Shown here: one piece after another, positions 1 to 64,000 of the stretch
How positions within the stretch are numbered: position 1 is the first letter of the stretch
How the letters are laid out: each line of letters opens with the position of its first letter
From: Tribonema minus
Lineage: Eukaryota > Sar > Xanthophyceae > Tribonematales > Tribonemataceae
Reading direction: 5' to 3'
Assembly (NCBI GenBank): GCA_017506865.1
Contig: JAFCMP010000041.1
Span: 310,001-374,000 of the forward strand
DNA: 64,000 bases
The notes under the pieces: generated by a model
Databases searched by the model: none
Seen by the model: the letters and a program-made list of their open reading frames with translations, nothing else
Told to the model about the DNA's origin: nothing
Position numbers and translations under genes: made by a program

Positions 1-114
1 CTTTTGCAATAATCATATACTTGAAAATGATGATATAGCACCAGTCTTGCGACTAAGCTTCCTCTTGACACACTTAACAATGTGTCTGCGCCACAGCACC
101 ATACGTATACGTAC

Positions 115-1422
115 CTCGTCAGGCGCCATGCGCAGGGCCTCAATCTGGCGGCGCCGCTCCTCCTGTCGCCTAATGGCCTCCTCGTCCAGCACCTCCAGCT
201 CCTCCGCCACAACCGCTGCCCCCTTGCCCTTCGTCTTCCCCTTGGGTTTAGCAGCGCCCTCCGCAGCATCTCCATCGCTGCCGCCTTCGGCAGCAGCGCC
301 ATCGCCTCCCTCCCCCGCGACCAACGCCGCATCAGCGGCGGCATTGGGAGCTGCGCCAGCTACGGCAGCCAGGGCAGCGCGCTGCGGCTTGCGCGGCACA
401 CGCGACCTTGCAGCTTTCACGCGCGATCGCCGCGGGCGGGGCGCCTCGCTGTCACTGCTGCTGCTGCTTGGAGACGCAGAGGAGCTGACGTTGCCGCCGC
501 CGCCGCCGACGCCGCCGACACCGCCGCCGTTGCCGTCAGCGTCCGATGTGTCGTCGGCGGCGGTGATGAGGTGGCGGCGGCGCTGCGTCGCGATGAGCGT
601 GCGCGCGTTGGCGTGCTTGCCGCGCCCAGACTTGGCACGTATGGCGTGTTTGCGCACGCTGTGACTGCTGTCATCCGACGCATCGGCAGCGGCGGCGTTG
701 TCATCCGCGCCTTCTGCCTCGCTGTCGTCGTGAGCAGCAGAGTCTGCCAGCTGCTCTACGGCAGCGCTGACGACGTTGCGGATGTGCTGAGCTGTTGCAT
801 CTGCCCCAAAGCGCTCCGTGAGGTGAGACCGGATGAGAGACATGGAGACCGCGGATGACGACTCCGCATTTGCCAGAAGTACCTTGACGCCAGCAAGCAT
901 GTCCGCTGGCATGGGTGATGAGCGCTCGCTGCCACTAGCAGTGGTCTCAGGGTCTTCTTCGGCATCGTCGTCGTTCTCGGCGATGCATTCCATCACCACA
1001 GCCTTGATGCAGCTGAAGAACTCGGTCACGTCACACCGCAGCTGCTCGCCAACCAGTCTACGCACAATCTTTATAGTGAGGGAGCTCTTGTCCTGAGTCC
1101 TTACGATAGCCCTCGTTGCCTCCCGCACTTGTTGCTCTGATGGTTTCTGCTGCTGCTCCGCCACCAAACTATTGGCATCGCCGCAAGAATCGCCGTGCGC
1201 ATCTGCAACTGAGCTCTCAGCAGTGCTTTGAGCAGGGTCATCTCTTTCTGCTGCTGCGTCCGCTGCAGCCGAAGCGACGTAGCCAATGTCCATTTCTACT
1301 GTTGGCGCGCCATCATCAATGATGCTTGGCGCTTTGACGCTGTCCTCGCCCGGCATACGATGAAGTTGAGCTACTGTCTCCTGAAGGTCTTCATCGTCGC
1401 TAATGCCCTCGCGGTCGCTCAT
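115..1422 (-). CDS. DEK_C-domain chromatin-type protein, partial (3' part beyond window)
   Basis: The start chosen is the ATG at 1422, which opens an acidic N-terminus (MSDREGISDDEDLQ). The visible exon holds 436 codons. Two DEK_C-like helical domains are recognisable. The first, at about residues 98-150, has the characteristic pattern of R-A-I-V-R-T followed by a helix and K-I-V-R-R-L. The second, at about 174-226, contains the segment RSHLTERFGADAT. DEK_C domains are small winged-helix-like DNA-binding folds found in chromatin proteins and some transferases. The rest is low complexity: acidic, Ser-rich and Ala/Gly-rich, with basic patches near the end (RRSRVKAARSRVPRKPQR), as in nuclear proteins. 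The exon ends in a clean donor (GACGAG|GTACGT), so the gene continues past coordinate 1. The function is inferred as DNA or chromatin binding; the full domain set is unknown. Confidence 0.65.
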
Positions 1423-1939
1423 GCTGTCAAACTGTGTGTTCAGTCTTGGTTCACAGCTTTGGCGCCTCCGGTTTTTGAACACACGTACTTCAAGTGCAAA
1501 CTTCAAAAAGTGCAAACTTCAAAGGTGAAGTGCAGAGCAGCGAAAGAAGACCAGTCCGCTGCTCGAGTCAACAGCTGCACAGTTAGCGATATACTTTTCC
1601 TTTGCGCTTCTCATGGCCACCATCCACGATCCGTGGCCTCTGTGGTCCTGATGGCGCGTCACTGTGATGGCGCGTCACCCCATGTGTGTGTGTGAGGGGC
1701 GGCCCGAGTGTATGTGCAAATAGTCTGATAAAAGGGCACCACATCTTTTAATGAGTTTTGATGATGAGCGCGCCTTGGCAGCGTGCGAACGCGTGACAAG
1801 CGTCACATGCGTTGTATTTCGCGCTTCGCCCCGGCCGCCGGTGCGCTGCGTCATCGGCAACTGCACTGATAGTGCTCGTGTGGTCAGGTAGCTTCTGATC
1901 ACCCTGAGGCTGATTGACCGTACCATTGCCACTCTTTTC

Positions 1940-2381
1940 TCAGGTCTACCTCAGAGCAACTGCAGCAGTTGCAGGTTGTTCGTGCCAGCTCGGTGAAGCG
2001 CTTTACAGAGACAATTTCGGCACGCATCCGGCCCGCAAGGAGGCCGTCATGTACCCCGCGATGGTTACATGATGAGGAATCAATGACGAGGAACGGTGAT
2101 GACTCGTTTAAACGGTCCATGTCGGAGATGGAGGAGCACGCTGGCGCTTTTTCACTCTACTCACTACACTCAGGCATGCTGACAGACACACACCTCTCTC
2201 TCTCTCTGCAGAAGAGGGCCGGTATGCAAGGTGGCTTGCCGTCAGCATCAGCTGCGGGCTGATGGGGGACAAGCGCTTCTCGGATGGAATGAAGCTGGCC
2301 ATGGAGCCGTGGCTAAAACACCTCCGCACGGAAAATCTTGTGACGCCTGACACCCTCAAGGAGTTGGCTGCAGAAGTCTAA
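1940..2381 (+). other. Possible small gene or gene remnant
   Basis: Two stretches look protein-like. The first, around 1985-2068, reads LGEALYRDNF then HPARKEAVMYPAMV. The second, about 2211-2381, follows a good acceptor (a CT run then CTGCAG), contains GRYARWLAVSISCGLMGDKR and ends KELAAEV at a TAA. I could not find a clean donor linking them in frame. This may be the end of a gene with unseen exons, or a decayed copy. The family is not recognised. Confidence 0.25.
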
Positions 2382-2481
2382 AGAAATTCATGACGAGTGT
2401 GTCTACGGTGAGGCCACGGGGGAACTTCTCAAGGAGTATGCACTCCAGTGCTAGTCCAGCGGACATCACAGGCGCCCCCCG

Positions 2482-2512
<31 letters not shown>
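2482..2512. repeat. Poly-C homopolymer run
   Basis: An almost uninterrupted run of about 31 C, flanked by further C-rich sequence. The opposite strand is poly-G and could form a G-quadruplex. Similar runs recur at about 28183-28258, 37321-37347, 62407-62421 and 63133-63157 and in the three Fanzor-like copies. Run lengths may be affected by sequencing error. Confidence 0.9.
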
Positions 2513-2513
<1 letters not shown>

Positions 2514-2539
2514 CTGCCCGCCCCCCCCATTGCCACTTG

Positions 2540-2870
2540 GAGTAGCTGTTGTGCGATTGGCGCACCGCGTCGCTTTTGCACAGGCCGGGCGCGCCGCGTT
2601 CCCTGCCGAATCGCTAGATCTCCGATTTGCCGCCGGCGCACGCGTGGCGCACATGGGCCACACTCAGCAGTTGTTGTGCCGCGGCGCCGATGCGCGCACA
2701 GGCGGCACTCCCTTGCCCCCCTTGCTAGATGTCCACAGAGCGAGTTGCCGCCAAGTTGGTTGAACGACTGCGTCGCGCCTCACGTGGGGCATTGCTTTCT
2801 TGAGTAGCTGTTGTGCGGTTGGCGCACCGCGTCGCTTGTGCACTGCACAGGCGCGCCGCGTTCCCTGCTC
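2540..2870. repeat. Direct duplication, period about 263 bp
   Basis: The block beginning GAGTAGCTGTTGTGCG at about 2540 recurs at about 2803. It continues through a shared GGCGCACCGCGTCGCTT and GCGCGCCGCGTTCCCTGC with small differences. It sits directly before the fold-back element and is probably part of the same repeat cluster. Confidence 0.75.
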
Positions 2871-2923
2871 TAGACCCCCACGGCGCGTGTAGCAGCCGGC
2901 GCCCGCGTCACGGCGCACTTGGG

Positions 2924-3282
2924 CTGTGCGCCCAGGTGTTGTCGATGCAACGCATCTCGGTACCTGTACGACATTAATGTCGATGCAACGCATCTCGGTA
3001 CCTGTACGACATTGAACATTAATGTCGATGCCGATGCAACGCATCTCGGTACCTGTACGACATTAATAACATTAATAACATTAATGTCGATGCAACGCAT
3101 CTCGGTACCTGTACGACATTAAATGTTAAATGTTGAATGTTATTAATGTCGTACAGGTACCGAGATGCGTTGCATCGACATAAATGTCATACAGGTACCG
3201 AGAAGCGTTGCATCGACAACACCTGACATTAATGTCGTACAGGTACCGAGATGCGTTGCATCGACAACACCTGGGCGCACAG
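2924..3282. repeat. Fold-back palindromic element built from about 38-bp units
   Basis: The ends are inverted copies (CTGTGCGCCCAGGTGTTGTC on the left, its complement on the right). The left arm carries four direct units of the type GTCGATGCAACGCATCTCGG plus TACCTGTACGACATT, starting near 2941, 2979, 3030 and 3087. The right arm carries three units in the opposite orientation, near 3147, 3186 and 3234. AT-rich ATTAAT/AACATT spacers lie between units and at the centre. A transcript could form a hairpin of roughly 150 bp. No clear target-site duplication is visible. The structure fits a fold-back or MITE-like element. Confidence 0.8.
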
Positions 3283-3658
3283 GGCATAGACTTTTTGAGC
3301 TGACCGTTTTGAAATCAGAGCACAAGTGGTCGTCGAGCGGCGCGCAGGACCACCACCTGCGCGCGTCACCCCCCGGGGCCTTTCCAGTGGTTGTTCAGCA
3401 GCACTGAGGCACCCCCCCCCCCCCCCCTTTCCCCCTGTTGATATGATGAGTTCTCGTGTAGCGGGCACATCACCAACGACACACGCGTCTCAGCGCGGTG
3501 CGCGCATCTCTCGAACCGCAGCACTCACGTGCCCTGCCGCGTCCGCCTTCAGCCGCACGGCGTCACATCTCAATGCATGCTTGACGTCTATGGACCTTGG
3601 TGTCTGCTGCCCACATGCTGGCTGCGTGACACATCTTGTGGCGTGAGCAGATACCGTT

Positions 3659-4068
3659 CCACGCGGGGCGGCGGCGATGAGTTCGGGCACAGAAACAGGG
3701 TGTGCCGGAACGAGAACTGCGCTCTCGCTCAGGCGGCGGAGGGGGGGGTTGCTGTCATCGACCGCGACACCAATGCGCGTGCCAACCTCGGCATGCGCGG
3801 CGTCTATGCCACGTGCGGCGTCGATGACATCATCCCGGGGTATGTCCCGGCGGATCAAGAAGAGGAGGAGGACACCGAAGAGGAGGAAAGCGACGAGGGG
3901 GACGCCGATGAGGAGGACGGCGACGAGGAAGACGACGAGGAGGAGGATGGCGAGGAGGGCGGCGACGTTGACGAGGGCGGTGATGGGGCAGGGGGGGGCG
4001 TCGATGACGGGGAGGGCGGTGGTGACGAGGAGGGGGTCGACGAGGAGGGGGATGCCACAATGGCATGA
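3659..4068 (+). pseudogene. Fanzor/TnpB-like C-terminal fragment (copy A)
   Basis: The frame reads through RNRVCRNENCALAQ, then VIDRDTNARANLGMRG, then an Asp/Glu/Gly-rich tail ending DATMA. The second Cys pair of the zinc ribbon and the RuvC-III-like DRDxNA motif are present. The first pair (CLVCG in the other copies) is missing because the repeat starts downstream of it. The upstream in-frame sequence does not resemble a Fanzor, so this is a 5'-truncated fragment, not a complete gene. Confidence 0.6.
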
Positions 4069-4416
4069 GGGGCAGTATTAAGGTTATGCAGCGGGGGTGG
4101 GGTGGGGGGGGGGGGGGGGGGGGGGACAGGCACGGGGGGTTTGTCACGCGGTGTGCGGGACTGCCGCAGCAGTACACTTCACCAGTCACTCATGCAAAAG
4201 CAGCAGACACAGGGTAGAAGTAGTGTACATGCTGCATTTGTGTTTGCAGGCGGGCGGGCAGTAGCACAATGCTCTACCCCCGCCAGAATTCTGGGCTGGT
4301 GTGCCTTCGGGCCTTGGTCACCAAGGAAACTTGAGTACCAAACGGACGTTGCGACGTCTGCGCTGGCCAAGGGCAATCTGCTGTTCGCAGCCTGCGGCAG
4401 CATGCCCTTATAATGA
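3659..4416 (+). mobile_element. Fanzor/TnpB-like repeat, copy A (shortest 5' end)
   Basis: This 758-bp segment is nearly identical to 12835-13595 and 47829-48587. Outside a Glu/Asp-coding microsatellite and a poly-G run of variable length, only about a dozen differences are visible. Its left boundary at 3659 lies inside the zinc-ribbon coding sequence, later than in copies B and C. Its right boundary (…CCCTTATAATGA) coincides with theirs. Flanking sequence on both sides is unrelated to that of the other copies, and no target-site duplication is evident. Confidence 0.8.
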
Positions 4417-4680
4417 TAGCCTTGTCGTCTTGGTCATGTCGTTGGCTTGAAGAACTGCTGAGACGGCGCACGCGTTTGTGCGGCGTCGCGCGCGTTTGCG
4501 CGGCGTCGGCTATTCGCGGTGCACGTTTAGCGCTCGTCCCCTGAGACTCCCCTCTACATACCCCCTCCCAAGGGTCGAATAGGGGAAGCCTTTGAAGGGG
4601 AGGGGCCCACCTGGGGGACAAATTTAGCGCAATGAGAGCCGACACATGGCGCGCTGCCGCTGGGCACATGCCTTCAAGCG

Positions 4681-5070
4681 GATCCATGATGCTTTACATG
4701 TGAAACATGGTGCTGATCTGGGTAGCGCAACGCGGATTCATGGCACTGTTGCAAGCGAGCACGTCTGTTGTGCGCAGCGCAACGTGAGTCCATGGCGCTG
4801 GACCCAAGGCGCTGTTGCAAGCAAATACGGGATCATGTGGGCAGCGCAAACGCAAACGTGGATCTACGGCGTCGTTGATCATGTGGGCAGCATTGTGACG
4901 ATCCATCATGCTTCATGAATTCACAAGTGAACATGGTGGTAACGTGAGCTGATGACGTGGGCAGCACCACGCGAATCCATGATGCTTCAAGTGAACACAG
5001 TGATGATGTGGGCAGCGCAGCGCGGATCCATGACGCTGTTGCAAGCACATACGTGGGCAGCGCAACAGAC
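4681..5070. repeat. Degenerate minisatellite, unit about 50-70 bp
   Basis: At least six imperfect copies of a unit containing GATCATGTGGGCAGCGCAA, then CGCGGATCCATGACGCTGTT and GCAAGCACATACGTG follow one another. Some copies are interrupted by GCTTCAAGTGAACA. The degeneracy suggests an older array. It is not a CRISPR array, because both units and spacers drift. Confidence 0.75.
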
Positions 5071-5205
5071 GCACAACCCGACACGCGCTGCAGATGCATT
5101 TGAGTCGGTAAAGTTGACATTGACACCGCGCGCCCGCTACAGGGTCTCGCGTGTGCGCGGCATTGTACCACTGTGCACATACACAATGCAACGGGGGCTA
5201 CATAG

Positions 5206-7505
5206 TTACTGCTCTGAGTCAGCTGGTGGCCACCTGTCCAGCCGCACAGGCCACTTGGCAACGTACCGATCGATCACCCCCGTCTTGTCCCCATGACGCG
5301 GCGTGTTCCTGCCCTCATACCAGGCCTTGTTCAACACGTGCTCCTCACCCTCAGAGCCTATGTTTTTGAACACCGGCTCTGTACTGAATGCATAGGACTT
5401 GTTCTTGCTGGTCAATGCACTGTAGTATCTACACTGGTCTCTGTGACTCCATACGTTGAAATTCATCATGTCCTCCTTGATCTGCGCTTTAGTACGCTTG
5501 ACATCAAACGCACCATCAGGCCCTCCGCAGTTGCCAATGTACCACAGCACAAACTCCAGGTACTTGACACAACCCTTGTTCAGCACATTTGACTTTGTGA
5601 TAGTGTATGAAGCCAAAGCTGTCGAGTCGCCTGGTTGACCGATCGTTGGCTTCGAGTCGCCTGGTTGATCAATCTTCGGCTTCCCACCTCTGGCCGCATC
5701 GCCCGCCGTCAAGCCCTCGCGCTCGCGCTTGCGCTTGCGCACCAACGCAGGCTCGTCGGGCTTAGAAGAGTGCTTCTCCTCCTCCTCCACCGCCGCCGCT
5801 GCCGTCGCTGCTGCCGCCGCAGCCTCCGCCTCTGCTTCCGCACCCGCTACTGGCGCAGGCACGGGCAACTCCTTCGGCACCTCACCCGAATCCGAAACTG
5901 AACCGGTTCCCGCTGCCGGCCCTGTCTCCACTGCTGCCGCCCCGTTGCGCCGAGGCGACCTCGTCCTGACCGCTGCCGCCGGCTCCTCACCCGAATCCAA
6001 ATCATATGGGTTTTTGCCGACCTCCACCTGTGACGACGAGCCGTCACCGCTGGGACAGCACGGTAAGTCGCTTACGCGCGTTGCACCCTCGAATGCCGTG
6101 CTGCCGCCGCCGCTGCTGTCTGTCTTGACGCGCTTGCGCATCCTGCTGGGTTCGTCGCCTGCCTGCTTCTCATTCACCGCGGCTGCTGGCGCCGCTGCCG
6201 CCGCCTCCTGCTGCTCTGCTGCCGCTGACTGCTGCTGTCCCGCTGCCGTTGCTGCTGCTGCAGCTGCCTCCTGCTGCCGCTTTGCCGCTGCTGTCGCTGC
6301 TGCCGCAGCTGCTGGTGGTGGCGTCGCTGCTGCTGCTGCTGCTGCTGATGCTGGTGTTGATGTTGTTGCCGCCGCCGCCGCTGCCGCCAGCGCCGGCGCC
6401 GCTGCCGCCAGCGCCGGCGCCGCTGCCGCCGCCGCCGCTGCCGCCAGCGCCGGCGCCGCTGCCGCCGCCGCCGCCGCCGCTGCCTTACTGGCGATAATGG
6501 CCTGCTTGTGCTTAGCGACTTCCTCCCACCATGTCAGGGCGCCCCCACCGCTGCCGCCTCCTGCTGCTTCCTCTGTCCGCCGCTCGTCTGGTGCCTCCTC
6601 CTCCCCCTCCTCGTAGCTGCCGTTGCTGTGGGGACCACCGCCCGCTGCTGTTGCTGCGCCATCGCCGCCTTCATGATGTTCGCAGTCGTTGCTGCCGTAC
6701 TCATGTTCGTAGTCGCCGTAGCCCCCCGCGGCACTGTCGCTGTCGTTAAGTGCTGCCTGCTGCTCTGCTGCATTCCCGCCCCCGCCCGCCGCCGTGCCAT
6801 TTTCGCCAGTGTCTATCGGCGGCGGCTTGTGCAGCTGCTCCCGCTCGGCCTGTGCCCCCAGCTGCTTTTGTTTGGCCTGACCCGCCGCAGTTTGCACGGC
6901 GACCTCTGCATGCAGCGGGGTGCCCTCAGCCTGTGCCACTGTGAGCGCGTTGTCCGCCCCTCTGGCGGCACGTGCGGGTGTGCGCGCTGCCGCATCCGTG
7001 TTTACTGACAACGCAGCCAAGTCAGTGCTGCCCGCCAGCACAAGCTGCGCCGTCGGCTGCTGCAGCACCGTCGCACGAACTGCTGGCAAGTCCGGCTTCC
7101 ACGCTGTTTGAATCTGCTCCGCTGCTGCTGCCGTCCGCTGCGTGAGAAGATCGTTGCGCAGCTTCGTCGCCGTTGCAGTAGCCTCCGCCTTCTGCTGCCG
7201 CATTATAGCTGTCTTTGCCGCCATGTCGTCAAACACCTCCTGTATCCTCTGCTGAACGTTTGGGAGCTGGGGGACTAGCTCATTGATTAGATCGACCAGC
7301 CTGTCCAAAGCGCCTGTCCTGTTTACAGGATTTAAGTACAAGTAGTCGCCCACACCTGTAGCGCCTTGTACTTTTCAGTGCACTCTAGCAGATCGATACG
7401 GACGTCCTCCGCAGCGCGCTGTGCCGCCAGCACCGCGGCTGCGCGCTCCTCTGCCGCCGCCAGCGCCGCGGCGACTGCGCGCGCTGCATCTGCATCTGCA
7501 TGCAT
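5206..7505 (-). CDS. Low-complexity Ala/Gln-rich protein with conserved-looking C-terminus, function unknown
   Basis: The proposed model has two exons: 7505-7372 and 7318-5206, joined in phase across a 53-bp GT-AG intron, giving about 748 aa. The start at 7505 (MHADADAARAV) is tentative, because a CTCTCTCTGCTGCAG acceptor just upstream at 7515 suggests another 5' exon. The N-terminal 200 residues are Ala/Glu/Gln-rich and probably coiled coil. The middle is poly-Ala, Gly, Glu and Pro with nuclear-type basic clusters (RKRKRER). The last 130 residues are of normal complexity (LNKGCVKYLEFVLWYIGNCG and FNVWSHRDQCRYYSALTSKN) and may be a folded domain I do not recognise. Two near-repeats of GDSKPTIGQP precede it. 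Confidence 0.5.
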
Positions 7506-8659
7506 CTGCTGCTCCTGCAGCAGAGAGAGAGAGCCGGGGGTCCTCGCGTGCCCACGGATCGCAGGTTGAACGCCGTGAGCTCGAAATGGCGTTGGTGAAG
7601 GCAGTCTTTAGCTCCTTGACGAGCTCCGCAGCAGCGCCTGCGCCTTTCTCCTCTTGTTGACGCTGTCCAAAATCAAACTTCAAAGTGAACTTGAAGTGAG
7701 TCAAGTGTGAAGTGTGAGTGTGTGAGAGAAAAAGATCGCCAACGCCGGCGCTGCGCCTGGCCTGCGCTGAGGCCGAACAGCAGGGTCGTTGCTGAAGGCG
7801 CAGGCAGTCAAGTGTGACTGATGGCGACAGCCAGGCTGAGGGCTGATGTACTGGAGGTCTCTCTGCAGCGATTGATGATGCGGGACGGCAAGAGGAGCAG
7901 CTCGTACGCGCTGTCGCTGGCCGAAACGGAGATTTTGCCGGAACTACTAGGTTGGCGGAATCTCTGGGATCTGTCAAACATGACCAGGCTGGCTGTCGGT
8001 GAGTTCTGTGTCCCCCCATACTTCAACATCAACCGCGGCGTCTCACCCATTGCTTTCAGCCGTTGCAGTTGTGATGTTGTGATAAAATAAGCACTTTTCA
8101 TGTAGTGGCAAGGTGTCGCAACAAATGCTGCTACCGCATCTATGGCAACAGTCACCAGCAACACTAATCGCAAGATTCAAATCAAACAGGCTAAAAGGGG
8201 TTGGCACCTTTCTGAGCTGATGCCAGCAGACCTGGTTCACAGTGGTCCGTTTCAAGATGCATTGGTCAGTATTGGTTGGTGGCACTTGCAAATTGGGCTC
8301 CCCGCCGGTGGAGTCGATACAGGTCGAATCGGGCACATGGCGTTCAATTGTCATCATCGGTAACAATGCGCCAACGCTTTCAGCATTGCGCTGTGGCCGG
8401 TTGAAGCCACCGCCTTATCAAGCTCGACATATGCCATGCCTGCAAACTAAAAAAGTTCAGAAAGTCCTGGCGACCGACTGGACGCTGTATAGCGGCGTGC
8501 TGTGTCATCTGCCAAGTACACTAAACAACTCAAAAACTGAGGGACAACTCGGATGGTGTCAGTGGATAGACCTTCAGGGATCGGCTGCCTTGTTTTTTCA
8601 AAATTTAACATGGCTGCCAACGATCTTCTCCCCTCACTGTTGTGTGACTACTTGCAGCG
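7506..8659. other. Region between divergent genes
   Basis: About 1.15 kb separates the low-complexity gene (-) from the Tudor-like gene (+). On the minus strand, about 7530-7700 keeps an open, protein-like frame (EEKGAGAAAELVKELKTAFT) and may be a 5' exon of the low-complexity gene, but its phase does not join the exon at 7514 through any donor I can see. Nothing else recognisable is present. Confidence 0.4.
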
Positions 8660-11211
8660 ATGGTTTACGTGGGCCAGTACCGTGTGCAGAAACTGGCGGA
8701 AGTGGCAGAAATTGTGGCGAATGACTGGGCATCATACGGCGGGGCCTTTGTTGTCTTCCATCGCGAGCTGCTGCGCCACCATGTGCTGGGCTCCATCTGG
8801 CTGGCCTGCGGCTTTGACATTGAGAATGGGGACAGTGATGAGGGCTTTGCTGTGGATTTTGGAGACCTGAGCTGCAAGCACGTGCTCAAGGCTCTTAGCC
8901 GAGGCATCGAATCGGTGAGGCGGCGATATACAATTACCTGAACAGTTGAAGTTTATCATGCACTTTTTCTTGAAGAGGTGCGCCGCCCCTCAAAATCATC
9001 GTGTTAACCCACAACAGTGAATGAGCGTGGCAGTGAACACCGTGCTCACATGTATGCGAACGTGGATGTCTTTCATCATTGGGTCTACGTCAGACGTGAC
9101 TACCTAGTTGCTCTGAGAGAAGCCACCTGCTCTGTGCACCGCTTGAGTAAACCTCATTGGGCACAGCATGAACTGATGACATGGTGCTTGCGTGATGCCA
9201 TACATTCCTGTGCCTGCACTCACCACATGTTACCGTGGACGCTGCTGCCTCTTGCCATGCAAACGTTACGCTACGCCAAAACTTACCTCTTGCATGCCCA
9301 AGTGCCTTTTGCGCACATGGATTGTGGTCTGCACCCATGCTTTGCATCATCAAATTCTGCCTGTACAGATCACGGCAGCGCTGCCTCACACCCTATGTAC
9401 TGACATCGCTGCTCTTGCTGCGCTCGCAGCTGCCCCCTTTGAGCGACCTGCCGCACCTGGCCCGGTTACACACAAGCCTCAGCAAGCTGCTAAAGGCCAT
9501 TGACAAGTCGCGCAGCAAGGGGCTGTGGCCAAGTGTGCTTGCTAGCTACCTGCGGCGACACAGGTTGAAGCCCTTCACCGGCAGGTTCCTGCTCTGGGGC
9601 CGCTTCATGATAAGAGGTGCGGTCATGTGCAATTTCACAAGCTGGCTGGCATGCTCAATGCATCGGCCAGCGATCGTTGTCAGCCCAGGTGCTGGATCCG
9701 AATTTTGATTGCTGTGGGCAGTAGGTAGGTAGGTTTAAACCGAGGGCTGCATTGACACGTGCAGGCTCCGAGTCCCACATCTTGATGGAGTTCATTGCGC
9801 CACTTTGTTGTGAGTCAGCAGAGCTCGAAACATCCACATCATGGCGCACGTGTGGGTATTCATGCTTCGGGTATGATGCCGATCATTGCATCAAGATAAA
9901 CATGAAATTCTAACCTGGCCTGGCAGATGTGACATGTTTTAACCCTCGCCATGCTCTTGAAGTGACATAAGAACAACTGCTGAACATGGCCATTGCATGC
10001 CATACCTCCTATGTACATTGGAGCCTGACAACGCCGCATTCCTGAGTTTCTGAGGAATTTCTTCCATCTCAGGCAATCTTGTAACTTTTACGTGCTTGTG
10101 GATTGGCAACCATGCAGGTATGAGCACCCCCATCGACATCGAGCGGCCCCCTGCCGCCGCCGCCGCAGCAGCAGCAGTACATGTCAAGACCGAGCAAGAA
10201 GCCCCATATCCTAGCGCTCATGCGCGCCCTGCGGCTGCCGCTGCGGCAGCGGCTGGCGCATCTCAGCCAAAAGAGCGCTACCCTCCGGGCAGTCCGGTGG
10301 TGGTGCGCGCGAGCGGCTCACGCAAGCGCGCACGGCACGGCGATGCTGAGAGCACTGGCGACGGGGGCGGCGTGCTGGGCCAGGTGCTGCGCGCTCGAGA
10401 CGACGCAACGTACGACGTGCTGCTAAGCACGGGTGCGGTCAAGCAGCACGTGGCCGTGGCGCAGCTGCAGCAGGAGCCGCGGCAGGAGCCGGTGCGTGGG
10501 CGTGCCTCACCAGCAGCAGCAGCGGCAGCGGCGGCGGCAGCGGCAGCAGCGGCCACGCCTCCCCAGCATACCAACGGCCTCATTACTCGGCGCGATGCCA
10601 GTCGCCCCTCACAAGCGACAGCGGCGCCGGGTTCTCAAGCGCAACGTCCCAGTGGCGCGCCGCCACGTGGCAAGTCCGCACTTGCAGCTGCCCTGTCGGT
10701 GCCAAGCCCTGCCGTGGAATCACAGGGCGAAACTGTCAGCAGCGATGCAGAGACGCTGATTCAGGCGGAGGAGGGGGAAGAAGGGGAGGGGGCTTTTCCA
10801 GTGGACGAGGAGGGGGAAGGGGAGGGGGAGCGGGAGGGGAAGAACAGACCTCCGCTGAGTGCGGAAACGCCAGCGTCCAAGCGTCGCAAGCGGGATGGTG
10901 GCAGCGCACATGTCGAGGCAGACGCTGCTGTTGTGACAGTTGCTGCTGTCGCAAGTGTGTCTCACGCCATGGTGCGCAACATAGCAGAGGGGTCGGCGAG
11001 CGCAAGGGCAGCGGCCATCAGCGCACAGCGGCAGCGCGGTGACACTCCTACTGCAAGTCCTGAAAGGGAGCAGCCGGTTGACATTGGTGGAAGGAGAGGT
11101 GATGTGGCAGAGGGGGGGGAGGAATTCAGGGGCAACGGCATGATTGCGGCCCAAACGCCATCGCTCTTTGGCAGGCTTCGGAGGTTGTTTGGCGGGCGCG
11201 CAACTGCATAG
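8660..11211 (+). CDS. Tudor-like-domain protein, four-exon model
   Basis: The proposed exons are 8660-8914, 9430-9616, 9765-9851 and 10118-11211. All introns are GT-AG and the phases agree (0, 1, 1), giving about 540 aa. The first three exons encode a region I do not recognise (HVLGSIWLACGFDIENGDSD; SLSKLLKAIDKSRSKGLWPS). The last exon has Ala runs and, at 10279-10467, a Tudor/SH3-barrel-like module. It reads YPPGSPVVVR, a linker, then GVLGQVLRARDDATYDVLLS and a QHVAVAQL end, the layout of algal 'GxVxxVrxDgtYdVxyddG' repeats. An acidic stretch and a basic SKRRKRDG nuclear-type signal follow. Domain knowledge suggests a chromatin or methyl-ligand reader, but that is inference. The start could lie further upstream. 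Confidence 0.5.
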
Positions 11212-12423
11212 AGCGCGCTGCCGACAGTTTTGTGTGTGCAGTGTGTTGTTTGAGCATTGTGGTGATGGCATCACAATACAAGCAGGTCAACAGCAGAATG
11301 GCGGCTAGCCCAAATCCACATGCAATTGTTGGCAGCAGCACAGAAGTCGCCGTCTACACAGAAGCCCCTGCAAATGCGCCTCTTGCACAGCGTCAGAGTG
11401 TGTGGCTTGCGATGCCTACACAAAGGCCACGAACTGTGTGCCCACATATATATATATATGTCGATGGCACCACATGAATGAGAGGAGATATCTGCAATGC
11501 TGGATGATTTTTCCACATCTGCCGCTGCTTGACTCTGCTTCGCTTCATTGACCAATGCCTGCAGTGCAAGCAAGAGCCAGCAGTTGACATGATATATGTT
11601 CTCTGACTGTACCTGATTTGTGCAGCATGCCCCATTATGATACAACGAACATCGTGTTTCCTCGTCAACTTGAAAGATGTGACTCTCCGCCCGCAGTCTG
11701 ATAGAAGTAAAAACTAGGTGTGGCGCTGCGCTGGCGCTGATACAGAGACGACAGGTGCGCACTCGCTGAGGTCATAAATTGCTGATGGTGATGTCGCCCA
11801 TTGTCTTCGTGCACCACTTCGGTGCAGTGTTCGCGGCTACAGTATGTTTTAGTTCTCCTGAGAGCCAGCACCGCAGGCTCTTGCATGAGTGTGCATACAT
11901 GCATGCTCTTGCCTTGTGTTATACTGGTTCAACAGTGCGCAAGGGCCCACTGCTGTCTATCTCGATGCACAATGTGAGCGAGCACATGACGGTCGGACGT
12001 GACCGCATGTGTCCTCGTGTCAGCAAGTGCCACGTGACTGCTACAGTTACAGGAGCGCATCAGATTGAAATGCAAGTCTGGAGTGATGTGTGCGTTCATG
12101 TTCGTCGCTGCTGTCATTAAAAAGCCTGGGGGCTCTCAAGGTCAATGGCATATCACACCAACGGCCTGTCATTCACTCATTCTGGTGCACATGATGTATG
12201 AATGTTGCGTAGAGCCAATGATTGTGATTCACTGCGCAGAGCTTTGACAGTGGGAGAAGAAGCCTTGGGGCTTTTGTGATTGTACATAGTATGTCCTCTA
12301 CAATCTGATGCGGTGTGCCCTCACGTGACTCTACCCCAGGGCCTGCCCCCACTGTAATGGTAACCCCCACTCATTCTGCTCTGTGTATACACGGTGCCCG
12401 TCCTTGTGGCTGCATCATCGCAG
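11212..12423. other. Non-coding or unresolved stretch before Fanzor copy B
   Basis: No convincing exon on either strand. A short (AT)n microsatellite lies at about 11446-11460. If copy B has earlier exons they should be here or further upstream, but I could not find a RuvC-I-like aspartate motif. Confidence 0.5.
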
Positions 12424-13248
12424 GTGCTGCGCGCCTACTGCACCACTTGGGGGCACCATGCAGATGCCATGTGGGGAGAGCTGCTGCACCCAGCACGACG
12501 GCATCAGAGGTTCAGTCGCTTCCGTGCGCAGCAGGCCGCCATTGCCAAGATGGCAGAAAAGCTGGCCCCAATTCGGCTGCAGCACAGGCCGCCGGGATGG
12601 AAGCGTGTGCGGGCCCGCGGCCGCCAGTATCCACGGCGCAGGCGCAGGCACAGGAGGTGGCGCGACACGCACAGGAGGCCCCGTCGCATCATCTTCTTCG
12701 GCGCATGTGCGCGCTTCCCCTCCCACGGCCGCGCTGCCATTCCCATCAAGAAATTGGTGGCGCAGCTGGCATGCCGGTGTCCGACATTGATGACGCCACA
12801 GCCATACAGTTTCGCCTCGTGCCTGGTGTGTGGACAGCCCACGCGGGGCGGCGGCGATGAGTTCGGGCACAGAAACAGGGTGTGCCGGAACGAGAACTGC
12901 GCTCTCGCTCAGGCGGCGGAGGGGGGGGTTGCTGTCATCGACCGCGACACCCATGCGCGTGCCAACCTCGGCATGCGCGGCGTCTATGCCACGTGCGGCG
13001 TCGATGACATCATCCCGGGGTATGTCCCGGCGGATCAAGAAGAGGAGGAGGACACCGAAGAGGAGGAAAGCGACGAGGAGGACGACGATGAGGAAGACGA
13101 CGACGAGGAGGATGGCGAGGAGGAGGATGGCGAGGAGGGCGGCGACGTTGACGAGGGCGGTGATGGGGCAGGGGGGGGCGTCGATGACGGGGAGGGCAGT
13201 GGTGACGAGGAGGGGGTCGACGAGGAGGGGGATGCCATAATGGCATGA
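12424..13248 (+). CDS. Fanzor (eukaryotic TnpB relative), C-terminal half with acidic tail
   Basis: Fanzors are RNA-guided nucleases related to TnpB, with a split RuvC domain. The visible order matches a Fanzor C-terminus: a helical Arg-rich segment (WGELLHPARRHQRFSRFRAQ), a strand motif RRIIFFGACARF followed by GRAAIPIKKLVAQL, and the LMTPQPYSFASC lead-in to the ribbon. Next come Cys pairs in CLVCG and CRNENC, and finally VIDRDTHARANLG, the RuvC-III-type DRDxNA motif. An Asp/Glu/Gly tail of about 75 residues after GYVPADQ ends DAIMA. The tail is unusual for the family as I know it. The exon has no good initiator ATG, and an acceptor-like CAG lies just before it, so upstream exons with RuvC-I are either unseen or absent. 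Copies A and C show that the family is dispersed. Confidence 0.6.
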   Translation: MLRAYCTTWGHHADAMWGELLHPARRHQRFSRFRAQQAAIAKMAEKLAPIRLQHRPPGWKRVRARGRQYPRRRRRHRRWRDTHRRPRRIIFFGACARFPSHGRAAIPIKKLVAQLACRCPTLMTPQPYSFASCLVCGQPTRGGGDEFGHRNRVCRNENCALAQAAEGGVAVIDRDTHARANLGMRGVYATCGVDDIIPGYVPADQEEEEDTEEEESDEEDDDEEDDDEEDGEEEDGEEGGDVDEGGDGAGGGVDDGEGSGDEEGVDEEGDAIMA

Positions 13249-13595
13249 GGGGCAGTATTAAGGTTATGCAGCGGGGGTGGGGTGGGGGGGGGGGGGGGGG
13301 GGGGACAGGCACGGGGGGTTTGTCACGCGGTGTGCGGGACTGCCGCAGCAGTACACTTCACCAGTCACTCATGCAAAAGCAGCAGACACAGGGTAGAAGT
13401 AGTGTACATGCTGCATTTGTGTTTGCAGGCGGGCGGGCAGTAGCACAATGCTCTACCCCCGCCAGAATTCTGGGCTGGTGTGCTTTCGGGCCTTGGTCAC
13501 CAAGGAAACTTGAGTACCAAACGGACGTTGCGACGTCTGCGCTGGCCAAGGGCAATCTGCTGTTCGCAGCCTGCGGCAGCATGCCCTCATAATGA
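13249..13595 (+). ncRNA. Candidate guide-RNA scaffold / conserved 3' region of Fanzor repeat
   Basis: About 345 bp of non-coding sequence follows the stop codon and is shared by all three copies to a common end. It contains a poly-G run, a perfect stem (CCTTGG-TCA-CCAAGG), a GACGT-TGCG-ACGTC stem and a CGCAG-C-CTGCG stem about 20 bp before the end. In characterised TnpB and Fanzor loci the guide RNA overlaps this position and its guide lies just past the element end. That role here is inference only; it could equally be an mRNA 3' UTR. Confidence 0.25.
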
Positions 13596-14240
13596 ATGCA
13601 TGCCTCTGCAATTCACAGTGCAAACCAACGCTTCTAGGCTACATGCCAATGTCAGCCAATGTCAAGGTGCATTATACACATGTACACGAGACACCAGAAC
13701 ACACACAACATGTCATTGTAACTCACAGTTGGGTGTATTTCAGGTTGCAAACATGTCTGTAAATCATCCCACTATAGGGGCCCCCCAGAGGCAAGAGCAC
13801 AGACACAGCGAACTCCCAGTATCTTAGGCAGAGCTAGGGACAACCCTTTTTGGCTCCATCCGCAGGCGGTCACGGAAGCAGCAAAAACGTTTCACCTAGT
13901 GTACCAGACTTTAGGCAAAGACGTGCGCAAAGTGGGGGGGCAGGGGGCCTGGTACGGGGGCTACTTGAGCCCGTGCCAAAGAGGCGTGACACTCGCAGAT
14001 CATTCCGTGTAAATGTCATGCCAACCTTGGTAAAGCACAGTCCCCAGAGAGAGTTCCCAAGTGCCTCTCGCCCCCCCACCCACCCTTGGCTCACGCCATG
14101 ATGATGTATCCGTTAGCTGTGCACAAAGCGCGACTCTTTTCTAAGAAGCTCAAGTTTGGTGGCGAAGGGGAGTGGGCGGGGGGTTGAAAGGGCAAAGGGG
14201 CTAACCCTAACCCTAGGTCACAAGTGAGCGCGCCCCCGCT
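13596..14240. other. Intergenic, no gene seen
   Basis: This separates the Fanzor copy B end from the DXS stop codon (convergent). It holds a short TTAGGG-type array at 14201-14215 and G-rich sequence, and no recognisable gene. Confidence 0.6.
14201..14215. repeat. Short interstitial telomere-like motif
   Basis: CTAACCCTAACCCTA, i.e. two and a half TTAGGG units. Related arrays lie at 15492-15515 (TTAGGGTTAGGGCTTAGGG type, in a DXS intron) and 40717-40730 (in a TMC intron). This suggests that the host telomere repeat is TTAGGG-like. Confidence 0.6.
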
Positions 14241-17200
14241 CTACTGCTGGTAGGCGGGCACGCTGGCAGCGGCCACTGGCAGGGTGGCCTTGTCCATGAG
14301 CCTGAGCACTGTTGCCTCAATGTGGCCCTCGCTGAGCCCTGCCACGTCGTATTGCTCCGTTTGCGTCCCCGCCTCAATGAAATTGTCCGGCAGCACCATT
14401 GGCCGCACCTGCCGCCACACAGAGTGGGACACGACACAGGTGTTGTGTTGGTGAAGGTCGTCATTGAAACCCACTTTACAAAAAGGAATGGGTGCTGTGA
14501 AGTAAAGATTATTGAAGCCAAGTCAAGAGGTGCTTCAGGAGAACGAAGTCAAAAGCATTGCTCTACAAGCGCTCAAGTAGTCGACAGGCCGTTGGCCCCA
14601 CAGTAGTAGAGTTTATGAAAACCTGACCAACTGAACTTGAGAGAGTCAATGATAGCAACACGCGACAGCGAAGCACCTGGACCACAAGTTTGTAGGCTCG
14701 ACAGACACTTCAAACGTTGTCGCCACTGCTAACCTAACGCTTTACACTGCATTCCAGCTGGGGGCCTTCAATGTGCTCAGGTTATGAATAATGTCCGTGA
14801 TCATGTCTGCTGTACATTTTGCGCTGCGTTGAAGATTGGGGCCTTCAATGTGATCAGGTGATTATGCCCATGATTATGTCAGCTGTCAGCACTGGCCAAT
14901 GGTAACTGATGGCCAATGGTGATGGCCAATGGTGATTGTATCATGCTACACTGCTGCAATGTATGGATCATATACTGCATGTCCACAGCCGTGCTGCCTG
15001 CCCACAAGCAGCTGCGCAAAATCTGTGTTTGCTGTTGTCATGCATCAAAGTAGTAGTGCATGACCTTGATGACTGTACGAGTCTGTAATGAATCAGAGTC
15101 ATCTCAAGCATCATGGCTAACAGCCAGTGACGCAAGCTGCCCATAGGGTACTGGACAGCCTCGTACGGCCATGCGGGCATAACTACATGCACCACACTCT
15201 ATGAATGACAGTATGCACGCTCAAGTCACCAATGTGACAATGAGGAAACTGGACGACATCATGGTATATGCTGTACTTTCCATTACTTCAACTCAACTTG
15301 CCGCTTTCCGTTGCCAGCCCATTAAGCGCCATTCTATACATGGGGTCACCATGGGGTGCATGCACACGATATGCACGCATGCTAAGGGCTGTACTACCCT
15401 CCAATCTACAGCAAATGCTGCGGGCGATTTGCCACTCTCATCCTGCGCTTCATTACGGCCAGCAGTCTCATAATGCAGCAACCTTATGGTTATTAGGGTT
15501 AGGGCTTAGGGTTAGCCGTAAATGTGGCACGTCACCTGCAACCAAACTTCCTCCACTGCCATCAGCATTTCGCAAACAAACAACAGGAAAATCACACCAC
15601 ACTCACCTTGCATTTCCCGTCATCCAACAGCCCATCGAGCGCCATAAAGTGCAGCACGTGGTCGCCAAACCCCCCAACAGCCCCCTCCTCCACCGTGACC
15701 AGCACGCTGTGGCGCCTGGCCAGATCCCGTATCAGCTCCACATCCAGGGGCTTCATGAAGCGCGCGTCCGCCACTGTTACGCCCAGATCAGGGTTCTCCC
15801 TCTCCAGCTTGGCGGCCGCCTGCGACGCATCATATTGGTCAATGAGTCTCACTACTTCAATGAGTCTCACTACTTCAAGTATAATGCTGCGAGAATGTCA
15901 TATGGTGCATGATGTCATCGTGCGTGCCCCATGAGCTCTGCAATGCGAGCGTTACTCACCAGCAACTGAGTAAGTTGTGCCCATTTGCAGTTCCTCATTG
16001 CTGATTCAGCAGCCTCCTGCACTACATAGGGCCACTGACATGCATCCGTCACTCAACGCCCGCCACATACATCGTGTGAGACTTGCAAACTGCACCATAT
16101 TGTTAGCATATGGGGCATGCACTTCATGCATGAGATGACATGCCAGATAGGCCACAGCAGCACCTGAAACACGACTAACCCTGAACCTAATGCAAGTGAA
16201 CAATTGAAAGCCTCATTCACCATGCAACAATGTTCACCTGACCATGATTTACATTACAATGCATGCCTGTCCATGACGCTCATACTCATACAACAGTACC
16301 GTTGCCAACTTCTCGACACCATGATGCTACATACGTATGCAATGAGAGCGCACCTGGCACGCCGGGATGAGCCGTGCGCCGATAGAAAGAATGGCAGCCT
16401 TCTGCTTGGCCCCCGCGCGCGCCTCCCTCACAATGCGCCCCTTGCCAATCTGCAGCCCCACCCCCCTAGTGGGCATCACGTCCAGGCCCGCGTCCAACAC
16501 GTTGTTGAGCACTGCCATGCCGTAACCGCTGCCGCGGGGGTACCTGGGGACAGTTTGTGAACATGAGCAGCGTTTCAGCGCAGCACCAGTTGATGTAGGG
16601 CCACTCGGTGCTCATGCACAGAGTGTGACAGACGTGTGTTGACTTTGAAGTGCTGAATGCATTTAGCCGATGCACTTGCTGAGCATCACATCATTTCACA
16701 CCACATCGCGCATCGCACGCGGTCAAATGCCGAGTCAGACAGGATAAAGTAGTAGCTTTGGCACCACAGGGTGTTGACGCAGGATGCTCACATGCACTCA
16801 CTGCACCCCACACCTGCATGACGGGCAACCTGATCCGAGCACTGTGCGCAAGGCCTCACCTGACAACGCTGGGTCCCGCGTCGTACTCGTATGCCGTCTG
16901 TATCATGTTCATCAGCTCAATCTCGTCGCTGGGCGCCATGATGACTATGTCGGGGAGGGTACCTAGGTATGCCAGGTCGTAGGAGCCGTGGTGTGTGGGT
17001 CCGTCATTGCCAACCAGGCCCGCACGGTCCAGGATCATGCGCACCGGCAGCTTCTGGATGACCACATCGTGCATCACCTGGTCCAGAGAGCACGGTTTGG
17101 CGGTGATGAGGTCAGTGTCAATCGCAGCGAACACCAGTGGTGACTTCATGGCGTGAGTTGTCTGTGCTGTAAAGGCAGGCGACAACGCGTATCATGCATG

Positions 17201-20200
17201 TTTACTGTGGTATCACATGCTGCACCGCCTGCAGAAGTCATCGGAGTGATGCCGAGTTCACTGTGAAGAACATGTTCATGTCAATGACAATGCTTTCATG
17301 TGCCATAAGCCATAGGCATATGCAAATGCAGAGTGGCAAGCAGAGTACAACGGTTATATGAGGTATGCCTATGTCTGTAGTCGTTTGCACTCAGCGGAGG
17401 ATGCAGTTCAAGTTATGGGATGCGACATACTTCAAGCCCTTCACTGGCCATGCATACATGTACGTGTATGTGTAGACACGCACCAACATACCCTATGCAT
17501 GCCACACACCACCATGCAGAGTCATGTAGTTAAGATGCTAATGAGTTGATTGCACACAAGCCACATCATTGACAGATATGCAACACGATCGCGTCATGAT
17601 AAAGTGATGCACATCATGATGTGAGTGCCTGAGCTGTAGCGCATGCAATGCGGATGCCGCATACCTGATCGTAGGCGCGCTGCATGAAGGTGGAGTAGAT
17701 GCAGCAGAAGGGCTTGAGGCCCTCAATTGCCATGCCTGCCGCAAACGTCACCGCATGCTGCTCTGCGATTCCCACATCATACGTCCTCTTGGGGAAGCGG
17801 CGGCCAAAGATGTCCATGCCGGTGCCTCCAGGCATAGCCGCAGTGATGCCCACCACAGTCCTGTCACATGAAGCAACACAGTCAACATAAAACAAGGAAA
17901 GTAGGTCAACGTGGCTGCCGTACATTACACGACTGGGCACTGCATAAGAACAGAAGGCTGCTCCACAACTCCCACATCCGGCGTCCACTTGACCATTGCC
18001 AACCTATAGTGACCATGCCTCAACCATTACACTGCATATCAGGCACATCACATGTTTTCATATGCACAGCAGCACATCACAAATAATCGTGAGTGCTGTA
18101 CTGCACGCTTCAACGTTTATCACCAACAAATCAACAAGTTGCATAGTCAATCGCACATATCGCCCCCAGTGTAAAAAAACAACTCCCTCACCTGTCCTCG
18201 GACGCAATGTCAATCAGCGTGTTGGCGAAGATGGTGGTGAGCGAGGGGGCAATGGCGGGGGGTCCCTTCTGCTGCCGCCCCGTTGCCACATCAAACTTGG
18301 ACACGCCGTGGTACTTGTCCGAGGCAGCCATGGCAGGGGGGTACCCCATGCCCTTCTCCGTCTTGACGTGCAGCAGCACCGGCTTGTCGTCAGGCATGTC
18401 CCTGGGGCACAACAAGCAGAGACACGCTAATGGCATGAGCTGATGTGCGCCGCGCATCGCAGAGCAGGCACTGCTGTCCCAAGCCTCGACGCCCAGAAAT
18501 GATAGATAATTCACGCACAGCTTGTGCGTCATCATGGTATGGTTAAGCTCAGCCGTGGTCATCATGGCATGATCAAGCTCAGCCGTGGTCCTGTGATAAT
18601 TCTCATGCCCAACAGGTCAAGGCCATTTGCGTCGCCAATGCTGTTTGTGGGACCACACTTCCACAATCAAAGTGCAGGAGTTCAGCAGTTGTCGGTGCTG
18701 GTCTCGACTTGCCCCGTGCACGCTTCGCTGACACTTTAACAAGACAAACAAGCTTCGAGGTGCAAAAACTGCCATGTACCAGTGCAATGGCGGACTGCCT
18801 TACGTGCTGTACCGGTGCAACAGCGGACTGGCTTACGTGCTTGCTTGCTGCTCACCTGATGTTCTGCAAGATGGGCACCAGGTTGTCCAGGTCGTGCCCA
18901 TCCACAGGCCCAACATAGTAGTAGCCCAACTCCTCAAATAGAGTGCCGCCAGACACCATTCCTGAACAACACAACAGCACAGCCACCATCACCGCGTCAC
19001 ATGAAGCGTTGATGTGTGCAACATGGCCGAGGCAGCGCCAATGTACGCCTTTGAAGAAGTGAACTGCAAGGCATGCTAAGCAGCAATGATGTGGCATGGC
19101 AACTACCAAAAAGCATTCCTTTGTGCTGTAAAGCGGCAAAGCGCGATACTTGAATCAGAGTGACTGAGGCATGATAAGGCATGGTAAGCACCACTGACTG
19201 AGGACCGCGCAGCAACACCCATGGAGACTTGACTGTGCAGCGCTTTTCTCTGTCAGTTAAGAACACAGCAACTTCAACTTCTGGACCGCCCACACTACAA
19301 AGCACAAGAACATGAAGAGACGACGCATGTCGTATTCAAAGATATGTTCAGCACCACTCAATAGCACAGCTGTCCACGATGAAGGAACAGCCGCAGTAAG
19401 TGAGCCCGTGCGCAGCGAGGGGCACAGCGCCAGAGCATCAGAATGCAGCAACTTTCCAGTTGCTCACATGCTGAACGCTGCTGCTATGCACACCATCGGC
19501 TTGGTGTGAGCCGCACTATCCAGGGCCACAACCACTACAGGCGGCGGTGCCGCAGCGCTTTGCGGCGCTGCGGCGGCACCCATATGATAAGACCCCCCTT
19601 GGCGGCTGATGACCTATCTAGACTACATCAATGGCGAAACCCCAAAACCGTAATGGCCATCGTTTGACGTGACAACTGTCAAGCGTTTGTGTTGTGTGAA
19701 CTGCCTTTGCACCTTACAACAGTATGCACATATTAACATGATGAACCGCGTTTGCGTCTTACAATGGGACGCATGTGTTTGCATGGCGGGCTGTTGGCAC
19801 AAGGTCCCTGCTGTGGTAGATTCTCTGATGATGCACCTTCATTTCCTTATGGTCACCACACGCTGGGCTACAGCTACATGAACTTTAGTAGTGACGAATA
19901 GAACAGGAAACGGCTGACAAGTATGTACAGCCAGGCCCAGGCCATCAAACTTACAAAGAACTGCAAGAAGTATGCTGTACACATACAGTCAGGATTTGAT
20001 GAACCACACCACGTTCTGTTTGCAGCGATGTAGGGTGACAGCTGCGCACCTCCCCTATGACAGCCTCACGCCTCTAAAGTGGTGCCAATTACTTGTTGCT
20101 CAATGTGTGTATCATGCCGCAAAAGCCATTTTCGATGCGCTGCGCTCCAACTCCCCCCGCTAGTTCTGTGTCAGTTACGCACCAAACTTCAACATCACCA

Positions 20201-21428
20201 CCACAATCGCTCACCTCGCGCGTACTCGTCAATCTTCTTGTTGACGTTCTGGATGGACCCCGGCAGCAGCTTGTTGAGCGTCTTGGCGACGTCGCGCACG
20301 TTTTTGAACGGCTTAGAGCTCAACAGGCGCCCCGTGTAGCTCGACAGCGCGCCCGCAGGCACGATCCCGCCCGCCGAGTGCGTCCCCGTCGGCAGCGACA
20401 CCTGCCCGTTGTCATTCAGAATGACCAGGGAGCGCTGGTTCAGGTAGCCCGCCGTGTTCATGGCCTCGAACGCCATGCCGCCGGTGATGGCGCCGTCGCC
20501 GATGACGGCAATGCAGTTGTTGCGCCTCCGCCCCATCTGCGACTTCCCCACCGACATCCCCAGCGCCGCGCTGATGCTGGTGCTGGAGTGCCCCGCGCCA
20601 AAGCAGTCGTACTCCGACTCCGAGCGCTTGGCAAAGCCGCTGATGCCGCCGCTCTGCCGCAGCGTGTGCATGCGGTGCCTGCGCCCTGTGAGTATCTTGT
20701 GGGGGTACACCTGGTGGGACACGTCCCAGACGATCCTGTCCTCGGGCGCGGCGTACACGTAGTGCAGAGCCACCGTGAGCTCTATGACTCCCAGAGAGGA
20801 GCCCAGATGGCCGCCCGTTTTGGACACCGCCTGAGGTGGCAGCACATGACAGTGTAGTGCACAAATGATGGCATGAACGTGATGAGACCGGCACCGCTTG
20901 CCATTGCGGGCAGAGTGCGTCACGGTCATGGGCATCATCATTATTTGTTCAGATGAGTGCAACACAGTCCTTGTGGCCTGTTGTAGCCATGCAGCATGAC
21001 GTGTGCAATGATGGCCTGCCTTTTGAGGCACTTAGAACCCGCACCCCAAAACCTCAATTATCTGTGTCCTCATTCATCATGGTTCCTACCTCCAGGGTCT
21101 CCCATCGCAACTCGTTGGCCAGCTGCTTAAGCTCGCTCAAGTTCAGCCTCTTCATGTCGGCAGGGGACTTCACGGCATCAAGTATGGGCTTGCTTGCAGG
21201 CCCATAGTAGCGCTCTCCTGAATCATGGTGGTGCTCGTGTACATTCATCGACACCCCCACGCCTGGCCGCGCAGAGGGCTGCCGTTGTCTGTGCCGTTGG
21301 GCTGCAACTGGCCTGCCGCCAAACGCCAGCGCCTTCGCCCTGGGGAGCTGTGTCTGCGTGCCCGCCCATGCTGCCGCTCCTGACACCGCTGCAGCGAGGC
21401 AAACTGCGGTCACGCTACGACCCACCAT
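14241..21428 (-). CDS. DXS: 1-deoxy-D-xylulose-5-phosphate synthase, plastid type
   Basis: DXS condenses pyruvate and glyceraldehyde-3-phosphate, the first step of the plastid MEP isoprenoid pathway. Nine exons fit with all phases closing: 21428-21090, 20830-20215, 18961-18856, 18401-18192, 17860-17665, 17077-16860, 16543-16354, 15819-15607 and 14408-14241, giving 751 aa. Residues 1-25 form a hydrophobic signal-like stretch ([18 protein letters not shown]), followed by an R/Q-rich transit-like region. [14 protein letters not shown] (about 191-204), the thiamine-diphosphate motif GDGAITGG (224-231) with a later [15 protein letters not shown] with catalytic Glu near 457, DRAG near 506 and RPMVLPD near the end are all present. 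The family motif WDVGHQAYPHK reads [11 protein letters not shown] here. Exon 8's start (after GCGTCGCAG) is the least certain junction. Tandem short repeats occur in introns at about 18525-18590 and 18777-18842. Confidence 0.95.
15492..15515. repeat. Interstitial telomere-like array in DXS intron 8
   Basis: TTAGGG and CTTAGGG units read three to four times in a row, inside the intron between DXS exons 8 and 9. Confidence 0.6.
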
Positions 21429-21810
21429 CCTCGCAGCGCACCAAAAGGGGTGCTATGTGGAGCGGACAATGTGCCAGATGTAGCCTCCGCGGATCCGACG
21501 CAGCAGACACCCTGCAATGCCGTGCTGCTACCTCGCTACGCACTTTGCCTGTATGATCTTGAATTTCAAGGTGCAACAGACAAACCCTAGAAACCCTACA
21601 ATGCGAAGTCTCTGAGCACTTCCACATGGTGACTCAGGCTGCATGTAATGTAGAGAAAACGCAGTCGTATAAACCAGATCTTGATACATATCAGAGCTAC
21701 AGAAGGAGTGATGTGTATACAATTGTGGCCTGCACATGTGTGTGTGGGGGGTCAGGGGGGCTTGTGACTGAGCCCGCTGCCGTGCGCCACAAGCTGCGGC
21801 TGTCGATGGG

Positions 21811-22227
21811 CTATGCAAGCGTGGGGCCAAATGGTTGGTCAAGTGCCAACCACTGGTCAGGGTCGAGGTGCGTTGGATCCACATTGACGGAGGCGCCATG
21901 CAGGCCGAGTCCCGCAGTCCAGTCGTCGTCGCGCTCCCCCGCCTGTCCAACGGTGGTGTGCCCGTAATTAAGCTGCAGGCCCATAGGGCCGCCTGCGCCA
22001 CAGAGGGCGCGCGACGCGTCCTGCGTATAGCGTGCATAGCGCGCGCTGAAGTCATGCGCAGGCTGCTCAACCGCCATGCGCTGCTGCAGCTGCTCCGCTC
22101 CAGTGGATGCCCCGACGCCGCCATGCGACGCCACCGACCGCGCCAAGGGCAGGTGCTGCATGTATGTAGGTACGAGCCACATGGAACCCTCGTCATTGAC
22201 CCCCCTAAAGAACGAGTCCCTCGTCAT
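21811..22227 (-). CDS. Hypothetical protein, 138 aa or first exon
   Basis: An open frame from an ATG at 22227 to a TAG at 21811 has normal amino-acid composition (MWLVPTYMQHLPLARSVASH; PTHLDPDQWLALDQPFGPTL). It lies upstream of the DXS start on the same strand and head to head with the gene at 22312. No family is recognised. A shorter start at 22182 (MWLVPT) is possible. It may be real but could also be a chance frame. Confidence 0.35.
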   Translation of the reverse strand: MTRDSFFRGVNDEGSMWLVPTYMQHLPLARSVASHGGVGASTGAEQLQQRMAVEQPAHDFSARYARYTQDASRALCGAGGPMGLQLNYGHTTVGQAGERDDDWTAGLGLHGASVNVDPTHLDPDQWLALDQPFGPTLA

Positions 22228-22311
22228 TGACCCCCCCCCACCACCACCCCCCCCCTTTTGCACACCCGGCAGAATAAACTCGTTAAATTTGGTTTCTCAG
22301 TTGGGCAGCGA

Positions 22312-23353
22312 ATGCGCAGCGACGCTTTGGAAGCGGCGATTTCAGACGAGGCGCAGATAAGGCTACTCCTGCTTCTTCGTCATGGCCGCACGCTGCTTAA
22401 AATTCACTCTCGTCATCTTGAAGAGGCCAGGAAAAACCTGACAGCGTCGTGGCTTCCTCTATCTAAGGACGAGTACCGCCATGAGATACGCTGGCGGCAG
22501 CAGTTAGTGGATGCGCTGGCACACACCGCAACTGAGACGGAGGTGGAGATTCAGCTGCACAAGGAGCTAAGAAACGATCGTGAGTACTCGTGCCCCTGTA
22601 TATAGCGAACCCTCAAGCACTTACCTTGCGCCGGTGGGCGAACGCAACTTGCATCACAACACGAGTGTAGAGGCCTAGCTTGATGGGTGCTGGCCGGGTG
22701 GAAATGATAGGAACTAGCAGCTCCTCACTGCAGCAACTGCAGCAAAAAAGTCAATGCCCCGGGACCCCTTGCTCTCTCAGCCTGGTTATTTTCTACAGCA
22801 TGTGGTGCTGGTCTGCTATCTTGGTCTCTTATTCACAAACACCTCGTGTAATGTGTTGCACACGGCATTCTGTTGTAAAGCAGAGTGCCATGCGATCTAG
22901 GCAAGGCAGTGCTGCCTGCCAGTGGGGTTAAATGCGAGCAAGTTGAAGTCACTGTGTATTGCTGGGCGGCAGGCGTAAGGTTTTCAGTGGACGAGGCATG
23001 GTGTAAGCCTTGAAGGTGGTACTTGAAATAAGAGGCAGTAATCGCTTGCATGTGTGCTAACTGTTAGCAGGTAATGCCGCCCTTGTTACCGCCCTTCGTT
23101 GCAGGCACGCTAGTACTCGCTCTGAGTGCATATCAGTGTGTCGACGACTTCCTGAGAAACCATCTCTTCAGACGCGGGCTGTCACCAGACATGTCGTTCT
23201 ACTTCATGTGCTTGCTGGCGGGGTTTGGACACGTCTCACTGGAACAGGCAGCTCAGCTGGATGAGGAATCGGCGTGCTTCGAGCACGTGCATGCAGATCT
23301 TGTGCGGCAGTTGCTCGACACAGTGCACCCAAAGCAACCACCGCAAATGACAG
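22312..23353 (+). CDS. Hypothetical helical protein, at least two exons
   Basis: Exons 22312-22579 and 23105-23353 join in phase 1 across a GT-AG intron. The first begins MRSDALEAAISDEAQIRLLL and is mostly charged helix (RHLEEARKNLTASWLPLSKD). The second reads SAYQCVDDFLRNHLFRRGLS then SFYFMCLLAGFGHVSLEQAA. It ends at a good donor (GACAG|GTGAGG), so a further exon is needed. A 44-bp candidate at 23582-23625 would close the frame with a stop (GILMCGVCLQHAAR) but is unsupported otherwise. The family is not recognised. Confidence 0.45.
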
Positions 23354-25285
23354 GTGAGGCCCACAACAACGCAATGATCAGCCTGAAGTGATGATTTGAA
23401 GCTTCCAGCAGTTTAGCAGCCAGAAGATACTATCGTTTGCATGTGAGGACATGGTGACAACTCAGCCACAACACCTGCTGTGCTAAGCCAACATCAATCT
23501 TTATAGACAAAGCTGAACCAGCACCACAGCTCGTTTTGGAACCGGCTCACTTTCAGCGGCAGTACTGCTATAACATTTCAGGTATACTTATGTGCGGGGT
23601 TTGTCTGCAACATGCTGCACGTTGAGGTGGTGTGAGAGCCCTCAATGCTGTTTTGATAGCGATGCATACTTCTGCTACCAAAATTTTGAGTACCGGATTA
23701 TTTTGTGATTGTCCAGTCCCCTTTGGTACAAGCGTCATGCGTGTCGTCAAACAAGGTTGAAGGCGAATCTTGCCATGCACTTGTTGGCATTAGTGACATT
23801 AGTGAACAATCAAATACTTCCGCAGCGATTGTAATTTCCTCTCAATGCAGATGTCCGCCAAATCTAACTGTCCTGCTACGTCTGCCACATTCAACTGTCC
23901 TGCCAGCAGCTGTGGGAGAAGGCGGACGTGGGGGCTGGCTGCACCAGCTACTGCCACTCTCTCCCTCGCAAGCCAGCCTACACGATAGTTCATGGCATGA
24001 AGCACAACACAGGCTGCTCTCGGATGGCAATAGACAGGCTTCAAAAGAGAAGGCGGCATGACTTGCCATGTGTGCCTTCTCACAGCGCATTATGGCACTG
24101 GCCAGTACAAGTATTCATGTGTGAAAGCGGTAAGCGTGAGCATGCACAAGTATTCAGAAGTGCACCACCCTGAGAGCACAGCACAGCGATAAGCAATACA
24201 TGAGCAACCATTGTGACCAATGAGGTAAATGAATCACATACTCACATGGCAGCATGTGCAAATGGTGCTTTTGTGGCCCGTTCGACGCGACACTGTTTTC
24301 TTGAACACAAATTACTGCCGTTTGCATGCAGATCAGACCTCAGTTGCTGTTGCAGCATCATTGCTATGTGCACGTGGTACTGTGTTGCGGAGCATGTGTA
24401 GGTCGAGCATACAAGACGTCACCCCGACGCGCCATGGCAAGGATCGCAGGCATATGTATGTTGGCAGCCACCTCGCTCAGGACAGAGCGCATGTATAACG
24501 TGCTGAAGGCTTAGAAATTATTGATGCAGTGCTCAAGGTGTAATCGCAGTTCGTGCTGTCCGTGCTGAAGGTGCATCTGAGAAATGCAACGGCTACATTC
24601 TCAACATGTAGTAGCAAATACGTCATCCCGGAACATGCAACTGATGAGTGCTGATACCGAATCAACCACTAGAGTACGAGTGAGGTCCATATTTCAACAC
24701 ACCCGTCATGCGCCCCCTTCCTTGCACACGCCTGTATCCGGCACCTCATGCGCGCAGCGTCATGAACAACAATCTGGACTACAGCCTGGACTACCACACC
24801 TATACGTTTATGTTGGACACAAATTATGTCTTGATGCTTGTGAGAGCACTTGTCATTACGAGTGGCATTTGCAATGGCCAGGCGTCTTCATGGCGTCAAC
24901 TGCAAGGCAAGTGCAGTGATTTTTAGTAGCTGCCAGGCTAGCAGCATGCAATTATGCACACCACTCAACCGCATAGTGGGGGGGAAGGGGCAGCTAGCAG
25001 CGAAAGTCTCGTGATCACATTGACTATACGGCATATGTATAGTCTATGCCAAAGCAGCGTGAGGGAGTGTCGTAGATGTCGCTGGCTGTCGCAATGTTGT
25101 CTTTGCATCGGTGCAATTCGAGCAATGCCATTCACAACCCTGCCGTGCTGCATGACTAGAAGTATGCCTTCTGTACGTATGGCTGCTGTGACTCGTCGAC
25201 TACGCTCAAACTGGCCTCGGTGCTGCCCTTGCGGATGTTGCGCTTGGCTCCATTTCAACCGAATTCGACATCTGCAGCTGCCTTG
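23354..25285. other. Intergenic or unresolved, no clear gene
   Basis: About 23908-24110 on the plus strand has a protein-like frame (QLWEKADVGAGCTSYCHSLP) that could be a further exon of the preceding gene, but its phase does not match the donor at 23353. Otherwise I see nothing. Confidence 0.4.
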
Positions 25286-28200
25286 CTAGGCCCAGACAGG
25301 CTTGAGCAGCACAACTTCGCCCCCATTTTGTGCAGCGGCCACCATGGTGCTGTTGCCCTGGTGCACGCTGAGCGTTGACATCTCTGAGCCCACTACGCCC
25401 TTGCTGATGGCAGTGCCGGTCTTGGTGTCGTACATGGAGAGCGCATCAGACCTGCGCAGTGCACAATACAGCCACAACAAATGAGAAGCGTTACGAAGAA
25501 GAGGAAGAGGAGAGTGAGCGTCATATCTGGGCCCAGTGCAGTTATGACAAAAATAATTCAACTGCTTCGTGACTGCCTTGGCTTGCAAGCTGTGCACCTG
25601 TAAGAGATGCGCAGCTGGAATTGCAGCAGCATTGAGTCTGTAGCTTCAGTAGTGAAATTGCAGGCAGTGTATGCAGAAGCACGTGCGACTTGTGTTCTTT
25701 CATGAATAACAATTAGTGCATGGTATTCAGAAGCAGTCCAACTGACTGACATGAATGGGAGGCACTCACCAGCAGTTTAAAACACACCATCAACGACCAC
25801 CTTACTGGCTGGTCAAAATTACACACGAGGCCTCTTTGCATGTCAAACACGGCTCACGAAGCAGTACAACGATCTCCCCGTTCCACATGCGATGACTGGT
25901 GTGCAATGCTCACAGAAGGCACTGTCCAGGTCCACTGTCAGCCTGATTGTGTACAACGGTCATGCACGCCGGTTGGTGCCGCAAACCGAACTTGAGAGCA
26001 AAGACATTGGGTGATAGATGCTGTCCGCATTCATGCCACCTGCGCCTGCGTCATCATCCACTGACATCGTGGTGATCACCATAGCCAAGTAGGTTGCGCG
26101 CAGTAAGTAGTTGGTGTGCAGTACATACTTCAACAGCCCTGGCCAGTGCCGACCTTGGAGCTTGGCATTTCAAATGGCCTTACATTGTAGCCGTATGTGC
26201 CAGAATCAACACCTACCGACGTGATCACATACTGTCATCATTCATTAAGCTCAGCCTGATTGCTCAGCCCACCTTTCTCCGCAAGTGATGACGGCTGCGC
26301 CGCCGTCGTAAAATTCCGGCCGATGTATGGCCTTGTAACGCGGCAGCGCAAACGGCACGTGCCCTCTGTACTCCACCGCCGCCGCGTTCGGCTTGCGCAG
26401 GTCAAACAGCTTGACAACCGTGTCGAGACCTGCCGTCAGGAGCAGGTGCTCGTCCGTCGGGTGCCAGCGCACGGTGTGTGCGCACGCGCTGTGCACGTCT
26501 TCCAGGCCGACGGCGATGTAGTAGCCACGGGCGGCGCGGATGTCGCAGACGCGCACGGAGGCGTCGTCGCCGCAGGAGGCTACCGTGGTGGCGTCGCGCA
26601 GCTGCACGTCCTTGATCACGCCTGCAATAGGGAAACCGAATGGCAGCGCTCAGTACCAGGGGTAATGAGTGCTCGCTGCCAAATCTGGCAAGGGAAGAGG
26701 GCACGCAAAACTGCAGCAGCGTTCAAAGTGCACGGGCAGTAGAGCGCTCATTGTATGCAGGCAGTAGTGCCATTGGAGCGGCACTGCTCAGCACCGGGGC
26801 GAAGCTGTTGCCAGAACTGGCAACAAAAGTGGGTACTTCCTAGCAGCACCTGAAGTGCACGCGCAGCGGAGTGAACATTGTAGATGCAGACATGCAATGT
26901 ATGTAGACTAGCGCTGTCCCTACATGATGTGACATATATGGAATGCGCAGCTGCGCAGCTTGAATTGCCCGTGCGGTGCACGAACGCAACCACCGCCGCT
27001 CGTAACGCAGCACGCCGCTGGTCACGCCTGTTGCGCGCGCACGCATGGTCGCGCCGGTGGTGCACGCATGCACGATCAACAATGCTCAACAGCGTCCATG
27101 CGCGTCGGAAACATGAAGCAACGTGCTGCGCATGATTTGACAATACGCCAAGGTCTCACTCAGCACTGCGCTTGTGAGGCACGGGTGGCAATCCTAAGGG
27201 CACAAGTGGCATGCAGCCACCTAGCATATTCCGCTTTGACTTTTGTCAGCGAGGCCAAAGCTGCTGCATCCTTGACATTGCTGCGGTCAGTAAGTGACTC
27301 GAGAGCCAGCGAGTGATTTGAGACAGTGCTGATCGGCAGTGCTCATCACCAGCACTCATCCCTGCCACTTCAATACGCCAAACTTGTGTGCCTGCAAGCG
27401 CTTGCTCATCTTCTCGTTTCATCAGCCCATGCAGCATTCCTCAGCAGCAAACTGCCATGACTTTGAGTGAAATACTTCTCTAAGTGTCACTTAGTAATTA
27501 TTGATCAGCTGTATGGCTCTCACAACTCTTTGTTGAAGTGCTGTTCTACTCCATACATGAACATGCCATCCTGATCAGCGCGGGAGGCTTGCCGGTTTAC
27601 AGACATTAGGGCTGCGTTGATATCAAGGCAATTAAGTACTTCAAAGCATTACAGTGGTGTATGCAGAGGAATGTTGGCTTGCAGAAAGTAAGAAACCCTA
27701 CAAAAACCCCAGACAAAGTCAGCAAAGGCTCCGTATTACACCACTAGCACACTGCAAGCTATCAACGGTAGCAATTTATAAATCAGCACTTTCACGCTGC
27801 ATACTGTAGGTGCCGACAGCATGCATTGCACTCACCAGCATGCAATGTCTCGGTGTCACCAAGCACCCTGTCGAGCGCTATGCCGCGGCCATCCCCAACC
27901 AGCTTGGAAATCGCTGCAGCAGCAAGACCAGTGACAAGACATAGTCAAACCTATTGTCAAGCGAGAGGCAACCGCACAGGTTGGTGGACGCTCTTGGCAT
28001 ATGTTGGCACGAGCTTGCCATGCATTTTCTTGTCCTATTGGCATAATTGCATGCTTCACACCCTCGATGAGCAATTGCACAGCATTACATTTATGCTGGC
28101 GTTACACCTCACAGAACCTGACAATATCCTGCGAATATGTGGTCATGTCCTTGCTAGCAGTTGTGCTGCCCCCCTCTCCCCCCCCCCCCAAATCCCCCCC

Positions 28201-31200
28201 TCCTCCTCCTCCCCCCCCAATCCCCCCCTCCTCCTCCCCCCCCCCCCCCCCCCCCTCGCCTCGGGGCGTGCAGGTCTCATACCTGCGTCATCAGCAGCTG
28301 CCTTGCTCACACATCAAGCAGTGGGACGCGATCATGCTTTCACCAACACCGGCCATCAACTGCGCCTGATCAACAAGAATGTTGGTTTCGTTGTCAGTTA
28401 CGCGAGTCAACCGCGTGAGCAGCTCACCTACTGTCCTGTCCTTGCTGGCGGTGGCAATGACCCCCCTGTGCATGTGCATGCTGAAGATGCCCTTGGAGTG
28501 CAGATCGCAGGCCTGCGCCACCAGCAGCGGCGTCCCCTTGCTCTGGCGCGACACGTCCCACAGCTTCACCACGCCGTCGTTGCCGGAGCTCAGCAGCAGC
28601 AGCGCGCGGCCGCCCCTGCCGCCAGCTTCAACATCACGACCGCCGCCAACTTCAACTGTTGCGCCGCCGCGCTCCGCAAACTGCACCGCCGACACCCACC
28701 CCTTGTGCGCTCTGAACGTCATGAGCGAGGCGTCCTGCTGATCTGCGTCCCCTGCAAGCGAAACCGCCGGGGCGACGCGGAAGAGAGCGACGATGCCGCC
28801 CTTGCCGCCCGCTGCCAGCAGGCCAAGTTGGGGTGTGCTGCCGCACGGAGCGTTGCTGTCGGTGCCGCCGCTGAAGTGCATGGAGTAGATGGCGGTGAGA
28901 CCCGAGGCCTGAAGGGTGCGGTGGGGGTGCGCCAGTTGCACGCCCTTCACCTGGCGCACGAGCGGGAGGGCGAGGTGGTGCCGTGAGTGCTGTGTTCTGT
29001 GCTACAGTGACAGAGGCAAGCGTAAACAAGAAGCATGCTCAGCAGATCGCAAGCTGTGACCTGCATGAACATCACAAATTTACTTTCTTGATGAAGACTG
29101 CCACCAGCCTCAATATGCAGCTGCGCCTGCATAACTTGGACTTTGGCCATCCTCATGTCCGCCAATATAGAGTCAATTATGGGCGACGTCATGAACCATA
29201 ATGACCTGCTGCGTGTGTCCGTCGCTGCTGTGTTGCCCCATACCATCCCTCTTAATGCAAGCAAAGCACTGGCCTGCCAATCCAAGGTCACAGCTGCAGC
29301 CACTGGCATTGGCGCACATCTGCTCCACTGTCAACTCAGATATGTACGCGGAGCACTGGCACTCAATTATGCATTAAGTATAGCATGGTCACACCCGCAC
29401 GTACGCAGCATGCGTCTCTTGCACGGAGTAATGACACTGCAGCACCAATACCTCGCGGCCATTGCCTATGTATGCATCTCCATCGGCGCCAGAGGCAACG
29501 CCCGCCTCATCTGTGCTGCTGTCCAGTGAGTACTTGAAAACGTCGCTGTCATCATATTCAATCTCCTTCAGCTGCTGCACCTGCACGTGGCATAGAAAAG
29601 GAGTGGAATGCGACATGACGTATCTTGAGACCAATCATGAGACTCCACTGGCAAGTGAGCAAGCAATGCGATAAGTGCATGCTGAAATAACGTCTGACTT
29701 GCACGCGTAACCTTCAGGATTACAGTATGCAAGCACACATGCACTGCACGCTTGCGGTATGCACCATAAGTGGACGGAAGTGTGGCACCGTGCCCTTGCT
29801 GTGCAGCTTCTGCTGACCAGCAAAACATCAACAGGCGTGAAGCTGACCATTGGCACTTGCAGACGTAAGCATCTGCAATTCCCGCAGCACTGATGACGTG
29901 CAATGATGTGACGCAGCCCAAAGCTGTATGCATCTGCAACTCGTTCGTCATGCATTAAGCTAGGCGTGCAACACGGTGGCAGTGGCTGCACCATAGGCAC
30001 GTGCAGTCTTCGTCTCACTGGCATAGCCCAATGAATGATACTCACCAATGCGATGCATGAAAAAGTGGTCATATACAACAGTGTCGCGCTCTGCGAACAC
30101 ACCTTGCATACCCATGCATGAGCTGCCCATGACACTGCATCTAAAAGGCAACCTATACTGCATTGCTGCTGCATCGATGGATGTGCACAATGATGACCTG
30201 AATAGTAATAATACCACATTCTTACATCACATCTCCTGATGCCAACCTCAACCATACCATGCATGCTGTATATTTCGCTATCTGCTACGTTGCATCATCA
30301 AGTACCACTTGCAGTTCCTTACATTTCGTACAACCAGCCTGCTTTTGTTGCAGGGTACCATACGTGCCATCGTCACTTCAACTTTGACTTGAAGGTGAAA
30401 GCAGGCACGACCAATGTTGATGCTATTTTCAGTATTATGGTCCACGAGTGGTGCATAAGGCACAGCATTAATGTACTACTTTGAAGTATCAAGTACCTGG
30501 TTATGCGTGCAGCTGCAGCAGCAGCACATATGCCACGTACCAAAGTACATTGGCTGAAATCAAAGCCATCCTGCTGGCGCACATGCTTCAAAGTCTGTTC
30601 ATGGCACATTGCCACACAACACCAGTGAAAAAACGCCATGTGTACTTCAGAGTAGGTATGTTGAAGCCTCTCACCTGCTGGATCGCAGCGCACTCCCCCT
30701 CCTCCACCACGTGCAGCGCATTTTCATCATACACCACTTTCCCCCCTCCCCCCTGCAGCCGCGTCGACCGCCGCGTGGGAGCTGAACCCCCTGCCCCCGC
30801 CCCCACCCCCCTTGCCCCCTTTCTCCGCTTGCCAGCGCCCGTTGGCGCTTTCGGCTTCAGCGGTTGCGGCTTGCACTTGTCAATGCCGAGGGTCGCCAGA
30901 AATGCTTTGTTGCGCTCGATGTTGGCAAGGCGCTGAAGCTCGAAAGGTGACAGAAATGGGGCGCTGCCTTGAGCAGCAGATGCCGCTGCAGGTGCGGTTT
31001 CGTCCTCTCCATCGCCCTCCTCGCTGCTGCTACTGCTGCTGCCGCTGTCGCCGCTTTCCTCCTCATCATCGTCCTCTTCACCGTCGCTGGTGGCGCGGCG
31101 ATCATCGTCAGCAGCGATGACAGCTGCAGCTGCAGCGGCGGTGGCCGTGGTGGCGTCACCACTGTCTTGTGTGGAAGGAGCTGGAGGCACTGTCGGTGCT

Positions 31201-31625
31201 TCTGACAATGTTTCGTCAAGCGATTCAGGTGCCTCACAGTCGGTAATACCGAGTGATGTAATTGAAGATGAAGTATCCTGTGTAGCTGCTTCGCCAGGTG
31301 CCGGAGCCGAACTTATCTCGCGAGCAGCAGCGCTTGTGTTGTCAGCAGCTGCGTTGGCATCGCCAGTATTGACAACACCTGAGGTGCTAGCTGCTCTCCC
31401 GCTGCGTCGTGCACCAGGTGACGTGGTGAGCGGAAGCTGCTGCGTCGCAGCCGGCGCTTCGTCAATGACAACCACCTTTGACGGCACTGCAGCCGCAACA
31501 GATGAGGAGGATGGGCGGGGTCTCTTGCGCGACAGCGGACGTGCAGCCTTGGCAGTGTTGTTGGAGCTGCCTGCACAATTTTCCCTCTTGGCAAAGAAGC
31601 TCAGAATCGAGGCCTGAGATGTCAT
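25286..31625 (-). CDS. WD40-repeat protein of the WDR76/CMR1 family with N-terminal PIP box
   Basis: WDR76/CMR1 proteins are nuclear WD40 proteins linked to DNA damage, chromatin and CUL4-DDB1 ligases. Six exons close in phase: 31625-30675, 29580-29452, 28950-28428, 27913-27836, 26621-26273 and 25451-25286, giving 731 aa. Residues 4-11 (QASILSFF) are an exact PCNA-interacting PIP box, Qxx[IL]xxFF. A long S/T/E-rich disordered region follows. Then comes the family signature FELQRLANIERNKAFLATLG and a basic stretch (GKRRKGARG). WD repeats occupy the C-terminal half: LGLLAAGGKGGIVALF, SSGNDGVVKLWDVS, SCGDDASVRVCDIR and LTAGLDTVVKLFDLRK. Introns are long, including one over 1 kb between exons 1 and 2. 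The start is the first ATG, which directly yields the PIP box. Confidence 0.85.
28183..28258. repeat. C-rich simple repeat in WDR76 intron 3
   Basis: Blocks of C separated by short T/AATC interruptions, just downstream of exon 3 in gene orientation (G-rich on the transcribed sense strand). Confidence 0.8.
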
Positions 31626-31826
31626 GCTCTTCGTTGCTAGAGCCTGCTAGTGCGGCTCCTGCACTGCCACGCCAACGAGCTGTCTCAACACACTCAACTG
31701 ATTTCAAATCTTCGCGCCCTCTACTCCCTATCAAAGGGGTTCTGTAAACCAGAGCGTGCCGGCCTGGGTCCGAGCCTGGGTCCGAGCAACAGCTACACTG
31801 AAAAGCTCACGCCTCACGCCGCAACC
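31626..31826. promoter_or_regulatory. Shared divergent promoter region, WDR76 / GT60
   Basis: Only about 200 bp lies between the start codons of the WDR76-like gene (-) and the GlcNAc-transferase gene (+). It must contain both 5' UTRs and both promoters. No TATA box is evident. A GGGTCCGAGCCTGGGTCCGA duplication lies near 31766-31785. Confidence 0.5.
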
Positions 31827-34800
31827 ATGCTGGTGCCGACCGGAGCCAAAGTGTGGGATGGAAACGGATGGAATGCCCTTGTAGACGATGACTCACTGCC
31901 CAAGCCACATCCTCCCCATAGCGAGAGCTACAAGGACCCCAACGCCACCATCTTCATCGGCGTGAGCGCTTTCAGAGACAAGCGATGTCCCAAGACGCTC
32001 TACAACTACTTCAGCAAGGCAAAGAACCCTCACAGGTTGAGAGTGGGCCTGGTACAGCAAAACAGCATTTCGGAGGACCCTGACTGCTTGCAGGGCTACT
32101 GCGACCTGATGAAAGCCGATGAAAAGTTCGCCACCAAGTTTGGAGACAAATGCCCTTACAAGGAGCAGATAAAAATCACGAGGGTGGAAGCAAAGCTCGC
32201 TGCAGGTGCGTGACCTCAGGGATGTATGGGCGACAAGCAGGCTGCTCAAAGCGCTGGTAACCGTTTTTGCAGGATCCACGGAGCGGCAGTTGCGCTTTCG
32301 TCAGCATAGGCGAGTACTGCACTGAATGCCGTCTTCATCAGTGCCATCTCGCACCACTTAAAATGTTCCTACAATATGTCTGTTGTTCGTGCACTCATGC
32401 AGGTCCCTGCTACGGGCGCCACATGCAAAGCTACATGTTGCGCGATGAGGAGTTCTGCATGCAGGTACGCAAGTGGTATATACGTACAAGTGGGCATGTT
32501 GTGCTGTCAAACACAACGTAACATCTGCCTTTTTTGTTCGACTCCTGCTCAGTTTATGTCTGAGCTGATGTCTCGAAGAGTGCCCAAATGTAGAGATGGC
32601 GTGTCAGGCAGTGATGCTGCTTTGTGCGTATGTGCTGCTTAGGGTTTAGGACGGGAAAATTGACTACCCAGTGAATATGATGCCTTGACACAGATTCTCT
32701 GTTTGCCGTTATAGTGCCTGCAGCTATGATGTTTGTAAAATGTTTCTGAAGGTGGTTGGTTCTAGGACCGCTGAAATTTTCAGCAACTCGAACTGTGTGG
32801 TGTTTTTTTGCTGAGTCTGCCATTTGCTTCAACATTTACATCTAATTGCAATGCTATGTTGTCATCTGTGAACTTATCCCTTACATGCTTGCTAAGATGG
32901 GCCATCTGCAGCATCATGATGAGCTGCAGACATTACTGTGTGCATGCATTCGTCTCAACCGGTGTGGCAGCGCAGCTTATGACGTGTTCACAGTGCGCAT
33001 GTCAGCATTCGCAGCGCGCAATACCACACGTGTTGCATGTGCTTGACATCTTTATACATACCCATGCAGACCGATAGCCACATGGACGTTGTGCCGGAGT
33101 GGGATGAGGAGATGGCAGCCATGTGGGGCAGGACGGAGAATGAGTATGGTGTGCTGACCACGTATGTGCACGTCAAGGAGAGCATTGGAACTCTGGAGCA
33201 GGCCAAGGATCGCAACAAGCTTGTGCCGCACCTGTGCCAGGTGTCGTTCACCGGCGGCAACAATCCGCGCTACGTGCAGGTGAGACTTGGACTCATGATC
33301 CGAGTCTTAAGAGTTAACACTCGTGAGCTTCTAGTACGCAACAAGAGTATGCTGACCATGCACTTTTTAAGCATGCATTATCTGTGTACTCTGAAATACC
33401 TACTTGAAGCATGAGGCGTGCTGCGTCGGTAGCAGCGCTCAGCATTTCTGGTCACCACCCTCAAGCGTTGCACTGAATTTGCGTATTTTGAATGTAAGCA
33501 TCCATGTACAGTAGCAGACACTGCACTTGTGTCAGATGCCATTTAAACAACCGGCATTTGTTGACAATTGTCGGCGCCTGAGGGCCAATGACAAATGGCT
33601 GCAACAAGCACTTGTTCAAGTGGCAAAAGTCATGGCGTGAGGCCTTTGTGCTGCCACAACTATTCAGATGAGCCGGCAGTACATGAGCTCCAGGAGCCTG
33701 CACTGGCTGCTGAACAATCACAGATTCAGTAATGGTGCAGTTTTGGCTTGCCCATGGCCAATGTGGCGTGCATATCGGTGGTTCTATTATCAGACCAATG
33801 TTGCATTATGTTGCTTAGGTTAGCAGACTGATCATGGGGGCTTGAGCTTACATTTGTCAGAGGCAGTCCTTGATGAGCGACGTACTACTTGAAAAAGAGG
33901 CATGACGTGCGCCATCCTTCGTTGAAAGTGCATTCCGCTTTGTGATTGCACATGTTGTCATCCGCACAGTTGCTTTCTGGTGCTGTCCCTACTTCGGACC
34001 ATATCGTTGCAAGTGTCCTGTGCTCCAGTGACGCATATACAACTAGCCGAAGACACGGGTGCCATTGCGTAATGCAGACTCGCGGTGACTAGCACATTGT
34101 TCACACTGTCATCACTGAGCGCTGTTGTCTGTAGCCCTGATTCAACTGACCGTGGCGTGCGCTGCTGCAGGCAAAGCTTGCAAAGCTGAACGGCCGACCC
34201 AAGCTCACCACGTCTTGGGCGGCAGGCTTCAGGTCAGTTGGCAGTTGCTTGTCAAGGTGTAGCATGGCAGATTCATGACCGCATAAAGCAATCACTGTAT
34301 ATTTGAGTGCACAGCTTGGCCGACAGTGGACGAGCAACAAAGGCGCTTCAACTTGCACCATGCATTCAATGCAGGCCACTCACTAGTCACTATTCGTCAA
34401 GGGTGATTCTTTCACCGTTACATGGGCAGGGGGGGCAGTAACTTCAAGTGGTAGTACACATCAGAACACCACCTGCATCCGCATCATGGTGTGCACCAGA
34501 TGGCCGGTGACCCCTAGCTATCACCTAGCCACTAGCCACAACTGTATGCGTGCATCATGCTGTATGCCGTGTCTGTCTCAGGATGAGCTGAGTACAATGC
34601 GAGCGGCACATGTGTGCCACCTACGCTATCCACTTGTCTGTAAACCTTAGGCATCACGCAGTGCATCTTGACTGATCTGGCAGGTACAGATCTGGACATT
34701 CAAGCTTAGGTTGATCTGCTGCTCACCTTGACCAATACATGCATTGAACATGGGTATCTTCGCTTCCTGTGCGTTGCAGCTTTGCCAAGTGCCATGCATG

Positions 34801-37753
34801 GCGAGCGGCGCCCTACGACCCACACCTCAAAATGGTGAGCACATGTGCCTGTTGTGCTTGTGCACTTTGTACTTGTACGCGCCATTATGCGTTGTGGAGA
34901 TGGACATGTTTGACTAGGTACAAGAGACAAAAAGACATCAGCACGGCAGCATTTCTACCTCTTTACCTTACATTGGCCTGTCACCATTGTACAATGATGA
35001 GAGTGTAGAATGGTCTGGTATGGCAGCGTCATATTCTGGTACAGTCCTACTGCATCGTACTGCCAGCCCAGTTACAAGCGCGCTCCTGACAACCTTCTGC
35101 CAATGCTTTCTGACAGGTGTTTGACGGTGAGGAGTTCAGCATGGCGGCGCGGCTATGGACACGCGGCTACGACTTCTACACGCCTGACTTCAGCCTCATC
35201 GGCCATGACTACAACAGGGTAAGAGCAAAAATGGCACCATGACAACGGAGTGACATGTTCTGACTGACAGTGATGTTGCCATCTGATAACGTGGTTTTTG
35301 TTCGTACGTCAATGTCTTGTAGCAGCTTGCAGCAGTGAGCAATGCGCAGCGACCATGCACAGACGATAGTGTACTGCTGACGTTATGGCCCACCAGCACT
35401 GCTTTGCGTGTGCCTTCAGCCTGAATGATCACAGCTAACCCGAATACATCGCATATCAAGCACTGACCGTATGATGGAGTCATTCAAGCATCCACTTGCA
35501 ACCATTAGCATCATGTGACCCCCCTTGGGCATAACTCCCACAGAGTCGTTTGTGTGAAAAACTTGCGTGGCGACGCATGTTGACCGGTATGCCTGTGTGA
35601 CTAATGACCATCGACTATTGACTATGTGGACTTTCTCACAGCCAACGGATGGGCCATCACCTGGAAGCTGGGTGAGCAACCCAGGTCTGGCCGAGGCAGG
35701 CAAGAAGGCACACAAACGACTGCGCGCGCTGCTGGGCATACTGGGCGAGCCACAGCCTGAGGGGGAGGATGCCATAGGGAAGTACGGGCTGGGCACGAAG
35801 CGCTCCTTTCAGCAGTTCCAGGTGAGGAGGTTGTTGACTTCAAGGATGCACTGGAGCTTGCATACTTTGAAGTTTTGGAGTAAATCCCCCCATGCGCATG
35901 TAGAGTCACCATACTTATGTGTATCCATCACCCCAAAGTATGCATTTCTGCATTGGAAGACTTGGGCTTGGTGCTGAATGCACATCACATCAGCCTAATT
36001 CAATCTAAGGCGGGCCCTACCTACTGTGTATCACATCTGGGGTACCTCAACCAGACACGTCAGACACGAGACTGCCATTTACAAACTGTTCACAGTTGGG
36101 ACGAGACAAGTCATTTACTCGTTACTCGTACTCGTAGAAGCACTCGTACGCAAGAACTCGTACTGTACGAGTACTTTGTACATGAATTCAGGGGCCGTAC
36201 TCGTACAGGACGAGTACTTCGGAGGCCATACTCGTACAGGACGAGTACGCGTACATCATTTTGGAGGCAGTACTCGTACAGGACGAGTACTCATACACAA
36301 TTGTCATCCCTGTACTTGTACTCGTTTACTCGTCTCGTCCCAACTTCGAAACTGTTCATGCCAAATTAGCATTATGTTGCACCAAGCAATCGCTCCCGGT
36401 GGTGGAGAAGTGAGTTGTGTTTCCGCCAGGTGGTAATCAGCGTGCCTGATGTGAGTGTGATCATTATTGGTTGTAAGCAGCCGAATTTGTTGTTGTTAGG
36501 AGTAATGTAGGACAATCTGGGGACATGGTGTCAGCCACCGCCCCGTGGCTTGGCCATGAGCATCTTATTGCACTGGCAGAATGCGTCAGGCAATGGTCTG
36601 CTGTGAGTACACACATTCACGGGACTTGCTTGGTATAGTTTGGCGCTGAGTCCAGTTGACCACATGATCCTCACACTCAGCCTGTTGTGCACTTCAAATC
36701 CGACATGCAGCTGCACTATATACTTTGTTGCTCAAGTCGTCATATGCATACATACCCTTAGTGCAGGCCCTGTACTGATGGCTGCTGCCCACATGTGGAC
36801 TCCTCTGCTTTTGTTGCGCAGGAGTTTGTGGGGGCCAACACAACCACTCTGGAGATCCTCAACAACAGGTAGGCAAAGGCAAGCATGTGCACTGCAGTAG
36901 AATGTGGTCATGACCACGTCACACCCAACTGGTCCAACACCCCTGCATATACCATAGTTTTTATCCATTACTCATTATTGATGCGTGCATGCTGCACATG
37001 ACTTGTACGTGCATTGTTACCGTAAACGTTGCGCAACGTGATCAGAGCAGTCAGTTTTACTGACAGTGTTGTTACTCATTGCAGTTGCATCAATTCTGGC
37101 CGTTGTTCCGACTGCATCAGCATGATGTGGGGGATATTCGGTTACTCAAGCATCAGCGGGCCTGCACCTTTCCCAGCGCATGTGAAGTTCCCTACTTGAA
37201 ACTCGTGCATATTTTGTCCTGGTGCACCTGCAATGCTTCATGCCGTTGCCCTTCCTTGAACTTTCCACACTTGTCAATCAAGTGTCAAGCGCAGTTCACA
37301 CTTCCACCACTTCAACTTGACCCCCCCCCCCCCCCCCCCCCCCCCCCTGGTTGACTCTGCAGGTGCAACAGCATCGCATGGGTGCCTTACAAGGAGGAGT
37401 GGCCCCCCACAGAGAACAACCTCGGCGGCCCCTACTGGGAGGCAGTCTTCAAGCACCAGGCTAGGCAGGCGCTACCCGACCCCGCTGCTGAGCCCCAGGC
37501 AGTAGACGCACAACCAGTGGGCATCATCACCAACGTCCCCATGCCGTCACAGCGCCCGATAGCCGTGCACGCGCACGTGATGAGCGATGCTGCAGCTAAC
37601 GCACACATGGCAGGCGCAGCGGAGCTCGGCACAGGTGTGAAACTGCTGCTGGTGCTTGGGCTGACGGCGGCCATAGTGGCTGTGGTGGCCATGGTGTCTA
37701 AGCGGCCGAGGCCGGCACGTCGGTCCGTGCTGCAGAGAATAGAGGAGGTGTGA
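31827..37753 (+). CDS. GT60-type (Skp1 GlcNAc-transferase-like) glycosyltransferase with C-terminal membrane anchor
   Basis: The family (Pfam 'GlcNAc', related to the Skp1-hydroxyproline GlcNAc-transferase of Dictyostelium) transfers GlcNAc to proteins. Nine exons close in phase: 31827-32205, 32403-32464, 33070-33279, 34171-34232, 34780-34834, 35117-35218, 35642-35821, 36822-36868 and 37363-37753, giving 495 aa. Family hallmarks are IFIGVSAFRDKRCPKTLYNY and FSKAKNPHRLRVGLVQQN near the N-terminus, then GPCYGRHMQSYMLRDEEFCM. The metal-binding DxH appears as TDSHMDVVPEWDEEM (about D149-H151), followed by VFDGEEFSMAARLWTRGYDF. There is no N-terminal signal. Near the C-terminus a hydrophobic helix (LLLVLGLTAAIVAVVAMV) is followed by a basic tail, suggesting a tail-anchored form. 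The acceptor protein cannot be read from sequence. Confidence 0.85.
36093..36348. mobile_element. 256-bp MITE with terminal inverted repeats and 10-bp target duplication
   Basis: It sits inside the intron between exons 7 and 8 of the GT60 gene. The 14-bp ends AGTTGGGACGAGAC are inverted copies, and AAACTGTTCA flanks both sides (36083-36092 and 36349-36358). The interior is made of palindromic TACTCGTACAGGACGAGTA units repeated three times, plus partial ACTCGT units. A 9-11 bp duplication is typical of Mutator-like elements, but no transposase is present, so the superfamily is a guess. Confidence 0.8.
37321..37347. repeat. Poly-C run serving as polypyrimidine tract
   Basis: 27 consecutive C lie 15 bp before the TCTGCAG acceptor of the last GT60 exon, so the run forms that intron's pyrimidine tract. 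Confidence 0.85.
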
Positions 37754-38520
37754 TGGGACATGTTTGATGCGACATGTTGAAGTTCTTAAAATTTGCGTCC
37801 AGTGGCTGGAGTGGGGGCGATGCGCAGGTGGTACGCGCATCGTGCAGCAGTCTTGCTGCACGATCGGTCTACACACTAAAAGGCAGCTGCCAAGAGGAAA
37901 TCGCTGCCCCCCCTTGCCCGGCATTCCTGCGAAGCAGTGCGGCCCAGAAGGCCACATTTGTTGGTGCAACGTTGCCTCTGAGCCGTTTGGGCCTGCGCCA
38001 GAGAGTGGCCGGCGATGGTCTCTGGTCGTCTACGTTTGGTGAAACACACACTTTTCTGCTTGCTACCCCTCAATATATCAGTGAACATCATTGCACCAAT
38101 CGTCGGAGTGCGTGCCTAGCAGCTGCTTGTGCTCTCATTTGTTTTTTAAAGCCAATGTATCGCTTGTTGCTCCTTTGTAATGGCAGAAGGCATCGAATCA
38201 TCGACAGACATGCAACTGCAAATGCGCAATCAGAGCACTTCACTTGTTGACATCGAGCTGCGGGTATGGTGTACGAGGCAACCGCGCTCAGTGTTGTGCT
38301 GATGCACTTCACAACAAAATGGTGTACGCACGTCCAGATCCCTTCACAATGCAACTCTAGAGCACACACACGTGAAGGTGAACTTCAACTCTCATGCCCG
38401 TTTTTCCAAACGAAACCGTCAGAGCCAAACTGAAAATCTGATCACATCACATGTTGCAGCTTCGCATTGCATCATCGCCAGACATGACAGCAAGTGTGGG
38501 AGCATGGTGATCATGCTAGA
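37754..38520. other. Intergenic, no gene seen
   Basis: This separates the GT60 stop codon from the start of the TMC gene (same strand). It must hold the GT60 3' UTR and the TMC promoter and 5' UTR. No specific signal was recognised. Confidence 0.5.
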
Positions 38521-41500
38521 ATGACGCAGCTTCGAGGCAAAGTGTGGCCAGATCCAAGTGCAGGCAGCCCTGAGTCAGCACCACGCTGCAGGCACCAACA
38601 CGGCGGCAGCGACACGGAAAGCAGCGAAAGCGATGCGGATTCGGTGGTGGCGTTCGCTGCTTCAAAAGACACCGCCGCTGCGCAAACACAGGAACTTTTG
38701 CTGGCGAGGGAGCAGAAGGAGGCTGCGGACTATGCGTCCCTGTCTACGAAAATTAAAGGGCTTGTCGGCACCATTGCTTCGCTCAAGGAGGAGCTCAGGG
38801 GTTCAAAGGCGGAGGCACGCAGGACCGCAGAGCAGAACAAGGACCTCTTGTCCAAGATAGAGGCATTGCAAGATCAACAAGAGGTAATTCTTGGTAATTT
38901 GTGCAGTTGAATTGTGACAAAACGGTCAGTCCTGCCGCAGTCGCAGTCAAATAGGCGAGTGGAGTTTGCTGGCTGTCAATGCTCATGAAGTTTTGGTTGG
39001 TTTGTGTAATGACATCATGAAATGACAACCGGGGAGCAGCAAGCCTGGTAATGCCCAAAAGCTGACCAGTTGCTTTCAATGCACCAGTATGGCCACTGGG
39101 GCGTTGGTCTCATCAACAACAACAGCTAGTGGTTCACGTTCCACACTTGAAGGACACTCAGCTCAGCGCTGATGGAATTGGAGCGCGAATAACTGTCACG
39201 CAACTACGTGTAGCAAGGGAACGGTTCGTGCCGCAGTATTAGAGTTTTACCCAAACCCTGCTAGTGATACCATGCAGCTGTGCAAGGCACTAAGTAAAGC
39301 AGCTAGCTCAGCACACAGCCGGGTTTGCGCTATTGAACTAAGGCACAGCTGAAGTTTGCGTGTTTTTTGTTGTGCACGTGTGTGCCATATAATGTAGTCC
39401 GGTTTTCATACTTCAAGAATGAAATACACATCAGTCAGCATGTCGTACATAGCAGCATGCTTTGGCTGCATCCAGACCTCATCCATAGGAAATTTCTCCG
39501 ACATATGCAGACACTAGGGCAGCACGGTGGCCAAGCGCACTTGAAGCTGGTGAAATACTTGCCTGCCCCTGCGCTCAAAAACGCTGCCAATGAGCACATG
39601 TCAGTCAGAGCACTAAGTTGAAAGAAAGTATATTGTCTAACCATGGCCCACATGATTGTTTGGCATCAGCGAAGAGGTCAATGTGGTACAGCACTCGAGG
39701 AGAAGGTTTGATACACTGTGATTCACGTGGAATCACCAGAAGACTGCAACAGACTCTGAGTGTGCTTCAACTATGTTGCCTTTTTGATCAAACACCAGAC
39801 AATGCAAAACTTGGTCAACATCATGCTATGTTGACCTGCGATGGTGCTATTTTGCCCTATCACAGGAGCTTGAAATTGCCTTGACACAAGTGACCAATCA
39901 GGCACTAGCAGACCCGCGTGGAAGAGTCACAAAGGCGGGAGGGGGGGCAGTGCGGAGCCTGGACGATGAGGAGCGGCGACGCAGGTACAGCACAAGCATA
40001 CCAGTTGCACTAGGGCTACAGCCTGAATCAACGCAAAAGGCTTGGGCTTCTAGTCACAGTCACCACAGCAAAAAGGGGAAAGCTGTAAGGAATGTGGGGA
40101 CCAAAAGTTCCTTGTCTGCATACCCTCAATATGTAAGGTTAGCGTCATGTACTCCCGCAACAAGTGTTTGTCATCTGTCGTTTCAAACTTTGCGTACACC
40201 CGCTGCCCACCTTGCTGAGCGTAGCCCTGCTTGCTGCACAGAGGGACTACGCCTATTCAATTATCACTGTGAGAGTGGTAGCAGCACACTCAAGCATGTC
40301 CCTGCCAGCATAACATCTGCTTTCCCTCAATCTTGGCCATAAGTCGTGACATAGGAACAACCAAACAAGTGTTCTGTGCATCAGACGCACAATACGCATG
40401 ATCACCATTCTGATTCCGCCTGCCCTCTCGGTGCATCGCAGAGCGGCAGCTAAGCGTGCACTATTTGCCGGCAGCAGTGAGGAGGAAGAAGACGTTGTCT
40501 TCACGGGTACCAGCAATGTGGGTGGGTACTTCTCAGGTCTGGTGCGGTCATTCAACCACTGGCTGGTGAGGAAAGGGCCACTGGCAGGGGACGTAAGGAC
40601 CATACAGGCACGCTTTGGCGACTCCGTGGCATCCTACTTTCTGTTTTGCAGGTACTCATCAAATGGTACACTCGTATGATGTGCCCTGGCTCTAGGACGC
40701 AGGTCTGGCGCTTAAGTTAGGGTTAGGGTTGTGGTTAACATGCCTTCAAGCATGCCAGTAGACACTGTTGCCTACAAACGTATGATTTGAAATATATCTG
40801 CCTTCACAAAAAGAAAAATTGCTTAGAACGTGACTGCACCAGCTGCCAGTATACGTGCTGTATGCATACCCTGGATGACCTTGAAAGCAGAGATTTGAAT
40901 CTGGCCTTGATCCTTGCCCATGCCCCCAGCAGAATACAAATTTAAACGCCATCAATACCAAATGTCATTAATTCAAACAGTCTCAGTGTTTTCGCGCCAT
41001 CAATGTCACAACACCAATGCATCAGTGTTCAGCCAACATCAGAGTGCCCGTTTCACCTGCCCAAGCGCTGTTGTCACGCATGTCATCATGCATCGCCTTC
41101 ACCACCTCACCATGGACTGCAACTACAGCACGCACATGACCGCATTTGCGTTTCAAGTTGTGTTTGTACCCACATCTTCCTGACTACTGTTGTACAGCAC
41201 CGTGAGACTGACAGTTGCTGGGCTGCATGTTGTCTGTGTATGCGCGATTACCCACACCATGCAGGTGGCTGGTGTGGTGCTACCTGCTAGCGGCGCTACC
41301 AGCAGCAGTATGGCTGGTCACGCACTGCATCCGTCTCATCAGTGATGGCGCCTTCACCTTCTGGATCATCGGCGTCATCCCCACCTTCATGGTGTACAGC
41401 AGCTTTGACTCGCAGGAGAGCCTGACATTCGTGTCCATGGTCGTGCTGGTGGTGCTGCTGCAAGCCACTGTGACCCTCATAAAGTGGCTTGTGGAGGATC

Positions 41501-44500
41501 GACTGCGCTGTGAATTGGATGCTCTGGAGGAAGACCAGAAGCATGTGCAGTTTGCGCGCACCTTTCTTGTGGGCTGGGATAACAACACTGCCAAGGGGCA
41601 CGAGGTGGAGGAGCTGCGGTGCTCCAACGGCATGCAGCTGGCCGTCCTCCTTGCGGTAAGAGAAGGACGCACGCTGGATCCCTGCGCTTGTCAGTAGTGT
41701 CATGGTGTCATGGGCAAGCATGATGGTTACCACACGCACACACACCCTCTCATTGCCATTATGTCAATCCAGCTGCATGAAGCATGATGGCATGGTAGTT
41801 AAGAGTGCGCTAGTATCATAGGGATGCAATGAGCAACTTGATACATGCTGGTATGCTTGACGTTGTATGCTATTTCCAGCACGAATCGGTCAGAAGCACA
41901 TGTTATCATCACCACATGTTCCACGAGCTCAACCCTGCAGATCAGCAGTGTACTATTAATGACAAGTCGTGACTTTCTTGCATAGCTCAATACATGCCGC
42001 TTGTACACTGTGCTGTGCAGGAGGACACTGCAGCCAAGACCACTGCCAGCCGCACTTTGAGGCAGAAGGCCCTGCTCTTTGTGCGCCGCTGCCTGGGCAT
42101 GGTTGTCTACATGGCCCTACAGCTTGCCGCGTGGTATGCCATTGTGCTGCTCACTGCCAGCAGCAGAGCCCTTGCCACCTGGATACTGAATGAGCTTGCT
42201 GCGGTCTCTTGGCTCAAGGGATTCACCAGCACACTGGCGGTGTCCATTGTTCCCGTTGGTGTGACCATCATCAACACCATCATGCCAGTCTTCATCAAGG
42301 TAGGGGGATGACTTGCTTACGAACATGACGGACATCATTTCACTTATCATTTGCCTAATCACATACCTCCGTGCAGCTGGTGGTGTTAAGGACGTTGGAA
42401 GCCAATAATTGATGCTGGAGTAGAGTTCGGCCATTGATCCTGTTGAAACACGAGGGACCAGTGCTCTGGCCATACCTCAGCCCTTCCTCTATTCATTTCC
42501 TACCATAAACGTGTCTGGCGCTGTCTCACAAGTGGTGTTGAAGGAAGGAATATGACATTCTCTACACTGCCAGTTGTAAATTCTCATGGCACAGAGAGCC
42601 ATGTCGAGGCTGGCCCATAGTGAGCTCTGACGCACCGCTTGTAGCAAGTACACAGGTCCACGGCGTGGTCGTGTTCACGGGGCGCTGATTCTTTGACATG
42701 ACATGCTTTGGCTGGCACGTGCCTGGATCGCTTCTGCCGCAGTACCTCTTTATTGTTCATTGAAGTACTCTACCGGAACGCTATGCACTGGAACGCTATG
42801 CACTGCCAACTTAGCTTGAGTAGGCCATCAATGGCCCATCATACATATACTTCGACCACAACAATATGTGACAGAAGCCGTGCCATACTTACCTGCGTGC
42901 TGTTTGTTGCAGCTGATCACCGACATAGAGCAATGGGACAGCGCCAAGACCATTACCTACATGCTGGTCACACGAATGTACCTGGTAAGACTTCTTCTGA
43001 AAGCAATGTCAAACCTTGTGGACCATGCAGCGTGACTGATGAGGTATGCTGTCAGTCAGGTCGATTGCATGATGTTTATTTGCCATTATTTTGACCAGTG
43101 TCTGATTCACAAACATTGCTGAAATACTCCTTCAAGGTTTCGCCAGCTAACCACTTCTGCACATTATATGCAAACAGTGTGTTGCAAGGCTTCTGGCTTG
43201 CTGATCCTTCAAACACAAGTAGAGTTCAGCCTGAAAGGATTGCAGGAGAGGGTGCTGCAGCACCACGCTGGTACCAGGTTGGTGATGTACGGGTTTTATG
43301 AGCAATGTAATGACGCACTGTGCCATTTATGATCACAAGAACACAGCATTGGCTTTGGTGACTTCGGTATGCTCATGGCAGGGTGGCATTAGGCATGTGG
43401 CGCCCCACACCTGTGTTTGGCAAACAGTGAATGAGCTGCATCTGCCAATGTATGCCTGGCACACAACTGCACCATAGCCCATCTTGCACAGCCAATTGCA
43501 TGGTGTGCTGCAACAGGGGCAGATGGGTCCATGGCCACCTTAAGGCTCCCTGCGATAACCAAGCCATGACGCCGCACACCACTTTGTAGACAGTGGAATC
43601 ATGCTATGTCATTCATATGAGCCATCGCAATGATAACGTTGAGTGCCTCTACCCTTCTGTCACAGGCCAAGATTCTGAATGCATGCATCCAGGCTGCGTC
43701 CTACATGTTGCTGGCCAACCCCTACCTTATCAGCCGCATAGACACAAACCTCAGGCGCAACGTGGAGCAGGGTTATGACTCTACATCATTCGAATGCCGC
43801 ATTGACCAAGCCAGTTCAGGACTCTTCCAGGTATGTACATGATGAGTGGCAATTGAGGGTACTCGTCCAGGTATATTCGTGACATCTTTTAGCAGTCCTG
43901 AGTGTGCAGTTACACATGAACATATAACTCGAAGTGCAGGCATACGCAGGTTGTTTTTGAAATGTATTCACTTGCGCCACTCTTGAAGGGCAGCTGAGGC
44001 TTTTTCAGGAATGCAAACTTGAACTTGCCATGGAAAACAGTTTTGGAAAAGATCACGGTGTAGCTGGTGTGTGTTGCTGAATGGCCGAGCAAGTTTGGCA
44101 GGTGAAATAGGTACTCCGGACAAGTATGAATAATGCAACCTTCTGGTCGACCCCTTTGATTGCGCTGCGAACTTAGTGACGAAATGCAGTTTACCACGAA
44201 GGCTGCGGCATGCACCGGAGGTCTGCAACTATTAAGGAAGAATTGCTTCTTGACAGCCTCAGCATTGTCACTGCAGCCACAGGCGTAATCTGATACGACC
44301 ACAGGCGTAATCTGATACGACCGCTATTTCTGCAAGTTCAATCAGGCCCCTACTTGTCTCACATGCTGGTCTCCTCACGCAATGCTCTGTGGGTGGGTTG
44401 ATGCGCTTGCGTAGTACATGTAGAAGTTCATCTAGGAAATGGGCAATACCGGTTATGCGGTACCAAATTTAGGTGGTATCAGCACCAAAATCACTAGCAG

Positions 44501-47170
44501 TCCACATTAACGCTAGGTTTGGCTTTAGGTGAGGGGGAAGTGCAGCACAGCCCTCAACATGCCCATAACCCCCCCCCCCCTGCTACACAGCAAGTATGCG
44601 CAACTCGCGCGGGAAACGGTCAGCAAGGGCTTCTGCACATGCAACATATCACATTGCATTGTACATATAGCCAATACACCTGCAGCAATACCCCCATAGC
44701 ATGATTTGACGTGTAGTATGTGCTGGCGGGCATTTTAATGCCTTGACATGCTGATGTCATTTAATCATGACCTCACTGCCACCCGTGTGCTTCGTTCCAC
44801 AGCTGGTGGTAACCGAGTTTGTGCTGTCTCCAATCATAGCAGCTGCGTCACTTCTGGCCGCCAAACTGCAAGCAAAGGTCTCCAGCAAGGCATTTGTAAA
44901 ACCAGAATTCGAGGTGGCCAAGAACATGGTCAGCCTTCTTTACTTCCAGGTGCTGTGCCTTATGGAGGTATCTTTCAAAAAACACTAAGAACTGATACTT
45001 GTTGAAGTGCTGATATGTTTCAAGTCATTTGGTGGCCTCAGCACAAAGCTCCGCTTGAATGTGCTTGAGGTAAGACAGACCTCATTTGACAGCGCCTTCC
45101 GTTTGCAAGAGACCACATATGGGAAGGGGTAAGTGAATACCAGTGCTGATTATCAGTGTGGCATGCTATAACCAGTGACGGGCCTGCATTATCTATGTTA
45201 GAGATTTTGGCCTCAGAATGCGATATAACAAGCACCATCTCTAGTGTCCGGGCACCGCAGCGTGGCTCTGTGAGTTTAGAGCTCAAATCCGAGAATTCGA
45301 TGAACCACGGTCATATCAACATCAATGACTGCAGCGCACCGGCGTTGTGTTTGCTGTTGTTCATGAATCTGTACTGACAGTGGTGCCTGATGATCCATCG
45401 CATTTATAACAACTGGAACCTCTTATCACATTTGTTTATAACAACAGGACCTCATGTCACATTCTGTGCTTGATTACTTTGACTGAGTATTTTGTCTGTC
45501 CATCGTTGCAATCTCACGGTTGTATCACAACAATAGCCCTGCAGATTTACATGTAAACGATGAGCAGCCCCGCGCAGTGCTGCATTGACATTTTGCATGT
45601 GATGGGGATGGGTGCTAACCCTTATTGTGTCCCTTCCCCATTTCCTATCGCTTACTGCCACTGCCATCACTGCTGCAGGCCTTGATTCTGGCCAGCTTCC
45701 CCTTCTTTCCAATGAGTCCCATATTTGTGACGCTGTTTATGTTCATACGGTGAGTGGACAACTATGAGAGTCTGATTGAGTCTCATGCCCGTCTGTGATA
45801 TTGACATCAGTAGTACTTTTATTAATTTCGCTTCGCGAGGGGCGAGAAAAGCCCTCTCTTTGGATGTGCACTCAATGCAACATTCCTTCTCCGAAGAGAG
45901 ACTCAAACGCAAACAGGCTTCCCCCTCTTCACACTACCACCAACACCCCACAACCAAACCCTACTTAGGGTTGCCCAGCCGCGAGGCACACTTGTCCCAT
46001 CTTGGAAAAGATTTATGCAGGCCTGGGTCGCCTTTGACAGCGCCCAGAACTGAGGACCATGCTGACACGTCTAAATCACACCTCTAGGCAAAATGATCAC
46101 TGGGCACCAGGCACTGGTGCTAAGGGTATCAATGCTGTTGCTACGAAGAGTACTTCAATAATTTCAACTACCTCTACTTTGCTCTCACTGTTCTGATTTT
46201 GCATCTGTTACTACGAGTGTAATGAACTGCAACAAGCAGTGTATATGTATAAACTTACGCCTTGTAGGTTGTAGAACAACTCTTGTACTCCGCTGTTGTG
46301 TACAGTGAGACCTTGTCGCATGTCCGCCCATACCTCAAATCAAGAGCAAGTCAATTTGTCACCAAGAGACACAATGTCTCTCGCTTGTAGACAAGTACTT
46401 CTGGGTATTTACAAGCTCACCCTGTGATAACTTGTACCATCAGCATCAACATTTGTTCTATACGATGCGACACACCTGAGCCTAACCTCCCCCCCCCCCA
46501 TTTCACCCACCTTTCACACTACCACTCTTCCAGGTTCAAAACGGAGAAGTTCTTCCTGCTGCGCTACCAGAGCAAGCCCAAGCGCCCGTGGCGCGCGGCA
46601 GACGCGGGCGCTTTCTTTGTCAAGTTCTATCTTGCGACCTTCATCGTCCTTGGCGTCAGCATGACCTACGTGGCCATCTCCAGCACAACCTTCCCACGTC
46701 AGTGCTCAACACAGGACGAGACCACCGCCCTGTGCTCCGCGCCACTCGACGCCGCAACCGACACGTGCCCTCTGGACAGCAGCAGCAGATTCTACGACTG
46801 GTTCCAGAGCGCCGAGAACTGTCCGGAGGGGTACCCCAAGTGCATCTGCGAGGGCACCCTTGCCTGTGGCGCGTTCTCAGAGTCGCAGTCCATGTGGTAC
46901 GTCGCTGACGCAGCGCTCCGCAACGTCTACGCATTGGGGTATGTATACGCGCTATTCGCGGATCATATGGCGGTTGCCTGGGCGCTTGTCCTGGCACTGT
47001 TCTGGGCGAGAATCTTTCGCGGCAACGCGCTGGTGACCGCCGCGACTGCAGCCGCAGACCGCGAGCGCGGCCTGGTGAATGAGGTTGGGGTGCTGCAGGC
47101 CAAGGTCAGAAAGCAGGCGAGGCAGATAGAGAAGCTGGAGGTGCAAGCCGGGCTGCAAGGGGGGGGGTAG
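38521..47170 (+). CDS. Transmembrane channel-like (TMC) family protein
   Basis: TMC proteins are multi-pass membrane proteins related to anoctamins and OSCA channels; animal members are pore subunits of mechanosensory channels. Ten exons close in phase: 38521-38883, 39866-39984, 40442-40651, 41265-41655, 42021-42299, 42913-42984, 43666-43830, 44803-44967, 45679-45749 and 46534-47170, giving 823 aa. The N-terminal 120 residues are a charged coiled coil. TMC hallmarks follow: IQARFGDSVASYFLFCRW ahead of TM1, several hydrophobic segments (FWIIGVIPTFMVYSSF; VVYMALQLAAWYAIVLLTAS), and the conserved block FEVAKNMVSLLYFQVLCLME. After that come SPIFVTLFMFIRFKTEKFFL and RPWRAADAGAFFVKFY. A Cys-rich extracytoplasmic loop (46710-46890) and a final coiled coil (AKVRKQARQIEKLEVQ) end the protein. 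A 21-bp tandem duplication lies in an intron near 44278-44320. Confidence 0.85.
40717..40730. repeat. Interstitial telomere-like motif in TMC intron 3
   Basis: TTAGGGTTAGGGTT, just over two units. Confidence 0.5.
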
Positions 47171-47812
47171 GTGGGCAGCTCAATTGTGTACTGAAGCTCA
47201 CCGCAATTGACAACAGAGACAGCAGAGAATGTGCTGTGCCAGCAGCAGCGACGACAGTCAAGATGCTGTAGCCAAAAATAGCTTGCTGAGGCAGCAGTGG
47301 CAATGATCTTACTGGCAAGATGCATTCACTCACCTGTCCAGCACTGCAAAACACATCATGAATCTGGCCTGAACAGCAGGAAGCAGCGGTCTTGGCACCA
47401 CCACCATACAATGTGTGCTTGCTATTCAGTAAAACCCAAGGCCACATCAAAGGCGCCATGGAGTCACCTTTCAAGCCAGGATTTTGCACATGAGAGCATG
47501 CCGCAACAGCCCTCACTGGCGTGCATGATGCAAGTCGTACACACACGTACTTGGCAGTATGACAGCATGTGATGCAGTACATACATCAAGATTCATTCTT
47601 TACTTGATGTCGTCTTCTCTTTTGCTGTGCATGCTGCCGCACGTGCTGGATCATTGGCACTGGTTGCATATATGTACATAGTTGAGCAGCTGCACAGAGG
47701 TCACTCAAATAGTCTGTTGATAGCATTTACCTGTGACTTGGAGGGTATCTCTCAAGAGGCCACCCAGACGCAAGTGCATCGCATACCAACACATAATGCA
47801 CGCTATCCAGGT

Positions 47813-48242
47813 GTGCCTGGTGTGTGGACAGCCCACGCGGGGCGGCGGCGATGAGTTCGGGCACAGAAACAGGGTGTGCCGGAACGAGAACTGCGCTCTC
47901 GCTCAGGCGGCGGAGGGGGGGGTTGCTGTCATCGACCGCGACACCAATGCGCGTGCCAACCTCGGCATGCGCGGCGTCTATGCCACGTGCGGCGTCGATG
48001 ACATCATCCCGGGGTATGTCCCGGCGGATCAAGAAGAGGAGGAGGACACCGAAGAGGAGGAAAGCGACGAGGAGGACGACGATGAGGAGGACGGCGACGA
48101 GGAAGACGACGAGGAGGAGGATGGCGAGGAGGGCGGCGACGTTGACGAGGGCGGTGATGGGGCAGGGGGGGGCGTCGATGACGGGGAGGGCGGTGGTGAC
48201 GAGGAGGGGGTCGACGAGGAGGGGGATGCCATAATGGCATGA
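47813..48242 (+). pseudogene. Fanzor/TnpB-like C-terminal fragment (copy C)
   Basis: It encodes CLVCGQPTRGGGDEFGHRNR, then VCRNENC, VIDRDTNARANLG and the Asp/Glu/Gly tail ending DAIMA. The whole zinc ribbon and DRDxNA motif are present, but nothing of the helical or RuvC-II region. An ATG upstream at about 47733 keeps the frame open through unrelated sequence, so a short chimeric protein is possible but unlikely to be functional. Confidence 0.6.
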
Positions 48243-48587
48243 GGGGCAGTATTAAGGTTATGCAGCGGGGGTGGGGTGGGGGGGGGGGGGGGGGGGGACA
48301 GGCACGGGGGTTTGTCACGCGGTGTGCGGGACTGCCGCAGCAGTACACTTCACCAGTCACTCATGCAAAAGCAGCAGACACAGGGTAGAAGTAGTGTACA
48401 TGCTGCATTTGTGTTTGCAGGCGGGCGGGCAGTAGCACAATGCTCTACCCCCGCCAGAATTCTGGGCTGGTGTGCCTTCGGGCCTTGGTCACCAAGGAAA
48501 CTTGAGTACCAAACGGACGTTGCGACGTCTGCGCTGGCCAAGGGCTATCTGCTGTTCGCAGCCTGCGGCAGCATGCCCTCATAATGA
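47813..48587 (+). mobile_element. Fanzor/TnpB-like repeat, copy C
   Basis: This 775-bp copy begins at the GTGCCTGGTGTGTGG that encodes the first Cys pair of the zinc ribbon, 16 bp further 5' than copy A, and ends at the shared …CCCTCATAATGA. Upstream sequence is unrelated to copy B. Flanks show no clear target-site duplication. The acidic microsatellite is a hybrid of the patterns seen in copies A and B. Confidence 0.8.
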
Positions 48588-49328
48588 CATGCCAGATGCC
48601 TGACCATTATCGATTAGTTTATTGGACATTGTGTCCTGCGCTGTTTGATACTTGCACTTGATCAACGGGCAGACTGGTGTGTTCTGTGTCTGTGTGTCCT
48701 GAGCCTGAGCTAAGCTTTGGTCATACACATGCATACAGAGTTTCATCCTGGGTGCAGGCCAAGCTCACAAATGATGGAGCTTAAAAAGTCAGGCAAGGCT
48801 AACCTTGACTGAACCTTCGTCGTTGTACGCATGCACCTGGTGAACACATGCACAACAGACACACACTTGCCGTGCTGTGCCTGGAGGTGTTGAGCGCGTA
48901 CTATGATGCATTTTCACATATGTGCCTGCCTAGCATAATGGCCAGTGACCATGAATGGCGGACTTCTGATGTCGGTGAATGTGATGATAAGAAGTGTACA
49001 GCAGCTTCGACTTGATGGCAAAGGCCCATAGAAGCCAACATGCTGCGTGCTACACAAGGCACGCTGCATGCATCGCAAACAAGCTCTGTCACACGCAGAC
49101 ACAAGCGCACACAACACATCATGCAAGCTCAATCATGCATGGGATTGCAGCACACGTCACCAATTCCAGCGGCGAGAAAGCCCAGGAAAAAGAAAGCCTT
49201 GATCGCAATGCTGGTGTCTGGGGTGTGCATTGTTTGATGCAGGCAGCGGCGGTGGACGGTGAGCCCAACCTCAACTCCAAGCCCAACTGCAACTCTGAGC
49301 GCGAAGCTGCAGCAGCAGCAGCAGCGCT

Positions 49329-52300
49329 CTACGAGTCCTTCTTCTCAGACGTCTTCTTTATGCCGCGCAGGCGCCCGGTGCGGCGGGCCGCGATGAGGCC
49401 CACCTTCTGACCCGCGCTGGCCAGCCTCTTGGTGGTGGAGGGGTGGCCGATGTGCTGGTGGTTACCACCACCGTGGGGGTGCTCCACGGGGTTCATGGCC
49501 ACACCACGCACGCGCGGCCACTCGTTGCGCTTGACGCGGTACTTGTGGTACGCGCGGCCGGCCTTGAGCAGGGGCTTGTCCGTGCGGCCGCCGCCCGCGA
49601 TGATGCCCACCATGGCGCGGCAGTTGGAGAAGATGGTCTTCTTGGAGCCGGAGGGAAGGCGGATCTGGCAGAAAGGGAAGGAGGGGTGGGGGGGCGTCAA
49701 GTTCAAGTATAAATTACCGGATAAGCAGCGCGACCTGGGTGGTGCCCCATGAGCTCATCAAGGGACAGTGAAGAGGAAGAAGATACTCATTCGTCATGAC
49801 ATCATTCTGCAAGAATAGCTGACAGGATACTCATTCATCATGACATCATTCTGTAAGAATAGCTGACACGAGCTGCGTAGCTACATACGCATCACACACC
49901 CTTGCCCTGGTCACCAGAGAGAACAACGACAGACTCGCCAAAGTGGATCAACACACAACATATGTGACACAAACTCTCCCGAATCATGTACGCCTGCATT
50001 GACAATGTTTCAAATTGAGCAAACAAGTGAATGACAAAATGGTGTAAGATACATACCTTGGTGGTGCCCTTGTCCTCGTCGTGGGTGACGACAACGGCGT
50101 AGTCGCCAGAGCAACGCGCAAGGGACCCGCGGTCGCCGGGGCGGGACTCCACGTTGCAGATCACAGACCCCTCAGGCATGGAGCCGACGGGCAGGATGTT
50201 GCCAACGGTGAGCTGGGCTGTAGCGGCAGGCAGACACAGTTGAAGTTGCGTCAACGTAGCGTAGAGATGAGGTAGCAGTGTGTGTTGATGACAGGACTGA
50301 GTGTGGTGCTGTCAGTCGGGAGAGGGTCACAGGCGTGACTGCATTGACACTGCAAAGAAGAGGGCAGCGAAATCCAACAATAACCAGAGAGGAGCGCTGA
50401 CTGCAGTGAGAAACTGGCAAGACAGAGAGCGACAGCATGATGCGTACAGAATATGCTGATGCATGGGACTGCATGAGGTTTGCAGGCAACATCTGCATGC
50501 TGGGTTCATGCAACACTGCATGTCGCTCAGACGCCTGCACATGGAATGAATTGCTGAGGCTCAAGACTGCCTGCTGCATTTCATCAACAGAGTAAAGCGA
50601 GAACTTGTAGCTGTAGCTGCAACTAACCACACTTGCCACAGAGCAAAGTGAAAACAGCCATATGCCTAGCAATACATCATAATGCTCCCGCTAGCGTCTA
50701 TGAGGCCTGAAGCGCCAAAAGCAGGCCCACCACGGTGTGCATACCACGAAACACGCACCGAACCTATCACGAATGCACGTGACAACTTCAACTGAGTGAC
50801 ACTCACGCCGGGCCGCTCTCAAGTTCCGAATCCAGTCCAATGACGCACGTGACGTGACACAGCAGAGTGTGAGACATCGCAATGGCTGTTCGCGGGTGCC
50901 ACCCATACGGGCTGTTCGCGGGAGCCACCCATACGAGCTGTTAGCGGGAGCCACCCATAACATAGCCGTGGATCACAGCCGCTTGTGTGCAAGTTGCCCC
51001 ATGCCAAAGCACTCAGGGAACCCCGCTCTGCGCAACTCTGATAAAGAGGCACAAGGAAAAACTGGGGGCGCTCGCAGCAGCACCAGCAAACCGTGAGGCT
51101 GCATGTGCTGAAGCACGGCCATCCAGTGTGTCCCTATGACTGTGGTCACGGAGCAACGCGGAGGGAGCTCCCTGAGCAATGCAGCACGGGGCAACACAAG
51201 CGGGGATCGCGCCTCAAGGCAAAAGACGGTGACGCAGCATGCGCTGGCGTCACTGTCGCAGGCGCTGGTAATCACGGCATTGCTCAGTCAGTCACCGAGT
51301 GAGTGACTCGCGAATGACTCGCAGACGACTCGAGCGCTGAATCCCTCACTGACCCTTCTTGCCGCAGTAGATGAACATGCCAGTGTACATGCCCTCGGCG
51401 GCCACGATGAGCTCGTTGTCCTTCTTGTACTCGTAGGGGTTCTGGAACTGGATCTTGGCAATGGGCGCGCCACGTGCGGGCTCGTGGATGATCTCCTTCA
51501 CAACGCCCTTGATGTAGCCGTGCCTAGAAAAAGTGACAACGGCAAGGTAGCGAGTGTCAGTGGCTGTGCGAAGCTTCAAAGCGAGTATGGATAGGTGCAG
51601 ATGTGACAAAAGTGCTGGCGATAAAGAAAGTGAGTGGGTCATCATCTCCTGGGTAATTGGTGAAGGCTGCGATGCAACAGAAAACACGGTGTGCCGCAGT
51701 AAGTCTGTAGCACACAAATGGCGCATCTACAAGGTAGCTGTGACTAATTCCATTTGAAATGCCCTTGACAGAAGTAGGCGTACCCTCACCTGATGGTGGC
51801 AGCTCAGCATGCAAAATAAGTGTGTTTATAGATGCAAATTGCCAAGCATTGAGTTGAGTATCTGCCAAATGCCAAGCTTTCGGTGCCATGAAAGCACCTG
51901 AGCACGCTCTGAGCTGATACATGACTTCAGGTGGAGATATGAATGTTGTGAAGACGCAGCCAGTGGCCTGCTAATGCAGGGTACCCAAGAAAAGCGGAGT
52001 TGCCATGTGTCCTACGACTGCATCTGCTTTCGTGCTCGACAGCCAACCCAGCCTTCGGAGTGAGAACAACGACACGAGTCGACACATTTAAGAGCACCGG
52101 CAATGCTTGCAGGCAATAAAGCAGATGAGCGCCGACCCAGATTTTGAATACGTCGATGCACTGGCCCAGCCCAGGCAGGCCCAGGCAACACTGAGATATA
52201 AATGGTCCCCTAAGCAGCTGGACAAGCACTTGCAGGAGTATCAGCGACCACCAACGACGTCGCAAACGTCAACAGCACAATGATGAGCCGCACCAGCCTC

Positions 52301-52600
52301 TTGTGCGACTCAAACATCCTCATTGGCTACCATCAGCAAGACCAGCAGGACAAAATTGTTGCACTGGGCACCAGGGTGCCCAGAGCAAAAGAGCGGCTGC
52401 AGAAACCAAAATAACGCAACCTGTAACACGATCCCACCTCTACATTGCGCTTAGCTTAGCCCTACAGTCCTAGGCCTTACAAAAACCCACCTCTCGGCAT
52501 AGTCGAGCTTGCGAAGCTTGACGGGGCCCTTCCGCAGGCGAGTGTGGGACGTGAAAACAGTCCCTCTGCCTTTACGGCAGCCCCTGATAACCTTACCCAT
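49329..52600 (-). CDS. RPL8: Cytosolic ribosomal protein uL2 (RPL8)
   Basis: uL2 is a core large-subunit protein next to the peptidyl-transferase centre. Four exons close in phase: 52600-52491, 51523-51354, 50217-50057 and 49664-49329, giving 258 aa, the usual eukaryotic length. The protein starts [19 protein letters not shown] and includes [60 protein letters not shown] and [20 protein letters not shown], which holds the conserved His of the bacterial GGGxGxH loop. The intron between exons 3 and 4 carries a 44-bp tandem duplication (about 49785-49870). The intron between exons 2 and 3 carries three copies of a GCTGTTCGCGGGAGCCACCC unit (about 50886-50958). Confidence 0.95.
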
Positions 52601-52675
52601 GCTCCCTCAGCCTAGCCAGTCTGCACACCAACAGACCAAGTGACCATACAATTCCTCCAAATCACTCGAGTCAAA
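52601..52675. promoter_or_regulatory. 75-bp divergent promoter, uL2 / PILS carrier
   Basis: Only 75 bp separates the ATG of uL2 (-) from the first ATG of the carrier (+). Both core promoters and 5' leaders must overlap here, unless the carrier starts at a later ATG (52743) or either gene has an upstream non-coding exon. Confidence 0.5.
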
Positions 52676-55600
52676 ATGCCGAGTACCAATAGAGTGATTG
52701 AACTGGCAGTTGCAGTTGACTCCTGCTGCAAAGCCCTTCGCATGAAGGCCAGGAGATGCCCAGCTGCAGCGCTGCTGGCCTGTGCTGCGTCAATCCTCCA
52801 TCGCGCTGATGGTTTTGCAGATACCAGCTTTTCAGCACGACCTATACACCGCCAGTGCAGACATTCTACGTTCTCGAGCTCCGCACTCGCATGGGGAGGT
52901 GGCAGGGGATTGCAGCATGGGCCTCATGCCACAAGGATGGTCGTCCCTTTTCTGCTGCAGCAGCCTGCTGCAATGAGGATACCACAGTCGAGAAAGCGTT
53001 CCCGTGTGGTAATGTCCATGTCCATGCCCCCCCTATTCCTGCAGCCCACGGTCGTTGCTTCATCTGTAAGAGCCGTGGCAGAGCTCCTTACATGCTGCGT
53101 CTTTGGCGTTACAGCCGCAAAGAAGGGAGTTCTGACGCCAACAAATGTGTCCGCGCTCTCACAGGTACGTGCCTGTGCAGGTGGCATGCACATTGCACTT
53201 GATTGCTCTTATCTAACACTTTACGCAAGCTACGCTTTCTGAAGCGCTAGCGAACACAAAATTTATCCGGCGTCCTGGTGTATGCTGATTGAATCAGGCT
53301 CGCCATTGTTGTCTTCACCTGTGTGTCCGTTTGTGTTGGCCCACAGATCGTGTACAACATATTCCTGCCCAGCCTGCTACTGGTGAACGTTGCGGAGACT
53401 GCCATCAGCCAGCCCCTGTCAACGTTGCTGCCCATACCTCTGTTTGCGTGGGCGCAAATATTTATTGGCTACAAAATCGCAAGGCTCACGATGAAGGTGC
53501 TGAGGATCGAGCCCACCACCGAAGAAGGCCGGGAAGTACAGGTCAGCGCTCAGGGTCAGACAGATGTACATAGCAAGTGCTGCCCAGATGCGGGCTGCGA
53601 TGGAGCACCTGCTACGACTTGTGGGTATGCTTTTTGTTAACCTCGCAGGCAGCACGGCTACATATGCATGATGTGGTCAGCCTACGCACTTTGGTGTTGA
53701 CTCTTGTGTTGCCAATCTCAGTCAACGTGTGTGCCCTTCGAACCTACTGCACTCTTACTTGCCAAACTGGCAGCGGAGTTTATATCCCTGTTTGGGATGG
53801 CTCAACCCTGTAGTGGTGATGTGCATAGAATGTGCCTGCTGGATTCTCGTGCCCCACCAAACACACCACTCACCAACGGCTTTTATGCACACTTGCCACA
53901 CAGGTTTGCTCAGCCTTTGGCAACTCCGGCATCCTGCCCCTGCTATTCGTCAATGCTCTATTCCGTGCGCACCCGGATCCAACAGTGCTGCCGCGCGCCA
54001 TCGCCTACATCTCTTTCTTCCTCATGGGCTGGAGCCCTGCATTCTGGACAGTGGGCTACAGAACGCTCACAACAGGCATCGAGCCGGAAAACGAGGAGGA
54101 GCCAGCACTTGCAGCTGGCAGCACTGCCACAGCAGCAGGCAGCCAGGCCACGGTAGCAGCAGCTGGAGCTGTGGATGACAGCAGCGCTGCAGGCAGCAGT
54201 GCAGGGAGAGCGCGCCTCTCCGACCGACGTTCTATCAGCGCAGGCGGCGAACCTGCAGTACCTGTTGCCGCCGCTGCTGCTGCCTCACCTGAGCAGCAGC
54301 CAATCCAACAGCAACGTACAGTTGTTCAGCAGGCGCTGAGCAAGGCACAAACTGCGCTGGCGTCGCCCGCACTCAAGCGAATCTTGAGCCCGCCCATTGT
54401 GGCCTGCCTGGTTGGACTCACAGTGGGCATCAGCAGTCCACTGCGGTGGCTGCTCACGGACAGCAACGCTCCGCTAGCGTTCTTGTGGAACTCTATTAAG
54501 GTGCTTGCAGCGGCGTACACTCCCTCTGGAATACTGGTACTGGCGGGATCGCTGGCGAATGCGAAGCCGCAGAACATATGGACCAAGGCGACTGCTAAAA
54601 AGGTGAACTAGCGAGCGTACTGATGTTGAGCACCAGTGTACCGTTTTGGATCCTATAACATGCGCTGTGAGCCTTGATATCGTCATGCACAGAATTGGCA
54701 TCGGCTCGAGTGCACCACCTTTGCAGTTCTTGCATCAATACCGCTGATGACTATTCAGGGCCATTGCACTTCATCTGCTAGTCTGGTAGAAGTCAGAAAT
54801 CTGTTGCACGGGCATGCCAGTGCTGCATTGAACGCGTCGGTCAGATTGGCAATAATAAATCTTGGTGGCAATATGTTTTGTGCACTTGATGACATGGTGA
54901 TGCTCAGCCAACTAGGGTTAAGTCAGATGTTATCAGCGTGTCAACCTTCAAGCACTCACAACTATTGTGATGATTGTCACATCTGGCATCACCAGAGCCA
55001 CGCGTTTGATGAAACTTGACAGTCTGCTCCAGACTCGAAGTTGCAGGCTGCAGTCATGATTGTGGCACACAGTGCATTGGCTCATGAATCATGATCAAGA
55101 CCGGAACTCGACGCCACTCATGCCATGTCCCACCGCCTTGTGTTTGGTCAGATTGCCGCCATCAGCATGGCACGCTGGCTCCTGCTGCCGATTGCAACTG
55201 GTGCCCTATTGCTGGGCTGTGTGAAGGCCCGCATCGTGCCCCGTGATCCCGCCCTTCTCTTCGTGCTCATGATGGAGGTGATGGCACAATCATAACTTTT
55301 TTTACCAGATGTCAAATCATTTATTGCATCATGTGTTCATGAATATGGCAATGACGCAAAGTGCAGGTCAGGATGAATGCCATACCACAGAAGAAACTTG
55401 AGTTACACAATGTTGTGTTCATCAGTATTTGAGGTTCAAGCACCTGAGTCAATGTCACCAATCTACCGGCTTTGATTGTACGTGCAGTAGCGTTTTGTGT
55501 TCGTGTCCGCATTAAAGTGTCTGAGGGCGCGCTCGCATTCAAACAATGCAGTTCTTGGGGTGTAGGCTGAGTAAATCTCGCATGTCAAATGCTATATAAT

Positions 55601-56271
55601 GCGCATGTCCGTTCGTTGAAGAACGAGAATAAATACAGAAGCGCCTGTCCAACCCTCTTAGCATGCCTCCAGTGCGGAGGGCAAAAGTTGAAGCGGACAG
55701 TACCGGGACAGTCAGTTACAACATATGTTGCACCAATGCGAGGCCTTCAGTAATGAGGGCCAGGGGCATGTTGCAAATACTTGACATACTGCTTTGCCAC
55801 GTGCGGCTTGTGACAATTGACCTGGGACTCCAGTTTCAATCACTCGTGACTCAACTCGTGAGTGCCACTGTAGAGTGTCTGCCCTCACCACCTTGTTTTG
55901 AGCAAGTTGCTCATGTCGATGAGAACATGTGCGCATGAGGCATCCTGTAGCTGTTGTGAAGTTTAGCAGATGCAGCAATTTGATCTCAGTTCCTCCACGC
56001 AGCCCATGGTCATGAGACTTACATGTGGCCCGACACACGTTTCACGAACATTGCATAGTGTTTGCTCAAACACCACACACTTCCGTGCTCGCCTGCTTAT
56101 TCACAGGCTGCCATGCCGCCAGCACAGAACAGCGTCATCATCCTTCAGGTGTCTGGCCTGCGCAACGCAGCTGGGCGAATAGCCCGCTCCCTGTGCATTT
56201 TTTACCTGGTGGGCGTGTTGCCCATCAGTGCGCTGCTTACAGTGTTCCTGCAGGCCTGTGGCCTATCGTAG
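52676..56271 (+). CDS. PIN-like / PILS auxin-efflux-carrier-family membrane protein with plastid-type presequence
   Basis: The membrane transport family (Pfam Mem_trans) includes PIN and PILS auxin carriers, with ten helices in two five-helix bundles. Five exons close in phase: 52676-53164, 53347-53541, 53904-54602, 55152-55277 and 56107-56271, giving 557 aa. Family features are VCSAFGNSGILPLLFVNALF, LPRAIAYISFFLMGWSPAFW, a long polar Ala/Gln loop, and ILSPPIVACLVGLTVGISSP. These are followed by PSGILVLAGSLA, MARWLLLPIATGALLLGCVK and EAAMPPAQNSVIILQVSGL. The N-terminus has a signal-like core (AAALLACAASILHRADGFAD) and an S/R/H-rich stretch, suggesting targeting to a complex plastid or the secretory path. 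The start could be 52676 or 52743; both keep the presequence. The substrate is not readable from sequence. Confidence 0.85.
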
Positions 56272-57123
56272 CACGTCGATCCCGATTTTGCATGTTACAT
56301 GCCTCCTCTGGCGAGTCACTGATAATACACAATGTGTCGCCTAGTCTGCGTTGCGCTGCTGTCCCCGTATGTGTTTGTGCTGAACATTGCGCTTTGCAGG
56401 TGTGCCGCACATGCAAGTGCGCTGCGTTGATGATGCAAGCTGCCATTAACCCAAACAGTGTGCATGCCCTGCAGACCATGGATTGGTGCAATGGGCTGGC
56501 CTGAGCACTTGCCTGCACTTTGTGCTGCACGCGACATGCAGCAAAGATTTTAAATGTTATCCTGCCCTGCTCACGTATCTGTGACCGGAGGTTGCATTGC
56601 TCTGCTTGTCACCTGCTGCGCACTTGTAGAAAGGTATGCATGCACTGCAATCAGCCATGATCCAAAGTACATTCATTAATTCTTTAGGGCGCAACATATA
56701 ATTCAACATGCGTGCGCTGTAACAAGCACTGCGCACCGCCACCTCAGACACCAATTGTCGCTCGTGTCAACAAGCTTCGTATGCTCAGTGCTTTGCACAA
56801 CAAAACTGAGGTGGAACATCTGCACATTCACTTGCACGTGCCTGCACACAGCTCAGAGAGTTGGTCAAATGATATGGGGTGTTAACAAGCGTAGGTAGCG
56901 TGGTAGAATGGCCTGTTGTGCATGAAAACCTCAAATGCGTTTGAGTGTGCATTTTAACATCATGCATGCTCTCGGGGGGGCTGAGCTGGTTTGCCTTCTG
57001 AAAGTGCACTTTTAGACGACGTCTTTTTCCTCAATTCCTAACCAACCCTAATAGCGCGTGCACAAGATCGGAGATGACTTTCAGGTGATCACACTACACG
57101 CCCGTATACCAACACCAGCCACG
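56272..57123. other. Intergenic, no gene seen
   Basis: This separates the carrier's stop codon from the glutamine synthetase start (same strand). No recognisable feature. Confidence 0.55.
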
Positions 57124-60100
57124 ATGCCCAACAACCTGTTCAGCCAGCACACCGAGCTCTCGGATGAGGTGCTCGCCTACTTCAAGACGCTGCCGCAACA
57201 TGGGTTCATCATGGTGGAGTACATGTGAGTGCGCATGAGAGGTGGCAAATCTGGGGAGTGCGGTGGCGTATAAGATGGCGCCTGCCACCATGCGGCGATG
57301 CCTGCTGTGCTCATGACTGTGAACAACCTTATCCCACCCTTCTGCCAGTGCCAGTCTGGCAGCTTTCTAATTTGCGTGCGTGCGTTACTTGCATGCTACA
57401 GCTGGATCGGAGGCTCCGGCCAGGACTTGCGCTGCAAGACGAGGACCTTGCCGGCGAAGGACGGTGGCTACAAGCCCAGCGACCTGTGAGTAACGCGGTC
57501 ATCCTTAGCATATCTGTTTGTAAAAACTGCGGTGGTGGTCGAGCAAATGGTGTTTTGAGATCAACAAGGTCCGTCAGCGACCACCGATACATGCACCTCG
57601 GTGCCATGCGCCTGCCAATATCGCCACCAGCCTTGCTGATACCACCAACATTGGTTGTTCGCTTCTGTCTGCAGGCCCAAGTGGAACTTCGACGGCTCCT
57701 CCACTGGCCAGGCGCCCGGCGACGACAGTGAGGTCATCCTGTACCCACAGCACGTGTATGCCGACCCCTTCCGCGGCGGCGACAACATCATGGTGCTGTG
57801 CGACTGCTACAAGCCAGATGGCACACCCATCGATAACAACACTCGCGTAGCATGTGCCAAGTCTTGCGAGGAGGCGGCGAAGGAGATCCCGTGGTTCGGC
57901 ATTGAGCAGGAATACACCCTGTTCGAGGCCGATGGTGTCACCCCTTTTGGCTGGCCCAAGGGCGGATACCCCGGCCCCCAGGGACCTTACTACTGCGCTA
58001 TCGGCAAGGAGAACGCATTCGGACGCCACATCATGGAGGCACACTACAAGGCCTGCCTGTTTGCCGGAGTCAAGATCTCCGGCACAAACGGCGAGGTGAT
58101 GCCTGGCCAGTGGGAGTACCAGGTGAGACACGCAGCAGTTACTGCTGCTGGTGACTGCATTACCAGGCTTGTTGGCACACCGATCTGGCAAGGCTGTGTA
58201 TCCAAATCCACTCCAGCATCAGCCAAGGACGGAATTTGTTTCATCGTGAGTCCGCACGGCTTTTCAGCTCTGCCTGAATGGGAAATGGCATATAGTTGGT
58301 GTGTGTGGCAGGCAGTGTCAACATTTGGCCTGCGGCCAGTGCCAAACACGCTGTCTTACTGCGTGTCTCTGAGCCAGCTTGGCCTATGTTCTTGATGAAT
58401 GCCAAACTCAAACTTCCAGACGTTGCATCAATGCACGACAAACTTGCATACATTCAAGGAGATGTGAGAGTTGCTTCAAAGTTTTGAGAGTTGCAGGGTT
58501 CACTTGCATGCTCTGGCAATCCTTGTCATTTTGGCAGAACGCACAAGCAGCTATTTCATGATCTCACTTGATTGAGATGACAATATCTCTACAGAGAGAC
58601 AATACTATACTATGTTTCTCTGGCGATATCTCAATGGGAAATTTAGTGTGACAAAAACATAATGGTCTGTGCGCAACCTGTAACAGCTGATCTATCAGCG
58701 CAACGGTGTACGGACTCTTTAGTAGTTGGGTTGTTTTTTGTTTGCCCACAGCAATCGTGATTTATTCACAATCAATTTATCTTACAAAAGTACCACAATG
58801 TGCTGGCTGAAGCTTAAATCATTAATTGAGCACCATGTTAATACTGGTGTTGGGCTGCTGATGAGCAGTCGTGTCTGTCTTTAACATGTCGTGCCACATG
58901 CATTGGCAGAGGACGCACATGAATGGCCCCTCTTCATAGCCTTCAATAGGTCTGGCCATAGGTGTTGTGGCAGACACTTCAAATTGGAATCTTGTGCTAG
59001 CACTCGATTTGTTGCTAGTGAAACAATGTGGCACTTTCTGTCGTGCCACATGAATTGGCAGAGGATGCACATGAATGGCCCCTCTTCATAGCCTACAGCA
59101 GGTCTGTCAATAGGTGTTGTGGCAGACACTTCAATGTGGAATCTTGTGCTAGCACTTGATTTGTTGCTAGTACAACAATGTGGCACTTTCAGCGCAGTGC
59201 TTGATACTCAAAACTGAGAAAAATATCTGGAGCTGGCCTACCGAACACGTGAGACCTGTCCATACTGAACACCCATGCCTCGAACGCTAAAAAGCTTGCA
59301 CACAGAAGTCTTTTTGCCTACTGTGGTTATGGTGGCACTGTTTGACTCGTGGCCAATGACTGCAGCAGCGGCGACCACGGTTATTGGTGGAAGGCACCTG
59401 CGGCTAATCATCCCTTGTCACCTAGAGCTCAACGATATTTTTGGTTCGTTTTTCGTTTAGGACTCATGGTTGCACTTTTATTGTCAGTATATGCTGAAGT
59501 CATGTAGTACTCTGGGCCATGTCTTTGGCACATGCCATGAAAGGCATGCAGTCAGGCATTTTTTTGAACATGAGGGCGATGCCGCCTTGAGATTTCAGCG
59601 ACTGTGCTTACCCCATGAGAATGAAATTGCGAAAGAGAAACAATCTAATGATGTTCGCACTTGTGCTGAATTCATCACCTCTTGTCGCAATCTATCTCAA
59701 GAAAGTAATCAATTCTACAGATTCTTCGCTCTTCACGTGGCTGCAGCTGGGGTCATACGTCAATCGTCAATCACAGTCTTGTGGTGTCAAAAACGCATGT
59801 TGGCCTCTAATGAGTGTGCCATCAATCCGCGTGTTCCACGTAACTCCAGGTGGGCCCTTGCATTGGCATTGACGCCGGTGACGACCTGTGGGTCTCACGC
59901 TACCTGCTCCAGCGCGTGTGCGAGCTGTTTGGCATCATTGTCTCACTCGACCCCAAGCCCATCCCCGGGGACTGGAACGGTGCGGGTTGCCACACCAACT
60001 ACTCCACAGAGGCCATGCGCAACCCTGGTGGCTACGCCAAGATCATTGAGGCCATTGAGAAGCTGGCCAAGAAGCACGAGCAGGTGGGTTTGATACATGT

Positions 60101-62275
60101 CATCTTGTGCTGGCGTGTTCAAGCTGACTGAAAGCGGTACAGATTTTAAAAGCATTGTCTTTCGTAGCTTTCGATCTCTCTCTACATCAGCCCATGGAGG
60201 CCAGTGCATGACGCACATGAGGGTTCTGGCGACCAAGTTCAATAATTGACTAACATGAGACTGTAGTATGGATGTGTTTCATCAATGGCAGTGATTTGTG
60301 TGATTTGTCTCAAATATGCCGGACATGGTTTGGTCTGAACAGCGCATGGAGTGCATAAAGTTACATGACAACAATGACAACTGCTTCTTGCATGTTGTAC
60401 ATAACTCAACTTAAAGAGCAGCACTAGCGATTGTGTGCATTTTAAACTAGCACAGCAGTGGTGCTCAGGCCTCATACTTTCTTGCCTGTCAAGGCAGTGG
60501 TGGCTTTTTCTAAAGCTTTGATGTTCATACTCCAACTTCAATCCGCCGTGCAGAGGTATTCACACTTGTACCGTGACGGGTGATCTGAGGGGTTGCTGCG
60601 TGTGTGGTATCAAATTTGGCGATGTTGGCTTGTAGTATTGCAAGTTTGTGCGTTTCAAATCATTGCTCTCATCCATTACGTCTTAAAATAAGAAAACCAT
60701 CCCAGACAAAACTGCTCAACGTGAAGTACACAGCTAACTACAATTTGACTGCACAACTGGTGCTTTGCAGCATTGTTTGACGCGAATTTTTGCTGTTCGT
60801 AACTAATAAGAAAAATTGACGTTGGCTGGTCCCATCAGAATAAAACTTAGGCGACTGGTCACCGTCATGGCTACGATCATGCTTTTGTGTTTTTAACTTT
60901 TGACCTTGAGTATTTATTTAATGTCCAATGTCTGCAATTGCCATGTGGCAAATGGCATGAACCTGTTGTATCAAAAGTGCTCACCAATTTGAACATCACA
61001 TGTAAAAGTTGAATTTGGAAAGTCATTTGCGCTCGTGGCAACAAAGAATGTCTGGAACACTTCTAGACTAAGGGGATGACGCCGCCAGAAGGCACACACA
61101 GTCACATTTATCACCCACAAGAACCCTTTGTGTATTATACTCTATTTGTGTACCAAGCAGCAAGCTGGATGATGCAAGTCAGATCAGTGCAATGTGCATG
61201 CCAGTCTGTGTGAAATTGCGCAAGCCCCGGGGCAGAGGGCGTTGCAAACTGCTAGCATAGTAAAATTGCTCTAAGCTTTTGTGATACATTTGCAGTATTT
61301 GGAAGCCCAAATGTTAATTTGTCACCATTGCATTGCCTCTTCTGACTCAATTCGCTGCTGCTACCAATCTACTACTTGTACTCCCAACCCATAATAGAAC
61401 TCCATCAAGCCTGACCGCGCGCCATTGCTCTCACCTTGCAGCACATCCTGGCATACGGCGAGGGCAACGAGAGGCGCCTCACTGGCAGGCACGAGACTGC
61501 CTCCATGGCCAGCTTCTCTTACGGTGTTGCCAACCGCGGAGCATCAGTCCGCATCGGCCGCCAGGTACGAGGGCGGTGCCTGATTTGGTATTACACACAA
61601 TGTGCGCTGCACATGTCATTGTGTGTTAAGCACATCATGCGGCAGTTCTGTGCACGAGGTTATGAATTGTTTAGCCTCTCCCTTCTGGCGAACATGTAGA
61701 TATAACATATTTCGGATATGTGCAGACACATAGATCTTTTGGTCGGATCGCATCATTATGCACGTTGAAGTGATATTCATGCTGCCTCATTTTTTGTTGT
61801 CGTTACTCAGCCCTCCCTCCTTTTCTTACATGACTCGACGACTGCTTTAGCGCGCTGATTGCACTGATTGCTACTCTTTTCAGATTTGCTCACGGTGTTT
61901 TTTTGGCAATGTTGAAGTGATTTGGGTTGCTCCGTCGGTAAGACCACAAGTAGGTGGCCTCAACAGTTTCATTTGTAAGATACATACAGCATGACGGCTG
62001 GGTAGCACAGCAGGTTTGGCCAGTTCCTGCAACGACAAAGTTCTGCGTATATACACAGCTTTGCGGCTCCTTGGTGCTGATGCAGGCATCCAACAGCAGC
62101 CTACAAATGGATGGAACTGATGTATGTGCAGTGTATGACTCAATACAATGTTTCTGTGTGTTTTCTGCAGGTGGAGGAGGAGGGCTGCGGGTACTTTGAG
62201 GACAGGCGCCCCGCATCCAACATGGACCCCTACGTGGTGACCGGCATGATTGTCCGGACCACTCTTCTGGACTAG
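57124..62275 (+). CDS. GLN: Glutamine synthetase, eukaryotic type II
   Basis: GS makes glutamine from glutamate, ammonia and ATP. Six exons close in phase: 57124-57224, 57402-57485, 57675-58122, 59850-60083, 61442-61564 and 62171-62275, giving 364 aa, typical of GSII. The start gives [16 protein letters not shown] with no presequence, so a cytosolic form is likely. Hallmarks are [34 protein letters not shown] (metal-binding Glu residues), [11 protein letters not shown], and [18 protein letters not shown]. Also present are [19 protein letters not shown] (active-site His and Asn), [20 protein letters not shown] and [16 protein letters not shown]. Introns 3 and 4 are long (1.7 and 1.4 kb) and hold a 152-bp tandem duplication in intron 3. 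Confidence 0.95.
58888..59191. repeat. 152-bp tandem duplication in GSII intron 3
   Basis: Two adjacent units begin GTCGTGCCACATG at 58888 and 59040 and end CAATGTGGCACTTTC. They differ at roughly a dozen positions. Each unit itself begins and ends with inverted GTGCCACAT/ATGTGGCAC words. Confidence 0.85.
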
Positions 62276-62766
62276 ACACCATAGCTACACATGTTAAGGC
62301 ACGTGTGAGCTTATCCTACCTTAGCAGTGTGTTACCGCGTGTGAGAAAGCGGAGTATGGAGAGGGAGGCATGGGGGTGCAGTGTTTGTGGAAACAGGGAG
62401 GGAGGAGGGGGGGGGGGGGGGCAGTGGGAGAACTGCCTCCAACAGGGGACTTGAGTGTGAAGCATGTTTGTAGCAGAGGCAAGGCAGGAAGCAAATGGCG
62501 CCGCGCTTGCTACCACGTAGCACTGAACGCGTGCCATACGACTTCCATTGGGGGACAGGGCAGGACAGGCTTAGCACGGAGTGCTAGCGAGCACAAACAC
62601 ACACTTGGTACGCCACCAGTGCGGCCGCTGTAAAGTTTACTCAGATCCTCTCTCATAATTGTCTGACATGTGACTCTCCATTCTGCTTGTGAGTTTATCT
62701 GGTTTTTCACTTGAACGCTGCCAGTGATGATGATGTGCAAGTCTGATGCCAAATAGTCTTCAGTGA

Positions 62767-62931
62767 TGTTCCCCATTCTGACCACATTGCTTCTGCACCA
62801 CCTTTGCAGCATACACATGATGTCAATGTCCCCCCCATCCCCATGACAGTGTTCCTCATTCTGACCACATTGCTTCTGCACCACCTTTGCAGCATACACA
62901 TGATGTCAATGTCCCCATCCCCATGACAGTG
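62767..62931. repeat. 83-bp tandem duplication
   Basis: Two units share CATTCTGACCACATTGCTTC, TGCACCACCTTTGCAGC, ATACACATGATGTCAATGTC and CCCATCCCCATGACAGTG, and differ mainly in a C-run length. Confidence 0.85.
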
Positions 62932-63132
62932 TGCAACACAGGTCGCAGGCAATGGTAACTAATTTGTGCAAACAAATGGAAAAATTTCGCTTCATATTTG
63001 AGATGGGAGAATTTGCATGTGTACAATTGAGCAGTCCAGAGAGGCAACATATGAAATTTGAATGAGAAACATGGAAAGAAACATGGCTGCGACTAAAGAA
63101 ACATGGCTGCGACTCTGGTTGACTACTGGAAC

Positions 63133-63157
63133 GGGGGGGGGGGGGGGGGGGGGGGGG
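63133..63157. repeat. Poly-G run
   Basis: 25 consecutive G on the plus strand. Confidence 0.9.
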
Positions 63158-63850
63158 CAGGGTCTTGCCAGCAAATGCTAACATGCTGCAGCGTGCCCCT
63201 GGTGATGGATCTGAACCAATCCATTTTGGATGGCATTCACTGACCGTTGAGCAATGAGGTGTCCACTTGCATAATGACAGGATGAACGTTGGCCCTCAAA
63301 GAGATTGAGACTGTACTTGAGCGAGTGTAACGACGTGTCAGCCCAGAACAGCAATGCACACACAAGCCAGCTACTGCAGATCATGTGCCCATGTAAACAT
63401 GGGCTACACAAGACGGCTGTCTCAGCGCGGGACGTTGACGCGATCAACCATCAAAAGGACTGGGGAGTATGAAGGTTTGGGTTGAAGTAGCTGGCAGTGA
63501 CGAAGCGAACAGACGCTCGTGTTGAAACATGGCGCGGTGCAACCGACAGTAACAGCGTTGGTCGGCAGTCCTCACACCTTTTCTGGCTGACATCATCGGC
63601 ATGGGGAACACCAGCAGCGTTCAAGTTTGGTCATGGTGAATCCATTGGTGATCATTCTCACATCGGTGCAGCACCTCCGTTCTTGCTGACACTGCTCCAA
63701 CACACCAAACCACCAAGGTGCAAGTGGATCTGTCATGTAAATGTTACAAGCCTGTTTGTCAATGCCAGCATAGCCGGGCATGTATTTACCAGCATGCAAC
63801 TAGAGACAACGCACACACACGCACGGCAACATGCTCTGACTCCACAACAG

Positions 63851-64000
63851 TCAAGGTTTCTTCCCATTGATGGCCGTCATAACCAGCGCTGCGTCATCCT
63901 CAGCTATCCAGTGCTCCACGACCGATGCAGCATCGCTGACCACCATGTCTAGCTCCTTGCGCTCCACCTTGCTAAACTCCCCCAAAACGTGACTAACCAA
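63851..64000 (-). CDS. C-terminal end of an unknown gene, running off the right edge
   Basis: On the minus strand an open frame enters from the window edge and ends in TGA at 63853-63851. It encodes about 49 residues of normal composition (LVSHVLGEFSKVERKELDMV; SDAASVVEHWIAEDDAALVM; TAINGKKP). It looks like a last exon. The family is not recognised. Too little is visible to exclude a chance frame. Confidence 0.4.
   Translation of the reverse strand: MVSHVLGEFSKVERKELDMVVSDAASVVEHWIAEDDAALVMTAINGKKP

Follow-up and report, generated by a model that had tools for sequence, protein, structure and literature searches.

Results

Architecture of copy B

Copy B, located at positions 11623 to 13595 of the DNA under study, is very probably a dead, internally deleted derivative of a mobile element of about 6.6 kb, the sole recognised gene of which encodes a Fanzor1 protein in six coding blocks. 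It was shown at the level of sequence that its last exon is Fanzor-like, that longer relatives carry RuvC-I blocks and that copy B lacks these blocks while both element ends are kept. The window, meaning the whole stretch of 64,000 nucleotides that was analysed, corresponds to positions 310001–374000 of the 423-kb contig C41 in the Tribonema minus assembly (158 Mb, 554 contigs). Loci in this genome are given L numbers, copy B being L001, and contigs are given C numbers. The following features were identified in copy B and in two related pieces of the window.

11623–13595, + strand, copy B as a whole: an internally deleted Fanzor1 element of 1973 bp, whose 5' block and 3' part match longer copies with a deletion between them
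11623–11861, + strand, 5' terminal block of the element, beginning CAGCATGCCCCATTATGATACAACG
11861–11862, + strand, junction of the internal deletion, at which about 4.7 kb present in the L009 element, with coding blocks 1–5, is absent
11862–12423, + strand, 3' portion of the putative last intron, with cag/gtg at its end; in longer copies this intron separates the RuvC-I block from the last exon
12364–13248, + strand, open frame of 294 aa, stop to stop, holding the last exon
12424–13248, + strand, last exon of the Fanzor1 gene: RuvC-II strand region, zinc ribbon, RuvC-III RD and acidic tail
12688–12702, + strand, IIFFG of the RuvC-II strand, with Gly at the canonical Glu position
12799–12801, + strand, codon at the alternative Glu (Ealt) position, CAG for Gln in copy B
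12820–12900, + strand, zinc ribbon, CLVC ... CRNENC
12934–12972, + strand, RuvC-III motif VIDRDTHARANLG with RD intact
13480–13595, + strand, folded 3' end in which a terminal hairpin is followed by TCATAATGA: a candidate for an omega-RNA scaffold, a transposon end hairpin or both
3659–4416, + strand, copy A: a 5'-truncated piece of the copy-B element, 98.3% identical to B over 758 bp
47813–48587, + strand, copy C: a 5'-truncated piece of the copy-B element, 98.5% identical to B over 782 bp

The 5' terminus of copy B (~11623) was placed at the point where unrelated flanks begin agreeing. The segment 11655–11861 was 98–99% identical to four of five 5' ends found on contig C9 and 94% identical to the fifth. 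Copy B was considered as a 5'-truncated copy starting at 11862 and this was rejected, because 11655–11861 is the element's own 5' end. Aligned to the L009 element, copy B covers positions 71–258 and then 4931–6622, and other copies extend upstream past the point equivalent to 11862 with sequence that is absent from copy B. L016 looks like another derivative formed by internal deletion. An earlier note, made from the letters alone, had described a Fanzor-type module at 12424–13595. The right-hand limit is the common 3' end of the copies and 12424 is a putative splice acceptor (cag/gtg), but coding ends at 13248, and the repeat itself begins further left, at ~11623, with 11862 as its internal deletion junction. 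What stands of the module is a Fanzor1-type remnant, not one in working order.

For the missing RuvC-I aspartate the same note had offered two explanations, a remnant of a larger gene or unseen 5' exons. Searches with the RuvC-I exon and the N-terminal exon gave no match at E ≤ 0.001 on contig C41 with all candidates scored, so that RuvC-I of copy B is deleted rather than hidden; in place of unseen exons the element's 5' terminus was found there, to the left of the last intron. The RuvC-I, WED and REC exons are thus deleted from copy B, as the first explanation held. The right flank of copy B occurs a single time in the genome, and there is therefore no empty site for comparison.

Copies A, B and C share the same 3' end point, and A and C contain just a portion of the last exon. 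G runs of 20–22 are found in the 3' non-coding part of all three (B 13284–13304, A 4104–4125, C 48278–48297). GC content was 0.54 in the T. minus DNA examined, and two 152-bp units, 92% alike, lie in tandem at 58887–59190 of the window. Parts of ordinary genes were also recognised in the window:

20195–21031, - strand, DXP synthase
31641–32213, GlcNAc transferase
49329–49754, - strand, ribosomal protein L2
53829–54611, membrane transport protein
57640–58395, glutamine synthetase

Homology of the last exon

The peptides on which the first assignment had been based (RRIIFFGACARF, GRAAIPIKKLVAQL, CLVCG, CRNENC and VIDRDTHARANLG) all fall inside the single frame 12364–13248 on the + strand. The C4 zinc ribbon followed by RD is present in copy B, the second Cys pair being CxxxxC rather than CxxC, and in the RuvC-III motif 11 other aligned copies have N where copy B has H. 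The Ealt site of copy B lies in TPQPYSFASCLVCG, 7 residues ahead of the first zinc-ribbon Cys.

An alignment, A1, was made of eleven long single-exon frames of 789–983 aa from the T. minus genome (among L031–L042). Columns without variation in A1 include the Asp of RuvC-I, three Cys of the zinc ribbon and the RD of RuvC-III. The C-terminal profile of A1, built from long ORFs located elsewhere in the genome only, was run on 1510 sequences made up of the copy B exon, 500 shuffles and window frames of at least 40 aa. The copy B frame was matched at E = 7.6e-43 and the exon at E = 7.9e-41 (match 12433–13035), which bears out the assignment to Fanzor/TnpB from motif order. Copy C (E = 3.3e-10) and copy A (E = 2.5e-8) were, with copy B, the only window frames of this length matching at E < 0.1, and among the 500 exon shuffles the best value was 0.0056 and the next 0.009.

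Direct searches of copy B against Pfam, NCBIfam and PDB gave no significant match, the acidic tail having dominated some of these searches, and none of the three window copies scored above a Pfam cut-off. The Pfam model nearest to copy B was zf-tcix, at 13.6 bits against a cut-off of 31.2, as might be expected if the exon belonged to an unrelated zinc-ribbon protein in which RuvC-like motifs occur by chance. That reading is refuted by the profile match at E = 7.6e-43 and by the colinear DPG and TDG blocks upstream within the same element, and we give it practically no credence.

The Fanzor1 origin of the exon can be followed into public models through full-length relatives. The locus L036 passed the Pfam TnpB zinc-ribbon model PF07282 with 27.2 bits (cut-off 26.3), the only one of 7 long ORFs scanned to do so; L035 was just under at 26.1, three scored 13.1 to 21.2 and two were not listed. 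Against the guided_TnpB model L036 and L035 gave 1.4e-4 and 2.6e-4, far under its cut-off of 100 bits. A PDB search with the A1 profile gave weak matches to TnpB (8bf8, E = 0.24) and Cas12m (E = 0.25), and one with L036 a weak match to a TnpB-like L79 chain (E = 0.32). The structure predicted for the exon alone was uninformative, with a mean pLDDT of 37.7. The tie of copy B to TnpB/Fanzor models is therefore indirect, by way of its full-length relatives: the profile match that the earlier note had proposed as a check of its translation failed in Pfam and NCBIfam and was obtained with the relative L036.

Longer copies and the parent element

Queried with the copy-B exon, the genome returned at least 171 matches at E ≤ 10, some of them distant paralogues, with 150 of 214 candidates scored, and long single-exon Fanzor-like frames occur among them. 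Longer homologues carrying RuvC-I, which the earlier note had proposed to seek genome-wide, were found with VDPGQ upstream. Upstream extension yielded four longer copies (L003, L006, L009 and L015) with six colinear coding blocks spanning A1 positions 57 to 829, in the order N-terminal block, two middle blocks, TDG block, VVTGVDPGQ block and last exon. The element is ~6.6 kb long in L009. The DPG motif at RuvC-I reads VVTGVDPGQ in three of the four and VDPDQ in L015, and the TDG motif of the WED domain reads MTDGH in all four, the frame of L003 breaking directly after it. We infer that the non-coding stretches between the blocks are introns, the last of them lying between the RuvC-I block and the exon retained in copy B. 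Frame changes or stops interrupt several of the blocks, as the stop in the N-terminal one of L006 does, and for this reason an intact gene is claimed for no single longer copy. Profile matches that were weak and out of order, at E 0.14 to 2.9 within the four copies and at 4.0 upstream of L015, were disregarded.

Inspection by eye of the open frames of the four longer copies revealed neither a transposase nor a resolvase or serine recombinase. The copy-B family lies in stretches with few long frames, and it groups with Fanzor1-like proteins in a tree of the RuvC part. A text search of the open-access literature found no report of the family.

Element ends and spread

The copy-B family ends in CAGCATGCCCTCATTATGATACAA and CCCTCATAATGA, the latter being the common 3' end of the copies, with variants; the 5' starts of other copies vary widely. 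The two termini of the element, left and right, form near direct repeats, CAGCATGCCC(T)CATWATGA. The terminal 18-mer was found in 53 places at ≤1 mismatch and its reversed control in 0. At least 40 genome matches were obtained to the last 273 bp (40 of 60 candidates scored) and 29 match rows to the 207-bp 5' end (28 of 28 scored). Over-abundance of 3' ends and 5' truncation are thus seen in the family, with a 3' query that was the longer of the two (273 vs 207 bases). Copies truncated at the 3' side exist too: beyond some N-terminal exons, such as those at C9:315038 and C9:358705, no last-exon match is listed. On contig C525 three 3' ends of the family, at 109686, 115169 and 120654, are ~5.48 kb apart and probably form a tandem array.

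Of 15 copies 12 were validly compared and showed no clear target-site duplication, the longest shared flank string being 6 bases; the comparison was invalid for B and L016, for which the left boundary was wrong, and for L022, for which it was missing. In L025 the 6 bases AAAGCT stand near both junctions, as a short duplication or by chance. TTTT directly before 5' ends starting with CAGCATGCCC was not found. The Helitron_like_N model matched 15 times on 14 genome contigs, so that a possible carrier exists; of these contigs only C190 also has the terminal 18-mer, ~630 kb away.

One 3' end shared by copies with many different 5' ends would also be produced by LINE-type retrotransposition of a Fanzor transcript, and the AAAGCT of L025 could then be a short duplication. 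This origin is disfavoured because introns are retained in the four longer copies. Furthermore, a poly-A tail was absent at the 3' ends inspected, and B and L016 join a 5' block to a 3' part as deletion derivatives do. We consider retrotransposition very unlikely and copy B to be a product of internal deletion.

Folding of the 3' end

The last 116 nt of copy B folded as DNA more stably than shuffles (z -3.41), the last 61 nt alone giving z -1.07. The RNA fold of the 125-nt 3' end gave z -2.39 for copy B, -2.46 for L009, -2.44 for L080 and -2.35 for L045, and was weak in two of the six sequences (L013, z -1.38; L079, z -0.46). The element's 5' end showed no fold (z +1.19). Compensatory pair changes were absent from the 3' fold since the sequences are too alike, and Rfam at gathering scores gave no match within 11500–13700. 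The 3' fold is compatible with an omega-RNA as well as with a terminal hairpin of the Helitron type, and neither is proven. If it is an omega-RNA scaffold, the candidate guide of copy B would start at 13596.

The Ealt residue and selection on the exon

The Fanzor fingerprint consists of DPG together with a relocated Glu (ExxxxxxCxxC), and of TDG in Fanzor1, according to PMC10711439. Among 30 loci of the copy-B family 24 were readable at Ealt, of which 14 (copy B counted) have Gln and 10 have Glu. A single origin of Gln was rejected, as the tree needs four changes of state; gene conversion and repeated change are both possible explanations. GtFz1 is active with Asn at the third catalytic position (PMC11423790). 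Gln can therefore not simply be called dead in the full-length sisters of copy B.

Pairwise dN/dS was 0.49 among the 14 Gln-type copies, B included (codon bootstrap 0.32–0.70), and 0.60 among the 10 Glu-type copies (0.47–0.77); an earlier count on 12 copies had given 0.40. Nuclease-dead relatives of TnpB have been retained for RNA or DNA binding. The value for the Gln-type copies, together with an exon in which no stop occurs in 11 of the 13 first-listed places (L001–L013, with one stop each in L008 and L013), could indicate that selection acts on the truncated last exon as a product in its own right: a C-terminal mini-Fanzor that lacks nuclease activity and has been domesticated for such binding. 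This constraint is, however, explained by the active parents of the copies, and the Glu-type copies are also below 1. The exon moreover lacks the start codon of exon 1, its first in-frame ATG being at 12469, within the exon, and copies A and C contain only part of it. A selected mini-protein is therefore highly improbable, and we take copy B for a dead remnant.

A Fanzor1 clade with the canonical Glu and other Fanzors

At seven loci (L031–L034, L047, L073 and L074) the canonical RuvC-II strand reads FEDG and Ealt is occupied by Ala, Cys or Ser, which holds for all seven readable members of the clade; in L074 the two sites fall in separate frames. L075 belongs to the same clade and its canonical strand is unreadable. 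In the remaining sequences that were readable at both sites, Gly occupies the canonical position and Glu occupies Ealt, with Gln instead of that Glu in part of the copy-B family; L023 carries an insertion at this place. The Fanzor2-like L083–L085 are more distant, with Pro at the canonical strand in the alignment neighbourhood. The frames concerned are as follows.

L031, 2282–4705, full-length canonical-Glu frame
L032, 1924–4299, full-length canonical-Glu frame
L033, 3260–5635, - strand, full-length canonical-Glu frame
L034, 2119–4506, full-length canonical-Glu frame
L083, 187–2062, IS607-type element, a resolvase-like frame overlapping a Fanzor2-like frame
L084, 253–2149, - strand, IS607-type element of the same make-up
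L085, 272–1126, short TnpB-like frame with DPG and Ealt (PF07282, 54.1 bits)

The four full-length canonical-Glu frames carry DPG and TDG. Of their six pairs, five have dN/dS values of 0.12–0.18 and the closest has 0.41, which indicates purifying selection. In the RuvC-part tree, rooted on three Fanzor2-like proteins, they form one clade (100/100) within the Fanzor1 side; branch order beside it is not fixed and long branches were flagged. In L083 and L084 Ealt is present and DMG stands in place of DPG at RuvC-I; for L083 the families were confirmed by a Pfam scan.

Most contigs of the canonical-Glu clade look viral, with dense single-exon frames. The giant-virus late transcription factor VLTF3 was matched on C112, C179, C21 and C90 of this clade and gave no match on C514, C110 and C201. 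Genome-wide it had eight matches, on contigs C223, C90, C179, C112, C21, C9 and C445. The contigs bearing VLTF3 are probably endogenous giant viruses. Scans of viral contigs with copy B, A1, L031 and L036 gave no relatives. Histidine kinase, phytochrome and ankyrin frames were seen near some Fanzors. At L031 and L039 the single-exon Fanzor1 is accompanied by a DDE transposase frame within the stretch.

In PMC10711439 Fanzors with the canonical Glu are considered to be misannotated prokaryotic TnpBs. The clade described here would contradict that view, provided that the alignment of the strand is correct. Taken together with the spread of copy-B family members having Gln, it raises the possibility, which we put forward tentatively, that the catalytic Glu of Fanzors is not fixed at Ealt. 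If true, Fanzors would be able to revert their active site, contrary to the misannotation view as published.

Discussion

Judged from sequence alone, copy B is no functional nuclease gene. As a locus it is an ordinary fossil, and its relatives are more surprising. By analogy with known Fanzors, the protein of an intact parent would bind an omega-RNA transcribed from the element's 3' end and take its guide from the DNA just past that end. So guided, it would cut matching DNA and thereby help the element to persist. Copy B would yield no such enzyme; at most it might be moved in trans by way of its ends, or its 3' end might supply a full-length protein with guide RNA. The element itself probably moves in the manner of the one-ended Helitron2-type Fanzor1 families of Chlamydomonas, this being the weakest step of the proposal.

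Through copy B a Fanzor1 family interrupted by introns came to light. Its ends can be read, its copies are numerous, and Glu and Gln occur naturally side by side at a catalytic position; IS607-type Fanzor2 and virus-associated Fanzor1 are present in the same genome. Which active-site arrangements allow a Fanzor to cut, and what role cutting has in the spread of the element, could thus be tested in one organism.

Compared with the Fanzor1 proteins SpuFz1 and GtFz1, as described in PMC10432273 and PMC11423790, the longer T. minus copies share the DPG, TDG, zinc-ribbon and RD marks, whereas copy B lacks all that is upstream of the last exon and has Gln at Ealt. IS4-type Fanzor1 elements are reported from Ectocarpus and its virus EsV-1 in PMC3627910 and PMC13236599. 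L031 and L039, with their single-exon Fanzor1 and DDE transposase frame, resemble these, whereas the copy-B family is split by introns, has few long frames around it and showed no transposase by eye. IS4-type Fanzors on giant-virus-like elements, a DXP synthase, a GC content of 0.54 and genes split by introns would together fit a relative of the brown algae. IS607 Fanzor2 elements are likewise represented in T. minus, by L083 and L084; the copy-B family differs from them in that no resolvase was noticed by eye and in its grouping with Fanzor1-like proteins.

The closest known systems are CRe-1, CRe-2 and CRe-3 of Chlamydomonas reinhardtii, described in PMC3627910 as non-autonomous Helitron2 elements carrying a Fanzor1 of 5 or 10 exons. 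Truncated CRe copies have target-site duplications of 7–19 bp after a T-rich tetranucleotide (PMC3627910), whereas the copy-B family has no clear duplication and no TTTT before the 5' end. The comparison is one of habit: the gene has several exons in both, with six blocks in T. minus, and the 5'-truncated and internally deleted copies, the over-represented 3' ends and the hairpin near the 3' end that are reported for CRe-1/2/3 (PMC3627910) are also found in the family of copy B.
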